Positions 1-64,000 of a stretch of DNA of 64,000 nt are shown here, piece by piece. The translations under genes and the position numbers were made by a program. Origin of the DNA: Polyangiaceae bacterium (lineage in GTDB: Bacteria > Myxococcota_A > Polyangia > Polyangiales > Polyangiaceae); assembly GCA_025936045.1 (NCBI GenBank), contig JAICUB010000014.1:1-64000 (forward strand), given 5' to 3'. The notes beneath the pieces are model-generated. The model saw only the letters and a list, made by a program, of their open reading frames with translations. It ran no database searches and was not told the DNA's origin. Position 1 is the stretch's first letter; each line of letters opens with the position of its first letter.

Positions 1-871
1 AGCCGTCGGCGCTCAGGATCGGGCCGAGTTCGGCGAGACGCCGGCCGAACGCGCCGCCCAGCTCGGCGGCTCGTCCGCGCAGCTCCTCGCGGTTACCGCG
101 CACGGTGTTGATCTCGCCGTTGTGCGCGAGCATGCGGAAGGGCTGCGCGAGCTCCCACGTCGGAAACGTGTTGGTGCTGAAGCGCTGATGCACCATCGCG
201 AGCGCGCTCACCATCGCGGGGTCGGTGAGCTCCGTGAAGAAGCCCGCGAGCTGCTCCGCGAGCAGGAGCCCCTTGTAGACGATCGTGCGCGACGAGAGGC
301 TCGGCATGTAGAACGCGCCGCGCCCCGCCATGTTGCTCTCGCGCACGGTCCGCTCGGCCCATTTGCGGATCACGAAGAGCTTGCGCTCGAACGCGTCTTG
401 GTCCTGCTCGGTCGAGCCGATGAACACCTGCTTGATCACCGGCGCGCTCGCCCGAGCCATCGGTCCGAGCGCGTTCTCGTTCACGCGGACGTCGCGCCAG
501 CCGATGAGGCGCTGCCCGGTCCCGAAGATCTTGTCCTCGAGAATGTGCATGCAGCGACGGCGATCGTGTTTGTCGCGCGGCAAGAAGACACAGCCGACGG
601 CGTACTTGCCGGCCTCGGGCAGCTCGACGTCGCTCGCCTCGCATTCGCGACGGAAGAACGGATCGGGCAGCTGAATCAGGATGCCGGCCCCGTCACCGGT
701 CAGTGGATCGCAGCCGCAGGCGCCGCGATGCACGAGGTTCAAAAGAATATCGATGCCCTTCTTAACGATGTCGTGGCTCGCTTGGCCATTCGTTTGGGCG
801 ACGAAGCCGACGCCACAAGCGTCATGCTCGAACTGGGGGTCATAGAGGCCACGGCGGGGAGGTAGGGGCAT
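1..871 (-). CDS. gltB: Glutamate synthase large subunit, N-terminal part (runs off the left edge)
   Basis: N-terminal 290 residues of the large (alpha) subunit of glutamate synthase, which transfers the glutamine amide to 2-oxoglutarate in ammonia assimilation. The frame is open from ATG at 871 to base 1. The start places the conserved HDACGVGF near the N-terminus, so Cys19 would become the N-terminal nucleophile of the class II glutamine amidotransferase domain after loss of a short propeptide. Other hallmarks are HRGACGCDPLTGDGAGI, HQRFSTNTFP and LAHNGEINTVRGN. The FMN, Fe-S and GXGXG domains lie outside the window. A near-consensus promoter lies just upstream (918-946). Confidence 0.93.
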   Translation of the reverse strand, partial: MPLPPRRGLYDPQFEHDACGVGFVAQTNGQASHDIVKKGIDILLNLVHRGACGCDPLTGDGAGILIQLPDPFFRRECEASDVELPEAGKYAVGCVFLPRDKHDRRRCMHILEDKIFGTGQRLIGWRDVRVNENALGPMARASAPVIKQVFIGSTEQDQDAFERKLFVIRKWAERTVRESNMAGRGAFYMPSLSSRTIVYKGLLLAEQLAGFFTELTDPAMVSALAMVHQRFSTNTFPTWELAQPFRMLAHNGEINTVRGNREELRGRAAELGGAFGRRLAELGPILSADG

Positions 872-917
872 GTGGGAAAAGCACCGCCCAGGGGTCAGAG
901 GGGCGAGTGTGCCCGCG

Positions 918-946
918 ATTATATGCTGTAAGTGGCCCGAGGTCAG
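918..946 (-). promoter_or_regulatory. Probable sigma-70 promoter of gltB
   Basis: On the minus strand a perfect TATAAT (923-918) is preceded, 17 bases upstream, by CTGACC (946-941), a partial match to TTGACA. It lies about 47 bases before the gltB start and no other gene start is near. An AT-rich perfect -10 box is conspicuous in this GC-rich sequence. The role is inferred from sequence only. Confidence 0.5.
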
Positions 947-1058
947 GCGGGTCTTTGCGTTCGTCCGCCGTGGCTAGAAACGTCGCCGAGAAGCGACTCG
1001 CGGGCCGGCCGCCGGCGCCGGGGCCTTCGCGCTCTCAGCCCGCCGGTCTCACCCTGAG

Positions 1059-1646
1059 TCAGTGGCGGGTTCGACGCTCGGCTTCGGCGCGAGCGCCGGA
1101 AACGGCGCGGGCCGCGGCGCGTCGGACCTCGCTCAGAATCAGCGCGCGCGGAGCCGGCACGTCAGGGACGATCAAGAGCTCGAGCACGAGGTCGGCCGAG
1201 GTGTCGTCCACCTTGCGGACCCGCCAGTTGGCATCGAGGCGCTTCACGTTGCCCTTCACCATGCGGCCGTGGATGACCTCGTCGCTGCCGACGAGCTTGG
1301 GCGCGTCGAAGCGAACCACCGCCCAAACCTTCGAGGCACCGTGCAGGATCGGCACTTCGAGATACACGTCCGTCTGCTGGCCCACCTTGCCGACCACGCG
1401 CGCCTTCTCGAAGCGGGTGATGATCTGCGAGTAGTGGGGGTAGTCGAGCAGCACCGCGCGAAGCGTGTCGTGGCTCGATTGCACCCGGGCTCTGGCCGCG
1501 CCCGCATCGAGCTCGGAGTTCGGGACCGGCACGTCGTAGCCCTGGATGTCCCGGCTGTCCGCGGCGCGGCTCGCGGCCGGGGCGGCTGCAAGGGCGAGGG
1601 CAAAGGCGGCGGCGACCAGGGACTTCGGACGGGCGAATGGGGCCAT
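1059..1646 (-). CDS. Exported SRPBCC/START-like domain protein
   Basis: About 195 residues. The N-terminus has a basic n-region (MAPFARPKS), an Ala/Leu core and an AxxA-like cleavage region, so Sec export is likely. The mature part (DTLRAVLLDYPHYSQIITRFEKARVVGK, with conserved YP and F/Y spacing) looks like a polyketide-cyclase/START (SRPBCC) fold that binds hydrophobic ligands. No enzyme activity can be assigned. I chose ATG 1646 because it gives the best signal peptide; ATG 1670 and GTG 1736 are in-frame alternatives. None has a clear Shine-Dalgarno. The gene lies upstream of gltB on the same strand, 187 bases away. Confidence 0.65.
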   Translation of the reverse strand: MAPFARPKSLVAAAFALALAAAPAASRAADSRDIQGYDVPVPNSELDAGAARARVQSSHDTLRAVLLDYPHYSQIITRFEKARVVGKVGQQTDVYLEVPILHGASKVWAVVRFDAPKLVGSDEVIHGRMVKGNVKRLDANWRVRKVDDTSADLVLELLIVPDVPAPRALILSEVRRAAARAVSGARAEAERRTRH

Positions 1647-1772
1647 ACAAGCACTTAATGCACGGCGCATGCCGTGCGGGCCCGCTGGAATGAGGCCGGA
1701 TTTACGGGCACTTGAAGCGTTTTCTGGCAGCGCCACCCCGACGAGTGACGCACCAGCGGCACACCCGTTACG

Positions 1773-2153
1773 CTATTCCGTGCGGTCCGGGTCACTGGCG
1801 GGGCCGGCGTCGAGCGGACCAATCGTGCAGGTGCCGGCGAACTGAACGCCTTTCTCGATGTGCACCTCGGGGGCGTGCAGCGTCCCCGTGGCCCGCGCCG
1901 GGACGTAGAGCTCGATCGAATGAGCTGCGCGCACGCTGCCCTGCAGAACGCCACCTTTGACGATCACCGTGCCGACTTCGATCTGCGCGTCGACGTCTGC
2001 GCCGTCGCCGATGACGAGCGCGTCGTCGCCGCGGATCTCGCCGCGGAAGCTGCCGTCGATGCGTACGCGCCCCTCGAAATGCAGCTTGCCCTCGAAGTGT
2101 GTGCCTCGCCCGAGCAGGGCGGTGAGCTCCGTGGAAGGAAGGGCGGACGCCAT
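1773..2153 (-). CDS. Bactofilin (polymer-forming cytoskeletal protein)
   Basis: 126 residues, typical of the family (DUF583). A short N-terminal tail (ALPSTELTALLGRGTHFEG) precedes repeated hydrophobic strands spaced like a right-handed beta-helix: GKLHFEGRVRIDGSFRGEI, LVIGDGADVDAQIEVGTVIVKGGVLQG. Bactofilins polymerise without nucleotide at the membrane and organise cell shape or chromosome attachment; which role applies here cannot be read from sequence. ATG at 2153. It follows the 2191-3501 lipoprotein gene on the same strand at 37 bases and may be co-transcribed with it. Confidence 0.9.
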   Translation of the reverse strand: MASALPSTELTALLGRGTHFEGKLHFEGRVRIDGSFRGEIRGDDALVIGDGADVDAQIEVGTVIVKGGVLQGSVRAAHSIELYVPARATGTLHAPEVHIEKGVQFAGTCTIGPLDAGPASDPDRTE

Positions 2154-2190
2154 GAGGGCGCCATCCTAGCGCGGGGTGACACTCCCGCGT

Positions 2191-3501
2191 CTACTTCCAC
2201 CAATGCAGGGTCGCGAGCTCGTGCGGCATGGCCGTCGGGCTCGCGTTCGGGTCGACGCCCTGCACGATGATTTCGCCGTACGGTCCCGTTTGGGGTCGAT
2301 CCGGCGAGACCAGGTAAAGCTCCGTGTGCCACGAGGCTTGGGGGACGTCGCCGAAGTCCACCCCATCGATGCCGCTCGCGGCGGCAAAGGCGTCGCGCCC
2401 GAGCGGGTCGTCGTGGACCGCCTCGACCCATGCGTTCGTGAGGGCGCCGTCGGCGTCGTACGTTGCGGCGGCGTTGGCGAGTTCGTCGATGTGAACGCGC
2501 CCGTCACTGCTCGTGATGCGAAGCGGTACCCGCATCCCGACCCCGCCGCTCCCCAAGCAAGCGCTCGTGGGTGCGCCGACCGACGTCGTCACCGTCACGT
2601 CACCCGTGTCGCTCCAGGCGCCCGGAAGCGGATCGGGACCGAGGAGAGCGGCCATGCTCGTCACGACCTCGTTCGGGCTCGCGCCGTTCAGCGCTGCGTC
2701 CCGTTCGTCGGGCGCGAGCGGCCGCGTATAAGGTTCGCAGGCGTCGTCCGGGAACTTCGCGACGAGAGGCGCGTACACGTAGCGAGGTCCGGAAGCCACG
2801 TCGCTGTCGCTCGGCTCGTAGCTCGCGTCGATGAGTCTCACGTCGAAAGAGCCGCGCACCCCTTGCGGCCACAAAACCATGCTGACGCCGAATTCCCCGG
2901 CGAGCGGCGCCGGCCACGGGTCAGGGTGCAGCATGAGCGAGCCGAAGCCCTCCCGGAGATCGACGGTGCCCTCGAGTGTCGGCACGAGGGCTCCTAGGTA
3001 CGAGTGCATGACCCCGCCGATCGAAATTGCTTGGTCGGCGGTCGAGAGCGTAAAGCCCACGTTCGCGCGGAAGTACTCGGGACAATTCGACGCGACGAGA
3101 GGGGTCACCTCGTCCACGCCGAGCAACGTCAGCTCGACATGAACGCTGGTGTGCGGATCGTAGCCGGTCGCCGGCTCTCCCGCGGTTTCCGTGGGTGTCC
3201 ACACGAGGGGCGCGTCGAAGACCTGATTCATCAGATCCACCTCGGTGAAGCCCTTCGCGCGGGCGGTGTCGACATCGAGCGGCGTCACGCTGCCGTTCTG
3301 ACAGCCGCCCCCGCTGCCGAAGTCCGAGGTCTGCCCGCCTGCGATCGGAAGCTCCGCGCAGCCCGTGCAGAGCGGGCCGCTCGTCTCGCCGTTCCCCGCC
3401 GGCGCGCCCTGCGAGCTCGCGCACGCGCCGCCGAGTAGCCCCGCGACGAGTGCCGCAGCGCTCGTGTAGGCCCTGCCTTTTCTCCTCCCGATGTCCTGCA
3501 T
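2191..3501 (-). CDS. Predicted lipoprotein of unknown function
   Basis: About 436 residues from ATG 3501. The N-terminus MQDIGRRKGRAYTS plus a hydrophobic run ending LLGGAC gives a good lipobox. A second Cys pair (LCTGC) follows shortly. The rest is a soluble region without motifs that I recognise. Upstream in-frame starts up to 3576 would add a Met/Cys-rich leader that spoils the signal peptide. It is divergent from the DUF4423 regulator, with 89 bases between them containing a palindrome, so control by that regulator is plausible. Confidence 0.7.
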   Translation of the reverse strand: MQDIGRRKGRAYTSAAALVAGLLGGACASSQGAPAGNGETSGPLCTGCAELPIAGGQTSDFGSGGGCQNGSVTPLDVDTARAKGFTEVDLMNQVFDAPLVWTPTETAGEPATGYDPHTSVHVELTLLGVDEVTPLVASNCPEYFRANVGFTLSTADQAISIGGVMHSYLGALVPTLEGTVDLREGFGSLMLHPDPWPAPLAGEFGVSMVLWPQGVRGSFDVRLIDASYEPSDSDVASGPRYVYAPLVAKFPDDACEPYTRPLAPDERDAALNGASPNEVVTSMAALLGPDPLPGAWSDTGDVTVTTSVGAPTSACLGSGGVGMRVPLRITSSDGRVHIDELANAAATYDADGALTNAWVEAVHDDPLGRDAFAAASGIDGVDFGDVPQASWHTELYLVSPDRPQTGPYGEIIVQGVDPNASPTAMPHELATLHWWK

Positions 3502-3575
3502 GCAAGGAAGGTGGCATTCCGCGAGTCGCCCGACAATGCCTGATCTGCACATCTGGGACATGGAACGCTCGTGCA

Positions 3576-3591
3576 TGTGCTAATTAGAACA
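3576..3591. promoter_or_regulatory. Palindromic operator-like site, TGT..CTAATTAG..ACA
   Basis: TGTGCTAATTAGAACA is an imperfect 16-base palindrome (one mismatched pair) around a perfect CTAATTAG core. It is the most AT-rich spot between a lipoprotein gene and a DNA-binding regulator, and touches the annotated start codon of the regulator. A second TGT(N8)ACA (TGTTACGTGTGACA) lies about 22 bases downstream. An autoregulatory site is an inference. Confidence 0.35.
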
Positions 3592-4640
3592 TGATGCCAC
3601 GTAATTCCAGGCTGTTACGTGTGACAAAAAGTGGTCGTCCGCGGCATGACACGAACGAGGCCCTCGACTTCGAGCGCGTCGCCTCGGAGCTCGTGAGAAG
3701 CGTGCGCGGCAACGCGTCGCGCGCTCGGGTCAGCCGTCGCGGTGGCTATCGCAGCAACAGCGTGAGCCGCTGGGAGGCGGGCACGGCGTTTCCGACGGCC
3801 GCTCGCTTTCTCTCCTTGTTGAACGAGCTCGAGCCCGAGCGGCCGCCGTACGTGGAGCGCTTCTTCGTGCGGCGGCCTGCCGTATTCGAGACGCTCGATC
3901 CGACGTCACCCGCCGGAGTCGCGGCCTTCCTGCGCGAATTGCGCGGCAAGACGCCCATCGTCGCCATCGCGCGCGACTCGGGTTTCAACCGGTATAGCGT
4001 GTCGCGCTGGCTCGAAGGGCAGGCGGAGCCTCGACTGCCCGAATTTTTGTGTCTGGTCGAGACCCTGAGCCGGCGACTGCTCGACTTCATCGCGTGCGTG
4101 AGCGATCCGCGGCGAGTAAATTCGGTCGTTCGCGCCTGGGAGCGTCTCGAACTCGCGCGCTCACTTGCCTACGACCTACCTTGGTCGCACGCGGTTCTGC
4201 GCGCGCTCGAGCTGGACAGCGGGGCGCGCCAGCACCAAAAAGCCTGGCTGGCCGAACGGCTGGGCATCGGCGTCGCGGAGGTATCGGCGGCGCTCCGGGC
4301 ACTCGTCGCGAGCGGTCAGGTCCAAAGAAGCGGCGGGCGGTACCGCATCGAGCGCATCCTGAACGTGGATACGAGTCGTGAGCGGACGCGTGCCCAGGGG
4401 CTGAAAATCGCGTGGACCCGAACGGCGTTCGAGCGCATGCAGGCGGGCGCGCCGGGGGCATACGGGTACACGCTTTTCGCCGTCTCGCGCGCGGATCTAG
4501 CGCGCCTGCGCGAGCTCCACCTCGAGTACGTGCGGGCGATGCAATACCTCATCGGTGAGTCTTCGCCGGGCGAGTGCGTCGGGTTGTATTGCGCGCAGCT
4601 TCTGGATCTGGCCGCGAAGGATAACGTCTTCGGCGCGTAG
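3591..4640 (+). CDS. DUF4423 (TIGR02147-like) family regulator
   Basis: 349 residues. Two helix-turn-helix-like repeats occur near the N-terminus (SRRGGYRSNSVSRWEAGTAFPT and ARDSGFNRYSVSRWLEGQAEPR), each with the xSVSRW recognition-helix pattern. The C-terminal half (AWLAERLGIGVAEVSAALRALVASGQVQRSGGRYRI, then a long alpha-helical domain) matches the DUF4423 layout known from Fibrobacter and deltaproteobacteria. It is probably a DNA-binding transcription factor controlling neighbours. The ATG is preceded by no clear ribosome site; GTG 3621 is an alternative start that would free the palindrome from the coding region. Confidence 0.7.
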   Translation: MMPRNSRLLRVTKSGRPRHDTNEALDFERVASELVRSVRGNASRARVSRRGGYRSNSVSRWEAGTAFPTAARFLSLLNELEPERPPYVERFFVRRPAVFETLDPTSPAGVAAFLRELRGKTPIVAIARDSGFNRYSVSRWLEGQAEPRLPEFLCLVETLSRRLLDFIACVSDPRRVNSVVRAWERLELARSLAYDLPWSHAVLRALELDSGARQHQKAWLAERLGIGVAEVSAALRALVASGQVQRSGGRYRIERILNVDTSRERTRAQGLKIAWTRTAFERMQAGAPGAYGYTLFAVSRADLARLRELHLEYVRAMQYLIGESSPGECVGLYCAQLLDLAAKDNVFGA

Positions 4641-4697
4641 CGTCGCGAGCGGGGGCGGCGGCGTTCGCTCTCGCCAAGCCAGGGCATAAAGGTAAGA

Positions 4698-5852
4698 ATG
4701 CGTTCGATGCTTGGTCGCGCTTTCGGCGTGCTCGCCTTTGCCGGGCTGCTCGCCGTGTCTCCACGAGCGCCTGCCCAGACGGCGACGTCCGATCGAGTCG
4801 AGCAAGACGCGCGCGCCGCCGGCGGGGAGTCCAAGAAGCCCCTCCCGTGGCACGACTCGTCGTTGCTCTGGGTGCAGCGCGCGAGCACGCAGACGCTCGG
4901 TGTCGGGCCGAGGCCGCTGAGCCCGAACCCTTACTACGATTGGGTGTTCTACCTGCGTCCGCGCTACTACTTCTGGGAGAACGACACGTCTTCCCTCGGC
5001 GTCCGAGGGCAACTCGAGCTCGACCACGAGTTTACCAACAGCGATACGACGACGGAAAAGCACGAGACGCTGTTGGCGGACACGGTCCTCGCGCTCGTGC
5101 CCGAACACGCCTTCGTCGCGCAGGGCGAATACCTGACGCTGCTTTCACTGAGCTTGCCGCGCGTCGTGCTTCCGACCGCCAAGGCGAGCTACAACGCGGG
5201 GAACCTCGCGCAGGTCGGCGTGCGGGCCTTCCTGTTGCAGGATTTGCCGCTGCGCGAGAACGAGTCGTGGTTCCCGCGCGCGCGCCTCGCGCTGCGGGCG
5301 GGCTATTCGTATCAGTTCGCGCGTTACGTCGTGCCCGAGCTTTCGAGCTTGAACCAGGTGCGCATGGATCTCGAGGGCCATAGCGTCTCGAACAATCAAA
5401 TCGCGGGCGCCGCGCTGCCCGAGCACCTCTTCGTCTTCCATGGGCTCGCGGGCGCGGACATTTGGCGCAACGTCGTCGGTTTCGACGCGGAGTTCGGGCT
5501 CGATCCCGCGATCAAGTTTCCACTTCGAGAGCACACGGTGCTCGATTTTCCACTGACGGGTCCGTACGACGTGCAAACCGTCGACCGCCCGCAGCGCTAC
5601 GGCGTGCTGACGCTGCTCGACGTTTACGTGGAGGCGCGCGCTTTGGAGAACGCCTTCCACGTCGCGCTCGGCTACGAGAACATCACGAACCAGCTCGCAC
5701 CGGCCGGCAACCACCGAAGCCCACTTTGGAGCCCGGACGCGCACTTCTATCTGCGCTTGGAGTTCGTCCCGGATCTCTTGGTCGAACCGCCCGCTCCCAC
5801 GGCGCCGCGCGCGGGCCCGGCGCCCGGCCGCAACGTTGCAAGCTTGCGCTGA
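4698..5852 (+). CDS. Probable outer-membrane beta-barrel protein, function unknown
   Basis: 384 residues. The signal peptide MRSMLGRAFGVLAFAGLLAVSPRAPAQ has a clear AQ cleavage region. The mature chain alternates aromatic and polar residues in short strands (WVFYLRPRYYFW, LGVRGQLELDHEF, LRAGYSYQFARYV, FHVALGYENI, HFYLRLEFVPD), as in outer-membrane barrels. It ends in a Pro/Ala-rich tail rather than a terminal Phe. AAGGT lies 5 bases before ATG. I do not recognise the family. Confidence 0.6.
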   Translation: MRSMLGRAFGVLAFAGLLAVSPRAPAQTATSDRVEQDARAAGGESKKPLPWHDSSLLWVQRASTQTLGVGPRPLSPNPYYDWVFYLRPRYYFWENDTSSLGVRGQLELDHEFTNSDTTTEKHETLLADTVLALVPEHAFVAQGEYLTLLSLSLPRVVLPTAKASYNAGNLAQVGVRAFLLQDLPLRENESWFPRARLALRAGYSYQFARYVVPELSSLNQVRMDLEGHSVSNNQIAGAALPEHLFVFHGLAGADIWRNVVGFDAEFGLDPAIKFPLREHTVLDFPLTGPYDVQTVDRPQRYGVLTLLDVYVEARALENAFHVALGYENITNQLAPAGNHRSPLWSPDAHFYLRLEFVPDLLVEPPAPTAPRAGPAPGRNVASLR

Positions 5853-5940
5853 GCCGCCTCGTTCGCAAGGACCGCTCGGCCGGCGCGACACCGACGGCTG
5901 ATTTGTCGAACAGGGCGGTGGGCAGGCTATGCTGTAGAGC

Positions 5941-6954
5941 GTGGCACCCGTGTCGAGCGACCCGCCGCACTCCTCGAAGGCGGGCGTGATTGTCGTGGCC
6001 GACGACGACCGGCTCACGCGCGAGCTCTTGGCAGGCATGCTGCGTTCGCGCGGCCACGAGGTCGAAGTGGTCCCGGACGGCCAGGCGGCGGTCGAGCGCG
6101 TCGCGCGCGGCGGTGTCCACCTCGTGTTGCTCGACGTGCTGATGCCGCGCCTCGGCGGGCTCGAGGCCTGCCGGCTGCTGAAGGGCATGACGAGCGGCGC
6201 GTTTTTGCCCGTCGTGCTCGTGACCGTGAAAACCGACAGCCAGAGCCGAGTGGAAGGCCTTAAAATCGGCGCCGACGATTACGTGTGCAAGCCGTTCGAC
6301 GAGAACGAGCTCATGGCGCGCGTCGAGGCGATGCTGCGCATCAAGCGCCTACACGATCACGTCGCGGATGCTCGGCAGCGCCTCGAGCAGCTCAGCATTC
6401 ACGACGACCTCACCGGCCTCTACAACTATCGCCATCTCCAGGTTCGGCTCGGCGAGGAGTACAAGCGCGCCGAGCGGCACCGCGAATCTCTCGCGTGCAT
6501 GGCCATCGACATCGACCGCTTGCAGCTGCAGAACGAGGTGGGTGGTCGTACGCACGGCGACCGCGTGCTCCGGCACGTCGCAGACACCGTTCGCCGCACG
6601 ATCCGCGACGGCGACGTGCTTGCTCGTTTCGGTGGCGATGAGTTTCTAGCGGTGCTCCCCGGCTTGCACTTCTCGGGTGCCGTGGCCGTCGCCGAGCGTT
6701 TTTTCCGGGATTTACGCGAGCGCCCGCTCGCGAGCGAACTGGCCCGCACACATCCGGTGACCGTGTCGGTCGGAGTGGCCCTTTTCCCCTCGCGCGACGT
6801 GAGAACACGGGACTCCTTGCTCCGGTCGGCCGACCTTGCGTTGGGCATGGCTAAACGCGAGGGTGGCGGGCGCGTTTGCGTCTACCAGCAGGAAGGCCAA
6901 ATCTACACACCCCTCGTCGGCAGTCCGGGGGAGGGATCCGAAGGACGAGGCTGA
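5941..6954 (+). CDS. Response regulator with GGDEF domain (diguanylate cyclase)
   Basis: 337 residues from GTG 5941. The receiver domain (about 15-130) has the acidic pocket D21-D23, phospho-acceptor D65 in LLDVLMPR and the CKPF lysine. A coiled linker leads to a GGDEF domain with an intact active site (RFGGDEFLAVLP) and an RDGD I-site five residues before it, so product inhibition by c-di-GMP is expected. PleD/WspR-like output. Its stop is 4 bases before the start of the NtrC-type regulator, so the two form one transcription unit. Confidence 0.93.
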   Translation: MAPVSSDPPHSSKAGVIVVADDDRLTRELLAGMLRSRGHEVEVVPDGQAAVERVARGGVHLVLLDVLMPRLGGLEACRLLKGMTSGAFLPVVLVTVKTDSQSRVEGLKIGADDYVCKPFDENELMARVEAMLRIKRLHDHVADARQRLEQLSIHDDLTGLYNYRHLQVRLGEEYKRAERHRESLACMAIDIDRLQLQNEVGGRTHGDRVLRHVADTVRRTIRDGDVLARFGGDEFLAVLPGLHFSGAVAVAERFFRDLRERPLASELARTHPVTVSVGVALFPSRDVRTRDSLLRSADLALGMAKREGGGRVCVYQQEGQIYTPLVGSPGEGSEGRG

Positions 6955-6958
6955 GGCG

Positions 6959-8416
6959 ATGGAGGCGAGTATCCGGCCGGGTGAGCTCGGCGGCCCGAGC
7001 ATGGAGGCGGCGCCGCCGCGCGTGCTCGTGGTGGATGACGAGCCCGGGCTCCGTCGCGCGCTGACGCGGCTGCTGCAGGCGAACGGCATCAGCGTGCGCA
7101 CCGCCGATGACGGCGCGATGGCGATGGATGTGCTCGCGGAGGAAGCGTTCGACGTAGCGCTCGTCGACCTGATGATGCCGCGCATGAACGGCCTCGAGCT
7201 CCTGCAGCACATCAAGAAGCGGCATGCGGGGACGCAGGTCGTCTTGATGACGGCGTTCGGCGACGTAGAGACGGCGGTGCAGGCGGTGCGCGCGGGCGCG
7301 CATCACTTCCTGACCAAGCCGTTCCGGTCGAACGACGAAGTGGTGCTCGCGATCGCGAAAGCCGCCGAGCACCGGCGGCTCGTGGACCATGCGGCGATGC
7401 TCGAGCGGCGGCTCGAGCAGATGCAGAAATTCGGCGGCCTGATCGGCAATTCGCCGAAAATGCAGGAGGTGTATCGGCTCGCGCTCGGCGTCGCGACCAC
7501 CGCCTCGACCGTGCTCATCCTCGGCGAAAGCGGGACGGGCAAGGAGCTCACCGCGCGCGCGATCCACCAGCATTCGGCCCGTTCCCAGAAGCCGTTCGTG
7601 CCGGTCAACTGTTCGGCGATTCCGGTGGACCTCGTCGAGAGCGAGCTCTTCGGCCACGTGAAGGGCGCGTTCACCGGCGCGACGACGTCGCGGCCCGGCC
7701 TGTTCGAGGTGGCCGACTCGGGTACGCTGTTTCTCGACGAAGTCGGGGATCTGCCGCCGCTCGCTCAGGTGAAGCTCCTGCGCGCGCTGCAAGAGGCGGA
7801 AATCAAGCGCGTCGGTTCCAACGAGACGAAGACCGTCGACGTGCGCGTGGTTGCCGCGACCAACGTCGACTTGAAGACGCGCATCAACGAGGGGCGCTTT
7901 CGCGAGGATCTCTATTATCGGCTGAATGTCGTCGCGATTTCGCTGCCACCGCTGCGCGAGCGTCCCGAGGACATCCCGTTGCTCGCGCAGCACTTCGTGA
8001 CCAAATACGCCGAGCGCGCGAACCGGCCCGTTCGCACGATCAGCCCCGCGGCGATGGAAATCTTGAAGGCGGCATTGTGGAAGGGCAACGTGCGGGAGCT
8101 CGAGAACGCGATCGAGCACGCGGTCGTATTCTGCACGGGTGAGAGCGTCGAGCCGCGCGACCTGCCGGACACCGAGCAGCCGAAGCGCGACACGCCCGTG
8201 CCGCACGTGAACGGCGACGCCGCCCTCGGCGAGCTGCCGTTTCCGGTCGCCAAGGCGCGCGCGCTCGCGGCGTTCGAGGCGTCCTACTTCCAGGGTGCGC
8301 TCGATCGCGCGGGCGGCAACGTGTCGGAAGCGGCGCGACTTTCGGGTCTCGACCGCTCGAACTTCCGGCGTGCGGCCCGCCGCGCGGGCGTGAAAATGCG
8401 CGACGAAGGCGGCTAG
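6959..8416 (+). CDS. Sigma-54-dependent response regulator, NtrC family
   Basis: 485 residues from ATG 6959, preceded by GAGG; an upstream in-frame start would overlap the previous gene by 40 codons. The receiver has phospho-acceptor D70 (ALVDLMMPR). The AAA+ domain has Walker A GESGTGKE, the sigma-54 contact loop GAFTGA, and Walker B TLFLDEVG. The C-terminal Fis-type helix-turn-helix is GNVSEAARLSGLDRSNFRRAA. It should activate sigma-54 promoters when phosphorylated. The cognate kinase is not adjacent. It precedes the tripartite exporter operon, which is a candidate target. Confidence 0.95.
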   Translation: MEASIRPGELGGPSMEAAPPRVLVVDDEPGLRRALTRLLQANGISVRTADDGAMAMDVLAEEAFDVALVDLMMPRMNGLELLQHIKKRHAGTQVVLMTAFGDVETAVQAVRAGAHHFLTKPFRSNDEVVLAIAKAAEHRRLVDHAAMLERRLEQMQKFGGLIGNSPKMQEVYRLALGVATTASTVLILGESGTGKELTARAIHQHSARSQKPFVPVNCSAIPVDLVESELFGHVKGAFTGATTSRPGLFEVADSGTLFLDEVGDLPPLAQVKLLRALQEAEIKRVGSNETKTVDVRVVAATNVDLKTRINEGRFREDLYYRLNVVAISLPPLRERPEDIPLLAQHFVTKYAERANRPVRTISPAAMEILKAALWKGNVRELENAIEHAVVFCTGESVEPRDLPDTEQPKRDTPVPHVNGDAALGELPFPVAKARALAAFEASYFQGALDRAGGNVSEAARLSGLDRSNFRRAARRAGVKMRDEGG

Positions 8417-8428
8417 GCCTCGGCGGGA

Positions 8429-8450
8429 CCCCTTCTCCCGACGGAAGGGG
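8429..8450. terminator. Hairpin after the response-regulator pair
   Basis: CCCCTTC and GAAGGGG form a perfect 7-base-pair stem with an 8-base loop, 13 bases after the NtrC-type stop codon. There is no T-tract, so it may be a weak terminator or an mRNA 3' stabilising hairpin. Confidence 0.35.
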
Positions 8451-8540
8451 GTGGCGCAAGCCATTCACACTGAAATTTCGGCTGGCGAGAGCCCACGGAT
8501 TTGTTCATGGTCGACGCCTAAGAGCTAAGGTGCGCCGACC

Positions 8541-9761
8541 GTGCAGGCCGATACTTTGGAGCAATCGCTCGTCATTCCACCGGAAGTCCGGCGTGGTGTT
8601 CGTCGTCGACGCTGGACGGCAATCGCAGTGGTGGCCGTGCTCGCGGCGGCGGGCGCCGCCTACGGCGTGGTTCGCAACCGCCCCGTGCCGACGCAGTACC
8701 GAACGACGCTGGTCGAGCGCCGTACGATCATCCGCGTCGTGGAAGCGACCGGGCACGTCGACGTCTCGACGCGCGTCGACGTGAACTTGCCGGAGGAGGG
8801 ACGGCTCGTCGAGCTGTTCGTGAAATCGGGTGATACGGTGAAGGCGAATCAACCGCTCGCGCGGCTCGACCAGCGCGCCGCGGTGATCGGCCTGCAAAGC
8901 GCGCAGGCGAACGTCGCCGCCGCGGGCAGTCGTGTGCTCGAAGCCGAGACGGCGCTCGCCGCGGCAACCGAAGCACGCGCCCGTACCGAGCGCCTCCTCG
9001 CGAAGGAGCTCGCGAGCGCCACCGACCTCGAAGCGGCGCGCTCCGCCGAGTCGAAGGCGCGCGCCGCGGTCGCCACGGCGCGCGCGGATCGTTCGGCCAC
9101 GAGCCAGGGGCTCAAGTCGGCCGAGCTCACGCGCTCACTCACGACCATCGTCTCGCCCATCGACGGCGTCGTGCTCGACGCGCCGACCTCGCTCGGCCCG
9201 ACGGTGACCCCGGACAGGAAGGCGCTCTTCGTCGTCGGCTCGGCGCTCGAGACACTGCGCGTCGATGCCGACGTCGCGGAGGCCGAAGTCGGGCGCCTGC
9301 ATCCGGGGCAGCTCGCGCACTTCACGGTGCCCGCGTTTCCGGGGAAGAACTTCGACGGGCGGGTCGTGCGCATCGGTATCGACGCCGCGCGCACGAGCTC
9401 GGCGGTGCGTTACCCGGTGGAGCTCAGCGCCGACAATCACGAACGCGCGCTCCTGCCGGGCATGACGGCCACCGTCACCATCGAGGTCGACCGCGCCGAA
9501 AATGTGCTTGCCGTACGCGAGGCCGCGCTCAGGTTCCGCCCCGAAGGGACGAGCGAGGGCGCGCCGCGCCACACGGTGTGGAGCACCACGCCCAAGGGGC
9601 TCGAGGCGATCGCGGTGAAGCCGGGTTTGTCGGACGGCGCCTTCACCGCGGTCGAACCCGAGCCGCCCGCGCTCCTGCCTGTCGGCACTCGGCTTGCGCT
9701 CGGCGTGATCGCGACCGAAGGGCAAAAGAGCACCGGTCCCGGCATCAAGCTCGGGAAGTGA
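8541..9761 (+). CDS. Periplasmic adaptor (membrane fusion) protein, MacA/HlyD family
   Basis: 406 residues. The N-terminal anchor is RRRRWTAIAVVAVLAAAGAAYGV. The lipoyl half-motif (EEGRLVELFVKSGDTVKANQPLARLD) is followed by an Ala-rich alpha-hairpin (about 110-190) with an E/A heptad look, the second lipoyl half (TTIVSPIDGVVLDA), and a beta-barrel with the GM(T/E)A motif (LLPGMTATVTIEV). It links an inner-membrane ABC pump to an outer-membrane channel. GTG start at 8541. The ATPase gene begins 2 bases after its stop, so it is the first gene of the exporter operon. Confidence 0.9.
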   Translation: MQADTLEQSLVIPPEVRRGVRRRRWTAIAVVAVLAAAGAAYGVVRNRPVPTQYRTTLVERRTIIRVVEATGHVDVSTRVDVNLPEEGRLVELFVKSGDTVKANQPLARLDQRAAVIGLQSAQANVAAAGSRVLEAETALAAATEARARTERLLAKELASATDLEAARSAESKARAAVATARADRSATSQGLKSAELTRSLTTIVSPIDGVVLDAPTSLGPTVTPDRKALFVVGSALETLRVDADVAEAEVGRLHPGQLAHFTVPAFPGKNFDGRVVRIGIDAARTSSAVRYPVELSADNHERALLPGMTATVTIEVDRAENVLAVREAALRFRPEGTSEGAPRHTVWSTTPKGLEAIAVKPGLSDGAFTAVEPEPPALLPVGTRLALGVIATEGQKSTGPGIKLGK

Positions 9762-9763
9762 GC

Positions 9764-10471
9764 ATGCCGACGCCGGTGATCGAGACGCTTGGCCTGTCCA
9801 AGGTGTACCAGGGAAGCGTGGGCGGCGTCCCGGTGCTCTCGCACGTCGATCTCACCATCGAGTACGGAGAAGTGGTCGCCTTGCGCGGTCCCTCCGGCTC
9901 GGGCAAATCGACGTTGCTCAACATTCTCGGCTGCCTCGATCGACCGTCGCGCGGGCGTTACGTGCTCGGCGGCTCGGACGTGTCGGGGCTCACGCGCGAG
10001 GAACAAGCCTGGGTGCGGCTCCATTACATCGGCTTCGTCTTTCAATCGTTTCATCTGCTCGCGCACGCCACGGCGCTCGAGAACGTGACGCTGCCGCTCC
10101 ACTACGCGGGCGTCCCGCGCGGGCGCGCCGACGAGACAGCGCGCGATCTGCTCGCCCGCGTCGGCTTGAGCCATCGGGGCAGTCATTTTCCGGCTCAGCT
10201 CTCGGGCGGCGAGCGACAGCGCGTCGCGATTGCGCGCGCCCTCACGGCGCGCCCACCGCTGCTCCTCGCGGACGAGCCCACGGGCGCCCTCGACACCAAG
10301 ACGGGCGCCGAGATCATGCGTCTCCTGCTCGATCTGCACAAAGAGCGCGGCACGAGCATCATTCTCGTCACCCACGATCCGGTCGTCGCCGACTACGCGG
10401 ACCGGCAAATCTTTCTGCGCGACGGCAAGGTCGTGGACACCGAGGAGGCCCAAGTTGGCGCTCGGGCGTGA
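9764..10471 (+). CDS. ABC exporter ATPase, MacB/LolD type
   Basis: 235 residues. Walker A is GPSGSGKST, the Q-loop is in FVFQSFHLL, the signature is [15 protein letters not shown], Walker B is [12 protein letters not shown], and the H-loop is VTHD. The size and [12 protein letters not shown] region fit the MacB/LolD/FtsE group, encoded separately from its permease rather than as a MacB-style fusion. ATG 9764 is 2 bases after the adaptor stop; a longer in-frame ORF extends upstream but overlaps the adaptor. Its 3' end overlaps the permease start by 17 bases. Confidence 0.93.
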
Positions 10472-11669
10472 GACCTGGCGCCTCGCGCTGAAGCTCATCG
10501 TCCGCCAGCCCGGACGCAGCGCGCTCACGATGCTCGGCCTCGCGATCGGCGTCGGCGCGTTCATCGCCATGGTGAGCTTCGGCGAGGGTGCGCGCAAATC
10601 CGTCGTGGCGCAGTTCGAGGTGCTCGGGACGAACCTGATCAAGGTTCAAAATACGACGCCCGCGGTGAATCCGAGAGCGCGGCCGTCGATCCCCACGGGC
10701 GACAACGAGGTGAAGCTCATCCGACGTGAGGCGACGACGGTGGCCCAGGTCGTGCCGGTTGCGCGGCGCGCCGCGTCGGTCGCGTGGGGGGGCGAGCAGC
10801 GCCCGTCGTACGTGAACGGAGTGACGCCGGGCTACCTCGGCCTTCATTCGTGGGACGTCGCGGCGGGCGGCAACTTCGACGCCTCCGACCTGACGGAAGC
10901 CGCCAAGGTATGTCTCCTCGGTAAAACGAACGTGAAGGAGCTCTTCGGTGATCGCGACCCGCTCGGTGAAACCGTGACGCTCGCCGGCATGATGCCGTGT
11001 CGCGTCGTCGGCGTCCTCGCGGAAAAGGGCTTCTCGACGAACGCGGCCGACCTCGACGACATCGTGCTCGTGCCGGTCACGACGTACAACGCGCACCTCA
11101 CCGATCGGCCGATTTACGCGTATATCGAGGTCGAGCCGCTCACCAAGGACTTGCTCGACAGCGCGCGCGCCGAGATCACGGACATCCTGCGGCGCGGCCA
11201 CGGCCTCGAGGACGACGAGCCCAACGACTTCAGCGTATCGAGCCCGCTCGAGGTAATCCGCGCCGCCGACCGCACCGCGCGCATCCTCGGTACGCTGCTC
11301 GCCGCGATCGCCGGCGTGTCGCTCCTCGTCGGCGGCATCGGCATCATGAACATCCAGCTCGTCTCCGTCGCCGAGCGCACCGAGGAGATCGGCGTCCGCG
11401 CGGCCATCGGCGCGTCACCTTCGCAAATCCTCACGCAATTCCTGATCGAGGCGCTCATCCTCACCATGCTCGGCACGTTCGTGGGCGTCACGCTCGGCAT
11501 CGGCGTTGCAACGCTGGTTGCGCAGAACATGGGGTGGCCACGTGTGATTTCGCCGTCGGGCGTGCTGTTCTCAGCCGGTTTCGGCATCGCGGTCGGCATC
11601 CTGTTCGGTTATTTGCCGGCGCGCCGCGCCGCTCTTTTGGATCCGATCCATGCCCTGCGCCGCCAATAG
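10455..11669 (+). CDS. ABC exporter permease, MacB/FtsX family
   Basis: 404 residues. TTG 10455 is chosen because GAGGAGG lies 6 bases upstream and translation starts at [25 protein letters not shown], the usual MacB permease N-terminus. One TM segment (LTMLGLAIGVGAFIAMV) is followed by a large periplasmic domain (about 50-280) and three TM segments at the end, with the FtsX signature region (GIMNIQLVSVAERTEEIGVRAAIGAS). With the ATPase, adaptor and TolC-like genes it forms a tripartite macrolide/peptide/lipoprotein-type exporter; the substrate is unknown. Confidence 0.92.
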   Translation: MALGRETWRLALKLIVRQPGRSALTMLGLAIGVGAFIAMVSFGEGARKSVVAQFEVLGTNLIKVQNTTPAVNPRARPSIPTGDNEVKLIRREATTVAQVVPVARRAASVAWGGEQRPSYVNGVTPGYLGLHSWDVAAGGNFDASDLTEAAKVCLLGKTNVKELFGDRDPLGETVTLAGMMPCRVVGVLAEKGFSTNAADLDDIVLVPVTTYNAHLTDRPIYAYIEVEPLTKDLLDSARAEITDILRRGHGLEDDEPNDFSVSSPLEVIRAADRTARILGTLLAAIAGVSLLVGGIGIMNIQLVSVAERTEEIGVRAAIGASPSQILTQFLIEALILTMLGTFVGVTLGIGVATLVAQNMGWPRVISPSGVLFSAGFGIAVGILFGYLPARRAALLDPIHALRRQ

Positions 11670-12969
11670 ACTCGCCCTTTTCGCCGTTTCGTCCGCTCTG
11701 GCGCTCGCTCCGCGCGTCGCGCGAGCGGAGGTCGTGAGGCTCGAGGATCTCGAAGTGCTCGCGCTCAAAAATCGCGGCTCGCTCATGGCGGCGCACGCTC
11801 GGGTGGGGCAGTCGGAGGCGCGTATCGAAGCCGCGAAAGTGCCGTACCATCCGACGCTCGACGCGAAAGCGGACGTGAGCGCCTCGCCGGGTGGAAAGCT
11901 CATTACCTTACCCCCGCAGTTTACGGGCGACGTCACCTATTACGTCGGCGCGTCCCGCTCGATCGATCAGCAAGGCGCGTTCACACCCATCCCTCGCTAC
12001 GAGGCAGGGCTCAACTTCATGAGCCGTCTCTACGACTTCGGGCGAACGGCGGCATCGGTGCGCGCCGCGCGGGCGGATCGAGAGGCGTCGCTCGCGGGTG
12101 AGAAGTCCGAGCGGCTTTCCGTCACGGGCGAAGTGCGCGCGGCTTATCTCGGCTGGCTCGTCGCGGACGGCACACGCGCCATCCTCGCGCAGAGCGCGGC
12201 CGACTCGACGACGCTCCGCGCGTCGGTCGAAGCGCACGTCGCGGAGGGAGCGCGACCGGGTGCGGAGCTCGCCTCGGCCCGCTTCGACGAAGCGAGGGCC
12301 AAGCTCGATCTCGAACGAAGCGAGAACGATCTCGTCTCGGCGCGGCTCGACCTCGAGCAGGCGAGCGGCGCGACGCTCTCGGCTAGCGCAGAGCCGGATC
12401 GGGGGCTTCTCGAGCGTCTGCCGCCGGTCCCCGCCGGCACCACCACGCACCCCGACGTGAACGCGCTCGAGCGACGACGTGACGCGGCGCTCGCCGCGGC
12501 CGATGCGCACGGCTACGCGCACGCTCCCGTCATCGCGGTTACTGCCAACGCCGGGGTGCACGGCCAGCAGGGGTCGCTCCTGTTCCCGCTCTATCAGGCG
12601 ATGCTCGCCGTGACCGTCCCCGTGCTCGACGGCGGACTCGAATCGGCCTCGGCCGCGCAAGCATCAGCGCAAGCGAACGAGTTCAACGCCCAGGCGCGCG
12701 AAATGCGTGAACGGGTCACGGTGCAAAATCAGCGCTCGCGCGCCAATCTCGAAAGCGCCGAGCGGCGGCTCGGCATCGCAGCGCAGCTCGTCGCCGCGGC
12801 CGACGACTCGGTGAAGCACGCGGTCGATCAGCACGACCTCGGCGACGGCACGCTCGACGCGGTCGTCCAGGCGCGGATTCAGGCGGCGCGTGCGCGGCTC
12901 GAGGTGCTCACGGCACGGGCGGAACGAGCGCGCGCCGTGCTCGAGTTGAACGCAGCCGTCGCGCACTGA
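11650..12969 (+). CDS. TolC-family outer-membrane efflux protein
   Basis: 439 residues. The signal peptide is LALFAVSSALALAPRVARA. Two repeated OEP halves have long helices: LEVLALKNRGSLMAAHARVGQSEARIEAAK with conserved PTLDAKA, then the second half NALERRRDAALAAADAHGYAHAPVIAVTANAG. A strand region (LPPQFTGDVTYYVGASRSIDQQG) lies in the first half. It forms the outer-membrane duct of the exporter. Its ATG overlaps the permease gene by 20 bases. Confidence 0.88.
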   Translation: MPCAANRLALFAVSSALALAPRVARAEVVRLEDLEVLALKNRGSLMAAHARVGQSEARIEAAKVPYHPTLDAKADVSASPGGKLITLPPQFTGDVTYYVGASRSIDQQGAFTPIPRYEAGLNFMSRLYDFGRTAASVRAARADREASLAGEKSERLSVTGEVRAAYLGWLVADGTRAILAQSAADSTTLRASVEAHVAEGARPGAELASARFDEARAKLDLERSENDLVSARLDLEQASGATLSASAEPDRGLLERLPPVPAGTTTHPDVNALERRRDAALAAADAHGYAHAPVIAVTANAGVHGQQGSLLFPLYQAMLAVTVPVLDGGLESASAAQASAQANEFNAQAREMRERVTVQNQRSRANLESAERRLGIAAQLVAAADDSVKHAVDQHDLGDGTLDAVVQARIQAARARLEVLTARAERARAVLELNAAVAH

Positions 12970-13013
12970 AGAAGGGGCGTTCGCGGCGAGCGCGCCGCAA
13001 CGGCGCCGCTTGG

Positions 13014-14996
13014 TCAGGAGATTTCGGCGTCGGAGGAGGTCGGCGACGAGTCCGGCGCTGAATCCGGGGAGGAATCGGGCGACGAGTCCGGCGCTGAATC
13101 CGGGGAGGAATCGGGCGACGACGAGAAGTCTTCCGAATCTGACGACAAGGGCGGCTCCGACGACGATGAGCCTGACGACGTCGAGCTCGAGGACGGCGAG
13201 CTCGACGTCGGCGACACGCGCGCTTCATCGTCGAGGCGCTTTTCGATGCTGGCGAGCGCGTTCATGATCGACTCGTTCACGAGCTGGATGATGACGGGCA
13301 GCTGGCCCTTGAGCGCCTCGTAGTAGCGCTGGCGTTCGGTCGAGTGCACGATCGCGGGCGGGTAGCCGCCTCGAAGGAGCACGATGTTCATCAGCAGGCG
13401 CGAGACCTTGCCGCTGTCCTGTGCGAACGGGAACACCCGCAAGAGATCGTAGTGAACGCGCGCGCCGACGCGGAGCGGGTTCTTCATCTTCTTGGCTTCG
13501 GGACCGTTCAGCCAATCCATGATTTGCCGCACGCGGTAGGCGATCTTGTCGGGCGCGGCGTACTCGTGGAAGTAGAGGCGGTGTTGCGGAATGTCCTTCC
13601 GATATTTCACCGTCTTCACGTCGCCCTCTTCGGGATGCAACATCACGAACAGGCGCTTGACGACGTCGACGTTGAGCGGGACGCGCTTGCGCTCGCCGAG
13701 ATCGCGCACGTACGCGATCGCCTGGCGATGCCGGCGGATCTCCTCGCATACCGGCTGCATGCTCGAGTCGGGCGTGGCCGTGGATGAGGGATCCATCGCG
13801 GCGCGGAGCTCTTGGAACGTGTAGACGACGCCCTCGAGCGCACTGTCGTGGTGGATCCACGACATCTCGAGCGTCTCCTCGTATTCCTTCTTCAGCGCTT
13901 CGGGAGCGACGGCGAGCCGCTCGAGAATGCGCCGGTAGCGCTCTTCGACGCCCTCGGCGACCGGTGGGAGCGGCAGCGCGGGCGGCGGCGGCGTGCGCTT
14001 TTCCACGGTGGGTAGCGGCGGCGGCGATACGTTCCGCCCCGCGGCATCGACATGCCGCACCCCGACGAGCCGGTGCACGGTCGGCAAGCTCGGGCCCGTA
14101 TGGCGCGTCGTGCCGGCCTGGTTCGGAATCGCGGCGGGGTCGTACACACGGGTCGTGCCCATGCGCAGGCCGTCCATCTTCTGGGCCGCTCGCGTCGCGC
14201 GCGCGACTTTGCCTTCACGCAGCCGACGGGCGGCCTCACGTTCGGCGCGTAGGCGTTCCCGCTCGGCTTCCTTCGCCTTGCGGTAAGCCTCGCGTTCGGC
14301 TTCGCGACGCGTGCGCTCCTCTTCTTTCGCGCGGCGGGCCGCTTCCTTCTGTGCTTCACGCTCGGCGATCAGACGCTTGCGCTCGGCTTCCTTCTCGGCC
14401 TTCTCACGCGCGCGTTCGGCTTCGGCTTCCTTCTTGAGCCGGGCTTTCTCGGCAGCCTCTTGTGCCTTGAGCTTCTCGCGTTCCTTGGCTTGCTGGGCCT
14501 TTTCGCGCTCGCGCTCTTTGAGCTGGCGCTCTTTTTCCTTGGCCTTCAGGGCTTGTTCGCGCTCGCGTTCCTTGGCTTGCTGGGCCTTTTCGCGCTCGCG
14601 CTCTTTGAGCTGGCGCTCTTTTTCCTTGGCCTTCAGGGCTTGGTCGCGCTCGCGCTCCTTGGCTTGCTGGACCTTTTCGCGCTCGCGCTCTTTGAGCTGG
14701 CGCTCTTTTTCCTTGGCCTTCAGAGCTTGCTCGCGCAGGAGCTTGGCCTTTTCGGCTTGCTTTTGCTTCGCGAGCTGCTTTCCGGCGGCCTTGGCGGCAG
14801 CCTTCTTCACGGCAGCCTTCTTGGCAACGGCCTTGGCCTTCACCGGCTTGCGGGGGGGCTTTGCCTTGGCCTTCGGCTTGACGGCCGGTCGCGCGCTTCG
14901 CGCGGCAGACTTCGTCCGTCCACCTTTTGCTGCACGCGCGGTGCGCTTGCCTGTGGCCTTAGTGCGCTTCTTCGGCTGAGTCTTGCGAGCTGACAT
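13014..14996 (-). CDS. Lys/Glu-rich repeat protein with a degenerate Fic-like domain
   Basis: About 660 residues from ATG 14996 (15038 and 15020 are alternatives). Order: a basic Lys/Ala-rich N-terminus (histone H1-like, about 1-85); charged helical repeats (KAKEKERQLKERER..., about 90-270) likely forming one long helix; a Pro-rich linker; then a Fic-family fold. The Fic part has a DSALEGV segment like the inhibitory helix (E388) and VHYDLLRVFPFAQDSGKVSRLL. Against the Fic motif HPFx(D/E)GNGRxxR, the His is F522 and the Asn and first Arg are changed (S, K), so AMP transfer by the usual mechanism is unlikely. The C-terminal tail is acidic and Ser/Pro-rich. It is convergent with the TolC-like gene. 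Confidence 0.75.
   Translation of the reverse strand: MSARKTQPKKRTKATGKRTARAAKGGRTKSAARSARPAVKPKAKAKPPRKPVKAKAVAKKAAVKKAAAKAAGKQLAKQKQAEKAKLLREQALKAKEKERQLKEREREKVQQAKERERDQALKAKEKERQLKEREREKAQQAKEREREQALKAKEKERQLKEREREKAQQAKEREKLKAQEAAEKARLKKEAEAERAREKAEKEAERKRLIAEREAQKEAARRAKEEERTRREAEREAYRKAKEAERERLRAEREAARRLREGKVARATRAAQKMDGLRMGTTRVYDPAAIPNQAGTTRHTGPSLPTVHRLVGVRHVDAAGRNVSPPPLPTVEKRTPPPPALPLPPVAEGVEERYRRILERLAVAPEALKKEYEETLEMSWIHHDSALEGVVYTFQELRAAMDPSSTATPDSSMQPVCEEIRRHRQAIAYVRDLGERKRVPLNVDVVKRLFVMLHPEEGDVKTVKYRKDIPQHRLYFHEYAAPDKIAYRVRQIMDWLNGPEAKKMKNPLRVGARVHYDLLRVFPFAQDSGKVSRLLMNIVLLRGGYPPAIVHSTERQRYYEALKGQLPVIIQLVNESIMNALASIEKRLDDEARVSPTSSSPSSSSTSSGSSSSEPPLSSDSEDFSSSPDSSPDSAPDSSPDSSPDSAPDSSPTSSDAEIS
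13045..13116. repeat. Two 36-base direct repeats in the acidic tail
   Basis: Two adjacent identical 36-base units (13045-13080, 13081-13116) encode the Ser/Asp/Pro tail (SSPDSAPDS-type) of the pseudo-Fic protein. Their length, a multiple of three, keeps the frame. Confidence 0.85.
14460..14720. repeat. Three 87-base tandem repeats encoding KEKERQLKERER units
   Basis: Three near-identical units of 29 codons each (KAKEKERQLKERER + EK.QQAKERER.QAL), the third diverging at its end. They encode the central charged helix of the pseudo-Fic protein. In-frame length suggests recent expansion by duplication. Confidence 0.85.
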
Positions 14997-15222
14997 TGAA
15001 CGGCTTGAGGCGCGGCCCATGGCCGAGGGATGCGCCAAAACCTGTTGTGAAGTTCAGTGTTTGCAGCCGGCCGGCCGCTCGGGTCGGTTCTGATCCAAGA
15101 GTACCTGCGCCCTTAGGCCGCGAATCCGAGCGCAAGCTAGTCGCGCCAGACGCAACACGTCAAGGCAAAGCAGCACCGTCGCCTACGGACTCCGGCCGGC
15201 TAGCCAGGATGACCAGGGCCTA
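14997..15222. other. Intergenic stretch without a gene
   Basis: About 226 bases between the pseudo-Fic gene and the map stop codon, both on the minus strand. I see no tRNA-like cloverleaf, no ORF with coding character and no strong terminator. It must hold the promoter of the pseudo-Fic gene. Confidence 0.4.
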
Positions 15223-16059
15223 TTAACCGAAGTAATCCGGAAAGATCTCGCTGTTTGCCAGGGGGCCGGCGCGCACAGTGAGAACTTCCGCACCCGTAGC
15301 GGTGACCAAAATCGTATGCTCGAACTGCGCAGAGAGGCGGCCGTCGGCGGTCACGGCCGTCCACTCGTCGTCGAGAATCTTCACCTCGTGTGTGCCGAGG
15401 TTGATCATGGGCTCGATAGTGAAGGTCATGCCGGCTTTGAGCCGCATGCCCTTCCCACGCGTCCCGTAGTGGGCGACCTTGGGCTCGTCGTGGAACTTGC
15501 GGCCGATGCCGTGCCCGACGAAGTCCTCCACGACCGAGCACCCGCGCGCTTCCGCGAACTCTTGAATCGCGGCGCCGATGTCACCGAGCCTCGCGCCGGG
15601 CCGCACCTCGGCGATGCCGAGCTCGAGCGAGCGTCGCGCCACCTCCGTCACGAGCTTCGCTTCTTCGCTCGGCTTGCCGACGTAGAAGGTGGCCGACGTG
15701 TCACCGTGGAAGCCGCGATAGATGTGCGTGATGTCGACGTTGACGATGTCGCCGTCCCGCAGCGGACGTTGCGACGGAATGCCGTGGCACACGACCTCGT
15801 TGAGCGAGGTGCAGATGCTCTTCGGAAATGGCGGGCTGTCGCCGTTGCGATAGTTGAGCGGCGCGGGCTTCGCGCCCTTTTTCAGCGTGTCTTCGTGGAC
15901 GAACTGATTGAGCTCGTTCGTCGTGATGCCGGGGCGGATCAGCTCGGCAACCTTCGACAGCGAGTCGCCCGCGAGGCGCCCGACTTCACGCATCGCGTCG
16001 ATCTCACGCGTGCTTTTGATCTCCACCGAGCTCGAACGAAAATGCAGGTCCAACGCCAT
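15223..16059 (-). CDS. map: Methionine aminopeptidase, type I
   Basis: 278 residues; removes the initiator Met from nascent proteins in the cytosol. All metal ligands are visible: D109 (VNVDI), D120 (GDTSATF), H183 (GHGIG), E216 (FTIEPM) and E247 (QFEHTI), plus H92 (VCHGIP). The N-terminus MALDLHFRSSSVEIKSTREIDAM is slightly longer than the E. coli enzyme, without the SH3-like Zn domain. It is not next to a ribosomal protein operon here. Confidence 0.95.
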   Translation of the reverse strand: MALDLHFRSSSVEIKSTREIDAMREVGRLAGDSLSKVAELIRPGITTNELNQFVHEDTLKKGAKPAPLNYRNGDSPPFPKSICTSLNEVVCHGIPSQRPLRDGDIVNVDITHIYRGFHGDTSATFYVGKPSEEAKLVTEVARRSLELGIAEVRPGARLGDIGAAIQEFAEARGCSVVEDFVGHGIGRKFHDEPKVAHYGTRGKGMRLKAGMTFTIEPMINLGTHEVKILDDEWTAVTADGRLSAQFEHTILVTATGAEVLTVRAGPLANSEIFPDYFG

Positions 16060-16083
16060 GTCTCCTAGCCGACGGGATCCATT

Positions 16084-16653
16084 CTACCTCAGCAACCTGA
16101 GTCCTGCATCGCGCCCGATGGCGGCGCGCATGTCGGGCGTGTCGGGCTCGCAGCGGAAGTGGAGGGTGGCCACGCGACCGTCGCGGTAGTGCCGGCCGAA
16201 GACGATGAGGCGCGAACCGACCCAGTGCGCGCCGGCGCCGTCCACCCAGGTGTAAGAGGGGTTCGTCGCCGGAACGTTGAGCAAAATCGGGCCGGCAGGC
16301 CTGTCGCCGACGAGGGCGGAGCCGATGGGGTCGAGGGTGAGCTCGTACGCGCCGTGGTGCTGGACGCCGCCGACGCGCGACACCGTCACCACGCGAGCCG
16401 CGACGACGAACTCCGCGAGCCGCGTACGGTCCCTGAGCTTCGGGTCCTTGGCCGGCGTGCGGCCCTCCGGGTCGAAACCGAACACAGCGGGGGCGAGCAC
16501 GTCGTCGAAGAGCACGGCGGCTTCCGGCGAGTAGCTCGGAAGCGAGCTCGCGGGGGATGCGGCGTCGTCGTGGCCCGCGGCGCAGGCGGTCGCCGCGAGC
16601 ACGAGCAACGTGGCGGCGAGGCGGCGCCGCGCGAGCGAACTGAGAGAAGGCAC
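16084..16653 (-). CDS. Small predicted lipoprotein, function unknown
   Basis: 189 residues from GTG 16653: basic n-region (SSLARRR), hydrophobic LAATLLVLAATAC lipobox, then a soluble domain (LAEFVVAARVVTVSRVGG ... YELTLDPIG ... YTWVDGAGAHWVGSRLIVFGR). No family recognised. ATG 16752 is an alternative that would add 33 residues before the signal. It is divergent from the gene at 16856, with about 200 bases between. Confidence 0.6.
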   Translation of the reverse strand: MPSLSSLARRRLAATLLVLAATACAAGHDDAASPASSLPSYSPEAAVLFDDVLAPAVFGFDPEGRTPAKDPKLRDRTRLAEFVVAARVVTVSRVGGVQHHGAYELTLDPIGSALVGDRPAGPILLNVPATNPSYTWVDGAGAHWVGSRLIVFGRHYRDGRVATLHFRCEPDTPDMRAAIGRDAGLRLLR

Positions 16654-16855
16654 AGGGAGAGGGTGTTTGCGGAGAAGGGTGTTCGCGAGAACGTCCGAAG
16701 ACGGTACGCGGCCTACGCGTAGCACGCCTCGAAGCGGAAATAAGGTGAACATCGAAGGCGGCTGGCGCGTATAACGATCGGCCGCTTGAGCGGGCATAAA
16801 GCCCGGTGTTAGGTTGTCGCGGCCGGGACTCGGAAGACGCAGGAAGGATATCCAA

Positions 16856-17704
16856 ATGAGGCTCATGTCTTGGGCGGCCATCGCCGTCCCCACTTTTGCA
16901 CTGGCAGCGCTGGTGAGCGTCCCCGTCCACGCCGAAAAGGCGGGGGGCGAAAAGGCGGCCAAGGGTGGCGGTGGTCCGGGTGCCGTGAGCAAGCGGATCG
17001 GGCTCGCGCCGGAGGGCCTCAAGTTCGGGATGAGCCTCGAGGCGATCGCGAAGCTCTACGACAAGGTTTTGGACGACGAGTACCTGCCTCTCTACAAGAA
17101 GGCGGCCCCTGGTCCCGAAACCGAAGCGCTCGACGCCGAGATCAAGCAACGCAAGGCGGAGGTGCGACGCAGCCGCGTCGACTTCGGGCAAACGCCGACG
17201 GGCGTCGATCAGACGGCGCTCAAGGGCGAGTACAGCTACGCCAACGGCGAGAGCATGGCGCGCCTCACGCTCCGGAGCGGAACCGAGCGCTACTTCTTCT
17301 TCTTCAACGATCGCCTCTGGAAGGTCTACGACGAGCACAAGCTGAAGAAGGGCTCTGCGCTCGGTGAGGACTACGCGTCGGCGATCAAGGTGCTGACCGG
17401 CAAGTACGGCGCGCCCCCGAAGAAGGTGCCGGCGAATTCCGACAAGGAGCAGTACTTCGACGAGTCGGTGTGGACGACGCCCGACATGGTGATTCGCGCG
17501 ATCGATCGCGACTCGATCCTCGCGGTGGTGTACGCGGAGCGTGACGTGCAGGAGGATCTGCCGAAGCGCCGGCGGAACCACCCGAAGAACGTGACCGCGA
17601 TGGATCCGGACGTCGCGAACGCGCTGAAGAAGAACGAGCCGCCGCCAGGTCCCTCGAAGGACAAGGGCGACAAGAAGGGCGGCAGCAAGCCGCCGAAGAA
17701 GTAG
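16856..17704 (+). CDS. Exported Lys-rich protein, function unknown
   Basis: 282 residues; AGGAAGG lies 8 bases before ATG. The signal peptide (MSWAAIAVPTFALAALVSVPVHAEK) ends in AHA-type cleavage. The mature region shows a folded core (GLKFGMSLEAIAKLYDKVLDDEYLPLYKK ... GESMARLTLRSGTERYFFFFNDRLWKVYDEH ... YASAIKVLTGKYGAPPKK) and a Lys/Pro/Gly-rich disordered tail. It is reminiscent of other myxobacterial periplasmic proteins with paired LxxxYG motifs, but no family is assigned. Confidence 0.65.
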   Translation: MRLMSWAAIAVPTFALAALVSVPVHAEKAGGEKAAKGGGGPGAVSKRIGLAPEGLKFGMSLEAIAKLYDKVLDDEYLPLYKKAAPGPETEALDAEIKQRKAEVRRSRVDFGQTPTGVDQTALKGEYSYANGESMARLTLRSGTERYFFFFNDRLWKVYDEHKLKKGSALGEDYASAIKVLTGKYGAPPKKVPANSDKEQYFDESVWTTPDMVIRAIDRDSILAVVYAERDVQEDLPKRRRNHPKNVTAMDPDVANALKKNEPPPGPSKDKGDKKGGSKPPKK

Positions 17705-17740
17705 CGCGCGCTGTTTGCGCGCGGCCCGCCCGGGCGCGAG

Positions 17741-18007
17741 CTAAACGAGTAGCTCCGCGCCCGGCGGCAGCAGCGGCCCCGCGGTGATCTCGATCTTCAG
17801 ATCGGGAAAGTGCGCGGTGAGCACCGGTTCGAGCACGCGACGGCGCGCGAGCGTGTTGCCCGGACATCCGCAGAAGCGCCCCGTGAGATGGAGCGAGAGT
17901 GAGCGCTCGCCTAGCGCCACCAAGTGAAGCTGCCCGCCGTCGGCCCGGACGAGCGGGCCCACGATTTCGCGGACGATCTCCAGGATCTGGTCCCGCGAGG
18001 CGCCCAT
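17741..18007 (-). CDS. Small NifU C-terminal-domain-like protein with an altered Cys motif
   Basis: 88 residues from ATG 18007. DQILEIVREIVGPLVRADGGQLHLVALGERSLSLHLTGRFCGCPG aligns with the NifU/Nfu Fe-S scaffold domain (ADGG, then the Cys motif CxxCP). Here the first Cys is displaced: C46-G-C48-P, CxC rather than CxxC. Nfu proteins hand Fe-S clusters to target proteins through a Cys pair at the dimer interface, so cluster binding is uncertain. GTG 18034 is an alternative start. It is divergent from the rpsP operon. Confidence 0.7.
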   Translation of the reverse strand: MGASRDQILEIVREIVGPLVRADGGQLHLVALGERSLSLHLTGRFCGCPGNTLARRRVLEPVLTAHFPDLKIEITAGPLLPPGAELLV

Positions 18008-18145
18008 CAGTGAAGGGGAGCCTAGCACGCTCACGGCGCGATTTGCCGGGCTGAGCTTGCAGCGGGTCCGGCCCTTGGGCTAGAAGCCGCTGGCGGACCA
18101 CCCCTCGGGTGCTAGCGTTCCGCCCCCAACGTCGAAGGACAATCC

Positions 18146-18397
18146 ATGGTTCAGATCCGCCTTGCCCGGCACGGCACCAAGAAGACGCCGTTTTATCGTA
18201 TCGTCGTTGCCGAGCATCGCCGTCCGCGTGACGGTCGCTTCATCGAGAACATCGGGACGTTCGATCCCGCGGGCGCGCTCGCGATCGACATGGACCGGTT
18301 CGAGCATTGGAAGAAAGTCGGCGCCCAGGCGTCGCACACGCTCGACCGTTTGTTGAAGCAGAAGGCGCGAGCGGCCGCCGCCGCCCCGAAGAGCTGA
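18146..18397 (+). CDS. rpsP: 30S ribosomal protein S16
   Basis: 83 residues: [40 protein letters not shown] is the canonical S16 N-terminus. GAAGGA precedes ATG by 7 bases. First gene of the rpsP-khpA-rimM-trmD operon, with 10 bases to khpA. Confidence 0.97.
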
Positions 18398-18407
18398 GGC
18401 TTCGCGC

Positions 18408-18644
18408 ATGGCGCTCAAAGCACTGGTCACGACGATCGCGCGGGCGTTGGTGGACGACCCCGACGGCGTCGAGGTGACGGAAGTGGACGGCGATCGTAGC
18501 GCGGTGCTCGAGCTCCGCGTCGGTGAAGGCGACATCGGCAAAGTCATCGGCAAGGACGGCCGGACCGCGCAGTCGATTCGTACGATTCTGCTCGCCGCTT
18601 CGACGAAGCTCGGCCGCCGCGTTCATCTCGACATTTTGGACTAG
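18408..18644 (+). CDS. khpA: KH-domain RNA-binding protein KhpA
   Basis: 78 residues with a single KH domain; GKVIGKDGR carries the GxxG loop that contacts RNA. KhpA pairs with KhpB in Gram-positive bacteria and sits in rpsP operons widely. The position between rpsP and rimM supports the call. Confidence 0.92.
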
Positions 18645-18656
18645 GCCGCGCCCGTC

Positions 18657-19172
18657 GTGGCCAACGAGCGCGATCGGCTGGAAATCGGCAAGATCGGGGC
18701 GCCGCACGGGCTCAAGGGCGACGTGCACGTGACGCTCCATTTCGCGGAGAGCGACGCGCTCGCACCCGGTGCGCGCGCCTGGCTCGTCACGGGCGGCGGC
18801 GCGCGCGAGCTCACGCTGCGCTCGTTCAGGCCGCACGGGCGGGCTTGGGTAGCCGGCTTCGAGGGCGTCGTCGATCGCGACCGCGCGCTCGAGCTCCGCG
18901 GCGCGCGGCTCGAAGTCGATCGCAGCTTGCTCCCGCCGCTCGGCGAGGGCGAGTACTACCTCGTGGATCTCGTCGGCGCGACCGTGCTCGGGCCGGACGG
19001 CCCCGTGGGGGAGGTGATCGGAATCAAGTCCCATCCGAGCGTGACGAGCCTCGAGCTCAGACTGCTCGACGGACGTCTCGCCGAGCAGCCGCTCGCGCCG
19101 CCGTGGGTCGCGCGGGTAGACGCTCCGGCCGGGCGCATCGAGCTCGCGAGCCTCGACGGCTTGGTGGCGTGA
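18657..19172 (+). CDS. rimM: Ribosome maturation factor RimM
   Basis: 171 residues from GTG 18657. The N-terminal RimM domain begins LEIGKIGAPHGLKGDVHVT; the C-terminal PRC-barrel contains GEYYLVDLVGATVLGPDGPVGEVIGI. It binds S19 and helps assemble the 30S head. It lies 12 bases after khpA and 17 bases before the preferred trmD ATG. Confidence 0.94.
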   Translation: MANERDRLEIGKIGAPHGLKGDVHVTLHFAESDALAPGARAWLVTGGGARELTLRSFRPHGRAWVAGFEGVVDRDRALELRGARLEVDRSLLPPLGEGEYYLVDLVGATVLGPDGPVGEVIGIKSHPSVTSLELRLLDGRLAEQPLAPPWVARVDAPAGRIELASLDGLVA

Positions 19173-19189
19173 CGGCACGGACGCAAAGT

Positions 19190-19894
19190 ATGCAGATTGC
19201 GATCGTCACGTTATTTCCCGAGCTCTTCGAGCCGTTCTTGCGGACGAGCTTCGTCGGGCGAGCGGTCGAGCGGGGCGTGCTGAGCGTGTTGCTCGAGGAT
19301 TTGCGGCCGCACGGGCTCGGCAACCACTTGTCCATCGACGACACTCCGTACGGCGGCGGCTCCGGCATGGTGATGCGCCCGGATTGCGTGGTCGCGGCGA
19401 TGGATGCCGCGGAGCTGAAGCTCGGAGCGGCCGCGCGACCACGGCGCGTGCTCCTGACGCCGCAGGGGAAGCGTTTCGATCAAACGCTCGCGCGCAAACT
19501 GAGCGAGGTTCCGGCGCTCGTGCTCGTGTGCGGGCGCTACGAAGGCTTCGACGAACGCGTGCGTTACTTTGCGGACGACGAGGTGTCGCTCGGCGATTTC
19601 GTGCTGACCGGTGGTGAGGTAGCGGCCATGAGCGTGATCGAGAGCACCGTGCGTCTGTTGCCCAACGTGCTCGGTAACCACGACTCGGTGCGCGAGGAGT
19701 CCTTCAGCCCCGAGTGCGGCGGCATGCTCGAATATCCGCAGTTCACGCGGCCGGCGAGCTATCGTGGCTATGACGTGCCGGACGTGCTGCGCGCTGGTGA
19801 TCACGAAAAAATCGCGGCTTTTCGTCGCAAGCAGGCGCTCGCGCGAAGCCGCGCGCGGCGTCCGGATTTGCTGCGGCGGCGGGGTTCGCAATGA
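19190..19894 (+). CDS. trmD: tRNA (guanine-N1-)-methyltransferase
   Basis: 234 residues. Makes m1G37 in tRNAs read at proline, leucine and arginine codons. Trefoil-knot (SPOUT) motifs are present: TLFPELFEPFL, YGGGSGMVM, LVCGRYEGFDERV, SLGDFVLTGGE, and the YPQFTRP segment. ATG 19190 gives the standard N-terminus; GTG 19169, overlapping the rimM stop, is a possible alternative. It overlaps the next gene by 4 bases (ATGA). Confidence 0.96.
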   Translation: MQIAIVTLFPELFEPFLRTSFVGRAVERGVLSVLLEDLRPHGLGNHLSIDDTPYGGGSGMVMRPDCVVAAMDAAELKLGAAARPRRVLLTPQGKRFDQTLARKLSEVPALVLVCGRYEGFDERVRYFADDEVSLGDFVLTGGEVAAMSVIESTVRLLPNVLGNHDSVREESFSPECGGMLEYPQFTRPASYRGYDVPDVLRAGDHEKIAAFRRKQALARSRARRPDLLRRRGSQ

Positions 19895-20445
19895 GACGGC
19901 TCGTGGCGGCGCTCGTGCACTACCCCGTGCTCGATCGACAGGGCGCGATCGTGACGACGGCGATCACGAACCTCGATTTGCACGACATCGCGCGGAGCGC
20001 GCACACCTACGGCCTCTCGGAGTTCTTCGTGATTCACCCGGTGGCAGCGCAGCGCGAGCTCGCTTCACGCGTGCGCGAGCATTGGACCGAGGGCTCCGGT
20101 GCGCGGCGGATCCCCGATCGCACCCCCGCGATGCGTGGAGTCACCATCGTCGAGACGCTCGACGATGCCGTGCGCGCGCTCGGAGGTAACGTCGAACTCT
20201 GGACGACGAGCGCTCAGCCGCGCGAACGCTCGCTTTCGCACGCCGAGGCGCGGGTCCGACTCGCCGGGGAAGGCGCGCCCGTCATGCTGGTTTTCGGCAC
20301 GGGTTGGGGCCTCGCGGAGGCCGTCTGCGCGCGCGCCGACGAGCACCTCGAGCCGATCGCTTCGCTTCGACCGGACGGCTACAACCACCTGAGCGTGCGC
20401 GCGGCCGCCGCGATCCTATTCGATCGGTTGTGCGGCGCGCGCTGA
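19891..20445 (+). CDS. SPOUT-type RNA methyltransferase, downstream of trmD
   Basis: 184 residues matching the family of SAM-dependent RNA methyltransferases found next to trmD in Thermotoga and deltaproteobacteria (TM1570-like). ALVHYPVLDRQGAIVTTAITNLDLHDIARSAHTYGL is the typical N-terminus, and the C-terminal knot is visible as VMLVFGTGWGL ... LRPDGYNHLSVRAAAAILFDRL. The target nucleotide is unknown. Translationally coupled to trmD. The usual rplS (L19) does not follow; the next gene is on the opposite strand. Confidence 0.85.
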   Translation: MRRLVAALVHYPVLDRQGAIVTTAITNLDLHDIARSAHTYGLSEFFVIHPVAAQRELASRVREHWTEGSGARRIPDRTPAMRGVTIVETLDDAVRALGGNVELWTTSAQPRERSLSHAEARVRLAGEGAPVMLVFGTGWGLAEAVCARADEHLEPIASLRPDGYNHLSVRAAAAILFDRLCGAR

Positions 20446-20461
20446 CGCGCTCGCGACGCGG

Positions 20462-21196
20462 TCAAGCGTTCGGGCCGAACTCGCCACGCACGATGCGGGC
20501 GAGCTCGGGGGTACGCGCGCGGCCGCTCTGCCATTCCACGAGCGGCGGCTCGACCACGAGGCCTCCGGGCTTCGCGAGCCGGAGCTCGACGAGAGCCAGG
20601 CGAGCCGGCGCGTCGGCGCGCGGATGCACGAGCTGCAGGCGCTTCGGCACGAGCTTCGCGTCCTCCGCGCACGCGAAGAGCTCCGGCAGCGCCGCGGACG
20701 GATAGCAAAAAGCGGCACGCGCCCGGGGGCCCGCGAGCGCATGGCTCGCCGCGCGCACGAAGGGAGCGAGCTCGCCGCTCCGCGCCGCGCGCGCGCGTTT
20801 CGATGGCGTGCCGGCTGCCGGCGCGAAAAATGGCGGATTGGACACCACGAGCTCCGCGCGTTGCGCGAGGGCAAGCGGCAAGCCGTCCCGGTCGAGATCC
20901 CGAGCTTCCGTGCTGCCGGAACAGCCGTTTTCGGTGAGGTTTTCGCGCGCGAGCTCGGCGAGCTCGGGGTCGCGTTCGACGAGCACGACATGCGCCGCGG
21001 CCCCGACGTGCGCGAGGACGAGTCCGATCGCCCCCACGCCCGCTCCGAGATCCACCGCGAGCCGCGCCCTCCGGCCGCGCGCGGCGAACGCGGCGAGCAG
21101 CAGCGCGTCCACGTTGACGCGGTAGCCGTGCCTCGGCTGGCGCACGCAAAGCGCGCCCCCGAAGAGCGCGTCGCGGGTCACTTCGCCGCCGGTCAC
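20462..21196 (-). CDS. TrmN6-like tRNA/RNA N6-adenine methyltransferase
   Basis: 244 residues from GTG 21196. Rossmann-fold class I methyltransferase: motif I LAVDLGAGVGAIGLVLA, acidic loop VLVERDPEL, and NPPF (VVSNPPFFAP), the base-flipping motif of N6-adenine and TrmN6/YfiC enzymes. The N-terminal GGALCVRQPRHGYRVNVDALLLAAF also fits TrmN6, which modifies A37 of tRNA-Val. Substrate inferred from family only. Confidence 0.8.
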   Translation of the reverse strand: MTGGEVTRDALFGGALCVRQPRHGYRVNVDALLLAAFAARGRRARLAVDLGAGVGAIGLVLAHVGAAAHVVLVERDPELAELARENLTENGCSGSTEARDLDRDGLPLALAQRAELVVSNPPFFAPAAGTPSKRARAARSGELAPFVRAASHALAGPRARAAFCYPSAALPELFACAEDAKLVPKRLQLVHPRADAPARLALVELRLAKPGGLVVEPPLVEWQSGRARTPELARIVRGEFGPNA

Positions 21197-21273
21197 GTGC
21201 CGAGCCTAGCCGAGAGCGAGCCGCTCGTTGGCTCCGGGTCGCACCGCGGCGCCGTCCGCACTACGTTCGGCGG

Positions 21274-22155
21274 GTGAAACTAGAGCCGAGCCTGCGCCAC
21301 CCCCAGTCGGCATTCTGGCGCCGGCTAGCGCTCGCCGGCGTGCGCCACGGCCCCTCGTGGTTCGTGCGTCATAGCCCACCGCTCATCGGCGCCGCGTTCG
21401 CCCTCGCGCTTCCGGAAGAGCGGCGGCGGGTGCGGGACGCACTGCGCCAGGTCCATGGCGTGCGTGCGGCCCACGTCGAGGGACGCGACGTCATCCGCAC
21501 GTTTAGCGATTATGCAGCGTGTCTCGCGGAGGGCTTGGGGGCGGAGCGCGAGGAGGCACGGCGCGCGCGTGTCGAGGTCGTCGGCGGCTCGCACCTGACG
21601 AGCGTGCTCGGGGCGGGGCGGGGCGCGGTGCTCGTGACGGCTCACGTCGGTCCGTGGGACGCGGCCGCGCGCGTGCTCAGCGCGGATCTCGGCGCTCGGG
21701 TCGTGCTGGTGATGACGGCGGAGCCCGACGCGGAAGCTCGGGCGCTCCACGACCAGGTCAGGCGCCGCGCGGGGATCAGGGTGTTGTCCGTCGGCGCCAC
21801 TCCGCTCGACGCGCTGCCTTTGTTGCGCCACTTGCGTCACGGCGGGGTGGCGGCGTTCCAGCTCGATCGGCCCTCGCCGAGCGCCCGTTCACTGCCGACG
21901 CAGCTGTTCGGCCGACCGTTCGCGGTTCCGGAGGGTCCGTTCAGGATCGCCGGGCTCGCACAGGTGCCGGTCGTGCCGCTGTTTGCAGCGCGGCGCGGGT
22001 ATTTCTCGTACTCGATCGAGCTCGGTGAGCCGCTCGAGTGCTCGGCGCGAGCCTCCGAGGCCGAGCTCGAAGCGGTCGCGCAACGCGCCGTCGTGCGCAT
22101 GGAACGCTTCATCGCGGCCCACCCGACGCAGTGGTTTCACTTCGGACAGGGCTAA
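21274..22155 (+). CDS. LpxL/HtrB-like lipid A acyltransferase
   Basis: 293 residues from GTG 21274. The HX4D acyltransferase motif is H124-VGPW-D129. RTFSDYAACLAEGL, VFQLDRPSPSARSL and a C-terminal HPTQWFHF fit the Bacterial lipid A biosynthesis acyltransferase (LpxL/LpxM) family, which adds secondary acyl chains at the inner membrane. The N-terminal TM segment is weak. It lies 55 bases before the DUF72 gene. Confidence 0.8.
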   Translation: MKLEPSLRHPQSAFWRRLALAGVRHGPSWFVRHSPPLIGAAFALALPEERRRVRDALRQVHGVRAAHVEGRDVIRTFSDYAACLAEGLGAEREEARRARVEVVGGSHLTSVLGAGRGAVLVTAHVGPWDAAARVLSADLGARVVLVMTAEPDAEARALHDQVRRRAGIRVLSVGATPLDALPLLRHLRHGGVAAFQLDRPSPSARSLPTQLFGRPFAVPEGPFRIAGLAQVPVVPLFAARRGYFSYSIELGEPLECSARASEAELEAVAQRAVVRMERFIAAHPTQWFHFGQG

Positions 22156-22210
22156 TCTTCACCCGAACGGCGGGCGGCACGCGCCGAGCGGTGCTAGCTC
22201 TCGCGCCCCG

Positions 22211-22957
22211 ATGACGACGCCCCGCCTCCATTTCGGCCTGCCGAGCCTCAAGGGCGGACTCTCAGGCTACGTGAAGTCGTTCGACGTGCTGGAGCTCCGC
22301 TGCGATCCGTCGCCGCCGACCCCGAAGCACCTCGGGCGCTTCCGGCGCGAAGCGCCCGACGGGTTCAACTTCGTCATGGTTGCGGGTCGGGCCCTCGCCG
22401 AGCTCACGGGCACGGCGCCGCCCGACCTCGTCGCCGCAACGCGAAAAGCGGCGGAGATTGTCGGGGCGCGCTGGCTGCTCCTGCGCACACCCGCGAGCGC
22501 GGGGCCGAGCGCTCGCACCCGCGCACGGCTTGCGCGTCTCGTCGAGGAGCTCAAGGGCGCAGCGGTCGGGCTCGCGTGGGAGCCGCGCGGCGCGTGGACG
22601 GACGAAGAGCTCGTCGAGGTAGCGGCTGAGCTCGAGCTCGCGCTCGTGCGTGATCTCGCCGAGCAGGACCCACCGCCGTCGCCCGTCGTCTACACGCGCC
22701 TGCTCGCGCTCGGGCGTAACTCGCGCCTCGGTTCCGGTGCGATCGAGCGCGTCGCCGAGCGGCTCGCGGGCGTCGAAGAGGCGTTCATCGTGATCGAGGG
22801 TGAGGGCGGCGCGGGGGTCGTGAAGCGGCTGCGCCAAACCTTGGGCGAGACGCTCGCGGCGGCCGCCGACGAAGAGCTCGACGACGAGGACGAAGACGAG
22901 CTCATGGACGACGGCGACGGCGAAGACGCGGAGGGCGACGTTGACGACGAAGAATGA
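22211..22957 (+). CDS. DUF72 (YecE-like) TIM-barrel protein
   Basis: 248 residues. SFDVLELRCDPSPPTPKHLGRFRREAPDGFNFVM, GARWLLLRTP, and the Trp/Glu strand GLAWEPRGAWTDEE fit the DUF72 barrel. The final 35 residues are almost all Asp/Glu, an unusual acidic tail. ATG 22211; the in-frame extension upstream overlaps the acyltransferase gene. The biochemical role of DUF72 is not established. Confidence 0.8.
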   Translation: MTTPRLHFGLPSLKGGLSGYVKSFDVLELRCDPSPPTPKHLGRFRREAPDGFNFVMVAGRALAELTGTAPPDLVAATRKAAEIVGARWLLLRTPASAGPSARTRARLARLVEELKGAAVGLAWEPRGAWTDEELVEVAAELELALVRDLAEQDPPPSPVVYTRLLALGRNSRLGSGAIERVAERLAGVEEAFIVIEGEGGAGVVKRLRQTLGETLAAAADEELDDEDEDELMDDGDGEDAEGDVDDEE

Positions 22958-22978
22958 GCTTCGCCGCGGGGCTCCGGC

Positions 22979-23926
22979 GTGAGAACCCGGGCCGTCGCGC
23001 TCGCCAGCGAAGACCTCGTCGAAGATGTCGCAGCCGCGGAGCTCGTGCGCTCGAAGAGCGCCGTCGCGGCCGTGGTCGCGGGCTTCTTCGCGGCGGCCGG
23101 GGCGCACGCCGACGTCTTGCTCGGCCCGGTGACGCTGCTCGTCGCGGGTATCGGAACCGGTGGGCGCGTCTTCGACGGACGGCTCCGCCAGCCCGGGCTC
23201 GGCGCGAAACGACCGCGCGGTTTCGTCAGTGAAGAGGTGCCGATCGCGTCGCGCGTCGCGCTCTCGACGAGCGTCGCTGCCGCGACGGTCGCGCTCGCTT
23301 ACGATCGGCGCACGACGCTGACGGCTGCCGCGCGCGCCGGAGCGCGAGCCGCAGCGGCTGCGAACGCGCCCGAACGGTCGCGCTTGCTCGAACGCGTGGC
23401 GGAAGTGGGTCCGGCCGCGCTCACGGAGTCGAGCTTCGTGCGCCCGCTGTTGCACCTGGCGAGCCCGAGTGAAGGCGGCCTGCTCACGCCCGCCGACTTC
23501 GTCGCGGCGACGGATGTCGTGCTCGCCGCAGAGGAGCGCTCGATCAGAGGAACGATGACGTTCGAGCCGCCCTGGAGCGACCTCGAGGGCGAGCCGGTCG
23601 CGCCGGGCGGGGAGCGCCACGCCGTGTGCGCGGTCGATGCCGCAGGCGTTTACGCGGCCCTCGCGTACGAGCGCATCGGGAGCGGGCTCGACGTGCCGGC
23701 GCTCGGTCTCGTCGCCCCGCTCGGGGCGACGCCGGTGCGCCGTGGAACGCCGCGGGTGCGGCCTGGCCAACGCCTGCCCGCGCCAGCTGCGCTCGCCGTG
23801 CTGTGCGACGAGGCGAACGCGCCGTGCGAGGTGACGGCAATGCTGCAAGAGACGCCGCGCGCAAAGAAGACCCAGTTGTCAGTCGCCCGTGCTGCGGGTC
23901 GCTGGGTCGTGGCCACGCGGCGCTGA
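22979..23926 (+). CDS. Unknown protein, possibly a remote gamma-glutamyltransferase relative
   Basis: 315 residues from GTG 22979. I do not recognise it with confidence. The N-terminal half reads like gamma-glutamyltransferase (ASEDLVEDVAAAELV ... SAVAAVVAGFFAA ... VAGIGTGGRVFDGRLRQPG resembles ...GNAVDAAVA...GIGGG...DGRE..P). The nucleophilic Thr region is not apparent. No signal peptide. Starts 21 bases after DUF72, so probably the same operon. Confidence 0.5.
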   Translation: MRTRAVALASEDLVEDVAAAELVRSKSAVAAVVAGFFAAAGAHADVLLGPVTLLVAGIGTGGRVFDGRLRQPGLGAKRPRGFVSEEVPIASRVALSTSVAAATVALAYDRRTTLTAAARAGARAAAAANAPERSRLLERVAEVGPAALTESSFVRPLLHLASPSEGGLLTPADFVAATDVVLAAEERSIRGTMTFEPPWSDLEGEPVAPGGERHAVCAVDAAGVYAALAYERIGSGLDVPALGLVAPLGATPVRRGTPRVRPGQRLPAPAALAVLCDEANAPCEVTAMLQETPRAKKTQLSVARAAGRWVVATRR

Positions 23927-23967
23927 GAGCGCGCTGCTCGCGTCCGCCGCGATGCTACGAGAGCGGG

Positions 23968-25029
23968 ATGCACCTCTTTGCTCCCCTCGAGCTTGCTGGC
24001 GTCACGCTGAAAAATCGCATCGCGGTCTCCCCGATGTGCCAGTACTCCGCAGAGGGCGGACACCCGACGGAGTGGCACTTCGTGCATCTCGGCAGCCGCG
24101 CGGTGGGCGGGGCCGCACTCGTGATGGTCGAAGCGACCGCCGTGGAAGCACGCGGTCGCATCTCGCCCGAGGACAGCGGGATGTGGCTCGACTCGCACGC
24201 GGAGACGTGGGGCAGGACCGCGCGCTTCATCACGGCCGCGGGTGCCGTCGCGGGGATCCAGCTCGCCCACGCGGGACGTAAAGCGAGCACGGCCGCACCC
24301 TGGAACGGCGGCGGCCCGCTCGCTGCCGAGGGAGGCGGATGGACGCCGATCGTCGCGCCGAGCGCGCTGCCCTTCGATGACGGCTGGCTCGAGCCGGAGG
24401 CGCTGTCGCTCGGCGGGATCGAGACGATCGTCGACGCCTTCGCGCGCGCCGCCGAGCGCTCACTCGCGGCTGGTTTCGAGCTCTGCGAGATCCACGCCGC
24501 ACACGGGTATCTCCTGCATGAGTTCATGTCGCCGCTAGCGAACCGTCGCAGCGACGAATACGGCGGCTCGTTCGAGAACCGGGTGCGAATCGTGCGACGT
24601 GTCGTCGAGTCGGTGCGGAAGGTGTGGCCCGCTCGCTTGCCACTCTCGCTGCGCATCTCCGCGACGGACTGGGTCGAGGGCGGGTGGGACCTCGAGCAAT
24701 CGATCGCACTCGTGAAGCTCGTCGGAAGTGAGGGCGTGACCATCGTCGATGTTTCGAGCGGTGGTGTCGTACCGCGGGTGAAGATCCCGGTCGGGCTCGG
24801 CTACCAGACGGGATTTGCCGCTGAGATCAGGCGCCGGACCGGGGTACCTACGGCCGCGGTCGGCATGATCGTGAGCCCCGAGCAGGCCGACCACGTGATC
24901 CGCACCGGGCAAGCGGATCTGGTGTTGCTCGGTCGCGAGTCCCTGCGGGATCCCTATTTCCCGCGCCGCGCAGCCCGAGTGCTCGGCGTGACGCTCGAGC
25001 CGCCCAAACAGTACGCTCGCGGCTGGTGA
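23968..25029 (+). CDS. NADH:flavin oxidoreductase, old yellow enzyme family (YqjM-like)
   Basis: 353 residues. FMN-dependent ene-reductase for alpha,beta-unsaturated carbonyls. Signatures: SPMC24QY26 at the N-terminus (the YqjM Cys/Tyr pair), QLAHAGRK, the substrate-anchoring H176/H179 pair in IHAAHGYLLHEF, SPLANRRSDEYGGSFENR, and LLGRESLRDPYFP near the C-terminus. ATG 23968; upstream in-frame sequence overlaps the previous gene. 42-base gap to 22979-23926. Confidence 0.95.
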   Translation: MHLFAPLELAGVTLKNRIAVSPMCQYSAEGGHPTEWHFVHLGSRAVGGAALVMVEATAVEARGRISPEDSGMWLDSHAETWGRTARFITAAGAVAGIQLAHAGRKASTAAPWNGGGPLAAEGGGWTPIVAPSALPFDDGWLEPEALSLGGIETIVDAFARAAERSLAAGFELCEIHAAHGYLLHEFMSPLANRRSDEYGGSFENRVRIVRRVVESVRKVWPARLPLSLRISATDWVEGGWDLEQSIALVKLVGSEGVTIVDVSSGGVVPRVKIPVGLGYQTGFAAEIRRRTGVPTAAVGMIVSPEQADHVIRTGQADLVLLGRESLRDPYFPRRAARVLGVTLEPPKQYARGW

Positions 25030-25034
25030 GCGGC

Positions 25035-25253
25035 CTAATCGCCGTTCGCTTTGTCCTTCATCTTTTGGCCGGCTTCTTCGGTCTTTTCGCCCACCTTCTC
25101 ACTCGCGTCTTGCGCCGCGTTCTTCGTGTCGCGACCCGCCTGATCGACCTTCTCGCCGGCCTTTTCCGCCGGCCCTTCCGCGGGCTTGTCGTGGTGGGAA
25201 CAGGCCGCCGCGAGCGCCAGGGTGAGTGCACACGTCCAGAGCGTTGCTTTCAT
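25035..25253 (-). CDS. Small charged lipoprotein
   Basis: 72 residues from ATG 25253: MKATLWTCALTLALAAAC gives a signal peptide with Ala-Ala-Ala-Cys lipobox. The mature part is Lys/Glu/Ala-rich with repeats of AGEKVDQAGRDTK and EKVGEKTEEAGQK type, an 11-mer pattern resembling LEA-like or apolipoprotein-like amphipathic helices. Convergent with the OYE gene, stops 6 bases apart. Confidence 0.7.
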   Translation of the reverse strand: MKATLWTCALTLALAAACSHHDKPAEGPAEKAGEKVDQAGRDTKNAAQDASEKVGEKTEEAGQKMKDKANGD

Positions 25254-25302
25254 GCGAGCGGCTGATTGCACGACGCGTGCCACGCCGTTGGTACGTCTTG
25301 CC

Positions 25303-26526
25303 TCACGAACGATCGAAAACGCTCCGGCCGCCGAGCTCGCGAGACTGCTCGCGATTCTGCTCGACGTAGGCCTCGAAGCTCGGGCCGTCAGCGGCGTGCT
25401 CGAGGGACCGTGCCTGCGCGTCGAGGCGCGCGATCGCTGCGAGTCGGTCGTCGTTGCCGAGCTTTGCTCGATCGACCGCACGGCGCAGCGTGCGCAACGT
25501 CTCGTCGTAGACCTTGAGGGCAACGGGGAAGGGATGGCCGTCCTTGCCGCCGTGGGCGAGCGAAAAGCGAGCGGGATCCGAGAAGCGGAAAGGTGCCCCG
25601 TGGATCACTTCCGCCACGAGGGCGAGCGCCTCGACGGTGCGAGCGCCCACGCCCGGGACGGCGAGCAGCTCCTCGAAATCGCGCGGGCCGCGCTCTGCGG
25701 CTGCCGTGAGGCTCGCGTGGAGCCGCCGGAGCACTACGTCCGAGCTTCTCACGTCGTGGTGTGAGGGTAGCGACAGGTGCGGCAACACCTGTTGAACGGG
25801 CGCGGGGGCGGCTTTCGGCGCGCGGAGCTTGGCGAGGGAGCCCACGACGTGATCGGGTCCGGCGGCGACGAGCGCGAGCTGACCGCGGCGCGACGCTTCG
25901 GCGCGGTGGTCCGTGAGGTTTACGATCGCGGCCGTGCCGGGCTTGCCTTCGATGGCCGCGTGAGGCTCGTCCACGAAGCTCCGCACGTGCTCGGAGAGCC
26001 AGTGATAGCGTCGTGCCTCACGACGCGTGGTGTCCATGCCCTGCTGCACGACCGTCCACGCGCCGGAGCTCGAGACGACGAAGCCGTGCAAGTAGAGCTC
26101 GAAGCCGTCTTGCACGGCCGCGCTGTCGACCTTCGCGACGAGACGGCTCGTGCTCGCGAGTCGCGTGCCGTCGAGCCCCGTCACGTCCCCGACGCGTAAG
26201 AGCTCGTGCGGCGTTTGACGCGAATGCCGGCCCCGCCCGCCGCAGACATAGAGGCCGAGCTCGCTTTCGAGCGGCGAAAGCCCGCGCTTCAAAGCGCCGA
26301 GCACCGAGGTCGTAATGCCGGACGAATGCCAGTCCATTCCCATCACGGCGCCGAACGCCTGGAACCAGAACGGATGCGACAGCCGGCGTAACACCTCGTC
26401 ACGGCCGTATTCGTGCGCGATCGCCTCGACGACGACGCGTCCGAGCCGCGCCATGCGCTGGCCGAGCCAGGCGGGGACACGCCCGCCGTGCAGGGGCAAA
26501 TCCGCCGTGCCGCTCCGCCGCGTCAT
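25303..26526 (-). CDS. DUF763 family protein
   Basis: 407 residues. RRSGTADLPLHGGRVPAWLGQRMARLGRVV is the DUF763 N-terminus; PFWFQAFGAVMGMDWHSSGITTSVLGALKRGL and an internal helix-hairpin-helix-like LLAVPGVGARTVEALALVAEVI follow. The family is found in archaea and bacteria without an established function; the HhH-like segment hints at nucleic-acid contact (inference). Its stop is about 50 bases from the small lipoprotein start. Confidence 0.85.
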   Translation of the reverse strand: MTRRSGTADLPLHGGRVPAWLGQRMARLGRVVVEAIAHEYGRDEVLRRLSHPFWFQAFGAVMGMDWHSSGITTSVLGALKRGLSPLESELGLYVCGGRGRHSRQTPHELLRVGDVTGLDGTRLASTSRLVAKVDSAAVQDGFELYLHGFVVSSSGAWTVVQQGMDTTRREARRYHWLSEHVRSFVDEPHAAIEGKPGTAAIVNLTDHRAEASRRGQLALVAAGPDHVVGSLAKLRAPKAAPAPVQQVLPHLSLPSHHDVRSSDVVLRRLHASLTAAAERGPRDFEELLAVPGVGARTVEALALVAEVIHGAPFRFSDPARFSLAHGGKDGHPFPVALKVYDETLRTLRRAVDRAKLGNDDRLAAIARLDAQARSLEHAADGPSFEAYVEQNREQSRELGGRSVFDRS

Positions 26527-26634
26527 CGACGCGAGCTTAGCGCGCGGCTCCGCGCGTGCCGCAAAAGCCCTACGTTCGGACTCGCTCGGAAGGGAAGCGC
26601 CCGCTCCGCGGGGGCCTTACGAACGACGCCCGCG

Positions 26635-26862
26635 TCAGGCGAGCTTCACGCCGTGGCGCTTCGCGTACTCGAGCAGACCAATCTTGTCGATCGTGCGCAA
26701 GTCGCCGGTCGTCACCTTGACGGCGACGTGCCGCTCGAGCTCCGGCACCCAGAGGCGGCGCTGCTGCACGTTGACGTGCTGCCAGCGCATGGTCTTGATG
26801 TTGGAGTGGGAAACGTTGCGCGCATGCATTCTGCGCTTGCCGGTGATCTCGCTGCGGGCCAT
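26635..26862 (-). CDS. rpmB: 50S ribosomal protein L28
   Basis: 75 residues: ITGKRRMHARNVSHSNIKTMRWQHVNVQQRRLWVP is typical L28 of the Cys-less type (no CxxC). Monocistronic, without rpmG beside it. Confidence 0.95.
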   Translation of the reverse strand: MARSEITGKRRMHARNVSHSNIKTMRWQHVNVQQRRLWVPELERHVAVKVTTGDLRTIDKIGLLEYAKRHGVKLA

Positions 26863-26958
26863 GTGCGGGCGCGGACCCTAGCGCAGGGTTCAGGCTCGTT
26901 CAACCCGACATTTGCGGTTCGGGTGAACATTCGGCCGCGTGGCCTGCTTTTTCGCGGC

Positions 26959-27789
26959 TCAGCCGAGCTTCAGGCGGCCGAGCTCTTCGACCAGGCTTTT
27001 ACAGAAGGCGCGCAGACGCGTGAATTCGGCTGGGCGCTTCGCGAGGGTTCGCTCGTCCATATAGAGACGGCGGGCGAGCTCGATTTGGATCGCGTGGATG
27101 CGGTCGCCCGGGCGGCCGTAGTTCCCGGTGGTGAAGCCGCCGCGGTACGGCTCGTCGTGACGCAGGCGCATGCCGTGCTCGGCGGCCAGGCGCTCGACGA
27201 GCGCGATGACGGGTGCGCCCGCGGTGGTGCGCCCGCGCGTGCCCGGGACCACGTCCGCGCGCTCCACGCCGGCGTCGTCGTGGCCGTCGCGGCCGCGGCT
27301 CGGCATCGAGTGCGCGCAGAGGACGATCGCGAAGCCATGCCGCGCGCGCCGCTCTTCGAGCAACTCCGCGATGCGGCGGTGATAGGGCCGGTGGTAGTGC
27401 GCGACGCGGCGCTGGTACTCGGCCTGCGAAACCGGCCCGAGGAGCGCGGGGCGCCCTTCCGTCGTCGTGCGCCACACGAACCCGTGCGGCGAGCTCCGCG
27501 CCGAGCCGCCCTCGACCGCGAGCGGATCCACGTCGGTCTCGGCGCGATTCAGATCGCAAACGTAACGGCTCACGCGGGAAGCGATGAGCGCGGCGCCGGT
27601 GTCGGGCGCGTCGGCGTAGAGCTCGTCGACATAGAGATCGGCGTCCGCGCCGAGCGCGCGCGCGGGCGCGGCGAGCGTCGCGAGCGCTTGTGCGTCGAGC
27701 TCGAGCCCGGCGTGCGGCACTTCGACCAACACGGCGTTCGGTTCGGTGCGCGGCTCGAGCAGCGTGAAAGTCACGGTGCTTAGCGACAT
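26959..27789 (-). CDS. N-formylglutamate amidohydrolase family enzyme
   Basis: 276 residues from ATG 27789. VLVEVPHAGLEL, YVDELYAD, VCDLNRAETDVDP and the LCAHSMPSRGRDGH segment match the N-formylglutamate amidohydrolase/FGase superfamily (HutG type), metal-dependent hydrolases of the histidine degradation pathway. No hut genes are near, so another N-formyl or acylated amino acid may be the substrate. Confidence 0.75.
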   Translation of the reverse strand: MSLSTVTFTLLEPRTEPNAVLVEVPHAGLELDAQALATLAAPARALGADADLYVDELYADAPDTGAALIASRVSRYVCDLNRAETDVDPLAVEGGSARSSPHGFVWRTTTEGRPALLGPVSQAEYQRRVAHYHRPYHRRIAELLEERRARHGFAIVLCAHSMPSRGRDGHDDAGVERADVVPGTRGRTTAGAPVIALVERLAAEHGMRLRHDEPYRGGFTTGNYGRPGDRIHAIQIELARRLYMDERTLAKRPAEFTRLRAFCKSLVEELGRLKLG

Positions 27790-27825
27790 ACCATGCGAGC
27801 GGACGTTCCGCGGTTTCGGGCCGAT

Positions 27826-28752
27826 TTATGCGCGCGGATGGGCGCGCCGGTGGGCTTCGCGGACGTGATCGCGGGTCACGTGCGTGTAGATTTCGGTGGT
27901 CACGACGTGCGCGTGACCGAGCAGAGTCTGGACGCTCCGGAGGTCGGCCCCGCCACGCAGGAGGTGTGTGGCGAAAGAGTGCCGAAGCTTGTGGGGATAG
28001 GCCCCGCCGCGCAAGCCTGCGGCGCGCGCGTGCTGGCCGACGATTTTCCAGAAGCCCTGGCGCGTGAGGGCACCGCCGCGCGGCGAGCGGAACACGAGCT
28101 CCCCGTGCTTGCCGCCGGCACCCGCGGGTTTGCCCTTGGCGGCGCGCGCCTCGTCGTCGGCGGCGCGCGCGGCGAGGTACTCTTCGACGTGCGCGAGCGC
28201 GACTTCACCGAGCGGAACGAGGCGGCGCTTGCCCCCCTTGCCGAGCGCCGAAACGACGCCGCGTTTCAGATCGAGATCACCGAGCTCGAGCCGCACGAGC
28301 TCGCTCGCGCGCAGGCCGGCGGCATAGGTGACGCTCAACATCGCGCGATCGCGGAGGCCGCGCAGCGTCGAGGTGTCGGGCGTTTCGAGCAAACGTACGA
28401 GCTCGGACTCGCCGAGCGCGCGCGGCAAGCGGCGGCCGAGCCGCGGGCGCGCCGTGAGCGCGGTCGGGTCGTGCTCGAGCAACCCCTCGCGCACCATGAA
28501 CTTGCAAAAACCGCGCAGTGCGGAGAGGTGCCGCGCCGCCGAACGGGCGCCGAGGCCTTCACGCGCCAGGACGGCGAGCCAACCGGTGACGGTGCCGAGG
28601 TCGAGCCCGCGTGGCTCGTCGACCCCGCGCTCCTCGGCGAAACGCGCGAGCTTGGCGAGGTCGGTCGCATAGGCGCTCAGCGTATTTTGCGAGAGCGCGC
28701 GCTCGACACGCAGATGGTCGAGGTAGGCGTCGATCGCGCGATCCAGAGACAC
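27826..28752 (-). CDS. xerD: Tyrosine recombinase XerD
   Basis: 308 residues. SAM-like core-binding domain (about 1-95), then catalytic domain with R148 (AGLRASEL), K172 (GKGGKRR), H254/R257 (HKLRHSF), H280 (LGHAHV) and Y289 (EIYTHV). Together with XerC it resolves chromosome dimers at dif. A 20-residue Ala/Lys/Gly insertion (about 195-217) precedes the H-box and lengthens the beta-hairpin region. It is divergent from ileS at 57 bases. Confidence 0.9.
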   Translation of the reverse strand: MSLDRAIDAYLDHLRVERALSQNTLSAYATDLAKLARFAEERGVDEPRGLDLGTVTGWLAVLAREGLGARSAARHLSALRGFCKFMVREGLLEHDPTALTARPRLGRRLPRALGESELVRLLETPDTSTLRGLRDRAMLSVTYAAGLRASELVRLELGDLDLKRGVVSALGKGGKRRLVPLGEVALAHVEEYLAARAADDEARAAKGKPAGAGGKHGELVFRSPRGGALTRQGFWKIVGQHARAAGLRGGAYPHKLRHSFATHLLRGGADLRSVQTLLGHAHVVTTEIYTHVTRDHVREAHRRAHPRA

Positions 28753-28809
28753 GGTCGAAGTGTACGGCTCGGCCCGCGGCGGGGGTAATTTCTGGTAAGA
28801 GCCGGGGCC

Positions 28810-31971
<3,162 letters not shown>

Positions 31972-32008
31972 GACTCGAGGGCGCAGCGCGGACGCTCGCT
32001 CGACGCCT

Positions 32009-32563
32009 TCAACCGACCGGCTCGAGCATCACGACGGAGTAGCCCACGGCCGGCTCGCGTCCGAGATTCGCGTACGAATGGCGCTGATCGCCGCGGAAGA
32101 CGACCACGTCGCCAGGCTCGACGCGGAACGCCTCCCCCGAGGCGACGAGCTCGATGAGCCCGACCTCGCACGTGAGGTACTCGCGCGTGCCGGGCGTGTG
32201 CGGCACGCCGACCAGACGTTCGCCCGGCGGGATCTGAATGCGCTCCATCAACATGCCCGGCACGGTGTCGGGCAAGAGCGAGCTCACGGTGACGGCGCCG
32301 CGCGTGCGCGAGCTGAGCGAGCCCCTCGGGTAGCGCTTCGCGTCGGCGCGCGGCTGGGCGACGAGCTCTTCGAGCGAGACCTGGAGCGCCACGGCGACGC
32401 TGTGCAAGACGGCAAGCGTGGGGTTCGCGCTGCCCGACTCGAGGTTCGCCCAGGTCGCCCGCGGCAAGCGCGAGAGCTTGGCCATCTGCTGTTGGGTGAG
32501 GCCTCGCGCCTGGCGCTGCTGGCGCACGTTGCCGGCGAGGCGGGCCGCCAAATCGTCGCTCAC
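32009..32563 (-). CDS. XRE-cupin family transcriptional regulator
   Basis: 184 residues from GTG 32563 with AGG 6 bases upstream (TTG 32608 is an alternative). An HTH_3 helix-turn-helix (GNVRQQRQARGLTQQQMAKLSRLPRATWANLESGSANP) precedes a C-terminal cupin (GVPHTPGTREYLTCEVGLIELVASGEAFRVEPGDVVVFRGDQRHSYANLG), the layout of small-ligand-sensing XRE-cupin repressors. It is divergent from the SDR gene, with repeats in the gap, and is likely autoregulatory. Confidence 0.85.
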   Translation of the reverse strand: MSDDLAARLAGNVRQQRQARGLTQQQMAKLSRLPRATWANLESGSANPTLAVLHSVAVALQVSLEELVAQPRADAKRYPRGSLSSRTRGAVTVSSLLPDTVPGMLMERIQIPPGERLVGVPHTPGTREYLTCEVGLIELVASGEAFRVEPGDVVVFRGDQRHSYANLGREPAVGYSVVMLEPVG

Positions 32564-32571
32564 GTGCCTGC

Positions 32572-32610
32572 GATTGGCTTTGTTCCAATCTGTTGTCAAT
32601 CGTTCCAATC
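32572..32610. promoter_or_regulatory. Repeated GTTCCAATC operator-like sites in a divergent promoter
   Basis: GTTCCAATC occurs at 32582-32590 and 32602-32610, exactly 20 bases (two helical turns) apart; an inverted GATTGG lies at 32572-32577 facing CCAATC at 32585-32590. On the minus strand TTGACA between the copies matches a perfect -35 hexamer. The spot lies between the XRE-cupin regulator and the SDR gene and may be bound by the regulator (inference). Confidence 0.5.
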
Positions 32611-32639
32611 AACGAGCTCGAAGGACGCATGCTCCGTGC

Positions 32640-33380
32640 ATGAGCGACACACAATCCGGACTCCTCGAATTCAAGACGGCTCTCGTGACCGGCGGTGGCC
32701 GCGGGCTCGGCGCCGCCCTCGGCGCGGAGCTTGCTCGCCGCGGGACGCGCGTGGTGCTCGTGGCGCGCAGCGAATGGGAGCTCGACGGCACGCTCGCAGC
32801 GATTCGCGCCGCCGGCGGCGAAGCGCACGCGCTCGTGGCCGACATCGGCGACAAGCGCGCCGTTTACCCGCTCGCGGGAGCCGCGGCGGATCTCGTCGGG
32901 CCGCTCGAGCTTCTCGTCAATAACGCGAGCGCGCTCGGACCCACGCCGCTACGGCTCCTCTTCGACACCGAGTGCGAAGAGCTCGAGCGCGTGCTCGCGG
33001 TGAACCTGCTCGGGCCGTTTCGGCTGAGCCGTGCCGTCGGCGGCGGCATGGCGCTCCGCCGCTTCGGCACCATCGTGAACGTGAGCTCCGACGCGGCGGT
33101 GAACGCATACTCCGGCTGGGGCGCCTACTCCGCGTCGAAAGCGGCGCTCGATCAGCTCGGGCGCGTGCTCGCAGTCGAGCTCGCGGAGCAAGGCGTGCGC
33201 GTGCTCGGCGTCGATCCGGGCGAAATGGACACGCAGATGCACCGCGACGCGCTGCCCGCCGCCGATTCGGCCACGCTCGCGCGGCCGAGCGACGTCGCGC
33301 GGCGCTTGGTCGAGTTGATCCGGCGGCGTGACGTGCCCTCGGGCGCGCGCGTCGAGCTCTCGCAAGGCGGCGCGCCGTGA
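32640..33380 (+). CDS. Short-chain dehydrogenase/reductase
   Basis: 246 residues. NAD(P)-binding TALVTGGGRGLGAALG, NNASALG, catalytic S (NVSSDAAVNA) and YSASK (YxxxK), in classical SDR order. The end is shorter than in biosynthetic FabG. Substrate unknown. ATG 32640, the first start after the divergent operator region. Overlaps the QueA-like gene by 4 bases (GTGA), so both are probably controlled by the XRE-cupin protein. Confidence 0.9.
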   Translation: MSDTQSGLLEFKTALVTGGGRGLGAALGAELARRGTRVVLVARSEWELDGTLAAIRAAGGEAHALVADIGDKRAVYPLAGAAADLVGPLELLVNNASALGPTPLRLLFDTECEELERVLAVNLLGPFRLSRAVGGGMALRRFGTIVNVSSDAAVNAYSGWGAYSASKAALDQLGRVLAVELAEQGVRVLGVDPGEMDTQMHRDALPAADSATLARPSDVARRLVELIRRRDVPSGARVELSQGGAP

Positions 33381-34399
33381 CCCTCGCCGCCGCCACCGCG
33401 CCGCGACCACGCGGGAGCGAGCGGATGCTCGCCGTGAACCCGCAGGCGCAGACATTTCGCGACCTCCACCTGCGCGAGCTCCCGAGCCTGCTCCGCCCGG
33501 GCGACGCCCTCATCGTCAACGACGCCGCGACGCTCCCCGCGTCGCTCCGCCTGACGAGCCACGACGCCGAGCTCAGGCTCGCCGCGCACGCGCCGGGCGG
33601 CGCCTTTCGAGCGGTGCTGCTCGGTTCCGGCAGCTGGCGCACGCCGACGGAAGCGCGCGGCCCGGCGCCGAAAATGAGCCCGGGCGAGCCCATCGCGAGC
33701 GGCGAGCTCACGGGTAGCGTGCTCGCGGTCGACCCCGAGAATCCCGAGCTCGTCACGCTGCGTTTCGACCAGGCGGGCGCGGCGTTCGAGCGGGCACTCT
33801 ACGCGCGGGGACGCGTGGTCCAGTACGCGTATCTCACGCGCGAGCTCGAGCTCTGGGACGTGCAGAGCGGCTTTGCCGTGCGGCCCTGGGCGTTCGAGCC
33901 GCCGTCAGCGGGCCTGCCGCTGTCGTTCGAGCTCCTGTTCGCGCTCCGTCGGGGCGGCGTCGAGCTTGCGGCTCTTTCGCATGCGGCGGGGCTCTCCTCG
34001 ACGGGTTCGGTTTCGCTCGATCAGCGCCTGCCGCTGCCGGAACGCTACGAAATCCCCGACGCGACGCGCGGGCTCGTCGAGCGCACGCGGGCACGCGGTG
34101 GGCGGATCGTCGCGGTCGGGACCACCGTGGTGCGCGCGCTCGAGAGCAGCGCGCTCGAGCACGGGACGCTCACGGCGGGCGCGGGCGAGGCACGGCTCGT
34201 CATCGGGCCCGGTTTTCGGCCCGGTGTGGTGGACGGAGTGCTCACCGGCATGCACGAGCCGACGACGAGCCACTTCGCGTTGCTCTCGGCGTTCGCGCCG
34301 CGCGAGCTTCTCGAACGCGCTCTCCGAGCGGCCGAGCGCGCCGGGTACCTGCAGCACGAGTTCGGCGACGCTTGTCTGATTCTGGGCGGGCGCCCTTGA
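33377..34399 (+). CDS. QueA-like SAM:tRNA ribosyltransferase-isomerase family protein (divergent)
   Basis: 340 residues from GTG 33377. The fold is recognisable: PGDALIVNDAATLPASL for NDTRVIPARL, FEPPSAGLPLSFELL for AAPTAGLHFTPELL, GTTVVRALES for GTTSVRTLES, and MHEPTTSHFALLSAF. QueA converts preQ1-tRNA to epoxyqueuosine-tRNA, but the usual HFT triplet and DYxLP N-terminus are changed here. No tgt or queG is nearby. It belongs to a QueA-like paralogue group rather than a certain queA. Confidence 0.75.
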   Translation: MTLAAATAPRPRGSERMLAVNPQAQTFRDLHLRELPSLLRPGDALIVNDAATLPASLRLTSHDAELRLAAHAPGGAFRAVLLGSGSWRTPTEARGPAPKMSPGEPIASGELTGSVLAVDPENPELVTLRFDQAGAAFERALYARGRVVQYAYLTRELELWDVQSGFAVRPWAFEPPSAGLPLSFELLFALRRGGVELAALSHAAGLSSTGSVSLDQRLPLPERYEIPDATRGLVERTRARGGRIVAVGTTVVRALESSALEHGTLTAGAGEARLVIGPGFRPGVVDGVLTGMHEPTTSHFALLSAFAPRELLERALRAAERAGYLQHEFGDACLILGGRP

Positions 34400-34473
34400 C
34401 GGCGTCGCACGGCGTCGTTCCGGGCACGCCGTAGCGCAGCATGCGCCGCCGGGGCGCGCCGAGACCCGCGCGA

Positions 34474-35241
34474 TCAGCCGCGCGTGGCGGCGATCAAACT
34501 CGTGAGCAGCGGCCCCGGATCGTCCTGCCGCATCAAAATTTCGCCGATCAACGCCGCATGCGCCCGCGAGCGCGCGACCGCCCTCACGGTTTGCGGCGAA
34601 GAAAGACCGGAGAGGTGCACGGTGACGACCGACGCGGGAAGCGTCTCGAGGACGCGCGCCGCTCGCGCAGCATCCATCACGAGCGTATCGAGATCCCGCG
34701 CGTTCACGCCGACGAGCGTCGCGCCCGCGTCGAGCGCGAGGCGCGCTTCCTCTTCGGTCCCGACCTCGACGAACGGCTCGAGCTCGCGCGCGCGGGCGGC
34801 TTCGAGCAGCACACGCAGGCGCGACGGCTCGAGGCAGCGCACGATGAGCAACACCGCGTCCGCGCCGAAGCTCCGCGCGGCATCGAGCTGCACCTCGTCG
34901 ATCACGTACTCCTTGCACAAAAGCGGTAGCGCGCAGGTTTCGCGCGCCTCTGCAAGGTGCTCGAAGCGTCCGTCGAAGTAGTGCTCGTCGCACAAGATGC
35001 TGAGCATGCTCGCCCCCGCGCGCTCGTACACGCGCGCGCGTTCGCCCACGCCGAGCTTGGTCGAAAGCACGCCGGCCGACGGCGAACGCCGCTTGATCTC
35101 GGTGATCAGACGCAGCGGCTCACCCGCGTTGCGCGCGAGCGGCAGCGCCCGTCGCGCAGGGGGGGACCCGAAGCGACGCTTTCGGAGCTCCACGACCTCG
35201 GCGGCTTTACGCGCGAGGATCTCGGCGAGCAAGCCGCTCAT
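34474..35241 (-). CDS. trpC: Indole-3-glycerol phosphate synthase
   Basis: 255 residues, single-domain. TIM-barrel motifs: LITEIKRRSPSAGVLS (catalytic Lys in EIKRxSPS), ASMLSILCDEHYFDG, LLCKEYVIDEVQL, FVEVGTEEEARLAL, VGVNARDL, and a C-terminal AALIGEILMRQDDP. Third gene of a trpG-trpD-trpC unit; starts in a 4-base overlap with trpD. trpE, trpF, trpB and trpA are not in the window. Confidence 0.96.
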   Translation of the reverse strand: MSGLLAEILARKAAEVVELRKRRFGSPPARRALPLARNAGEPLRLITEIKRRSPSAGVLSTKLGVGERARVYERAGASMLSILCDEHYFDGRFEHLAEARETCALPLLCKEYVIDEVQLDAARSFGADAVLLIVRCLEPSRLRVLLEAARARELEPFVEVGTEEEARLALDAGATLVGVNARDLDTLVMDAARAARVLETLPASVVTVHLSGLSSPQTVRAVARSRAHAALIGEILMRQDDPGPLLTSLIAATRG

Positions 35242-36287
35242 GCCGCTCCGCTGCGCGCCCGGACCGCTGCCGCCGTGCGGCGCCAGGTGTCGAGCACGCG
35301 GCTCGCCGCGCCGGAGTCGACCGCTGCGCGCGCCCGTTCCGTCGCGTCGCGGGGCGCGAGCCTCTCGGCGACGACGAGCGCCCCCGCGGCGTTCAGGAGC
35401 ACGGCGTCGCGCGCCGCGTGCGGCTCGCCGCGCAGGATCTGCGCGAGCGCTGCCGCGTTTTCGGCGGGCTCGCCGCCTCTGATGGCGCCCGCGGGGCTGC
35501 GCGGGAGCCCGAAATCCTCGGGTGTGACTTCGAATTCTCGCAGAGTGCCGTGATCGAGCTCCGTCACGCGCGTCGCCGCGTGCGGGCTGAGCTCGTCCAT
35601 GCCGTCGCTGCTGCGGACGACCCAAGCGCGCTCGCTGCCGAGCTCACGGAGCGCGCCAGCGAGCACCTTGCGGATGTCGTCGTCGTAGGCGCCGAGCAAC
35701 TGGTGCGTGGCGCCCGCCGGGTTCGCGAGCGGGCCGAGGCAGTTGAAGAGCGTCCGCACACCGAGCTCGCGGCGAACGGGCATCGCGTGCTTCATCGCCG
35801 GGTGGTGGGCCGTGGCGAAGAGGAAGGTGATGCCCGCTTCACGCAAGACCGCGCTCTGCTCGGCCGCGGGCACGTCGAGCGGCACGCCGAGCGCCTCGAG
35901 CACGTCGGCGCTGCCGGAGCGGCTCGAGGCGGCGCGATTGCCGTGCTTGGCGACGGGGACGCCCGCCGCCGCCGCGACGATCGCCGCGCCCGTCGAGAGA
36001 TTCAGCGTTCCGGAGCCGTCCCCGCCCGTGCCGCAGGTGTCGAGAAGGCGTGGGAAATCATGCGGCACGCGCAGCATGGCGGCGCGCATGGCCGCCGCGG
36101 CCGCGGCGATCACCTCGGCGCGATCGCCGCGCATGCGGATGCCGGTGAGCAGGCCGCCGATCTGCGCGGTGGTCCAGGCGCCTGCGAAGATGGCGTCGAA
36201 GACGCGCCGCACCGTCGTCGGCGACAGCCCGTCGGGACGCATGAGCTCTTCGAGCACGCTCGCGAAGGAGGGGAACTCCTGGCTCAT
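35238..36287 (-). CDS. trpD: Anthranilate phosphoribosyltransferase
   Basis: 349 residues. PRPP-binding DTCGTGGDGSGTLNLSTG, KHGNRAASSRSGSADVLEALGV and LFNCLGPLANPAG are the family signatures. The ATG overlaps trpG by 4 bases. It transfers phosphoribose to anthranilate. Confidence 0.97.
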   Translation of the reverse strand: MSQEFPSFASVLEELMRPDGLSPTTVRRVFDAIFAGAWTTAQIGGLLTGIRMRGDRAEVIAAAAAAMRAAMLRVPHDFPRLLDTCGTGGDGSGTLNLSTGAAIVAAAAGVPVAKHGNRAASSRSGSADVLEALGVPLDVPAAEQSAVLREAGITFLFATAHHPAMKHAMPVRRELGVRTLFNCLGPLANPAGATHQLLGAYDDDIRKVLAGALRELGSERAWVVRSSDGMDELSPHAATRVTELDHGTLREFEVTPEDFGLPRSPAGAIRGGEPAENAAALAQILRGEPHAARDAVLLNAAGALVVAERLAPRDATERARAAVDSGAASRVLDTWRRTAAAVRARSGAA

Positions 36288-36856
36288 AGCGATAGAACCC
36301 AATTCTCGATCAGGCGCACGCCGTGTTGCGTCAGGATCGACTCGGGATGGAACTGCACGCCTTCCACCGGGAGCGTGCGGTGACGTAACCCCATGATCTC
36401 GCCCGCGGGCGCGCGCGCCGTCACTTCCAAACAAGCGGGCAGGCTCTGCTCTTCGACGATGAGCGAGTGGTAGCGCGTAGCCTCGAAGGGCGAGGGGAGA
36501 CCACGGTAAATGGTGCGCCCGTCATGCTCGATGAGCGACGTCTTGCCGTGCATGAGCGAGGGGGCACGCAACACGGTGCCGCCGAAGGCCTGACCTATCG
36601 CCTGATGCCCGAGACAGACACCGAAAATGGGGATCTTCCCCGCCTGGTCGCGGATCACGTCGAGCGTCACGCCGGCGTCGTCGGGCGTGCCGGGTCCCGG
36701 CGAGAGCAAGATGCCGTCGGGCTCGGCCGCGCCGACCTCGGCGCTCGTGACCTGGTCGTTCAGGCGGACGTCGCACTCCACGCCGAGCGACGTCACGTAC
36801 TGGACGAGGTTATACGTGAAGGAGTCGTAGTTATCGACGACCATCACGCGCTTCAT
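36284..36856 (-). CDS. trpG: Anthranilate synthase glutamine amidotransferase component
   Basis: 190 residues. Class I amidotransferase: VVDNYDSFTYNLVQY, LSPGPGTP oxyanion region, nucleophile Cys in FGVCLGHQAIG, and HPE triad (VQFHPESIL). Supplies ammonia to TrpE, which is not adjacent, so it may also serve p-aminobenzoate synthesis as an amphibolic PabA (inference). ATG 36856 starts MKRVMVVDNYDSF. Confidence 0.95.
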   Translation of the reverse strand: MKRVMVVDNYDSFTYNLVQYVTSLGVECDVRLNDQVTSAEVGAAEPDGILLSPGPGTPDDAGVTLDVIRDQAGKIPIFGVCLGHQAIGQAFGGTVLRAPSLMHGKTSLIEHDGRTIYRGLPSPFEATRYHSLIVEEQSLPACLEVTARAPAGEIMGLRHRTLPVEGVQFHPESILTQHGVRLIENWVLSL

Positions 36857-36888
36857 ACGAGCGAAGGTTGCACCGGTACCCGCTTCGG

Positions 36889-37788
36889 TCAATCCGCAAG
36901 AGATGAGGACGCGAGGGCGCCGGACGCGTCCGTGCGCGCGATTTCAGCCAGAAAGCGGTCGGTGCGCGCGTTCACGAGCTCCGGAAATTCGAGCGGCGCA
37001 TAGTGGGTCGCGCCGGGGACTACGTAGAGCTCAGCGTGGGATAAGCGCGTGGTGAGCTCGCGGGCGAGGCGAGGAGAGAACAAGGGGTCGCGCTCGCCGG
37101 CCACCACCAGCGTTCGCTGATTGACTGCGCGCAGCGCCGCCGCCGTGTCGTGACGTTCGAGCGCCGCGAGGGTCCGCAGGTACACGTCGAAGTCGAGCTC
37201 GGTGAACTCGCGAGCGAGCGCGAGGAGCTCGTCCGTGTCGACGCGCGGATTGACGAAGCGGAGCCGCCGCACGAGATCGACGGCCGTGCGCGAGCGGGCC
37301 GCGCGCGCGAGTAGCCGCGAGCCGACGGCGTGATACGGCCGCACTCGTTCGATGAGGTCCGGTAGCCAGCGCTCCGCGCGCGGCACCCGCAGGTTCGTGA
37401 GCGGGCGGCCGGAGGCACCGCTGATGAGCACGAGGGCGCTCACGCGCGCAGGCGCGGAACGAACGAGCTCGAGCGCGACCTGAACGCCCATGCTCCAGCC
37501 GACCACGATGGCCGGCTCCTTCGTTTCGGAAGCCAGCAGATCCTCGAGATCTTCGGCCTGCGCCGCGACGTCCACGCGTTCGGGCGCGGCGTCTCCGCGC
37601 GACGCGTAGAGCCCGCGATAGTCCCAAGTAACCACGCGATAACGGCGCTCGAAGTGGGCAATCTGGTGCCTGAATGCGCTCGCCGGGCCGCCGAGGCCGT
37701 TGGCGAGCGCGAGCACGGGTCCGCTCGAACCCGTGCGATAGCCGGCAAGCTTTCCGCCATCCCTTCGGGTGAGCATGAAGCTTTTCAT
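36889..37788 (-). CDS. Alpha/beta hydrolase
   Basis: 299 residues. Nucleophile elbow GWSMG (Ser in VVGWSMGVQVALELV), oxyanion region LANGLGGPASAFRHQIAHF, WDYRG, acid in VAGERDPLFSP and His in GATHYAPLEFPEL. Substrate unknown. It lies 32 bases upstream of trpG on the same strand, so co-transcription with the trp genes is likely. Three Met codons near the start leave the exact start (ATG 37788 or 37776) slightly open. Confidence 0.85.
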   Translation of the reverse strand: MKSFMLTRRDGGKLAGYRTGSSGPVLALANGLGGPASAFRHQIAHFERRYRVVTWDYRGLYASRGDAAPERVDVAAQAEDLEDLLASETKEPAIVVGWSMGVQVALELVRSAPARVSALVLISGASGRPLTNLRVPRAERWLPDLIERVRPYHAVGSRLLARAARSRTAVDLVRRLRFVNPRVDTDELLALAREFTELDFDVYLRTLAALERHDTAAALRAVNQRTLVVAGERDPLFSPRLARELTTRLSHAELYVVPGATHYAPLEFPELVNARTDRFLAEIARTDASGALASSSLAD

Positions 37789-37912
37789 GAATTCCGTGGC
37801 TCGATCAACTTGCCACGATTGATGCTTGCCCGCTTCAAACGCTGCCGCTAGTGTCGCGGCCCCGAAGCCAAGACCGGCCGCTCCCGGCGACTCTAAGGCT
37901 TCTACTCACGCC

Positions 37913-39106
37913 ATGTCGGACAACAAGCCCAAAATCGATCTCAAGGCCCGCCTCGGCAAGAAGAGCGCCCCCGTAGCTTCGGTCCCGCCCCCCATGGGCG
38001 GCGTACCGCAGCAACAGGGCGGCCTCCCGCGCCCGCAAGCGGTGCCCGTTCCGCGCTCTCCCTCGCAAATGCCGTCAGCGCAGCCGCGTACGCCTTCGGG
38101 TGTGCCGGTGCCGCCGTTTCAGTCGGCCTCGCAGGCTCCGCGGGCCGATCCGAACAATCCGTACGGCTCGATGCCGCGCCAATCCGTCCCGGTTCAGGCG
38201 CGCCCGACTGAAATCAAAGTCGACATGGATGACGTCCGTGCCGCGCAACGCAGCGGCCGCGGCCGCGTGATGGTGCTCGCGCTGGTGACGGCCCTCGTCG
38301 GCGGCTTCGTCGGTTTCGCGTTCGGCGGCGGCGCGGAACGCGACAAGGGCGCGAAGGCGGCCGTCGAGGGCGCCCAAGAGCTCGTGAAGGACATCGAGGC
38401 GTCCAACAAGCAGATTCAGGATCTCGCCGACACGGTGAAGTCGGCGCAGACCAAGCTCCTGCAAAAGGGCACTTACCCGCAGGAAGAAGTGACGAAGCTC
38501 GGAGCGATCAACATTCCGTTTCGCACCGCGTCGCTCGCCGACAAGAGCATCGGCCGTTTCAAGCGTGAAATCCTCTCGATGCTCATCGACTACTCCGCGG
38601 CGGTGGAGTCGATGAACGACCAGAAGGAGACGCTCCAGCGCTTCCTCGGCAGCCAGACCTTGAAGGACCTCGTCGCGGAGGGCCAAAAGCCGAAGGTTCA
38701 CTGGTTCGCGACGGTGAGTAGCGGCCCGGGCGGTCCTTGGGTCAACCTCGACAGGGTCGACGCGCCCTTCCTCGTCCAGAGCGACGAGAAGGTGAAGGAC
38801 AAGGACGGCAAGGAGAAGAACTACTCCTGGCCGGACGAGCTAGAGGTCAAGGACGGTAAGGAAACCACCAAGATCAAGCGCTACTCCTCCGGCGATCCCG
38901 GCGGTAGCAACCCGCCGTACCTTGCGGTCAACCCGCAGACCCAATCCGCGGTCTGCCAGTCGGACGTTATCGGTTCGCTGCTCTCGAAGCTCGTCCAGAT
39001 GCAGACCGTGCTCCAGGGCGATCCGACCCCGGGGGTGGACAAGACGGGCTTGATCGAGAAGGGGCAGAAGCTCCTCGATCAGCTGAAGAAGATCGGTAGG
39101 AGCTGA
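37913..39106 (+). CDS. Single-pass membrane protein with Pro-rich N-terminus, function unknown
   Basis: 397 residues. MSDNKPKIDLKARLGKK starts a 100-residue Pro/Gln-rich cytosolic region; a TM segment (VMVLALVTALVGGFVGFAFGGG) is near 120-140; the periplasmic part begins with a helical segment (AVEGAQELVKDIEASNKQIQDLADTVKSAQTKL). The mature domain is not recognised. Short N-terminal KPKIDLKxRLGKK motifs recur in myxobacterial proteins. Divergent from the hydrolase gene. Confidence 0.65.
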   Translation: MSDNKPKIDLKARLGKKSAPVASVPPPMGGVPQQQGGLPRPQAVPVPRSPSQMPSAQPRTPSGVPVPPFQSASQAPRADPNNPYGSMPRQSVPVQARPTEIKVDMDDVRAAQRSGRGRVMVLALVTALVGGFVGFAFGGGAERDKGAKAAVEGAQELVKDIEASNKQIQDLADTVKSAQTKLLQKGTYPQEEVTKLGAINIPFRTASLADKSIGRFKREILSMLIDYSAAVESMNDQKETLQRFLGSQTLKDLVAEGQKPKVHWFATVSSGPGGPWVNLDRVDAPFLVQSDEKVKDKDGKEKNYSWPDELEVKDGKETTKIKRYSSGDPGGSNPPYLAVNPQTQSAVCQSDVIGSLLSKLVQMQTVLQGDPTPGVDKTGLIEKGQKLLDQLKKIGRS

Positions 39107-39176
39107 GTCCGGCCCCGCGGGGGCGGACGACGTTGCGGCCGCCCTCGTGGCGGCCGTGCCGTTTAAGCCGCGAATA
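39107..39176. terminator. Bidirectional hairpin region between convergent genes
   Basis: Two hairpins lie between the 39106 and 39177 stops: GTCCGgCCCC/GGGGgCGGAC at about 39108-39127, and a perfect 8-base-pair CGGCCGCC/GGCGGCCG stem with a 5-base loop (39136-39156). No long T-tract, as usual for very GC-rich genomes. Confidence 0.55.
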
Positions 39177-40583
39177 CTAAGCCGCCGAAACGCGTCCGGG
39201 CGTCCGCGGCGCAATCGACAGCGGCGGCGCGTCGCGGTGCACCTCGACCTTGGAGACGCGGCGGTCGTCGGCCTCGCGCACGATGAACTCGAGGCCGAAC
39301 TTGGAGAGCGCAGCGCCCACTTCCGGAACACGCCCGTGATGGGCCGCGAGGAAGCCGCCGAGCGAGTGGTAGTCGCCGTCCGCGGGGAGCTCCGTGCCGA
39401 GGTAGCGTCCGAGGTCGGCGAGCGCGAGGCTCCCGTCCACGATTAGCCGGCCGTCGCCGAGATCGGCGATCGGCGCCTCCTCCACGTCGTGTTCGTCACG
39501 GATGTCGCCGACGATCTGCTCGAGCAAGTCTTCGAGCGTCACGATGCCGCTGAAGCCGCCGAACTCGTCGATGACGATCGCCAGGTGGTGGCGTCCCTTG
39601 CGCATGTCCTTGAGCACGCTCGCCGCCGACTGACTCTCCGGAACGAACACGACCGGGCGCAGAATCGATTCGAGCTGTAGCGACGCAGTGCTGCCGCTGG
39701 CGACGGCGTGGAGCAGATCCTTCGCGTGGAGCACGCCGACGACGTTGTCGACCGTTTCGCGGTGCACCGGGTAGCGGGAATGGGCCGCATCCGCCACGCG
39801 GCGAAGGATCTCTTCGACGGGATCCGAGATCTCGAACGAGCTCGTTTGCGTGCGGGGTACCATCACGTCGCGGGCCCGCACGTCGCCGAATTCGAGCACG
39901 TTGCGGATGATTTCCGACTGTTCGTGATCGAGTGCGCCCGCCATCTCGCCTTCCGTGACGATGAGCTCGACCTCGGTCCCGGTGACCGCGGGCGGCGGCT
40001 CCGTCCGGCTGCCTTCGAGCCGTTTGGTGACGAGGGAGCTCAGCCAAACGGGCGCGGCAGCGAGAGGGGCCACGAGTAGCTCACCGGGCCGAAGGAGCCG
40101 CAGAAACCAGGGCGCCCAGCGCTCCGGTGCCTGAGTCGCCGCGGCCTTGAGCATCTCCGCCGGGACGGCGTAAATGATGACGGCTCCGAGCGCCGCCGCG
40201 AAAGGGCCCCAAAGTCCGATCCACGGCGGCAGTTGATGCGCGATGAGGACGGCAGTGAGCGCCACACCGATGGCCCGAACGACGAGCCAGCGGGCTTCGA
40301 TGACGCCGCGCCTCTCGATGTAGCGGTCGAGCGCAGCTCGCGGTGGCCCCTCGAGTGAATCACGTAGGGCGGCCCGTCGAGTTCCCGGCAGCTGGGCCAA
40401 GGACCAATTGGCGGCTCCGTAGAACGCAGCGATGGCGGCGGGCAGAACCGCTAGGCCTAGGGCGATGACTTCCGAAAATGAGCGCGTGACTGGGTCTGGA
40501 TCCAATGGGGACTCGGCCGCTCCGACCTCTCGGCGCGACCTCCTCGGTCCGGAAGCGTAACGAACCCTATCCCCCCCACGCAA
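39177..40583 (-). CDS. HlyC/CorC (CNNM-CBS) family membrane protein
   Basis: Up to 468 residues. N-terminal DUF21-like membrane part (about 40-200, roughly four TM segments), then tandem CBS domains (VMVPRTQTSSFEISDP ... SRYPVHRETVDNVVGVLHAKDLL ... VPESQSAASVLKDMRKGRHHLAIVIDEFGGFSGIVTLEDLLEQIVGDIRDEHD) and a C-terminal CorC/HlyC domain. Possibly divalent-ion transport. Only a TTG (40583) is available before the membrane part, which leaves the start uncertain. Confidence 0.8.
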   Translation of the reverse strand: MRGGDRVRYASGPRRSRREVGAAESPLDPDPVTRSFSEVIALGLAVLPAAIAAFYGAANWSLAQLPGTRRAALRDSLEGPPRAALDRYIERRGVIEARWLVVRAIGVALTAVLIAHQLPPWIGLWGPFAAALGAVIIYAVPAEMLKAAATQAPERWAPWFLRLLRPGELLVAPLAAAPVWLSSLVTKRLEGSRTEPPPAVTGTEVELIVTEGEMAGALDHEQSEIIRNVLEFGDVRARDVMVPRTQTSSFEISDPVEEILRRVADAAHSRYPVHRETVDNVVGVLHAKDLLHAVASGSTASLQLESILRPVVFVPESQSAASVLKDMRKGRHHLAIVIDEFGGFSGIVTLEDLLEQIVGDIRDEHDVEEAPIADLGDGRLIVDGSLALADLGRYLGTELPADGDYHSLGGFLAAHHGRVPEVGAALSKFGLEFIVREADDRRVSKVEVHRDAPPLSIAPRTPGRVSAA

Positions 40584-40613
40584 CCCGTGGACCCGGCGGC
40601 CGACTCGTATTGC

Positions 40614-41222
40614 ATGGTCAGACCAGCTGCGCCCGTCGCCGCCACCGTTTCGAAGGCGGCGTCGCGCGCCACTTCAAAACCCAACGCTATCAATCATTTG
40701 CAGTCCGGGTTCCAGGCGCTGCTCCTGAACGCACTTTCGTCACGCGGGGCTGGGTTAGGTCACGCGGCCGGATCTGCGAAGCTGAGCGCGAACGGGCTCG
40801 CAAATGCGTGCCACGCCCGGTTTGCCCCCAAGCCTGCCCGGTCCGCTGCCGGGCACAAGGAGCGGGCCGACGCCGACCTCGATCCCCTCGCGCGGAGCTT
40901 GGCTTGGCCGGGCGTCGCCACCGCTCCAGCCGCTCACGCGGTGCCGTCGGGCGAGTCCGCCTTCTTTGACGCGACGGACGCACGCGCGCTCGAGGACACG
41001 GTGCGACGCATCGCGTGGGGCGGCGATCGGCGGCGAGGGGTCGCGCGGCTCGAGCTCGGCGGTAACTACGAGGGTACGGTCGTCACCGTGAGGGGTGAAG
41101 GCCGTGAAGTCGCGCTAACGCTCGAGATACCGCCCGGGACGGACGTGAATCGACTCCCGGAGCGGCTCGTCGAGCGGCTGACGGCGCGCGGCCTGACCGT
41201 CACGACAATCGAGGTGGCGTAG
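40614..41222 (+). CDS. Protein with a FliK/type III hook-length-like C-terminus
   Basis: 202 residues from ATG 40614 (GTG 40587 alternative). The N-terminus is Ala/Ser-rich and low in structure. The last 60 residues (VARLELGGNYEGTVVTVRGEGREVALTLEIPPGTDVNRLPERLVERLTARGLTVTTIEVA) resemble the C-terminal domain of flagellar FliK or type III needle-length regulators. No flagellar or T3SS genes occur in the window, so this is a low-confidence family hint. Head-to-head with the CorC-like gene. Confidence 0.5.
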   Translation: MVRPAAPVAATVSKAASRATSKPNAINHLQSGFQALLLNALSSRGAGLGHAAGSAKLSANGLANACHARFAPKPARSAAGHKERADADLDPLARSLAWPGVATAPAAHAVPSGESAFFDATDARALEDTVRRIAWGGDRRRGVARLELGGNYEGTVVTVRGEGREVALTLEIPPGTDVNRLPERLVERLTARGLTVTTIEVA

Positions 41223-41233
41223 CGCAACGTGCG

Positions 41234-42109
41234 TCAGCGCGGCCCGAAGCCGCGGAGGACGCGAAAGCTTTCGTCGCGACGCGCGCCGACGGCGACGAGC
41301 GCCTCCGCGTGCGTCCACGCGCTCGGGCCGTCCGAGGCCGGCGGCGCGACGAAATGGTCCGGCGAGAGTGCTTGGCCGAGGCGCGCGCGCGCAGCGCCCT
41401 CGGGTGAGAGCTCGACGCACGGCAGGCAGCGCCTTGCGGCTTCGAGCACGGAAAGTGGCACGGCGCCCGGGGCAACTGGCCAAGCGAGCGCTTCGCTCAG
41501 CGTAAAGCCGCCGCTTTCGGTGCGGCGCAGCGCGCTCAGGCACGCCGGCAGCCCGAGCCGTTCGCCGAGATCACGCGCGAGGGCGCGGACGTAGTAGCCC
41601 TTGCTCGCCGTCACCTCGAGCTCCACGCGATCGTCGCGGACGGCTCCGAGCTCGAGCCGCACGACCCGGACGGGCCGCGCCGGCAGGTCGGGGGCTTCAC
41701 CGCGCCGGGCGAGGCGATGCGCGCGCTCGCCGCCGACCTGGATCGCGCTGATCACGGGCGGCGTCTGCTCACTGCGCGCGCGTTCGGCCGTGAGCGCGCC
41801 GGCAAGGGCTGCTTCGGTGAGCGAGCCGGGCGGCACCGCGACCTCGCGCTCGATGCGACCGTCGATATCGAGCGTGTCCGTCGCGAGCCCGAAGCGGACC
41901 TCGGCGCGGTAGGATTTCGTCTCGAGCGTGAGGTACGAGGAGAGCTTCGTCGCTTCACCGGCGAGCAGGAGCAACACGCCCGTCGCCATCGGATCGAGCG
42001 TGCCGGCGTGGCCGATCGCCCGTGTCCCGAGCTGCTTTCTGAGCCGCGCGACGACGTCGTGGCTCGTGAGTCCGCCCGGCTTGTCGACGACGTAAACCCC
42101 GTCGATCAC
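41234..42109 (-). CDS. truB: tRNA pseudouridine-55 synthase
   Basis: 291 residues from GTG 42109 (VIDGVYVVDKPGGLTSHDVV). GHAGTLDPMATGVLLLLAGEATKL contains the catalytic Asp (GTLDP). TKSYRAEVRFGLATDTLDIDG and SKGYYVRALARDLGERLG are family motifs. Makes psi55 in the T-loop. Overlaps the acyltransferase stop by 4 bases (GTGA). The usual neighbours rbfA and rpsO are absent. Confidence 0.95.
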   Translation of the reverse strand: MIDGVYVVDKPGGLTSHDVVARLRKQLGTRAIGHAGTLDPMATGVLLLLAGEATKLSSYLTLETKSYRAEVRFGLATDTLDIDGRIEREVAVPPGSLTEAALAGALTAERARSEQTPPVISAIQVGGERAHRLARRGEAPDLPARPVRVVRLELGAVRDDRVELEVTASKGYYVRALARDLGERLGLPACLSALRRTESGGFTLSEALAWPVAPGAVPLSVLEAARRCLPCVELSPEGAARARLGQALSPDHFVAPPASDGPSAWTHAEALVAVGARRDESFRVLRGFGPR

Positions 42110-43458
42110 CCGAACCAGACGCTCTTCCGCTCCCGCACGCCGTTGTCGAGCATCGCCTGGATCGCGCCCCGCACGCGCTCCGACAAGCGCCCCACGAGCA
42201 CGTGGTCTTCGGCGGCTTGCGGCCCGTAACCGTCGAGCGATACGGGCTCGCCGAAGCGGATCGTCCAGCGGCTCGGCGCGGGCACGAGCCCGAGCGGTCC
42301 GAGCAGCGGGAACGTCGGCGTCACGGGGATGTACGGCAAGCCCATGAGACCTGCGACGTACTCGAGGCGATAGAGGAGGGGGTTCGTCTCCTCGGCGCCG
42401 ACGATGGCGCAGGGGACGATCGGCGCTTGCATCCGCAGCGCGAGCCGGATGTAGCCGCCGCGTCCGAAGCGCTGCAGCTGATAGCGTTCGCTGAAGAGCT
42501 TGCGAATGCCCTGCACGCCCTCGGGGAACACCGCGAGGAGGCCGTCCTTGCCGAGGAGGCGCTCGGCGTTTTCTTGGCACGCGCGCACGGCGCCGACGCG
42601 GTTCATGAACACGCCCGCGAACGGCAGGTAGAACAGAAAATCCTCCGCGAGCCAGCGGAGCTCGCGCGCCGCCGGGTGCTCGAGCCGGAGCGCCGTGCGC
42701 AGCATCACGCCGTCGAGCGGCAGCGTGCCCGAGTGGTTCGCCACGATGATACAGCGTCCGCTCGCCGGGATCTGCGAGATGCCGTGAGTTTTGATGCGGA
42801 AGTAACGCCGGTACAAAAACTCGGCGATGGGACGGAAGCGGCTCTCGTACGCGGGATCGAGCCCGAAGTCGTCGACCTCTTCCGAACGGCTGCGCAGGCC
42901 CTGCCGGCCCCAGCGCTGCGCGAAATAAGGGCTCGCGGCGAGATCGTCGGCGGGCGCAGCGGGTGTCTCGCGCTCGGGCGGAACCAGGCGCAGCCCTTCG
43001 GCCGCGCTCTCGGCCGGCTCGGCCGCTTTGGGGAAGGCCGTGCCCGGACGAATCAAGCCGTCGAGGCGCGCTTCGAGCGCGCGGATCTGCTCTGCGACGG
43101 AGCCGTGCGGACGCGAGACGGGCGGCGATGCGTCGAGCGGATCCGTCCAGCCGATGTGCGGCGGCACCATGCGCGAACCGAGGCCGAGCTCGGGAGCTTC
43201 TTCGACGAGCGTGTCGTCGTCGTCGAGCGCGAGGCTCGCCGGTGACTCGCTCGGCGGCGGGGCATGCTCGGGCGACGACGGCCGCTCGAGATCGTTGTGC
43301 GGGACCGCCACCTCCGGCTTGCGGCGCTTGCGCCCCGCGGGCCGCTGGCTCGCGCGCGCCGACGCCGAGCGCTGGCTCGAGTCGAGCGCCGCGGCGCGGG
43401 TCTTCGGGCGTGCGGGCTTGGCGATGGAGCCCGCTCGTTTCGGCTTGTCTTTCTTCAC
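42106..43458 (-). CDS. Glycerophospholipid acyltransferase with disordered N-terminal extension
   Basis: 450 residues. The N-terminal 150 residues are Lys/Arg/Pro/Ser-rich and disordered-looking. The acyltransferase part has the NHSGTLPLDG block (a relaxed H-x6-D spacing as in actinobacterial PlsC-like proteins), the second block RVGAVRACQENAERLL and FPEGVQGIRKLF. Predicted substrate is lysophosphatidate or a related lipid (inference). GTG start in a 4-base overlap with the upstream epimerase. Confidence 0.8.
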   Translation of the reverse strand: MKKDKPKRAGSIAKPARPKTRAAALDSSQRSASARASQRPAGRKRRKPEVAVPHNDLERPSSPEHAPPPSESPASLALDDDDTLVEEAPELGLGSRMVPPHIGWTDPLDASPPVSRPHGSVAEQIRALEARLDGLIRPGTAFPKAAEPAESAAEGLRLVPPERETPAAPADDLAASPYFAQRWGRQGLRSRSEEVDDFGLDPAYESRFRPIAEFLYRRYFRIKTHGISQIPASGRCIIVANHSGTLPLDGVMLRTALRLEHPAARELRWLAEDFLFYLPFAGVFMNRVGAVRACQENAERLLGKDGLLAVFPEGVQGIRKLFSERYQLQRFGRGGYIRLALRMQAPIVPCAIVGAEETNPLLYRLEYVAGLMGLPYIPVTPTFPLLGPLGLVPAPSRWTIRFGEPVSLDGYGPQAAEDHVLVGRLSERVRGAIQAMLDNGVRERKSVWFG

Positions 43459-44510
43459 GCCGGCGTCTCCGACAAGAGCTTCACTTCACGCAGGTGCTGC
43501 GCGTTCGCGAAATCTATCAGTGCTTCACGACTGGTGTAGAGCGGGCGAAAGCCCAAGACTTTCTCCGCGAGGCTGCCGTCGGCGACGCACACGTATTGGA
43601 GATAGTCGAAGAACGAGGGCGGCGCCTCCGCCACCTGCGCGATCCAGAGCGCGCCCGCGAGCGACCCCGCGAACGGCCGCGGCAACGGCAGCGACTGGCG
43701 CCCGGCGAGGCGGATGGCCGTACCGAGCGGCAGAACGCCGTCGGGCGTGACGTTGAAAACGCCGGGCGCGTCGCGCGTGACCGCGAGCCGAAATGCCGCG
43801 ATCGCGTCCGCCTCGTGCAAGAACTGCCACAGCGGATCGAAGCCGAGCACCGTCGGCACGAGCCGATGGCTCAAAAAGCGCGTGACGAAGTTGTCGACCG
43901 TGGGGCCGACGATCGGCGCCGTGCGCAAGATCGTCACCGTCCGGCCTTGCCCGGGCTTGCCGAAGCGTAGCGCCTCGGCCTCGGCTTCGATCTTATCCGC
44001 CAAGAACGGCTCGGTGCGGCGGGCCCTGAGCGGATGCTTCTCCGAGAGGAAGTTCGGGTTCGTGGGATGCGCGCCGTAGAGCAGGGTCTGGCTCCACATC
44101 ACGAGCTTTTTCACGCGCGTGCGCCGGCAGGCGTTGAGCACGTGCATGGTCCCGACGCTCTCGAGTTCGTGGGAATAACCGCTCGCGTGGGTCGGCGAAG
44201 GCAAAAATGCGAGATGGACGACCGTGTCCACCGCTTCGGCGGCGAACGCTTCGGCGAGGCGCTCCTCGGCGCTGGCGCTCGTGAGATTCAGCTCGTAAAC
44301 GCGCGTTTTTGCGCCTGCGGTCGGGGGCGGCCGCGTGTCGAGCGCGAGCAGCTTTTGCACGCCGGGATCTTCCTCGAGCACGCCGATGAGGTTAGTACCG
44401 ATGAAGGATGCCGCTCCCGTCACCGCGACCACGCGCCGGCGCGGTAGCGGCGCGGCGAGTGGAGACGATCCCGGTGCGGGCGAGTGTTCCAAGGTGCGCT
44501 CGTCGCTCAC
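43455..44510 (-). CDS. NAD-dependent epimerase/dehydratase (extended SDR)
   Basis: 351 residues from GTG 44510, with GGAG 9 bases upstream; a 10-residue in-frame extension exists. VVAVTGAASFIGTNLIGVLE is the NAD-binding motif. The usual YxxxK is not obvious at the normal place (TLLYGAHPTNPNFLSEKHPL), so the active site may be altered. First gene of the epimerase-acyltransferase-truB unit, a pairing seen in other myxobacteria and actinobacteria. Confidence 0.8.
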   Translation of the reverse strand: MSDERTLEHSPAPGSSPLAAPLPRRRVVAVTGAASFIGTNLIGVLEEDPGVQKLLALDTRPPPTAGAKTRVYELNLTSASAEERLAEAFAAEAVDTVVHLAFLPSPTHASGYSHELESVGTMHVLNACRRTRVKKLVMWSQTLLYGAHPTNPNFLSEKHPLRARRTEPFLADKIEAEAEALRFGKPGQGRTVTILRTAPIVGPTVDNFVTRFLSHRLVPTVLGFDPLWQFLHEADAIAAFRLAVTRDAPGVFNVTPDGVLPLGTAIRLAGRQSLPLPRPFAGSLAGALWIAQVAEAPPSFFDYLQYVCVADGSLAEKVLGFRPLYTSREALIDFANAQHLREVKLLSETPA

Positions 44511-44619
44511 TTTCCGGCTCCGAAAGGCCGACCCTACCACAGTGCCTCACCATTTCGCGTGGTTGCATGACGTTCGAGGAGGCGGGGATCGAGCGAGTCG
44601 GCTACACTCGGGGTAGGAG

Positions 44620-45624
44620 ATGGATCCACCCGGTCAGCATCGTCTCGGCCCCTACGTACTCGGGGATCGTCTCGGCCTCGGTGGCATGGCGGAGGTGTTC
44701 GTCGCGACGCGGCCCGGGGCGCGCGGCTTCAACAAGAGGTTCGCCGTCAAGCGCATCCTGCCGGAGCTCGCGCGCGACGCGCGTTTCGTCGCGATGTTTT
44801 GCGACGAAGCGCGGATTTGCGCGAGCCTCTCGCATCCGAACATCGTGCAGGTCATCGACTTCGGCGAAAGCGACGGCGAAGTCTTCATGGCCCTCGAGTA
44901 CGTCGACGGACTCTCGCTCGCGCGCTTGCTCCGTCTCGTCGCGAGCGCGCGGCGCCGCTTCCCGGTGCCCGTGGCGCTCTTCATCGCGCACGAGGTGCTG
45001 CGCGCGCTCGACTTCGCCCACAGCGCTTGTGACGAAGAGGGGCGCTCGCTCGGCATCGTGCACCGCGACGTATCGCCGGGGAACGTGCTCATCGGTCGCA
45101 CGGGTGAGGTGAAGCTCGGGGACTTCGGCATCCTACTCTCGGCGTTCGTCGATCGCCGGACGCATCCGGGCGAGCTCAAGGGCAAGGTAGGTTACATGTC
45201 GCCCGAGCAAGCGATGGGCGGGACGATCGACGTGCGGAGCGACGTGTTTGCGCTCGGCATCGTCTTCGCGGAGATGTTGCTGGCGCGCCCGCTTTTTTCG
45301 GGCAAAAACGAGTTCGAGATCCTCACGAAGATCCACGACGCCGACATCTCGAACCTCGACAAGTACGGTCACGGCATCCCGCAAGAGGTGCTCGACATCG
45401 CGCGTACGGCGCTTTCGCGCGAACGCAACAACCGTTACGCGAACGCGGCCGCGTTCGCTCTCGCGATTCAGAACGCGACCGAGCGCATGGGCGTCCCCGC
45501 GGGAGCGGCCGAGCTCGTTTCGTGGCTCTCCGCGGTGGGCGCGCTCCCGTCGCGTAGCGGAACGCTGCCCGCCCAGCGCGTCGAAGACTACCTTCCGCTC
45601 GCCCGCACCAAAGACGAACGCTGA
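44620..45624 (+). CDS. Cytosolic Ser/Thr protein kinase
   Basis: 334 residues from ATG 44620 with GGAG close upstream and TACACT (-10-like) before it. Glycine loop GLGGMAEVF, catalytic Lys44, HRDVSPGN (H148-D150) and DFG (D168-G170), GKVGYMSPEQ activation segment. HRDVSPGN rather than HRDLKPxN is a myxobacterial subgroup feature. The chain ends with a short unstructured tail; no TM or PASTA domain, so it is cytosolic. Confidence 0.92.
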   Translation: MDPPGQHRLGPYVLGDRLGLGGMAEVFVATRPGARGFNKRFAVKRILPELARDARFVAMFCDEARICASLSHPNIVQVIDFGESDGEVFMALEYVDGLSLARLLRLVASARRRFPVPVALFIAHEVLRALDFAHSACDEEGRSLGIVHRDVSPGNVLIGRTGEVKLGDFGILLSAFVDRRTHPGELKGKVGYMSPEQAMGGTIDVRSDVFALGIVFAEMLLARPLFSGKNEFEILTKIHDADISNLDKYGHGIPQEVLDIARTALSRERNNRYANAAAFALAIQNATERMGVPAGAAELVSWLSAVGALPSRSGTLPAQRVEDYLPLARTKDER

Positions 45625-45632
45625 GGCCGCGT

Positions 45633-47468
45633 TTACGGCTTCGGTTGCGTCTTGGGTTCGAGCTCGGGGGACGGCAGGGTGCCGTTCGCCGGCTCGGGCG
45701 GTGGTAGCGTGGGGCGCTCGGACGTGCCGGCTTCGGAGAGGGTGCGCACGGAGTTCGGCGGCGTCGAATCGTGCGTGTTCGAGGGGCCGAGCAAGGCGAG
45801 GAGCGATTTTACGTCGACGGGCTTGAGCAGCGTCGGACGCCCCGAGAGCTTGAGGTAGTCGGCTTCCGCGCGACCGAGCGCGCCGCCCGTCACGAACACG
45901 AAGCGATCGGCGACGTGCGGGCGAGCCGCGCGCACCCGCTCGTGGAGTACGTGGCCGTTCGCCCCCGGCAGAAACACGTCGCACACGACGAGATCGGGCG
46001 TGTACGCCGGATCGAGCAGGAGGATTTCGGCTTCGGACGCGCTCGAAGCCGTGCGGACCTCGTGGGGCTTCAGGCCGCGGCGGAGCGTGCGCGACATCAC
46101 CGGGTCGTCGTCGATGACGAGGATGCGTCGTTCGCCCGGGCGCTGCACCGACGGCGGCAACGGCGTCTCGCTGAGCGAGGCCTGGCCGTCGCTGTCCACG
46201 CGGGGGAGCAGCACGTGAAACGCGGCGCCGCCTCCCGCACGCTCGTGCACTTCGATGTGGCCGCCGTGATCGGCGACGACGTCGCTGCAGATCTTGAGAC
46301 CGAGCCCCGCCGTGGTACCGCGGGCTTTGGTCGTGTAAAAGGGCGTGAAAATGTGTTCGACGGCGTCGGGCGGCAGGCCCGGGCCGTTGTCCTGCACCAT
46401 GAGGAGCACATGCGGCCCGTCGACGGCGGTGCGCACCCAAACTTGCGGTCGCGAGCCGCCGGAGCACGCGTCCGCCGCGTTGAAGACGAGATTCAGGACG
46501 ACCTGGCTCAGCGTGTCGGAGCGTCCGAGCGTGAAGCAATCGTGGTCGTAGCGCTCCGTCAGCGTCACGCCGAGCTTCTCGAGGTGCGGGCGAGCGACCA
46601 CCATGGCTTCGCGCGCGACGCTGCCCACGTCGAGCCGCGCGAGGGGGCGCTCGCGTTTGCCGACGGTCGTGAGCTTCTCGACCGTTTCGTTGATGCGTGC
46701 GATGGCGACGGCCATGTCCGAGCTGAGCTCGGCGAGCTCGGCGACGCCGCCGCCGAGCGCCGTGTCGCTCGACCCTGCAAAGATTCCGAGCTGATGGACC
46801 ACGCGCTCGAGCTCGTCGTGCTGCATGGCGAGCGCGCCGGCCGGGCTTTTGAGCTCGTGCGCGACCGTCGCGGTGACGAGGCCGACACCCGCGTTCGCGC
46901 CGCCCGCGACGAGCCGGTTGCGATCCATTTGGGCTTCCTCGAGATGGCGGTCGCGCTCGAGCGCCACCGCCGCGATCGAACAGACGGTCGTGACGTAGCG
47001 CAGCGTTTCTTCGTCGAGCATCGCCGCGTCGTCGAACATGAGCACGAGCGTCGCGAGCACCGTGCGGCGGTGCATGATCGGGTGGGCGAGCACGGCGCGC
47101 ACGCCGAGCGCCGCGATTTCGCTGGCATCCTCGACCGTCTCGATCTCGCGCCTCACGTCGTTCACATGCACGAGGCGCCGCGCGGTCGCGGCGCGCTCGG
47201 CGAGAGCACGCGCGCCGCGCCGCAGCCGGCTGGGATCGAGCTCGGGCCGCCGCGAGAGCCGCCGCTCCGCCGCGGGCTCGACCGCGCCGTCGGAGGCGAA
47301 CGCGAGTGCGCAGCGCGCGGGCGTCGCGTCGAGCAAGAGGTCGAGGCAATCCCCGAGCACACCGCCGGCCGATTCCGCGGCCAGCCTGCCGGCGAGCGCG
47401 TGCAAGGCATCGAGCCGACGAAGGCGGAGAGCGGGTGACATCCCGAAACGCCCTTCAGGGTAGACCAT
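45633..47468 (-). CDS. Hybrid sensor histidine kinase/response regulator
   Basis: 611 residues from ATG 47468, with GGAGGT 5 bases upstream (a strong start signal; longer in-frame ORF rejected). A GAF-like N-terminal domain (about 20-185: LVHVNDVRREIETVEDASEIAALGVRAVLAHPIMHRR) precedes HisKA with H204 (ATVAHELKSPAG), HATPase_c with N-box NLVFNAADAC, G1 DNGPGLP, G2 GLGLKICSDVV, and a C-terminal receiver with D497 (VVCDVFLPG). A Pro/Ser/Thr-rich tail ends it. Soluble, no TM. Its gene converges on the kinase, 8 bases apart. Confidence 0.93.
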   Translation of the reverse strand: MVYPEGRFGMSPALRLRRLDALHALAGRLAAESAGGVLGDCLDLLLDATPARCALAFASDGAVEPAAERRLSRRPELDPSRLRRGARALAERAATARRLVHVNDVRREIETVEDASEIAALGVRAVLAHPIMHRRTVLATLVLMFDDAAMLDEETLRYVTTVCSIAAVALERDRHLEEAQMDRNRLVAGGANAGVGLVTATVAHELKSPAGALAMQHDELERVVHQLGIFAGSSDTALGGGVAELAELSSDMAVAIARINETVEKLTTVGKRERPLARLDVGSVAREAMVVARPHLEKLGVTLTERYDHDCFTLGRSDTLSQVVLNLVFNAADACSGGSRPQVWVRTAVDGPHVLLMVQDNGPGLPPDAVEHIFTPFYTTKARGTTAGLGLKICSDVVADHGGHIEVHERAGGGAAFHVLLPRVDSDGQASLSETPLPPSVQRPGERRILVIDDDPVMSRTLRRGLKPHEVRTASSASEAEILLLDPAYTPDLVVCDVFLPGANGHVLHERVRAARPHVADRFVFVTGGALGRAEADYLKLSGRPTLLKPVDVKSLLALLGPSNTHDSTPPNSVRTLSEAGTSERPTLPPPEPANGTLPSPELEPKTQPKP

Positions 47469-47503
47469 CCGTGACCTCCCTTCGAACGGAGGTACAGGTC
47501 TAC

Positions 47504-48091
47504 TCACAGACTGAGGCGCAGAACGGGATACTGAATCTGCTCGTGAACGACCTCGAAGCCGGCGTTCTCGAAGAGCGCGAGAGGTCCCGTCCAGAGCTCG
47601 TCGTCGCGCACGCCTTCGGCGCGGCGCGGGAATGCTTCGAGCGTGCGCGCTCCCGCAGCGCGCGCGAGTTCGAGCCCGCATTTCAGGAGAGCGCGCGCGA
47701 TGCCTTGGCGCCGGAAGTCCTGGTCGACGAGAAAACAGCCGACCGTCCAAACGTCGGCGCGCGCCGGTGTGAGTCCGGGTAGCGCGCGGTAGGGCCGCTG
47801 CGCATAGATTTTGGGTACCTCCGCCGCCGGCTCGAGCTTCATCCACCCGACGACCGAGCCGTCTTCGCGTTTTGCCACGACGCCCGCGAGCGGCCGCTCC
47901 GCCCGTTCGAGGAGCTCACGCCGATTCACGTCCGGCTCGAATGCGAGCCGGGCTTGCCACTCGTTCTTGTCGCCACCGAAGTGCCAATACGAACAGAAGC
48001 AGCTCGAGCCAGTGCGATCGAACAGACGTGCGAGCTCGGGTGCGCTCGCGCGGTCGAGCGCTTCGCACACGAAGGGGCTCGCGGTGCTCAC
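47504..48091 (-). CDS. GNAT-family N-acetyltransferase
   Basis: 195 residues from GTG 48091. GNAT core: [41 protein letters not shown] holds the acetyl-CoA pyrophosphate loop (Q/RxxGxG/A, here RRQGIA). [17 protein letters not shown] near the N-terminus is a distinctive insertion. Substrate unknown. Overlaps gatA by 4 bases (GTGA), and is thus coupled to gatCA. Confidence 0.85.
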
Positions 48092-49584
48092 GAAGCGGCG
48101 AGCCGTTCGACCGCGGCGGCGACGGTGAGGAGTTTTTCTTCGCCGAACGCCGGTGCGAGTAGCTGGAGCCCCACCGGGAGGGCGGGGCGATCGGCGCGCG
48201 CCTTGGTGGTGCCGCACGGCACGCTGATGCCGGCGATGCCCGCGAGGCTCGCCGGCAGCGTGTAGACGTCGCCGAGGTACATCGCGAGCGGGTCGTCCAC
48301 CTTTTCGCCGAGACGGAACGCGGGCGTAGGGCTCGTGGGCGTTGCGATCACGTCCACGTCCTCGAACGCGTCGTCGAAGTCGCGGCGGATGAGCGTGCGC
48401 ACCTGTTGCGCCTTCTTGTAGTACGCGTCGTAGTAGCCGGCGCTGAGCACGTAGGTGCCGAGCAGAATGCGGCGCTTCACTTCGGCGCCGAACCCCGCGT
48501 CGCGCGTTGCGCCGTACATCTGCACGAGGCTCGCGCGCTCAGGCTCGATGCGCAGGCCGAAGCGCACGCCGTCGAAACGCGCGAGGTTGCTCGACGCCTC
48601 GGCGGTCGCGACGATGTAGTACGTCGCGACGCCGTAGTGCGTGTGCGCGAGCTTCACCGGGCGCACGGCGCAACCCTCGCGCTCGAGCGCGGCGATGGCG
48701 GCGCGAACGCGCTCCGCCACGTCGGGATCGAGCCCTTCGGCGAAGTACTCTTCCGGCACGCCGATGCGAAGCGGCTTCACGTCGCGCTCGCACGCGCCCG
48801 CGTAGTCGCCGGCGGGGAGCGCCGCCGCCGTCGAATCGCGCGGATCGGCGCCCGAAATGGCGCTGAGCACGTGCGCGGCGCTCCGCACGTCGCGCGCGAA
48901 GGGCCCAACCTGATCGAGGCTCGACGCGAAGGCGACGAGCCCGTAGCGCGAGACGCGGCCGTAAGTCGGCTTGATGCCGACGATGCCGCAGAGTGCTGCC
49001 GGCTGGCGGATCGAGCCGCCGGTGTCGCTGCCGAGCGACGCCGAGGCCATGCCGCCGGCGACGGCGACGGCGCTCCCGCTCGACGAGCCGCCCGGCGTGC
49101 GCGTCGGATCGACCGGGTTCTTCGCCGGGCCGAACGCGGAGTTTTCCCCGGACGAGCCCATCGCGAACTCGTCCATGTTCGTCTTGCCGACGAGCAGCGC
49201 ACCCGCGGCGCGCAGGCGCGCGACGGCGGTCGCGTCGTAGGGCGGGCACCAGCCGGCTGCTGCGCCACCCGGGCGCCCGTCGGGGCCGCGCCGCGTGAGG
49301 ATGCGTGAGCCGCAGGTGGTCGGAGCGTCGGTCGTGCAGAGGGCGTCTTTGACGGCGATGGGGACGCCCGCAAGCGGGCCGAGCGGCTCACCCTGCGCCC
49401 GCTTCCGATCGACCTCGGCGGCGGCGGCCAGTACGGGCGCTTCGCTCACGTGGAGAAATGCGTTCAGTGCGCTTTTTTCGCGAATGCGCTCGAGCGCGCC
49501 GCGCGCGAGCTCCGTGGCCGAAACGTCACCTTTTTTTACGGCTGCCGCGAGCGCGGCGACCGGCAAATCGAGAGGAGCGGCCAT
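48088..49584 (-). CDS. gatA: Glutamyl/aspartyl-tRNA amidotransferase subunit A
   Basis: 498 residues. Amidase-signature Lys-Ser-Ser triad: K in [11 protein letters not shown], and [14 protein letters not shown] and [13 protein letters not shown]. With GatB and GatC it converts Glu-tRNA-Gln or Asp-tRNA-Asn to the amidated form. ATG overlaps the gatC stop by one base (TAATG). gatB is not in the window. Confidence 0.96.
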
Positions 49585-49874
49585 TATTCGTCCACGAATC
49601 CAGGTACGGCGAACGACCCACCGCCACGCCGCGGGGCTTCCGCGAGCGCCCGGTCGTGGTCGAGACTCGGGATGAGCGCGTCCTCCCGCAGGGGCGTTCG
49701 CTCCGCGGCGACGTGCGCCGTGGCCGGAATTCCGTCGGTGGGGAGGGCGGCCAGCTGCTCGACATGTCCCAGGATTTTCGCGAGGTCGCGCTGCATGCGC
49801 TCGACCTCGTCGCCGTCGAGCTCGAGTCGCGCGAGCTTCGCGACGTGCAGCACCGTTTCCCGGGTGATCGCCAT
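49584..49874 (-). CDS. gatC: Glutamyl/aspartyl-tRNA amidotransferase subunit C
   Basis: 96 residues: [39 protein letters not shown] matches GatC, which wraps GatA and GatB. First gene of gatC-gatA-GNAT. Divergent from the kinase at 50119. Confidence 0.95.
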
Positions 49875-50118
49875 GCGCCCGCTCTAGCACCGCGGGAGTC
49901 GCCGATGGAAGACCGGTCAGCGACCGAGTGCAAAACATCCGTTCAGGCAGCCGAATTTCGCAGCGGACCCCGCGCTCGAGCGCGCAACTTCCGGCTCGAG
50001 CGGCCGATGCCAGCGTGTGACCGGGGTTCCTTCTTCACACACCTCGACGGCCATCACTTCCGTCTATATCCTCCGCAGGCCGCAGCGTCCCGCCCCGAAG
50101 CGGGCGGCTGCGGGGGCG
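49875..50118. other. Intergenic stretch between gatC and the membrane-anchored kinase
   Basis: About 244 bases of divergent intergenic sequence. A TCTATATCC run near 50072 is the main AT-rich element and may be part of the kinase promoter. I see no ORF with coding character on either strand. Confidence 0.4.
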
Positions 50119-51807
50119 GTGCGCTTGAGACACGGTGAATTCAAAGCTGGCGAGCTGATTCCGGGCAGTCGATATCGGGTGCTCGGTCTGCTCGGCGCGG
50201 GCGGCATGGGTACGGTGTACGAGGTCGAGCACACGGAGCTCGGCAAGCGCTTCGTGCTGAAAGCGCTCTTGAGCGATCTGTCACGCCGCGAAGACTTGGT
50301 GGCGCGGCTCCGCAACGAGCAGCGCGCGCTCGGGCGACTCGAGCACCCGAACATCGTCAACGTCACGGATGCTGGCGTGACGACGACGAACGTTCCGTAC
50401 TTCGTGATGGAGCGTCTCGACGGCGAGACGCTCGGCGCGCGCATCAAGCGCGCAGGTTGTCTCCCGATCGGCGAGGCGCTCGAGGTCGCCGCGTCCGTCC
50501 TCGACGGACTCGCCGCTGCCCACGAGATCGGCGTCGTTCATCGCGACGTGAAGCCGCAGAACATCTTCCTCGCGCACGGGAAATACCCCAAAATCCTCGA
50601 TTTCGGCGTGGCCAAGGTGGCCGACACGGGCGGCGCGATCACCGCGCGCGGCGTCGCCGTCGGCACGCCGCGTTACATGTCGCCCGAACAAGCGAGCGGG
50701 GAGAAGCTCGACGGCCGCTCCGACATCTACGCCGTGGGGCTCTTGCTCTACGAGATGACGGTAGGGAAGGGGCCGTTCGACGACGCGCGCGACGCGAACG
50801 AGATGTTGCTCGCGCATCTGAGCCATCTGCCGCCGCGCTTGTCATCGCGCGTCGGCAGCGTCACGCGCGACCTCGACGAGTTCTCGGCGAGCTTGCTCGC
50901 GAAGAGTCCGGCGGCGCGCCCGCCCACGGCGCGCGACGCCGCCGCGGCGATGCGCACGCTCGCCATCCCGTATCAGCGCGGGCCGCGCGAGGGAGCGGCG
51001 CACGCGCAGACGGTGCGGCTCGGGGAGAAGCTCGACGCCGTGAAGACGCGCGCGGACGGCATCGCAGCGCGCCAGGCGTGGAACCTGCGCGAAGGTACGA
51101 CCGAGGACGCGAAGACGCTCGCGCGCATCCAGCGCTCCGGGCCGAACGACACGCTGATCGACCCGGCTTCCCAGCGCGGAACGAACACCCCGAGCGGGGC
51201 TGAGCCGATGACGCTCCCCGACTCCACGCTGCGCGACTACGACGGCGCCGCTCCGACGACGCGCACCGAGATCCTCTCGATCGTCGACGTTCCGAACGCA
51301 GGGGACGTCGAAACGCACACGCGCGTCCCGCTCACGCCGCCGAACGGCTCGCAAACGCTCGATCCGGTGCCGCTTTCGAGGCTGCCCAGTGTGCCGCCCG
51401 CGGACGGCCGACGAGCCCGTGTCGCCGCGGGCCTCTTGCTCGCGCTCGCGGCAGGTGTCGCGAGCTTCGCCTACGCGCTCACGCACGGGCCGTCGGAGCT
51501 GCCGGCGACCGCTTCTGCGGAAACGCCGAGGGGGGGAGTGGGCGCCGTCGCAGCGTCACACGCCGTCGCAGCGTCACACGTCGTTGCTGCATCACACGCC
51601 GTCACGGCGCCGGAGATCGCCGCTCCGGTCATTCCGGTCGCCGTCACGACTCCGGCGAAGGCGCCGGAAGCGCGGACTTCGAGCCCCGTTTTGGCGAAGG
51701 TGGGCGCGGCGGCGACGAGCGCGCCCCCCCAAAAACCAAAAAAATCAGCCAAACGGAACGCTACGGCGCCGCACCTCCCGGACGGCTTGCCGAGCTCCGG
51801 CTTGTAG
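50119..51807 (+). CDS. Membrane-anchored Ser/Thr protein kinase
   Basis: 562 residues from GTG 50119 (50017 GTG alternative). N-terminal kinase: [24 protein letters not shown] (H141-D143), DFG (D161), [11 protein letters not shown] disordered Ser/Thr/Pro segment, one TM (about 435-455: [20 protein letters not shown]), then an Ala/Val/Pro-rich extracytoplasmic tail with VAASHAV repeats and no PASTA domain. Signal input outside the cell is possible. Upstream of rpsB but in the same direction with a 139-base gap. Confidence 0.92.
51544..51597. repeat. Three 18-base repeats coding VAASHAV units
   Basis: Units at 51544-51561, 51562-51579 (identical) and 51580-51597 (diverged) encode six-residue AASHAV-type repeats in the extracytoplasmic tail of the membrane kinase, with His in each unit. 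Confidence 0.8.
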
Positions 51808-51822
51808 CGTAATAGTCCCGCC

Positions 51823-51841
51823 CCCGCGGATTTACCGCGGG
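51823..51841 (+). terminator. Perfect hairpin in the rpsB leader
   Basis: CCCGCGG-ATTTA-CCGCGGG, a perfect 7-base-pair stem with an AT loop, sits 16 bases after the kinase stop codon and 106 bases before rpsB. It could end kinase transcription or act in S2 leader control; no T-tract follows. Confidence 0.5.
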
Positions 51842-51946
51842 TACACCACACGCCCCGGTGCGCGTCCGTTGGGTTCGGTGCTGGCAGCTTCGGCGGTCGG
51901 CTTGCCCACGGCGGGGCGGAGGAACAACCGAAAGGAGCAGCGCTTC

Positions 51947-52837
51947 ATGGCAGACGTTCAAAACACCGCCTCATCGGCGGCATCCGATTCCTCGTTCGAG
52001 CCCTCCGTTTCCGAAGGGCGTCGCACGCCGAGGGATCCCTCCCAACCGCTCGGCGTCCGCGAGCTCTTCGAAGCGGGCGTCCACTTCGGTCACCAGACCA
52101 AGCGCTGGAACCCGAAGATGCGCCCGTTCATCTACGGCGCGCGTAGCGGCATCCACATCGTCGATCTCGACCAGACGGCGCGGCTCTTCAAGCGCGCGTT
52201 CGACTTCTTGAGCGACACGGTCTCGCGCGGTGGCTCGGTGCTGTTCGTCGGCACCAAGCGCCAGGCGCAGGACATCGTGCAGGAAGAGGCGCGCCGCGCC
52301 GGCATGTTCTACGTCACGAACCGTTGGCTCGGCGGCACGCTCACGAACTTTCGGACCATCAAGGGCGGTCTCGACCGGCTCCGCACGCTCGAGCGCATGC
52401 GCGAGGACGGCACGCACCAGCAGCTGCCGAAGAAGGAAGTCGTTCAGCTCGAGAAGGAGCGCGCGCGGCTCGAGAAGTACATCGGCGGCCTCAAGGGCAT
52501 GGGCCAGCTGCCGCAAGCCGTGTTCGTGATCGACCCGGCGCAGGAAGGGATCGCGGTGAGCGAGGCACGCAAGCTGCGCATTCCGATCGTGGCCATCACC
52601 GACACGAACTGCGATCCCGATCTCGTCGATTACGTCATTCCCGGTAACGACGACGCCATTCGCTCGGTACGGCTCGTGACGGGCGCCGTCGCCGACGCGT
52701 GCGTCTACGGGCTCGCGCGCCGTCGCGACCACCAGCAGGGCGGCGAGCGTGAAGGTGGCGGCGGCGGCCGCCCCGGCATCGATACGCAGGTCATCTACGC
52801 ACCCCGCGGACCGCGTGGGCCCGAAGGGGCGAGCTGA
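51947..52837 (+). CDS. rpsB: 30S ribosomal protein S2 with N-terminal extension
   Basis: 296 residues, well above the usual 230-260. A good AAAGGAG lies 9 bases before ATG 51947. The conserved core starts [22 protein letters not shown] (near residue 37), so about 35 Ser/Pro-rich residues precede it; there is a Gly/Arg-rich C-terminal extension ([15 protein letters not shown]). Four bases (stop to start) separate it from tsf. Confidence 0.95.
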
Positions 52838-52840
52838 GTC

Positions 52841-53776
52841 ATGGCCGAGCAAGTCAGCATGCAGCAGGTGAAGGAGCTTCGCGACCGCACGCAAGCGGGG
52901 CTCAACGATTGTCGCAGCGCGATGGTCGAAGCCGCCGGCGACATGGAGAAGGCAGTCGAGATCATCCTGAAGAAGGGTCTCGCGAAGAGCGCCAAACGCG
53001 CCGGAGCGATCGCGACGGAAGGCGTCGTGACGGCGCTCGTCGCGCAAGACGGCAAGTCCGCCGTGCTCGTCGAGGTGAACATCCAGACGGATTTCGCCGC
53101 ACGCAACGCCGAGTTCGTGGACTTCGCGAACAAGGTGACGCAGGCAGCGCTCGCCGCCAAGACGGGCGCGGACCTCGGCGCCGAGAAGTTTCCGGGCGGG
53201 AGCGCGACCGTGGAAGAGACGCGCGCCGCGCTCGTCGGCAAGCTCGGCGAGAACATCACGGTGCGCCGCTGGGAGCGCGTCACGGTCGACGGTCCGGGCA
53301 AGGTCCACGCGTACGTGCATCTCGGCGGCAAAGTCGGCGTGATCCTCGGTGCTCGCCTCGGCAACCAGGCGGCCGCCGCCAAGCCGAGCTTCGAGAAGTT
53401 CGTAGACGACTCGGCGATGCAAATTGCCGCGATGGCGCCGCTCTTCGTATCGGGTTCCGAGGTCCCGGCGGACGCGAAGACCAAGCAAGCCGCCATCTTC
53501 GAGGCTCAACTCGTAGAAGAGGGCAAGCCCGAGCAGGCGCGCCCCAAGATCATCGAGGGCAAGCTCGCCAAGTGGCTGAAGGAAGTGTGCTTGCTCGAGC
53601 AGCCGAGCGTGATGGAGTCGGAGAAGACGGTGGAGCAGCTGCGTGCGGAGCTCGCGAAGGAGCTCGGCACGGAGGTGACGCTGTCGCGCTTCGTGCGCTT
53701 CGAGCGCGGTGAAGGCATCGACAAGCCGACCGCGCCCGACTTCGCGAGTGAAGTGGCCAAGATGGCCGGGGGATGA
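52841..53776 (+). CDS. tsf: Elongation factor Ts
   Basis: 311 residues. UBA-like N-terminal domain (VKELRDRTQAGLNDCRSAMVEAAGDMEKAVEIILKKG), then two core halves with TDFAARNAEFVDFANK. Catalyses GDP release from EF-Tu. Overlaps the polysaccharide deacetylase by 4 bases; pyrH, the usual follower, is absent. Confidence 0.96.
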   Translation: MAEQVSMQQVKELRDRTQAGLNDCRSAMVEAAGDMEKAVEIILKKGLAKSAKRAGAIATEGVVTALVAQDGKSAVLVEVNIQTDFAARNAEFVDFANKVTQAALAAKTGADLGAEKFPGGSATVEETRAALVGKLGENITVRRWERVTVDGPGKVHAYVHLGGKVGVILGARLGNQAAAAKPSFEKFVDDSAMQIAAMAPLFVSGSEVPADAKTKQAAIFEAQLVEEGKPEQARPKIIEGKLAKWLKEVCLLEQPSVMESEKTVEQLRAELAKELGTEVTLSRFVRFERGEGIDKPTAPDFASEVAKMAGG

Positions 53777-54684
53777 GGCTCGCCGCGGTCTCGGTCGACC
53801 TCGACGAGATTCATCACTACTACGCCATCCACGGCCTGCCGGCCGCCGAACGCGCGGCACACGTGGTCTACGACCGCGCGGTGCCGCGCGCTTCGGACTG
53901 GGCGCAGAGTTTCGGCCTGCCGCTCACATTTTTCGTCGTGGGGCGGGATCTGGAGCGCTCCGAGAACGCGGAGACGGTCCGGACGCTCTCGAGCCAGGGC
54001 CACGAGCTCGCCAACCACAGCTACTCGCACCACTACGATCTGACTCTGCGCGACGCCGCCGAGATGGCGCGTGAGGTCGCGGGCGGCATCGAGGCCATCG
54101 TGCGCGCGACCGGGGCGCGGCCGAGCGGCTTTCGCGCTCCCGGTTATCTCGTGAACGACGAGCTCGTCCGCGTCCTCGCGTCTCTCGGCGTCGGTTACGA
54201 CTCGTCGGTCTTCCCGAGCCCCGCGTACTACGCCGCCAAAGCCGCGAAGCTCCTCGCGCTGAAGCTCCGCGGGCGGACGTCGCACTCCGTGCGCGGCTCG
54301 AGCTCGGTGCTGCGCGCGCCCACGCGGCCCTATCGGCTGGGCGCGCCGTATTGGAAGAAGGGCGACGGACTGCCGGAGCTGCCGATCCAGGTGACGCCCG
54401 GCACGCGGCTGCCGTACATCGGCACCTCGCTCGTCCTCGCGGGGCCTGACGGCGCACGGCTCATGACGCGGACGCTGATGCTCGAGCCGTTCGTGAATCT
54501 CGAGCTCCACGGCTTCGATTTCCTCGGCACCGACGACGGGCTCGACGAGCTCGTGCCGCACCAGCCGGACGCGCGCCTCGCGCGTAGCGCCAAGCTCGCT
54601 GCGCTCAGCGCGGCCGTCGAGCTTCTGCGCAAGATGGGCTTTCGCTTCGTGCGGCTCGATGAGGCGTCGCACACGGTGAGCTGA
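53773..54684 (+). CDS. Polysaccharide deacetylase family protein
   Basis: 303 residues. NodB-homology features: VSVDLDEIHHYY (catalytic/metal Asp), FFVVGRDLERSENAE, metal-binding HELANHSYSHHYDLT, and SGFRAPGYLVNDELV. No signal peptide; cytosolic carbohydrate-esterase or related (inference). Coupled to tsf by ATGA overlap, which is odd for a cell-envelope enzyme. Confidence 0.85.
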   Translation: MRLAAVSVDLDEIHHYYAIHGLPAAERAAHVVYDRAVPRASDWAQSFGLPLTFFVVGRDLERSENAETVRTLSSQGHELANHSYSHHYDLTLRDAAEMAREVAGGIEAIVRATGARPSGFRAPGYLVNDELVRVLASLGVGYDSSVFPSPAYYAAKAAKLLALKLRGRTSHSVRGSSSVLRAPTRPYRLGAPYWKKGDGLPELPIQVTPGTRLPYIGTSLVLAGPDGARLMTRTLMLEPFVNLELHGFDFLGTDDGLDELVPHQPDARLARSAKLAALSAAVELLRKMGFRFVRLDEASHTVS

Positions 54685-54817
54685 CACTCGTCGTTTCCGC
54701 GGGCGGAACGGCGCTCGCCCCGCGGTACGTGGCAGCGGTCACCGAGAACCCGACGGAGAAGCAAGCAAGGGCGAGAGCGCTCACGGCGACGGATTTGGGA
54801 TCGTAAGCGGAAGTCAT
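54605..54817 (-). CDS. Possible small membrane protein
   Basis: 70 residues with AAAAGGA 5 bases before ATG 54817 and one hydrophobic segment (VAVSALALACFSVGFSVTAATY). Its 3' third is antisense to the end of the deacetylase gene, which lowers confidence. Confidence 0.35.
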   Translation of the reverse strand: MTSAYDPKSVAVSALALACFSVGFSVTAATYRGASAVPPAETTSVSSPCATPHRAARSESPSCAEARRPR

Positions 54818-54902
54818 GCGGTCCTTTTCGCTCGAGCCGGTAGGCGCGAGTCGAGCGACCGAAGGAGCAAGCGCCGCGCCAGCGAGACCGGCCCGAATTA
54901 AT

Positions 54903-55373
54903 TCAGGATTTCGAGGCGGGTGGCGTGTCCGTCAGGCCACGGGCGTGGGGTCGCAGCCACGTCCGGGCAAGCAGCGTGAGAGCTAGGGCACCGAGCACGG
55001 CGCCCGTGGCGTCGGCGAGCGCATCCTCGACGTCCGCCGAGCGATCGGGAAGGCCGAGCTGATAGAGTTCGAGCAACACGCCGACGAGCGTCGCGGCGAC
55101 GACGGCGACCCAACGCAGCGGAGCGCGCTTGCGCGTGGGGAGCGCGTAGCGGAGCGCGCGATACGTGAGCAGCTGCAACCCACAAAAGGCTGCGAGGTGA
55201 TTCAGCTTGTCGCTCGGCAACCCGATGTCGAGCTCGGGCTGAGGCACCCCGCTGCTGCCGCCGACGAAGATCGCGACGGCCCAACCTAGAGCCGGGACGA
55301 CGTTGCGGACGAAGCCGCCGCGGAGGGGCGGAACCCGGGGGACCGCGCCGTCCCCCGGCGCGGTCTCAGTCAC
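54903..55373 (-). CDS. VanZ family membrane protein
   Basis: 156 residues from GTG 55373 with about four TM segments. FVGGSSGVPQPELDIGLPSDKLNHLAAFCGLQLL carries the VanZ-like DKxxH motif (SDKLNH), then GVLLELYQLGLPDRSADVEDALADATGAVLGAL. Function of most VanZ-like proteins is unknown. Overlaps the MFS stop by 8 bases, downstream end of the minus-strand unit. Confidence 0.85.
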   Translation of the reverse strand: MTETAPGDGAVPRVPPLRGGFVRNVVPALGWAVAIFVGGSSGVPQPELDIGLPSDKLNHLAAFCGLQLLTYRALRYALPTRKRAPLRWVAVVAATLVGVLLELYQLGLPDRSADVEDALADATGAVLGALALTLLARTWLRPHARGLTDTPPASKS

Positions 55374-56622
55374 GCAGTCCGCCCGCGCGTTCGACGGCCG
55401 CCGTTTGCTCGAGCTCGCGCCCGCGCGTCTCCGGTAGCCACGCGAGGACGAGCAGCAACGAAAGCGCCGGGAAAACGACGCTCGCGCGCAGCACCGGTCC
55501 CCAGCCGCGATCGACCGCGAGCTCTCCGATCACGAGGGGAGAGACGACGTAACCGATGCGACCGAGCAAGTTGTTCGACCAGACGAAGGCGTCCCCGCGG
55601 AGCTCGGTCGGAAAGAGCTCCGTCGTGACCGTGTTGAGCAGGGTGAGCACGGCCGAGAGCCCGAACATCGCGAGGATCATCGCGACGACGAGGAGCGGCG
55701 TGCTTTCGAAGAAGTAGACGCCAAGGACGCCGGCGACGACCGTCGTGTAGACGAAGACGGCGCCCGCCTTGCGCCCGATCACGTCGAAGAGCTTGCCCGC
55801 GAAGAAGACGAGCGGCATCGACACGACCGCGCCGAGTGTCACGACGAGGCCCGCCGTGCCCTCCGACAGGTGGAGCTCGTTCAGCGCGTAGTCCTTCCAG
55901 AACGTGACGGCGTTTTGCGTGCAGACGTAGGTGAAGAACCAAATCGCGGCGAGCTCGAGCACGCGGCGGCGGTGGATCGTCGAGAAAATCGCGAAGAGCG
56001 GCCGGCTCGGCTCGCTCCGCGCGGCCTCGAAACGCTTCGTCTCTTTCAGATCGCGGCGTGCCCACGCCATGAGCAGGAGCGGCACCACGCCCACGAAATA
56101 AACGGCACGCCAGGTCGCGAGCTTGACGACGATCGGCACGACCCCCGCGCACACCACGGCGCCGAGGCTCGACGCAGCGCTGATCACGCCGAGCACCATG
56201 CCGCGCCGCTCCGCCGGATACTCCTCGGCGCCGATCACCATGCTCGTCGCCCACTCGCCGATCAAAAAGACGCGCGCGACGAGCTGGAACCCGGCGAAAA
56301 GCCATACGTTCGGTGAGAACCCGGAGAGAAACGTGAAGAGCGCGTAGCCGAGAATCGTGACCGAGAGCACGCGCCGCCGCCCCCAGCGATCGGCCCGGCT
56401 CACGAGCAAGTACGCGAGCAGCGTGCCGAGATTGATGACGCTGACGAGATTGCCGGCCGCCGCGCGATTCAGCCCGAAGGATACTCGGATCGCGGGGAGC
56501 ACCTGCGTGAGCGCGAAGAAGTCGTAGCCCTCGAAGAACGAGGCCACGCCGAGAAAGGCGAAGAGCCGCCGCTGATAGGGCGTGAGCGACGGCAGCGCCG
56601 CCCGCGCCTGGCCCGCCGTCAT
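55366..56622 (-). CDS. MFS transporter
   Basis: 418 residues, 12 TM segments. [37 protein letters not shown] (motif A, DRxGRR) and [20 protein letters not shown] fit the sugar/aromatic-acid:proton symporter groups. Substrate unknown. ATG 56622 overlaps thiG by 4 bases; a thiazole or thiamine-related role cannot be inferred from that alone. Confidence 0.85.
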
Positions 56623-57413
56623 TCGATGAGCCCGCTCTCCGGACTCGACGCGCTCGCGTAAAGGCGTCGGGGCATGCGGCCGGCCAAGAACGCGCTGCGG
56701 CCGGCGCTGATCGCTTCGCGCATCGCCCGCGCCATCAGCACGGGGTGTCGCGCGCTTGCGATTGCGGTGTTCAGGAGCACGCCGTGGCAACCGAGCTCCA
56801 TCGCGATCGCGGCGTCGCTCGCCGTCCCCACGCCCGCGTCGACGATCACGGGCACCTTCGCGTGCTCGAGAATGATCCGCAAATTGTAGGGGTTCCGGAT
56901 GCCGAGGCCGGAGCCGATCGGCGCTGCGAGGGGCATGACGGCGGCACAGCCGAGGTCTTCGAGCTTCTTGCAGACGACGGGATCGTCCATGCAGTAGGGA
57001 AGGACCGTGAAGCCTTCATGCACGAGCTGTTTGGCCGCGACGAGCGTCTGCTCGTTGTCGGGGTAGAGCGTCTTCGGATCGCCGATGACCTCGAGCTTCA
57101 CGATCGAGGCGACGCCGAGCTCGCGCGCGAGCCTGAGCGTGCGCACGGCTTCGTCGGCCGTGTAACAGCCCGCCGTGTTGGGCAAAATGGTGTAGCGCCC
57201 GCCGAGCAGGAGCTTGCCGAGCGAGCCCTCGCTGCGATCCGCGAGGTTGATGCGCCTGAGCGCCACCGTCACGACCTCGGCGCCGGACGCCTCGAGCGCC
57301 TGCCGCGTCTCGTCGACGCTCGCGTATTTGCCCGTACCCACGAACAAGCGCGAGCGGAACGTGTGCGTTCCGACGACGAGCGCGTCATCGCCGTCTCCGG
57401 CGGGGGCGTTCAC
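56619..57413 (-). CDS. thiG: Thiazole synthase
   Basis: 264 residues from GTG 57413. Makes the thiamine thiazole phosphate from DXP, glycine imine/dehydroglycine and ThiS-thiocarboxylate. Schiff-base Lys K106 (VKLEVIGD), [31 protein letters not shown] and [18 protein letters not shown] are characteristic. Overlaps the upstream 92-residue protein and the MFS gene by 4 bases each. No thiS is annotated beside it. Confidence 0.96.
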
Positions 57414-57688
57414 AGAAAGCCGGCCTTCTTCGTCACGTTCGCGGGCGCGTCGAGACTGCCCGCATAAGCGTCCTCGAGCGCCAAAATGAAGAGCTCACCC
57501 TTGGTGGTACGCGCGTGGAGCAGGGCGCCGTCGTGCCGGAGCGAACTGACGCGCGTGATGGTCAGCGTCGCGTTACCCGCCGTGACGTAGAGCGTCAGCG
57601 AGCGACCCTCCGGGAGCGTCATCAAGCCTTCGGCGTTCTTCGTGGCTTCGCCCGCGGCGACGAGGGCCGCCAGGTGTTCGTGGGTCAT
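57410..57688 (-). CDS. Small protein of unknown function coupled to thiG
   Basis: 92 residues from ATG 57688: [77 protein letters not shown]. Not ThiS (no C-terminal GG). The GTGA overlap with thiG implies coupled translation. A beta-strand-rich small domain is suggested by the alternating pattern. Confidence 0.65.
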
Positions 57689-57810
57689 GGCCCGAAGCTT
57701 TCGACTTCGCCGGGCGGCGTCAAGCGGCAGGTGCACTCTCCCGGCCAACGGGCCGCGCGGGCGCGCCGTTCGACGGGTTCGCACGCTCTCGGCTAGGCTT
57801 CCGGCGCACC

Positions 57811-58626
57811 GTGACCGCCGAGCCGCACATCGTGGTCGAGCGCCTTGCGAAGCGCTTCGGGAATTTCCAGGCGCTCGCGGACGTGGACATGACCATCGCC
57901 CGCGGCGAAATCACCGTCATCATCGGCGGCTCCGGCGCTGGAAAAACGACGCTGCTCAAGATCCTCATCGGGCTCGATCGCCCGACGAGCGGCAGCATTC
58001 GCGTGAACGATCTCGACATCGCGCGTCTCTCCGAACGCGAGCTCACGAAGGTGCGCCGGCGGTTCGGCATGGTCTTTCAGTATTCGGCGCTGCTCGACTC
58101 GATGAACGTCCTCGACAACGTCGCCTTTCCGCTCCGCGAGCACACCAAGCTGAGTGAGCGCGAAATCCGCGAGCGCGTGCACGAGAAGCTCGGTGTGCTC
58201 GGCCTCGAGAACGTCGAGGAGCGCTTTCCGAGCGAGCTTTCGGGGGGCATGCGCAAGCGCGTCGGTCTCGCGCGCGCTCTCATGCTCGAACCCGAAGCGG
58301 TGCTGTACGACGAGCCGACGAGCGGCCTCGATCCGATCACGAGTCGCAAAGTGGATGATCTCATCGTCGAGACGCGCGATCGCTACGGCGTGACCAGCAT
58401 CGTCATTTCTCACGACATGGCGGGAGCGCTGCGCGTCGCCGATCAAATCGTGCTGCTTTCGCGCGGGCGCGTCGTGGCTGCCGGCCGGCCGCGCGAGCTC
58501 GTGGCGCGCGGCGCCGAGCTCTTGAAGGAGTTCATCGATTCGAGCGGCATCGAAGTGGAACGCCTGCTCGGCGAGCGGCATTCGATGGCGCCGCCCGCTG
58601 CGAACCGTTCGTCCCCGGACTCCTGA
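57811..58626 (+). CDS. ABC transporter ATPase, MlaF/Ttg2A type
   Basis: 271 residues from GTG 57811. Walker A GGSGAGKTT, Q-loop MVFQYSALLDSMNV, signature LSGGMRKRVGLARAL (the GMRKR form is typical of MlaF), Walker B AVLYDEPTSGLDP, H-loop ISHD. The VFQYSALLDSMNVLDNVAFPLREH region also fits phospholipid-transport MlaF. mlaE, mlaD and mlaC are not in the window. Confidence 0.88.
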   Translation: MTAEPHIVVERLAKRFGNFQALADVDMTIARGEITVIIGGSGAGKTTLLKILIGLDRPTSGSIRVNDLDIARLSERELTKVRRRFGMVFQYSALLDSMNVLDNVAFPLREHTKLSEREIRERVHEKLGVLGLENVEERFPSELSGGMRKRVGLARALMLEPEAVLYDEPTSGLDPITSRKVDDLIVETRDRYGVTSIVISHDMAGALRVADQIVLLSRGRVVAAGRPRELVARGAELLKEFIDSSGIEVERLLGERHSMAPPAANRSSPDS

Positions 58627-58643
58627 TGGGTTAGAGTTCGACC

Positions 58644-59624
58644 GTGCCGCGCACAGTCCTCCTCACCGGCGCCGCAGGCTTCATCGGCAGCCACACGGCC
58701 GTCGCGCTCGCGGCCCGCGGTGATCGCGTCGTTGGACTCGATAACTTCAACGCCTATTACGATCCGGCCCGCAAGCGCGCGAACGTGCGCGAAATCGAGG
58801 CAGAGGCGCCAGGCGCCGATTTCCGACTCGTCGAAGGCGACCTTCGCGACAAAGCGCTGGTCGAGCGTCTATTCGCTGAACATCGCTTCGACGTCGTCGT
58901 TCATCTCGCGGCCATGGCCGGCGTGCGCGCGTCCGCGGACGACCCCGTCACCTACTACGAGGTGAATCTCGGCGGCACGCTCACGCTGCTCGAATCGGCG
59001 CGTGCCCACGGGGGAGCGCGCTTCGTATTCGCGTCGACGTCGTCGGCTTACGGCGCGACCACCCGCCTGCCGTTCCGCGAAGACGACCCGGCGGACCGCC
59101 CGCTCGCGCCGTACCCGGCGAGCAAGCGCGCCGCGGAGCTCCTCGGTCACGCGTATCACCATCTGCACGGCACGCGTTTCACGGCGCTGCGCTTTTTTAC
59201 CGTGTACGGCCCGCGCGGCCGTCCCGACATGCTCACTTACAGGCTGGTCGACGCGATTCGTACGGGAATCCCCATTACGCTCTACGACGCTGGCCGCATG
59301 TCGCGGGATTGGACGTTCGTGAGTGACACGGTAGCGGGCATCGTCGCGGCTACGGACGCCGACTTAGGGTTCGAGATCGTCAATCTCGGCCGGGGTGCGC
59401 CCGAATTGGTGAGTGAGTTCATCGCTGCGTTCGAGCGGCTCACGGGGCGCAAAGTGCCCTGGATCGAAGCGCCGAAACCGGAGGCAGACGTCGAAAAGAC
59501 GCATGCGGACATCGCCAAGGCGCGACGTTTGTTGGGGTACGAGCCGCACGTGGGGATCGAGGAGGGAGCACGGCGAACCATCGATTGGTACGAGCGCGCG
59601 GTGGCCCCGCTCGCGGCACGGTGA
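58644..59624 (+). CDS. UDP-glucuronate 4-epimerase-like NAD-dependent epimerase
   Basis: 326 residues from GTG 58644. TGAAGFIGSHTAVALAARGDRVVGLDNFNAYYDPARKRANV, STSSAYG, YPASK (YxxxK), LRFFTVYGPRGRPDM and DWTFVSDTV fit the UDP-GlcA epimerase subgroup, which makes UDP-galacturonate for polysaccharides. It is 17 bases after the MlaF gene. Confidence 0.9.
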   Translation: MPRTVLLTGAAGFIGSHTAVALAARGDRVVGLDNFNAYYDPARKRANVREIEAEAPGADFRLVEGDLRDKALVERLFAEHRFDVVVHLAAMAGVRASADDPVTYYEVNLGGTLTLLESARAHGGARFVFASTSSAYGATTRLPFREDDPADRPLAPYPASKRAAELLGHAYHHLHGTRFTALRFFTVYGPRGRPDMLTYRLVDAIRTGIPITLYDAGRMSRDWTFVSDTVAGIVAATDADLGFEIVNLGRGAPELVSEFIAAFERLTGRKVPWIEAPKPEADVEKTHADIAKARRLLGYEPHVGIEEGARRTIDWYERAVAPLAAR

Positions 59625-59634
59625 CACCGTCGCA

Positions 59635-59697
59635 GCGGACACGCGGCGGGCGAACGCGGACACGCGGAGCGAGACCGGAGACGCGCGGAGCGAGAAC
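59635..59697. repeat. Three imperfect 21-base tandem repeats before thiE
   Basis: Units at 59635-59655, 59656-59676 and 59677-59697 share a GCGGACACGCGG-type core and lie between the epimerase stop and the thiE start. In frame with thiE they would read ADTRRAN/ADTRSET/GDARSEN, and may belong to an N-terminal extension if a start upstream of 59713 is used. Confidence 0.7.
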
Positions 59698-59712
59698 GCC
59701 GTGGGGCGCGAC

Positions 59713-60339
59713 GTGAGCATTCGTGAAAATCCGCCGCGGCTGATCGCGATCACGGATCGCGGCGTTGCGTCCGCGGACGCAACGTTGCGTCGCTTCGAAT
59801 GCGTGGCGCGCGCCGCGCGGCCGTTCACGGTCATGTTCCAACTTCGCGACCGCGAGCTGTCGGCGCGCGAACGTCTCGCGTTCGGTCGCGAGCTCCGCGC
59901 GGTGTGCACGGCGGAGCAGCAGTGGTTCCAGGTGAACGACCGCTGCGATCTCGCGGGACTGCTCGGTGCGGACGGGGTGCACCTCGGTGAAGCGAGCATG
60001 AGCGCGGCGGACGCGCGGCGAATCATGGGCGAGGCAGTATTCATGACGCGTGCCTGTCATGAGCCGGAGCGCGACTTGGAAGCGGGGGTGGACGGGTGGG
60101 TGTTGTCGCCGATTTTCGAGGCCAGGAAGGGGAGAGCGGCGCTGGGGGTTGCCGCGGTGCCGCGGTTCTTCGGGGCGCGCGGGAGGACGCCGGACGCTCC
60201 TTTTCTTTACGGGCTCGGTGGAGTGACTGCGGCTCGAGTACAGGAGCTCCTTCGTGCGGAAGCGACCGGCGTCGCGGTCGTCGGCGCAGTCCTCGTGGGC
60301 GAGGGCATGGAAGCCTTGCTCGCAGCGCTCGCCGTGTGA
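59713..60339 (+). CDS. thiE: Thiamine-phosphate synthase
   Basis: 208 residues from GTG 59713 (59701 GTG is the alternative, possibly further upstream). RLIAITDRG, MFQLRDRELSARE, QVNDRCDLAGLLGADGVHLGE, FEARKGRAALG and YGLGGVTAARVQELL are ThiE motifs. It joins HMP-PP and thiazole phosphate. It is separate from thiG, on the opposite strand. Confidence 0.9.
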   Translation: MSIRENPPRLIAITDRGVASADATLRRFECVARAARPFTVMFQLRDRELSARERLAFGRELRAVCTAEQQWFQVNDRCDLAGLLGADGVHLGEASMSAADARRIMGEAVFMTRACHEPERDLEAGVDGWVLSPIFEARKGRAALGVAAVPRFFGARGRTPDAPFLYGLGGVTAARVQELLRAEATGVAVVGAVLVGEGMEALLAALAV

Positions 60340-60357
60340 CGCTTGTCGCTCAGTGAG

Positions 60358-62184
60358 CTAATCGAGGAGTCCCAACGTGCTCTCGGGCAGCGACGTGCGC
60401 ACGAGTCGTTGGCCGTTCGCCTCGAAGAAGTAGAGGTAATTTTGGGCAGCAATCAGCGACCCGGCCCTATTGCCCGCGATCACGTCGTACGTTTTACTGG
60501 TGGCAGTGTCGTAGAGGCGGACGCCGCTGCTCTGATCCGCGGGATTGGTGTACGCGTAATAAACGAAGGTCGCTCCGCTGTCGGACTCGGACAGTGTGAA
60601 ATCGGTGACGTCTACGTTGCTCGTGATCGCCGTTTCATTCGCTCCACCCTCGTGCTGCATGACGAGGTCGGCAACACCCGTCGATGACGTCGTTCTGAGC
60701 CAGTAGTAGTCATCGGCAGCGTCGCATTCCAGATGTTCGAGGCGGCCCGCTTTCCGAGGAAAGATACTGGCCCCAGTACCAGTAGCGCCGAGCGGCTTAC
60801 CGATGTCGTACGAGCCGGCGCCCGCGGTGAAATTCACTCCATAGACCACCTGCGAGCCGTTGAAAGCAAAGTCGCCGACCTCCGGATCCTCGTCGAAATC
60901 GACGACGAAATCCTGTGTTGCGTCATTAGGGTCCCCTTCGCTCTGGCTGAAGATGCCGAGCTGGGATCCACCAGTCGTCGTGAAGTACAGGCGGCCCAAG
61001 CGAAAGCGGATGTTGTACGCGACCAACCCGTCGGTGCGAACATCGGAACCGTCGAGTTTCATACTCTCGACGTAGAGGAACGTGCTGCTCCGAACGAACA
61101 CTCGTTGTGTTCCGATGAGGAGATCCTCTAGATGATCGTTGCTCGCGAGGAGCGTCTCGACGCTCTTGCCAGCGAGGCGCCGCTGAACGCTGCCCGCGCC
61201 GGGATTCGTCCAATAGACGTCGGACCCCGAAACAGCGATGCCGCGACTCGCAGGGAACGCTGCCTGATCCGTGGCAATCGTCTCGAATGGCTCACAGGTC
61301 GCGCCGTTGCACCAGCCGTCGCAGGAATCCGCCGTGCACGTGCATTCGCCGCTCTTGCCGCAGGTCTGGCCCGCCGCGCAGGCCATGCATGCTGCTCCGG
61401 CCTCGGCACATGCCTTGTCGGTCTGGTCAGCATAAACAACGCATTGGCCACCCCCGTCGCAGCATCCCTTCGGGCACGTGGTGGCGTCACACACGCAGGT
61501 GCCGGTCGTCTCGTCGCAGCGCTCGTCAGCCACGCACGCCGCGCAAGCCAAGCCCCCGAGACCGCAGTGCGCCGCGCTTTGCGTCTCACAGGCACCCCCG
61601 TCCGAGCAGCAGCCATCCGGGCACGATGTCGCGTCGCAGAGACAAGCTCCCTGTTTCTCATCGCAACGAAGCCCGCTGTCGCACGCGCTGCAAGCCGCGC
61701 CAGCTAGGCCACAGTGCGAGTCTGCCGGCGCCTCACATTCGCCGGTGTCCGAGCAGCAGCCGTGCGGGCAGGAGTCCGCGTTGCAGCGACAGAGTCCACG
61801 TAGACACTCTTGACCAGCCGCACAGGTCACGCATGACTCGCCGTCCGCCCCGCAAGCTGCGTCGCTCGTTCCGCTCAGCGTGTGGCCGGTGCCGTCTCGG
61901 CAGCCGCTCGGCGCCGGCGCGCCGCCTTCGCCAGCGGTCGCAGCAACTGACGGCTCGCCGGCTTCACCGGCGTTTGTAACGCTCGGTTGGCCGCCCATCC
62001 CCGCGGCGCCACCAAGTCCGCCCATCGGCGGACTGCCCGACGAACCGGGACTGCCGCTTTGCCCGCTTGGTGGGGGACAGGTCCGCGTCGCGGTGCAATC
62101 ATCGAACTTGGAGCTACAGCCAACCGCGACAATCGCGCCCGCCGCGCCGAGCGCCAATGCGAAAACAACCTTGGTTCGAGCCAT
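60358..62184 (-). CDS. Cys-rich lipoprotein with tandem Cys modules and a beta-propeller-like C-terminus
   Basis: 608 residues from ATG 62184. Lipobox VAVGC (Cys23). A Gly/Ser/Pro-rich spacer (30-95) is followed by about four tandem modules of about 40 residues with 6-8 Cys each (patterns CDATSCPDGCC, HCGLGGLACAACVADERCDETTGTCVC). The C-terminal half (residues 320-608) has repeated Trp/Tyr-Gly strands (VYWTNPGAGSVQRRL, LYFTTTGGSQLGI, YLYFFEANGQRLVRTSLP) like a beta-propeller. Typical myxobacterial surface lipoprotein; ligand unknown. It is convergent with thiE, 18 bases away. Confidence 0.8.
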   Translation of the reverse strand: MARTKVVFALALGAAGAIVAVGCSSKFDDCTATRTCPPPSGQSGSPGSSGSPPMGGLGGAAGMGGQPSVTNAGEAGEPSVAATAGEGGAPAPSGCRDGTGHTLSGTSDAACGADGESCVTCAAGQECLRGLCRCNADSCPHGCCSDTGECEAPADSHCGLAGAACSACDSGLRCDEKQGACLCDATSCPDGCCSDGGACETQSAAHCGLGGLACAACVADERCDETTGTCVCDATTCPKGCCDGGGQCVVYADQTDKACAEAGAACMACAAGQTCGKSGECTCTADSCDGWCNGATCEPFETIATDQAAFPASRGIAVSGSDVYWTNPGAGSVQRRLAGKSVETLLASNDHLEDLLIGTQRVFVRSSTFLYVESMKLDGSDVRTDGLVAYNIRFRLGRLYFTTTGGSQLGIFSQSEGDPNDATQDFVVDFDEDPEVGDFAFNGSQVVYGVNFTAGAGSYDIGKPLGATGTGASIFPRKAGRLEHLECDAADDYYWLRTTSSTGVADLVMQHEGGANETAITSNVDVTDFTLSESDSGATFVYYAYTNPADQSSGVRLYDTATSKTYDVIAGNRAGSLIAAQNYLYFFEANGQRLVRTSLPESTLGLLD

Positions 62185-62343
62185 CCTCGTCCTCCCCCGC
62201 GGTTTCGGTTCTAGTCCCGGCGGGTCTCCCTACATCGGTCACGTCGAGCGGGAGGTTGCGAAAAAACTGCCAAGCGCACGTCCCGTAGCGCGCGGGTGGC
62301 GCGCGGTCGGTTAAAAATTCGAGCAGACACCTAGCACGAGTCG
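62185..62343. other. Intergenic region upstream of the Cys-rich lipoprotein
   Basis: About 160 bases with a CGCGCG-GGTGG-CGCGCG hairpin at 62289-62305 and an A/T tract (TTAAAAATTC) at 62311-62320. No gene visible. The A/T tract may be promoter of the lipoprotein gene. Confidence 0.4.
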
Positions 62344-63278
62344 TTACGGAGCTTCGAGCTCATCCTGCGATACCCCGACCACCCCGTCGTTCTCGCCCGC
62401 GTCGCCGCCGACGCCCTTCGCTCCAGGCATGCCCGTGGTAACCCGCACGTTCGGCTGATTCGGCGCGGAGCTGCCGCTCCATAGAATACCGAGGGATCGC
62501 CTCCGGCGGCACCCGCCGTCTGAGCCGCCCTTGCCGCCCTGACCGCCGGGGCATGAGTCGGCCGCAACTCCGCCGTGCCCAGCCTTACCGGCATCGCCAC
62601 CGGGTCCTCCGGGTTGTCCGGCCCGCCGTCGCCGCCCTTACCCGCATCAGCGGCGACGAGCACCACGTCATCGAGCGTTACACTCGAATCGAAGATAGCC
62701 ACGGCGATGTTCGAGCCGCCGGCTTTGCCACGAGCACCGCCCTTGCCTCCACAGCCGCCCCCTCCTCCTGGGCCGCCCGAAGCGCCGGTGAGCGCGAGCG
62801 CGCCGCATGCTGTCGGCGCCTTCGCCCCGCCGCCGCCCTGGCCCCGGCATGCCGTCCTCGCCTGAGCCGCCCGCGTTGCCAGCCCAGCCGGCTGCGGTGG
62901 ATTGCCGGGTTAACCGTTGCCAGCGCTGCAGGTCCATCCGGGATTAGCCTCACCGGCACCTGATGCGCCACCTCCGAGATCGGGCGTCCCCCCGTCGCCG
63001 TTTCCTGCGCGGCTCGCGTCATTGCCGCCATCGCCTCCCTTGCCGCCAATGCTGCCGCTCGTCATGCCACCGCATTGCGTGTCGACGGTCAAGGCGCCCG
63101 CGTTCGGTTCGGTCATGGCGGTGCAGGCGTCGTGGCCATCGTGGCCTGGCGCGCCTGCCGTTGCAGGGGTGGACGTGCCGGTGCGCCAGACGAGAAGTCC
63201 TCGCCGGCGCACGAAAGGGGAATGAGGCTTCGGATCGCAAGTGTCGCCTCGATCGCCACCGCGGTGATTGCATTAGTT
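62344..63278 (-). pseudogene. Continuation of a Gly-rich repeat gene broken into several frames
   Basis: The minus strand keeps coding for Gly-rich, PGRS-like peptide (GGKGGDGGNDASRAGNGDGG; GWAGNAGGSGEDGMPG; GQGGGGAKAPTACGALALTG; GGPGGDAGKAGHGG; GAAGGDPSVFYG; GMPGAKGVGGDAG) but in all three frames in turn, with at least five switches before a final DELEAP stop at 62344. Either a decayed gene or indel errors in GC homopolymers; sequence alone cannot decide. Confidence 0.55.
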
Positions 63279-64000
63279 CTATTGCGAGGGCGTCAGTGTT
63301 TCTTGGGTGACGCCGGGGAGGCCGCTGTTCTCGGTCCCAGCACCAAGCCCTCCTGCGCCGGGTGTCCCAGGGGTGTACGTCGTGCCCTCGTCGATATTGA
63401 TCGTGCTCGTCGCGGAGACGACGCCGACCGAGACCCCGCCCGCGCCGCCGCCTCCTGCGCCGCCGTTGCCCCCTTGCGCGCCGGCGCCACCTGGGCAAGC
63501 GGCGCCGTGGCCGTTGGCGTGCATGCCGCCGCTCTGGCCGGGTTCACCAATTTTGCCGTCGCCGCCTTGACCTGCAGTTCGGCTCTCCAGGTAACAAGAA
63601 TTCAATGTGATCGTTGAGGAGAGGCTCAGTATTGCGATGCTGCTGCCTCCTCCGTGTCCACCCCGGCCCCCCGCGCCACCACATCCACCGCAGGCCCCGC
63701 CTCCGCCGCCCCCATTCGTCGCCCCACCTCCGCCTCCGCCTCCCTGTCCAGGTTTACCGTTCAACCCGTCTCCGCCCGGGGCGGGTGCCCATCCCGCTTG
63801 GTCGACCGAGCCTAAGGCGTTGGCACCAGCCGCATCCGAGACGGCCTCTGGTGCTGCTCCATCATGCCCCGTTCCGCCGGACCCGCATGAACCTACAGTC
63901 CCGCCGAGACCGCCTCCCCAAGGCGGCAAGCCGGCGCCGCCGCCTGTGGGAGTGGTCGATGCGGCTCCGCCGAGTCCGCCGGTACTGGTGGTCCCGTCGG
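63279..64000 (-). CDS. Gly-rich repeat protein, C-terminal end of the intact frame (runs off the right edge)
   Basis: 240 residues open from the right edge to a stop at 63279. Repeats of GGxGG and GxPGxGG type (PGQGGGGGGGATNGGGGGGACGGCGGAGGRGGHGGG) alternate with a short beta-strand block (SSIAILSLSSTITLNSCYLES, VSVGVVSATSTINIDEGTTYTPG). This is an extracellular PE-PGRS/collagen-like layout seen in Polyangia proteins. The N-terminus is beyond the window. Function unknown. Confidence 0.55.
   Translation of the reverse strand, partial: DGTTSTGGLGGAASTTPTGGGAGLPPWGGGLGGTVGSCGSGGTGHDGAAPEAVSDAAGANALGSVDQAGWAPAPGGDGLNGKPGQGGGGGGGATNGGGGGGACGGCGGAGGRGGHGGGSSIAILSLSSTITLNSCYLESRTAGQGGDGKIGEPGQSGGMHANGHGAACPGGAGAQGGNGGAGGGGAGGVSVGVVSATSTINIDEGTTYTPGTPGAGGLGAGTENSGLPGVTQETLTPSQ

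Follow-up and report, generated by a model that had tools for sequence, protein, structure and literature searches.

The window, by which we mean the whole 64,000-nucleotide stretch of DNA analysed here, carries a minus-strand gene for a protein, here termed pseudo-Fic, whose Fic-like domain is preceded by a basic tail and a long charged helix and followed by an acidic tail (Table 1). The start agrees with that of relatives of the same layout, which open alike (MSARxxK or MAARTKK). Downstream, and on the opposite strand, lies a gene for an outer-membrane efflux protein that follows an ABC transporter pair, and no match to an Rfam family was found in the window.

Table 1. Features of the pseudo-Fic gene and its upstream neighbor, in window coordinates
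Feature	Position	Strand	Basis
Pseudo-Fic gene, 660 aa	13014..14996	minus	ORF with ATG at 14996; Pfam Fic; similar starts in relatives
H1-like basic tail, Lys/Ala/Pro-rich, residues 1-70	14787..14996	minus	Composition; pLDDT <50; similar tails in Polyangiaceae relatives
Single long Lys/Arg/Glu/Ala helix (predicted), residues 71-275	14172..14786	minus	Full-length model, pLDDT mostly 70-90
Three tandem 29-aa (87-nt) units within the charged helix	14475..14736	minus	Tandem Repeats Finder, 97% alike
Linker motif TTRVYDPAAIPNQAGT, residues 281-296, in disordered linker	14109..14156	minus	Invariant positions among relatives
Pseudo-Fic domain, residues 350-599	13200..13949	minus	AlphaFold2 model; FICD structural match
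Inhibitory-helix motif SWIHHDSALEG, residues 379-389	13830..13862	minus	Alignment; Glu388-Gly389 kept, Asp for Ser/Thr
Flap region with YRKDxPxHRxYxH, residues 465-485	13542..13604	minus	Conservation over 105 rows
Degenerate Fic motif FPFAQDSGKVSR, residues 522-533	13398..13433	minus	105-row alignment
Ser/Pro/Asp/Glu tail, residues 591-660 and stop	13014..13226	minus	Composition; predicted disordered
map, methionine aminopeptidase	15223..16059	minus	Pfam Peptidase_M24, 4.6e-55; next gene upstream, same strand

Assignment of the domain to the Fic fold draws on both sequence and predicted structure. Specifically, the protein matches Pfam Fic (PF02661) with 31.9 bits (E 2.4e-7) against a curated cut-off of 24, the same model is matched by 32 of 32 diverse family members (E <= 0.01), and the nearest solved proteins by sequence are FICD/HYPE (phmmer 2e-20; profile 2e-35). 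An AlphaFold2 model of the domain, built from the window sequence and six relatives (pLDDT 85.7, pTM 0.86), finds its best structural match in human FICD (Foldseek 4e-9), on which it superimposes with a Z score of 26.4 and an rmsd of 2.4 over 237 residues (VIA-align); the flap is the least certain part of this model (block pLDDT 53-78). The original prediction had been staked on a Fic-like structure, and the predicted fold does match that of FICD. The domain is thus a true Fic fold. Sequence and structure place the protein in the Fic fold family, but it does not belong to the Fic enzymes, as the defining residues are absent. An NCBIfam assignment to XopAC/AvrAC was discarded, its 22 bits lying far below the cut-off of 450.

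With respect to the catalytic motif, HxFx(D/E)GNGRxxR reads FPFAQDSGKVSR in the window protein. The His is replaced by Phe, the Asp/Glu by Gln, the first Gly by Asp, the Asn by Ser and the first Arg by Lys, whereas the Pro, the Phe, the second Gly and the second (last) Arg are retained; the anion-hole segment GN(G/K)R is replaced by DSGK. The changes of His to Phe, Asn to Ser and anchor Arg to Lys had been read correctly from the start, but the loss of the Asp/Glu and of the first Gly had gone unmentioned. When aligned with FICD, using residue numbers assigned from the motif and from PMC4342408, Phe522 corresponds to His363, Gln526 to Asp367, Ser528 to Asn369, Lys530 to Arg371 and Arg533 to Arg374. 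Across 105 aligned rows, motif position 1 is Phe in 62, Tyr in 35, Trp in 6, and His and Ser in one each, and a conserved catalytic His, which would have counted against the earlier reading, does not appear at the motif, where 103 of the 105 rows carry Phe, Tyr or Trp. At position 5, which is Gln526 here, Lys is commonest in the family and Glu occurs in 12 rows; position 7 is Ser, Thr or Pro in 103 rows, position 9 is Lys in 64 and Arg in 9, and the last motif Arg (Arg533; position 12) is present in all 105. The sole His at position 1 belongs to locus L054 (G054:C309, about 67341-68093), which reads HPFARHSGKLAR and from which the other catalytic residues are absent.

The functions of these residues have been described for FICD. 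In the E234G variant of HYPE/FICD, replacing His363 or Asp367 cuts activity to some 4-6% of the control; the anion hole is made by the GNG segment, and binding of Arg374 to the gamma-phosphate faces competition from Glu234 (PMC4342408). Set against these roles, the losses seen here indicate that the protein no longer has what transfer requires but still has the inhibitory pair. As a control, a further 34 Fic loci from these genomes were screened, and 33 of them keep the canonical motif; the loci were the strongest Pfam hits and hence form a sample that leans to canonical proteins, and the Fic paralogues in these genomes carry HPxxDGN(G/K)R.

The inhibitory helix sits N-terminal to the core, as in class II Fics. 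Glu388-Gly389 align with the inhibitory Glu234-Gly235 of FICD, and Asp384 stands at Thr230. Over the 105 rows Glu388 is found in 101 (Asp in the other four), Gly389 in all, and Asp384 in 99 (Glu in the other six), meaning that the (S/T) position is acidic throughout. The proposal that DSALEG (residues 384-389) represents an inhibitory (S/T)xxxE(G/N) motif is upheld in its Glu-Gly portion, but the (S/T) position is occupied by Asp384 and not by Ser385. In active Fic enzymes, the flap docks the target segment. Within the pseudo-Fic flap, R466 is conserved in 105 of 105 rows, Y475 in 104, and H472 and R473 in 87 each; the f29-like clade does not retain the PxHRxYxH motif. Further near-invariant positions are H383 and R555, together with Y558 (105/105). 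R466, R555, Y558 and H515 are probably structural, since they occur in canonical Fics too.

Relatives were gathered by a contig scan and a whole-genome search, with Myxococcota genomes and the plasmid and viral sets covered at adequate sensitivity. Of 125 well-assembled genomes in the protein's own class (rows labelled own, genus, family, order and class), profile A2 detects the pseudo-Fic in 121. In the rest of the phylum the profile matches 30 of 160 genomes, a few of them through weak hits in families f27, f31 and f46 that prove to be canonical proteins with HPFxDGNGR. The gene was not found in four class-level genomes (G009, G348, G035 and G053); for G009 and G348 a recent loss or an assembly gap is suggested, because their congeners carry the gene. 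In a tree of 129 rows all pseudo rows fall on one side of a single branch (support 82/91), and when nearer canonical relatives are included the His-less rows again lie on one side of a branch (support 100/99), a split that holds counting the f37 rows L177-L179, likewise His-less, with the pseudo rows. The dN/dS of the domain against the closest relative, L002, is 0.077 at a dS of 0.69. Taken together, these observations define a lineage that is old, of single origin, near-core and under strong purifying selection. Moreover, the home genome (86.6% complete) yielded no other Fic, and the pseudo-Fic is the only one found in at least seven relatives (G027, G001, G017, G019, G032, G049 and G056), G027 being a single-contig genome of 12.2 Mb, which argues that it does not depend on a Fic partner.

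Other origins and roles were considered along the way. No relative was found in viral contigs by the profile (one peptide pattern was used), and a phage or viral origin was rejected. Plasmid Fic proteins are <60% identical, the four examined all being canonical. PADLOC hits (PDC-S04, SoFic) reflect mere shared Fic homology, and a defence system was set aside as well. At L187/L191 (G037:C3:11588-12252), a canonical FICD-like Fic extends over two reading frames and may be frameshifted. In terms of gene neighbourhood, map also lies near the pseudo-Fic gene in 13 related loci of its own clade (14 with the window), and other upstream neighbours are likewise clade-specific, namely an aminotransferase class IV gene in 6 loci and a thioredoxin-like gene in 7. 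Among the clustered neighbours of the fetched loci, there was no partner gene universal to all clades. The f29/f57/f37 clade (L115-L138) has ribA (GTP cyclohydrolase II) directly downstream and on the same strand at 15 loci.

Outside the domain, composition and a full-length model agree with the original prediction of a basic N-terminus, a Lys/Glu-rich repeat helix and an acidic tail, although the charged helix and acidic tail prove to be later additions and not part of the family core. The N-terminus has a net charge of +30 over 80 residues with zero acidic residues, and the Ser/Asp/Glu-rich C-terminal tail a net charge of -12 over 70. In the full-length model, built from four sequences (pLDDT 65, pTM 0.41), residues 1-70 are disordered, residues 71-275 make one helix, the Fic domain spans about 350-594, and both the linker before it and the tail after it are disordered. 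At 0.15 nm per residue, the 205-residue helix would be some 30 nm long; residues 81-270 contain no Pro, and the charged character is kept in relatives that have the extension. The three 29-aa units within the window helix are nearly identical and represent a recent expansion. Glu-Lys/Arg pairs are enriched at i,i+1 and i,i+3 but not, relative to shuffles, at i,i+4, and we do not claim a proven single-alpha-helix (SAH) domain even though a helix is predicted. The linker consensus TTRxYxPxAIPNQxGT is common to Polyangiaceae with the long extension and may act as a binding motif in its own right; of the 21 relatives whose domain is preceded by >280 residues, 14 have IPNQ. The same overall layout, which the original prediction had proposed looking for in other Myxococcota, was found in other Polyangiaceae, and relatives outside this family are mostly compact (about 250-320 aa). 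The basic tail, charged helix and IPNQxGT linker were acquired later, by some Polyangiaceae, and the long acidic tail, seen solely in same-genus relatives (L014, L062, L063, L064 and L084), appears as a genus-level feature.

Comparison with known systems places the pseudo-Fic closest to FICD/HYPE, the animal class II Fic that AMPylates BiP, with which it shares the whole fold, the inhibitory Glu-Gly and the last motif Arg. FICD, however, has His363, Asp367, Asn369, Arg371 and Thr230 where the pseudo-Fic has Phe, Gln, Ser, Lys and Asp, and the pseudo-Fic has no TPR but, in some Polyangiaceae, an N-terminal charged helix. Compact bacterial class II Fics (e.g. WP_274996787.1 from a Lysinibacillus plasmid) of about 243-250 aa and ~30% identity have inhibitory helix, flap, motif and RxxYY in the same order. 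These proteins look active because they carry HPFxDGNGRTxR and TYN(S/T)NAIEGN, which the pseudo-Fic does not, and those examined are plasmid-borne, whereas the pseudo-Fic gene is near-core within a bacterial class. The FIC domain of the Bartonella effector BepC has been concluded to work by protein binding without catalysis (PMC7842960), but BepC keeps the His and GNGRxxR, with only the Asp/Glu changed to Lys, and is a translocated effector that also contains OB and BID domains. AvrB resembles the pseudo-Fic in having a Fido fold without the Fic catalytic motif; it is far more remote (Z 11.7), and is a rhamnosyltransferase and plant-pathogen effector (PMC10866546). Clade-level loss of the His is already known from Doc proteins, where clade D2 is a natural clade with the catalytic His replaced (consensus Qx[FY]x[DE][GV]NKR; PMC4454073), though these proteins are of Doc type, the substitution is to Gln and not to an aromatic residue, and the rest of the motif is intact.

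The reading that we favor, and consider reasonably likely, is that the pseudo-Fic derives from a class II FICD-like Fic, lost its transfer machinery once and early, and was kept as a non-catalytic protein-binding module. The ancestor would have been an N-terminally inhibited enzyme, its nucleotide-transfer machinery would have been lost in part of the Myxococcota, and the protein would have persisted as near-core ever since. Binding is probable in preference to catalysis because active-site residues have been lost and yet the gene is kept under strong selection, and the suggestion of a "binding or scaffold protein" made in the original prediction is probably the best reading. The domain would be fixed in a single state in which Glu388 probably lies near Arg533, and a partner would be bound through the flap and the inhibitory-helix face. 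As a precedent, the BepC FIC domain acts on GEF-H1 without catalysis; the flap is not needed for that action (PMC7842960), which weakens the case for the flap as a binding face. In some Polyangiaceae the H1-like tail and the ~30-nm helix would have been added, probably to tether and space the domain on DNA, RNA or another polyanion; for the H1-like tail, composition points to nucleic-acid tethering perhaps. By analogy only, the pairing of a module for protein binding with a tail that binds DNA is reminiscent of myxobacterial CarD (PMC4374960).

The main rival to protein binding is that the protein is an enzyme with new chemistry, in which the pocket has been rebuilt from Asp384, the HRxYxH flap and Tyr558 to transfer another group. 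Near invariance of H383, D384, R466, Y475, R533, R555 and Y558 speaks for this idea, as does AvrB, a Fido protein with a divergent motif that rhamnosylates RIN4 (PMC10866546). We nonetheless regard it as unlikely: R466, R555, Y558 and H515 are shared with canonical Fics, the inhibitory Glu is retained, and no single phosphate-binding arrangement is conserved, given that the f29-like clade has lost HRxYxH and that K, T, R or V may stand at motif position 9. A second rival, a dominant-negative regulator whose dead domain pairs with canonical Fics or binds their modified substrates and so restrains them, would fit the co-occurrence of canonical Fics in many relatives and the dependence of FICD activity on oligomeric state (PMC6826200). 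Conservation of the pseudo-Fic where it is the sole Fic found, in the home genome and the seven relatives, stands against this and makes it very improbable.

Hardly different in standing, and if anything a shade less probable, is weak canonical AMPylation or deAMPylation with another residue standing in for the His. FICD uses its inhibitory Glu in deAMPylation. That Glu and the last Arg are kept in the pseudo-Fic, and L054 has a His at position 1, but L054 is without the remaining catalytic residues, the family has lost the metal ligand, the Asn and the first Arg besides the His, and in HYPE/FICD E234G loss of His363 or Asp367 alone already lowers activity to the 4-6% given above (PMC4342408). 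As to a decaying, functionless gene or an artefactual ORF in a GC-rich genome, the degenerate motif and the recent 29-aa repeat expansion are what might be cited in its favor; the dN/dS, the presence in 121 of 125 class genomes and the invariant residues over 105 rows rule it out, leaving it a negligible probability.

Fic proteins have been studied almost wholly as enzymes, whether as toxins, as effectors or, in FICD, as an animal chaperone regulator, and to our knowledge reports of non-catalytic use are rare. No description of the myxobacterial pseudo-Fic lineage was found in the open-access literature searched. For annotation, the Pfam label Fic is a hazard, as it would make a reader assume an AMPylase. 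An old, vertically kept lineage that has the fold, the inhibitory Glu and the Arg but no catalytic residues offers a testable case, and it raises the question of what a Fic domain does when no group can be transferred. It is conceivable, though we hold this more tentatively than the binding reading itself and at somewhat less than even confidence, that these class-wide dead Fics act as constitutive protein-binding hubs in housekeeping scaffolding, attached to DNA in some Polyangiaceae by the H1-like tail and 30-nm helix. If that is true, the Fic fold would serve housekeeping scaffolding in free-living bacteria.
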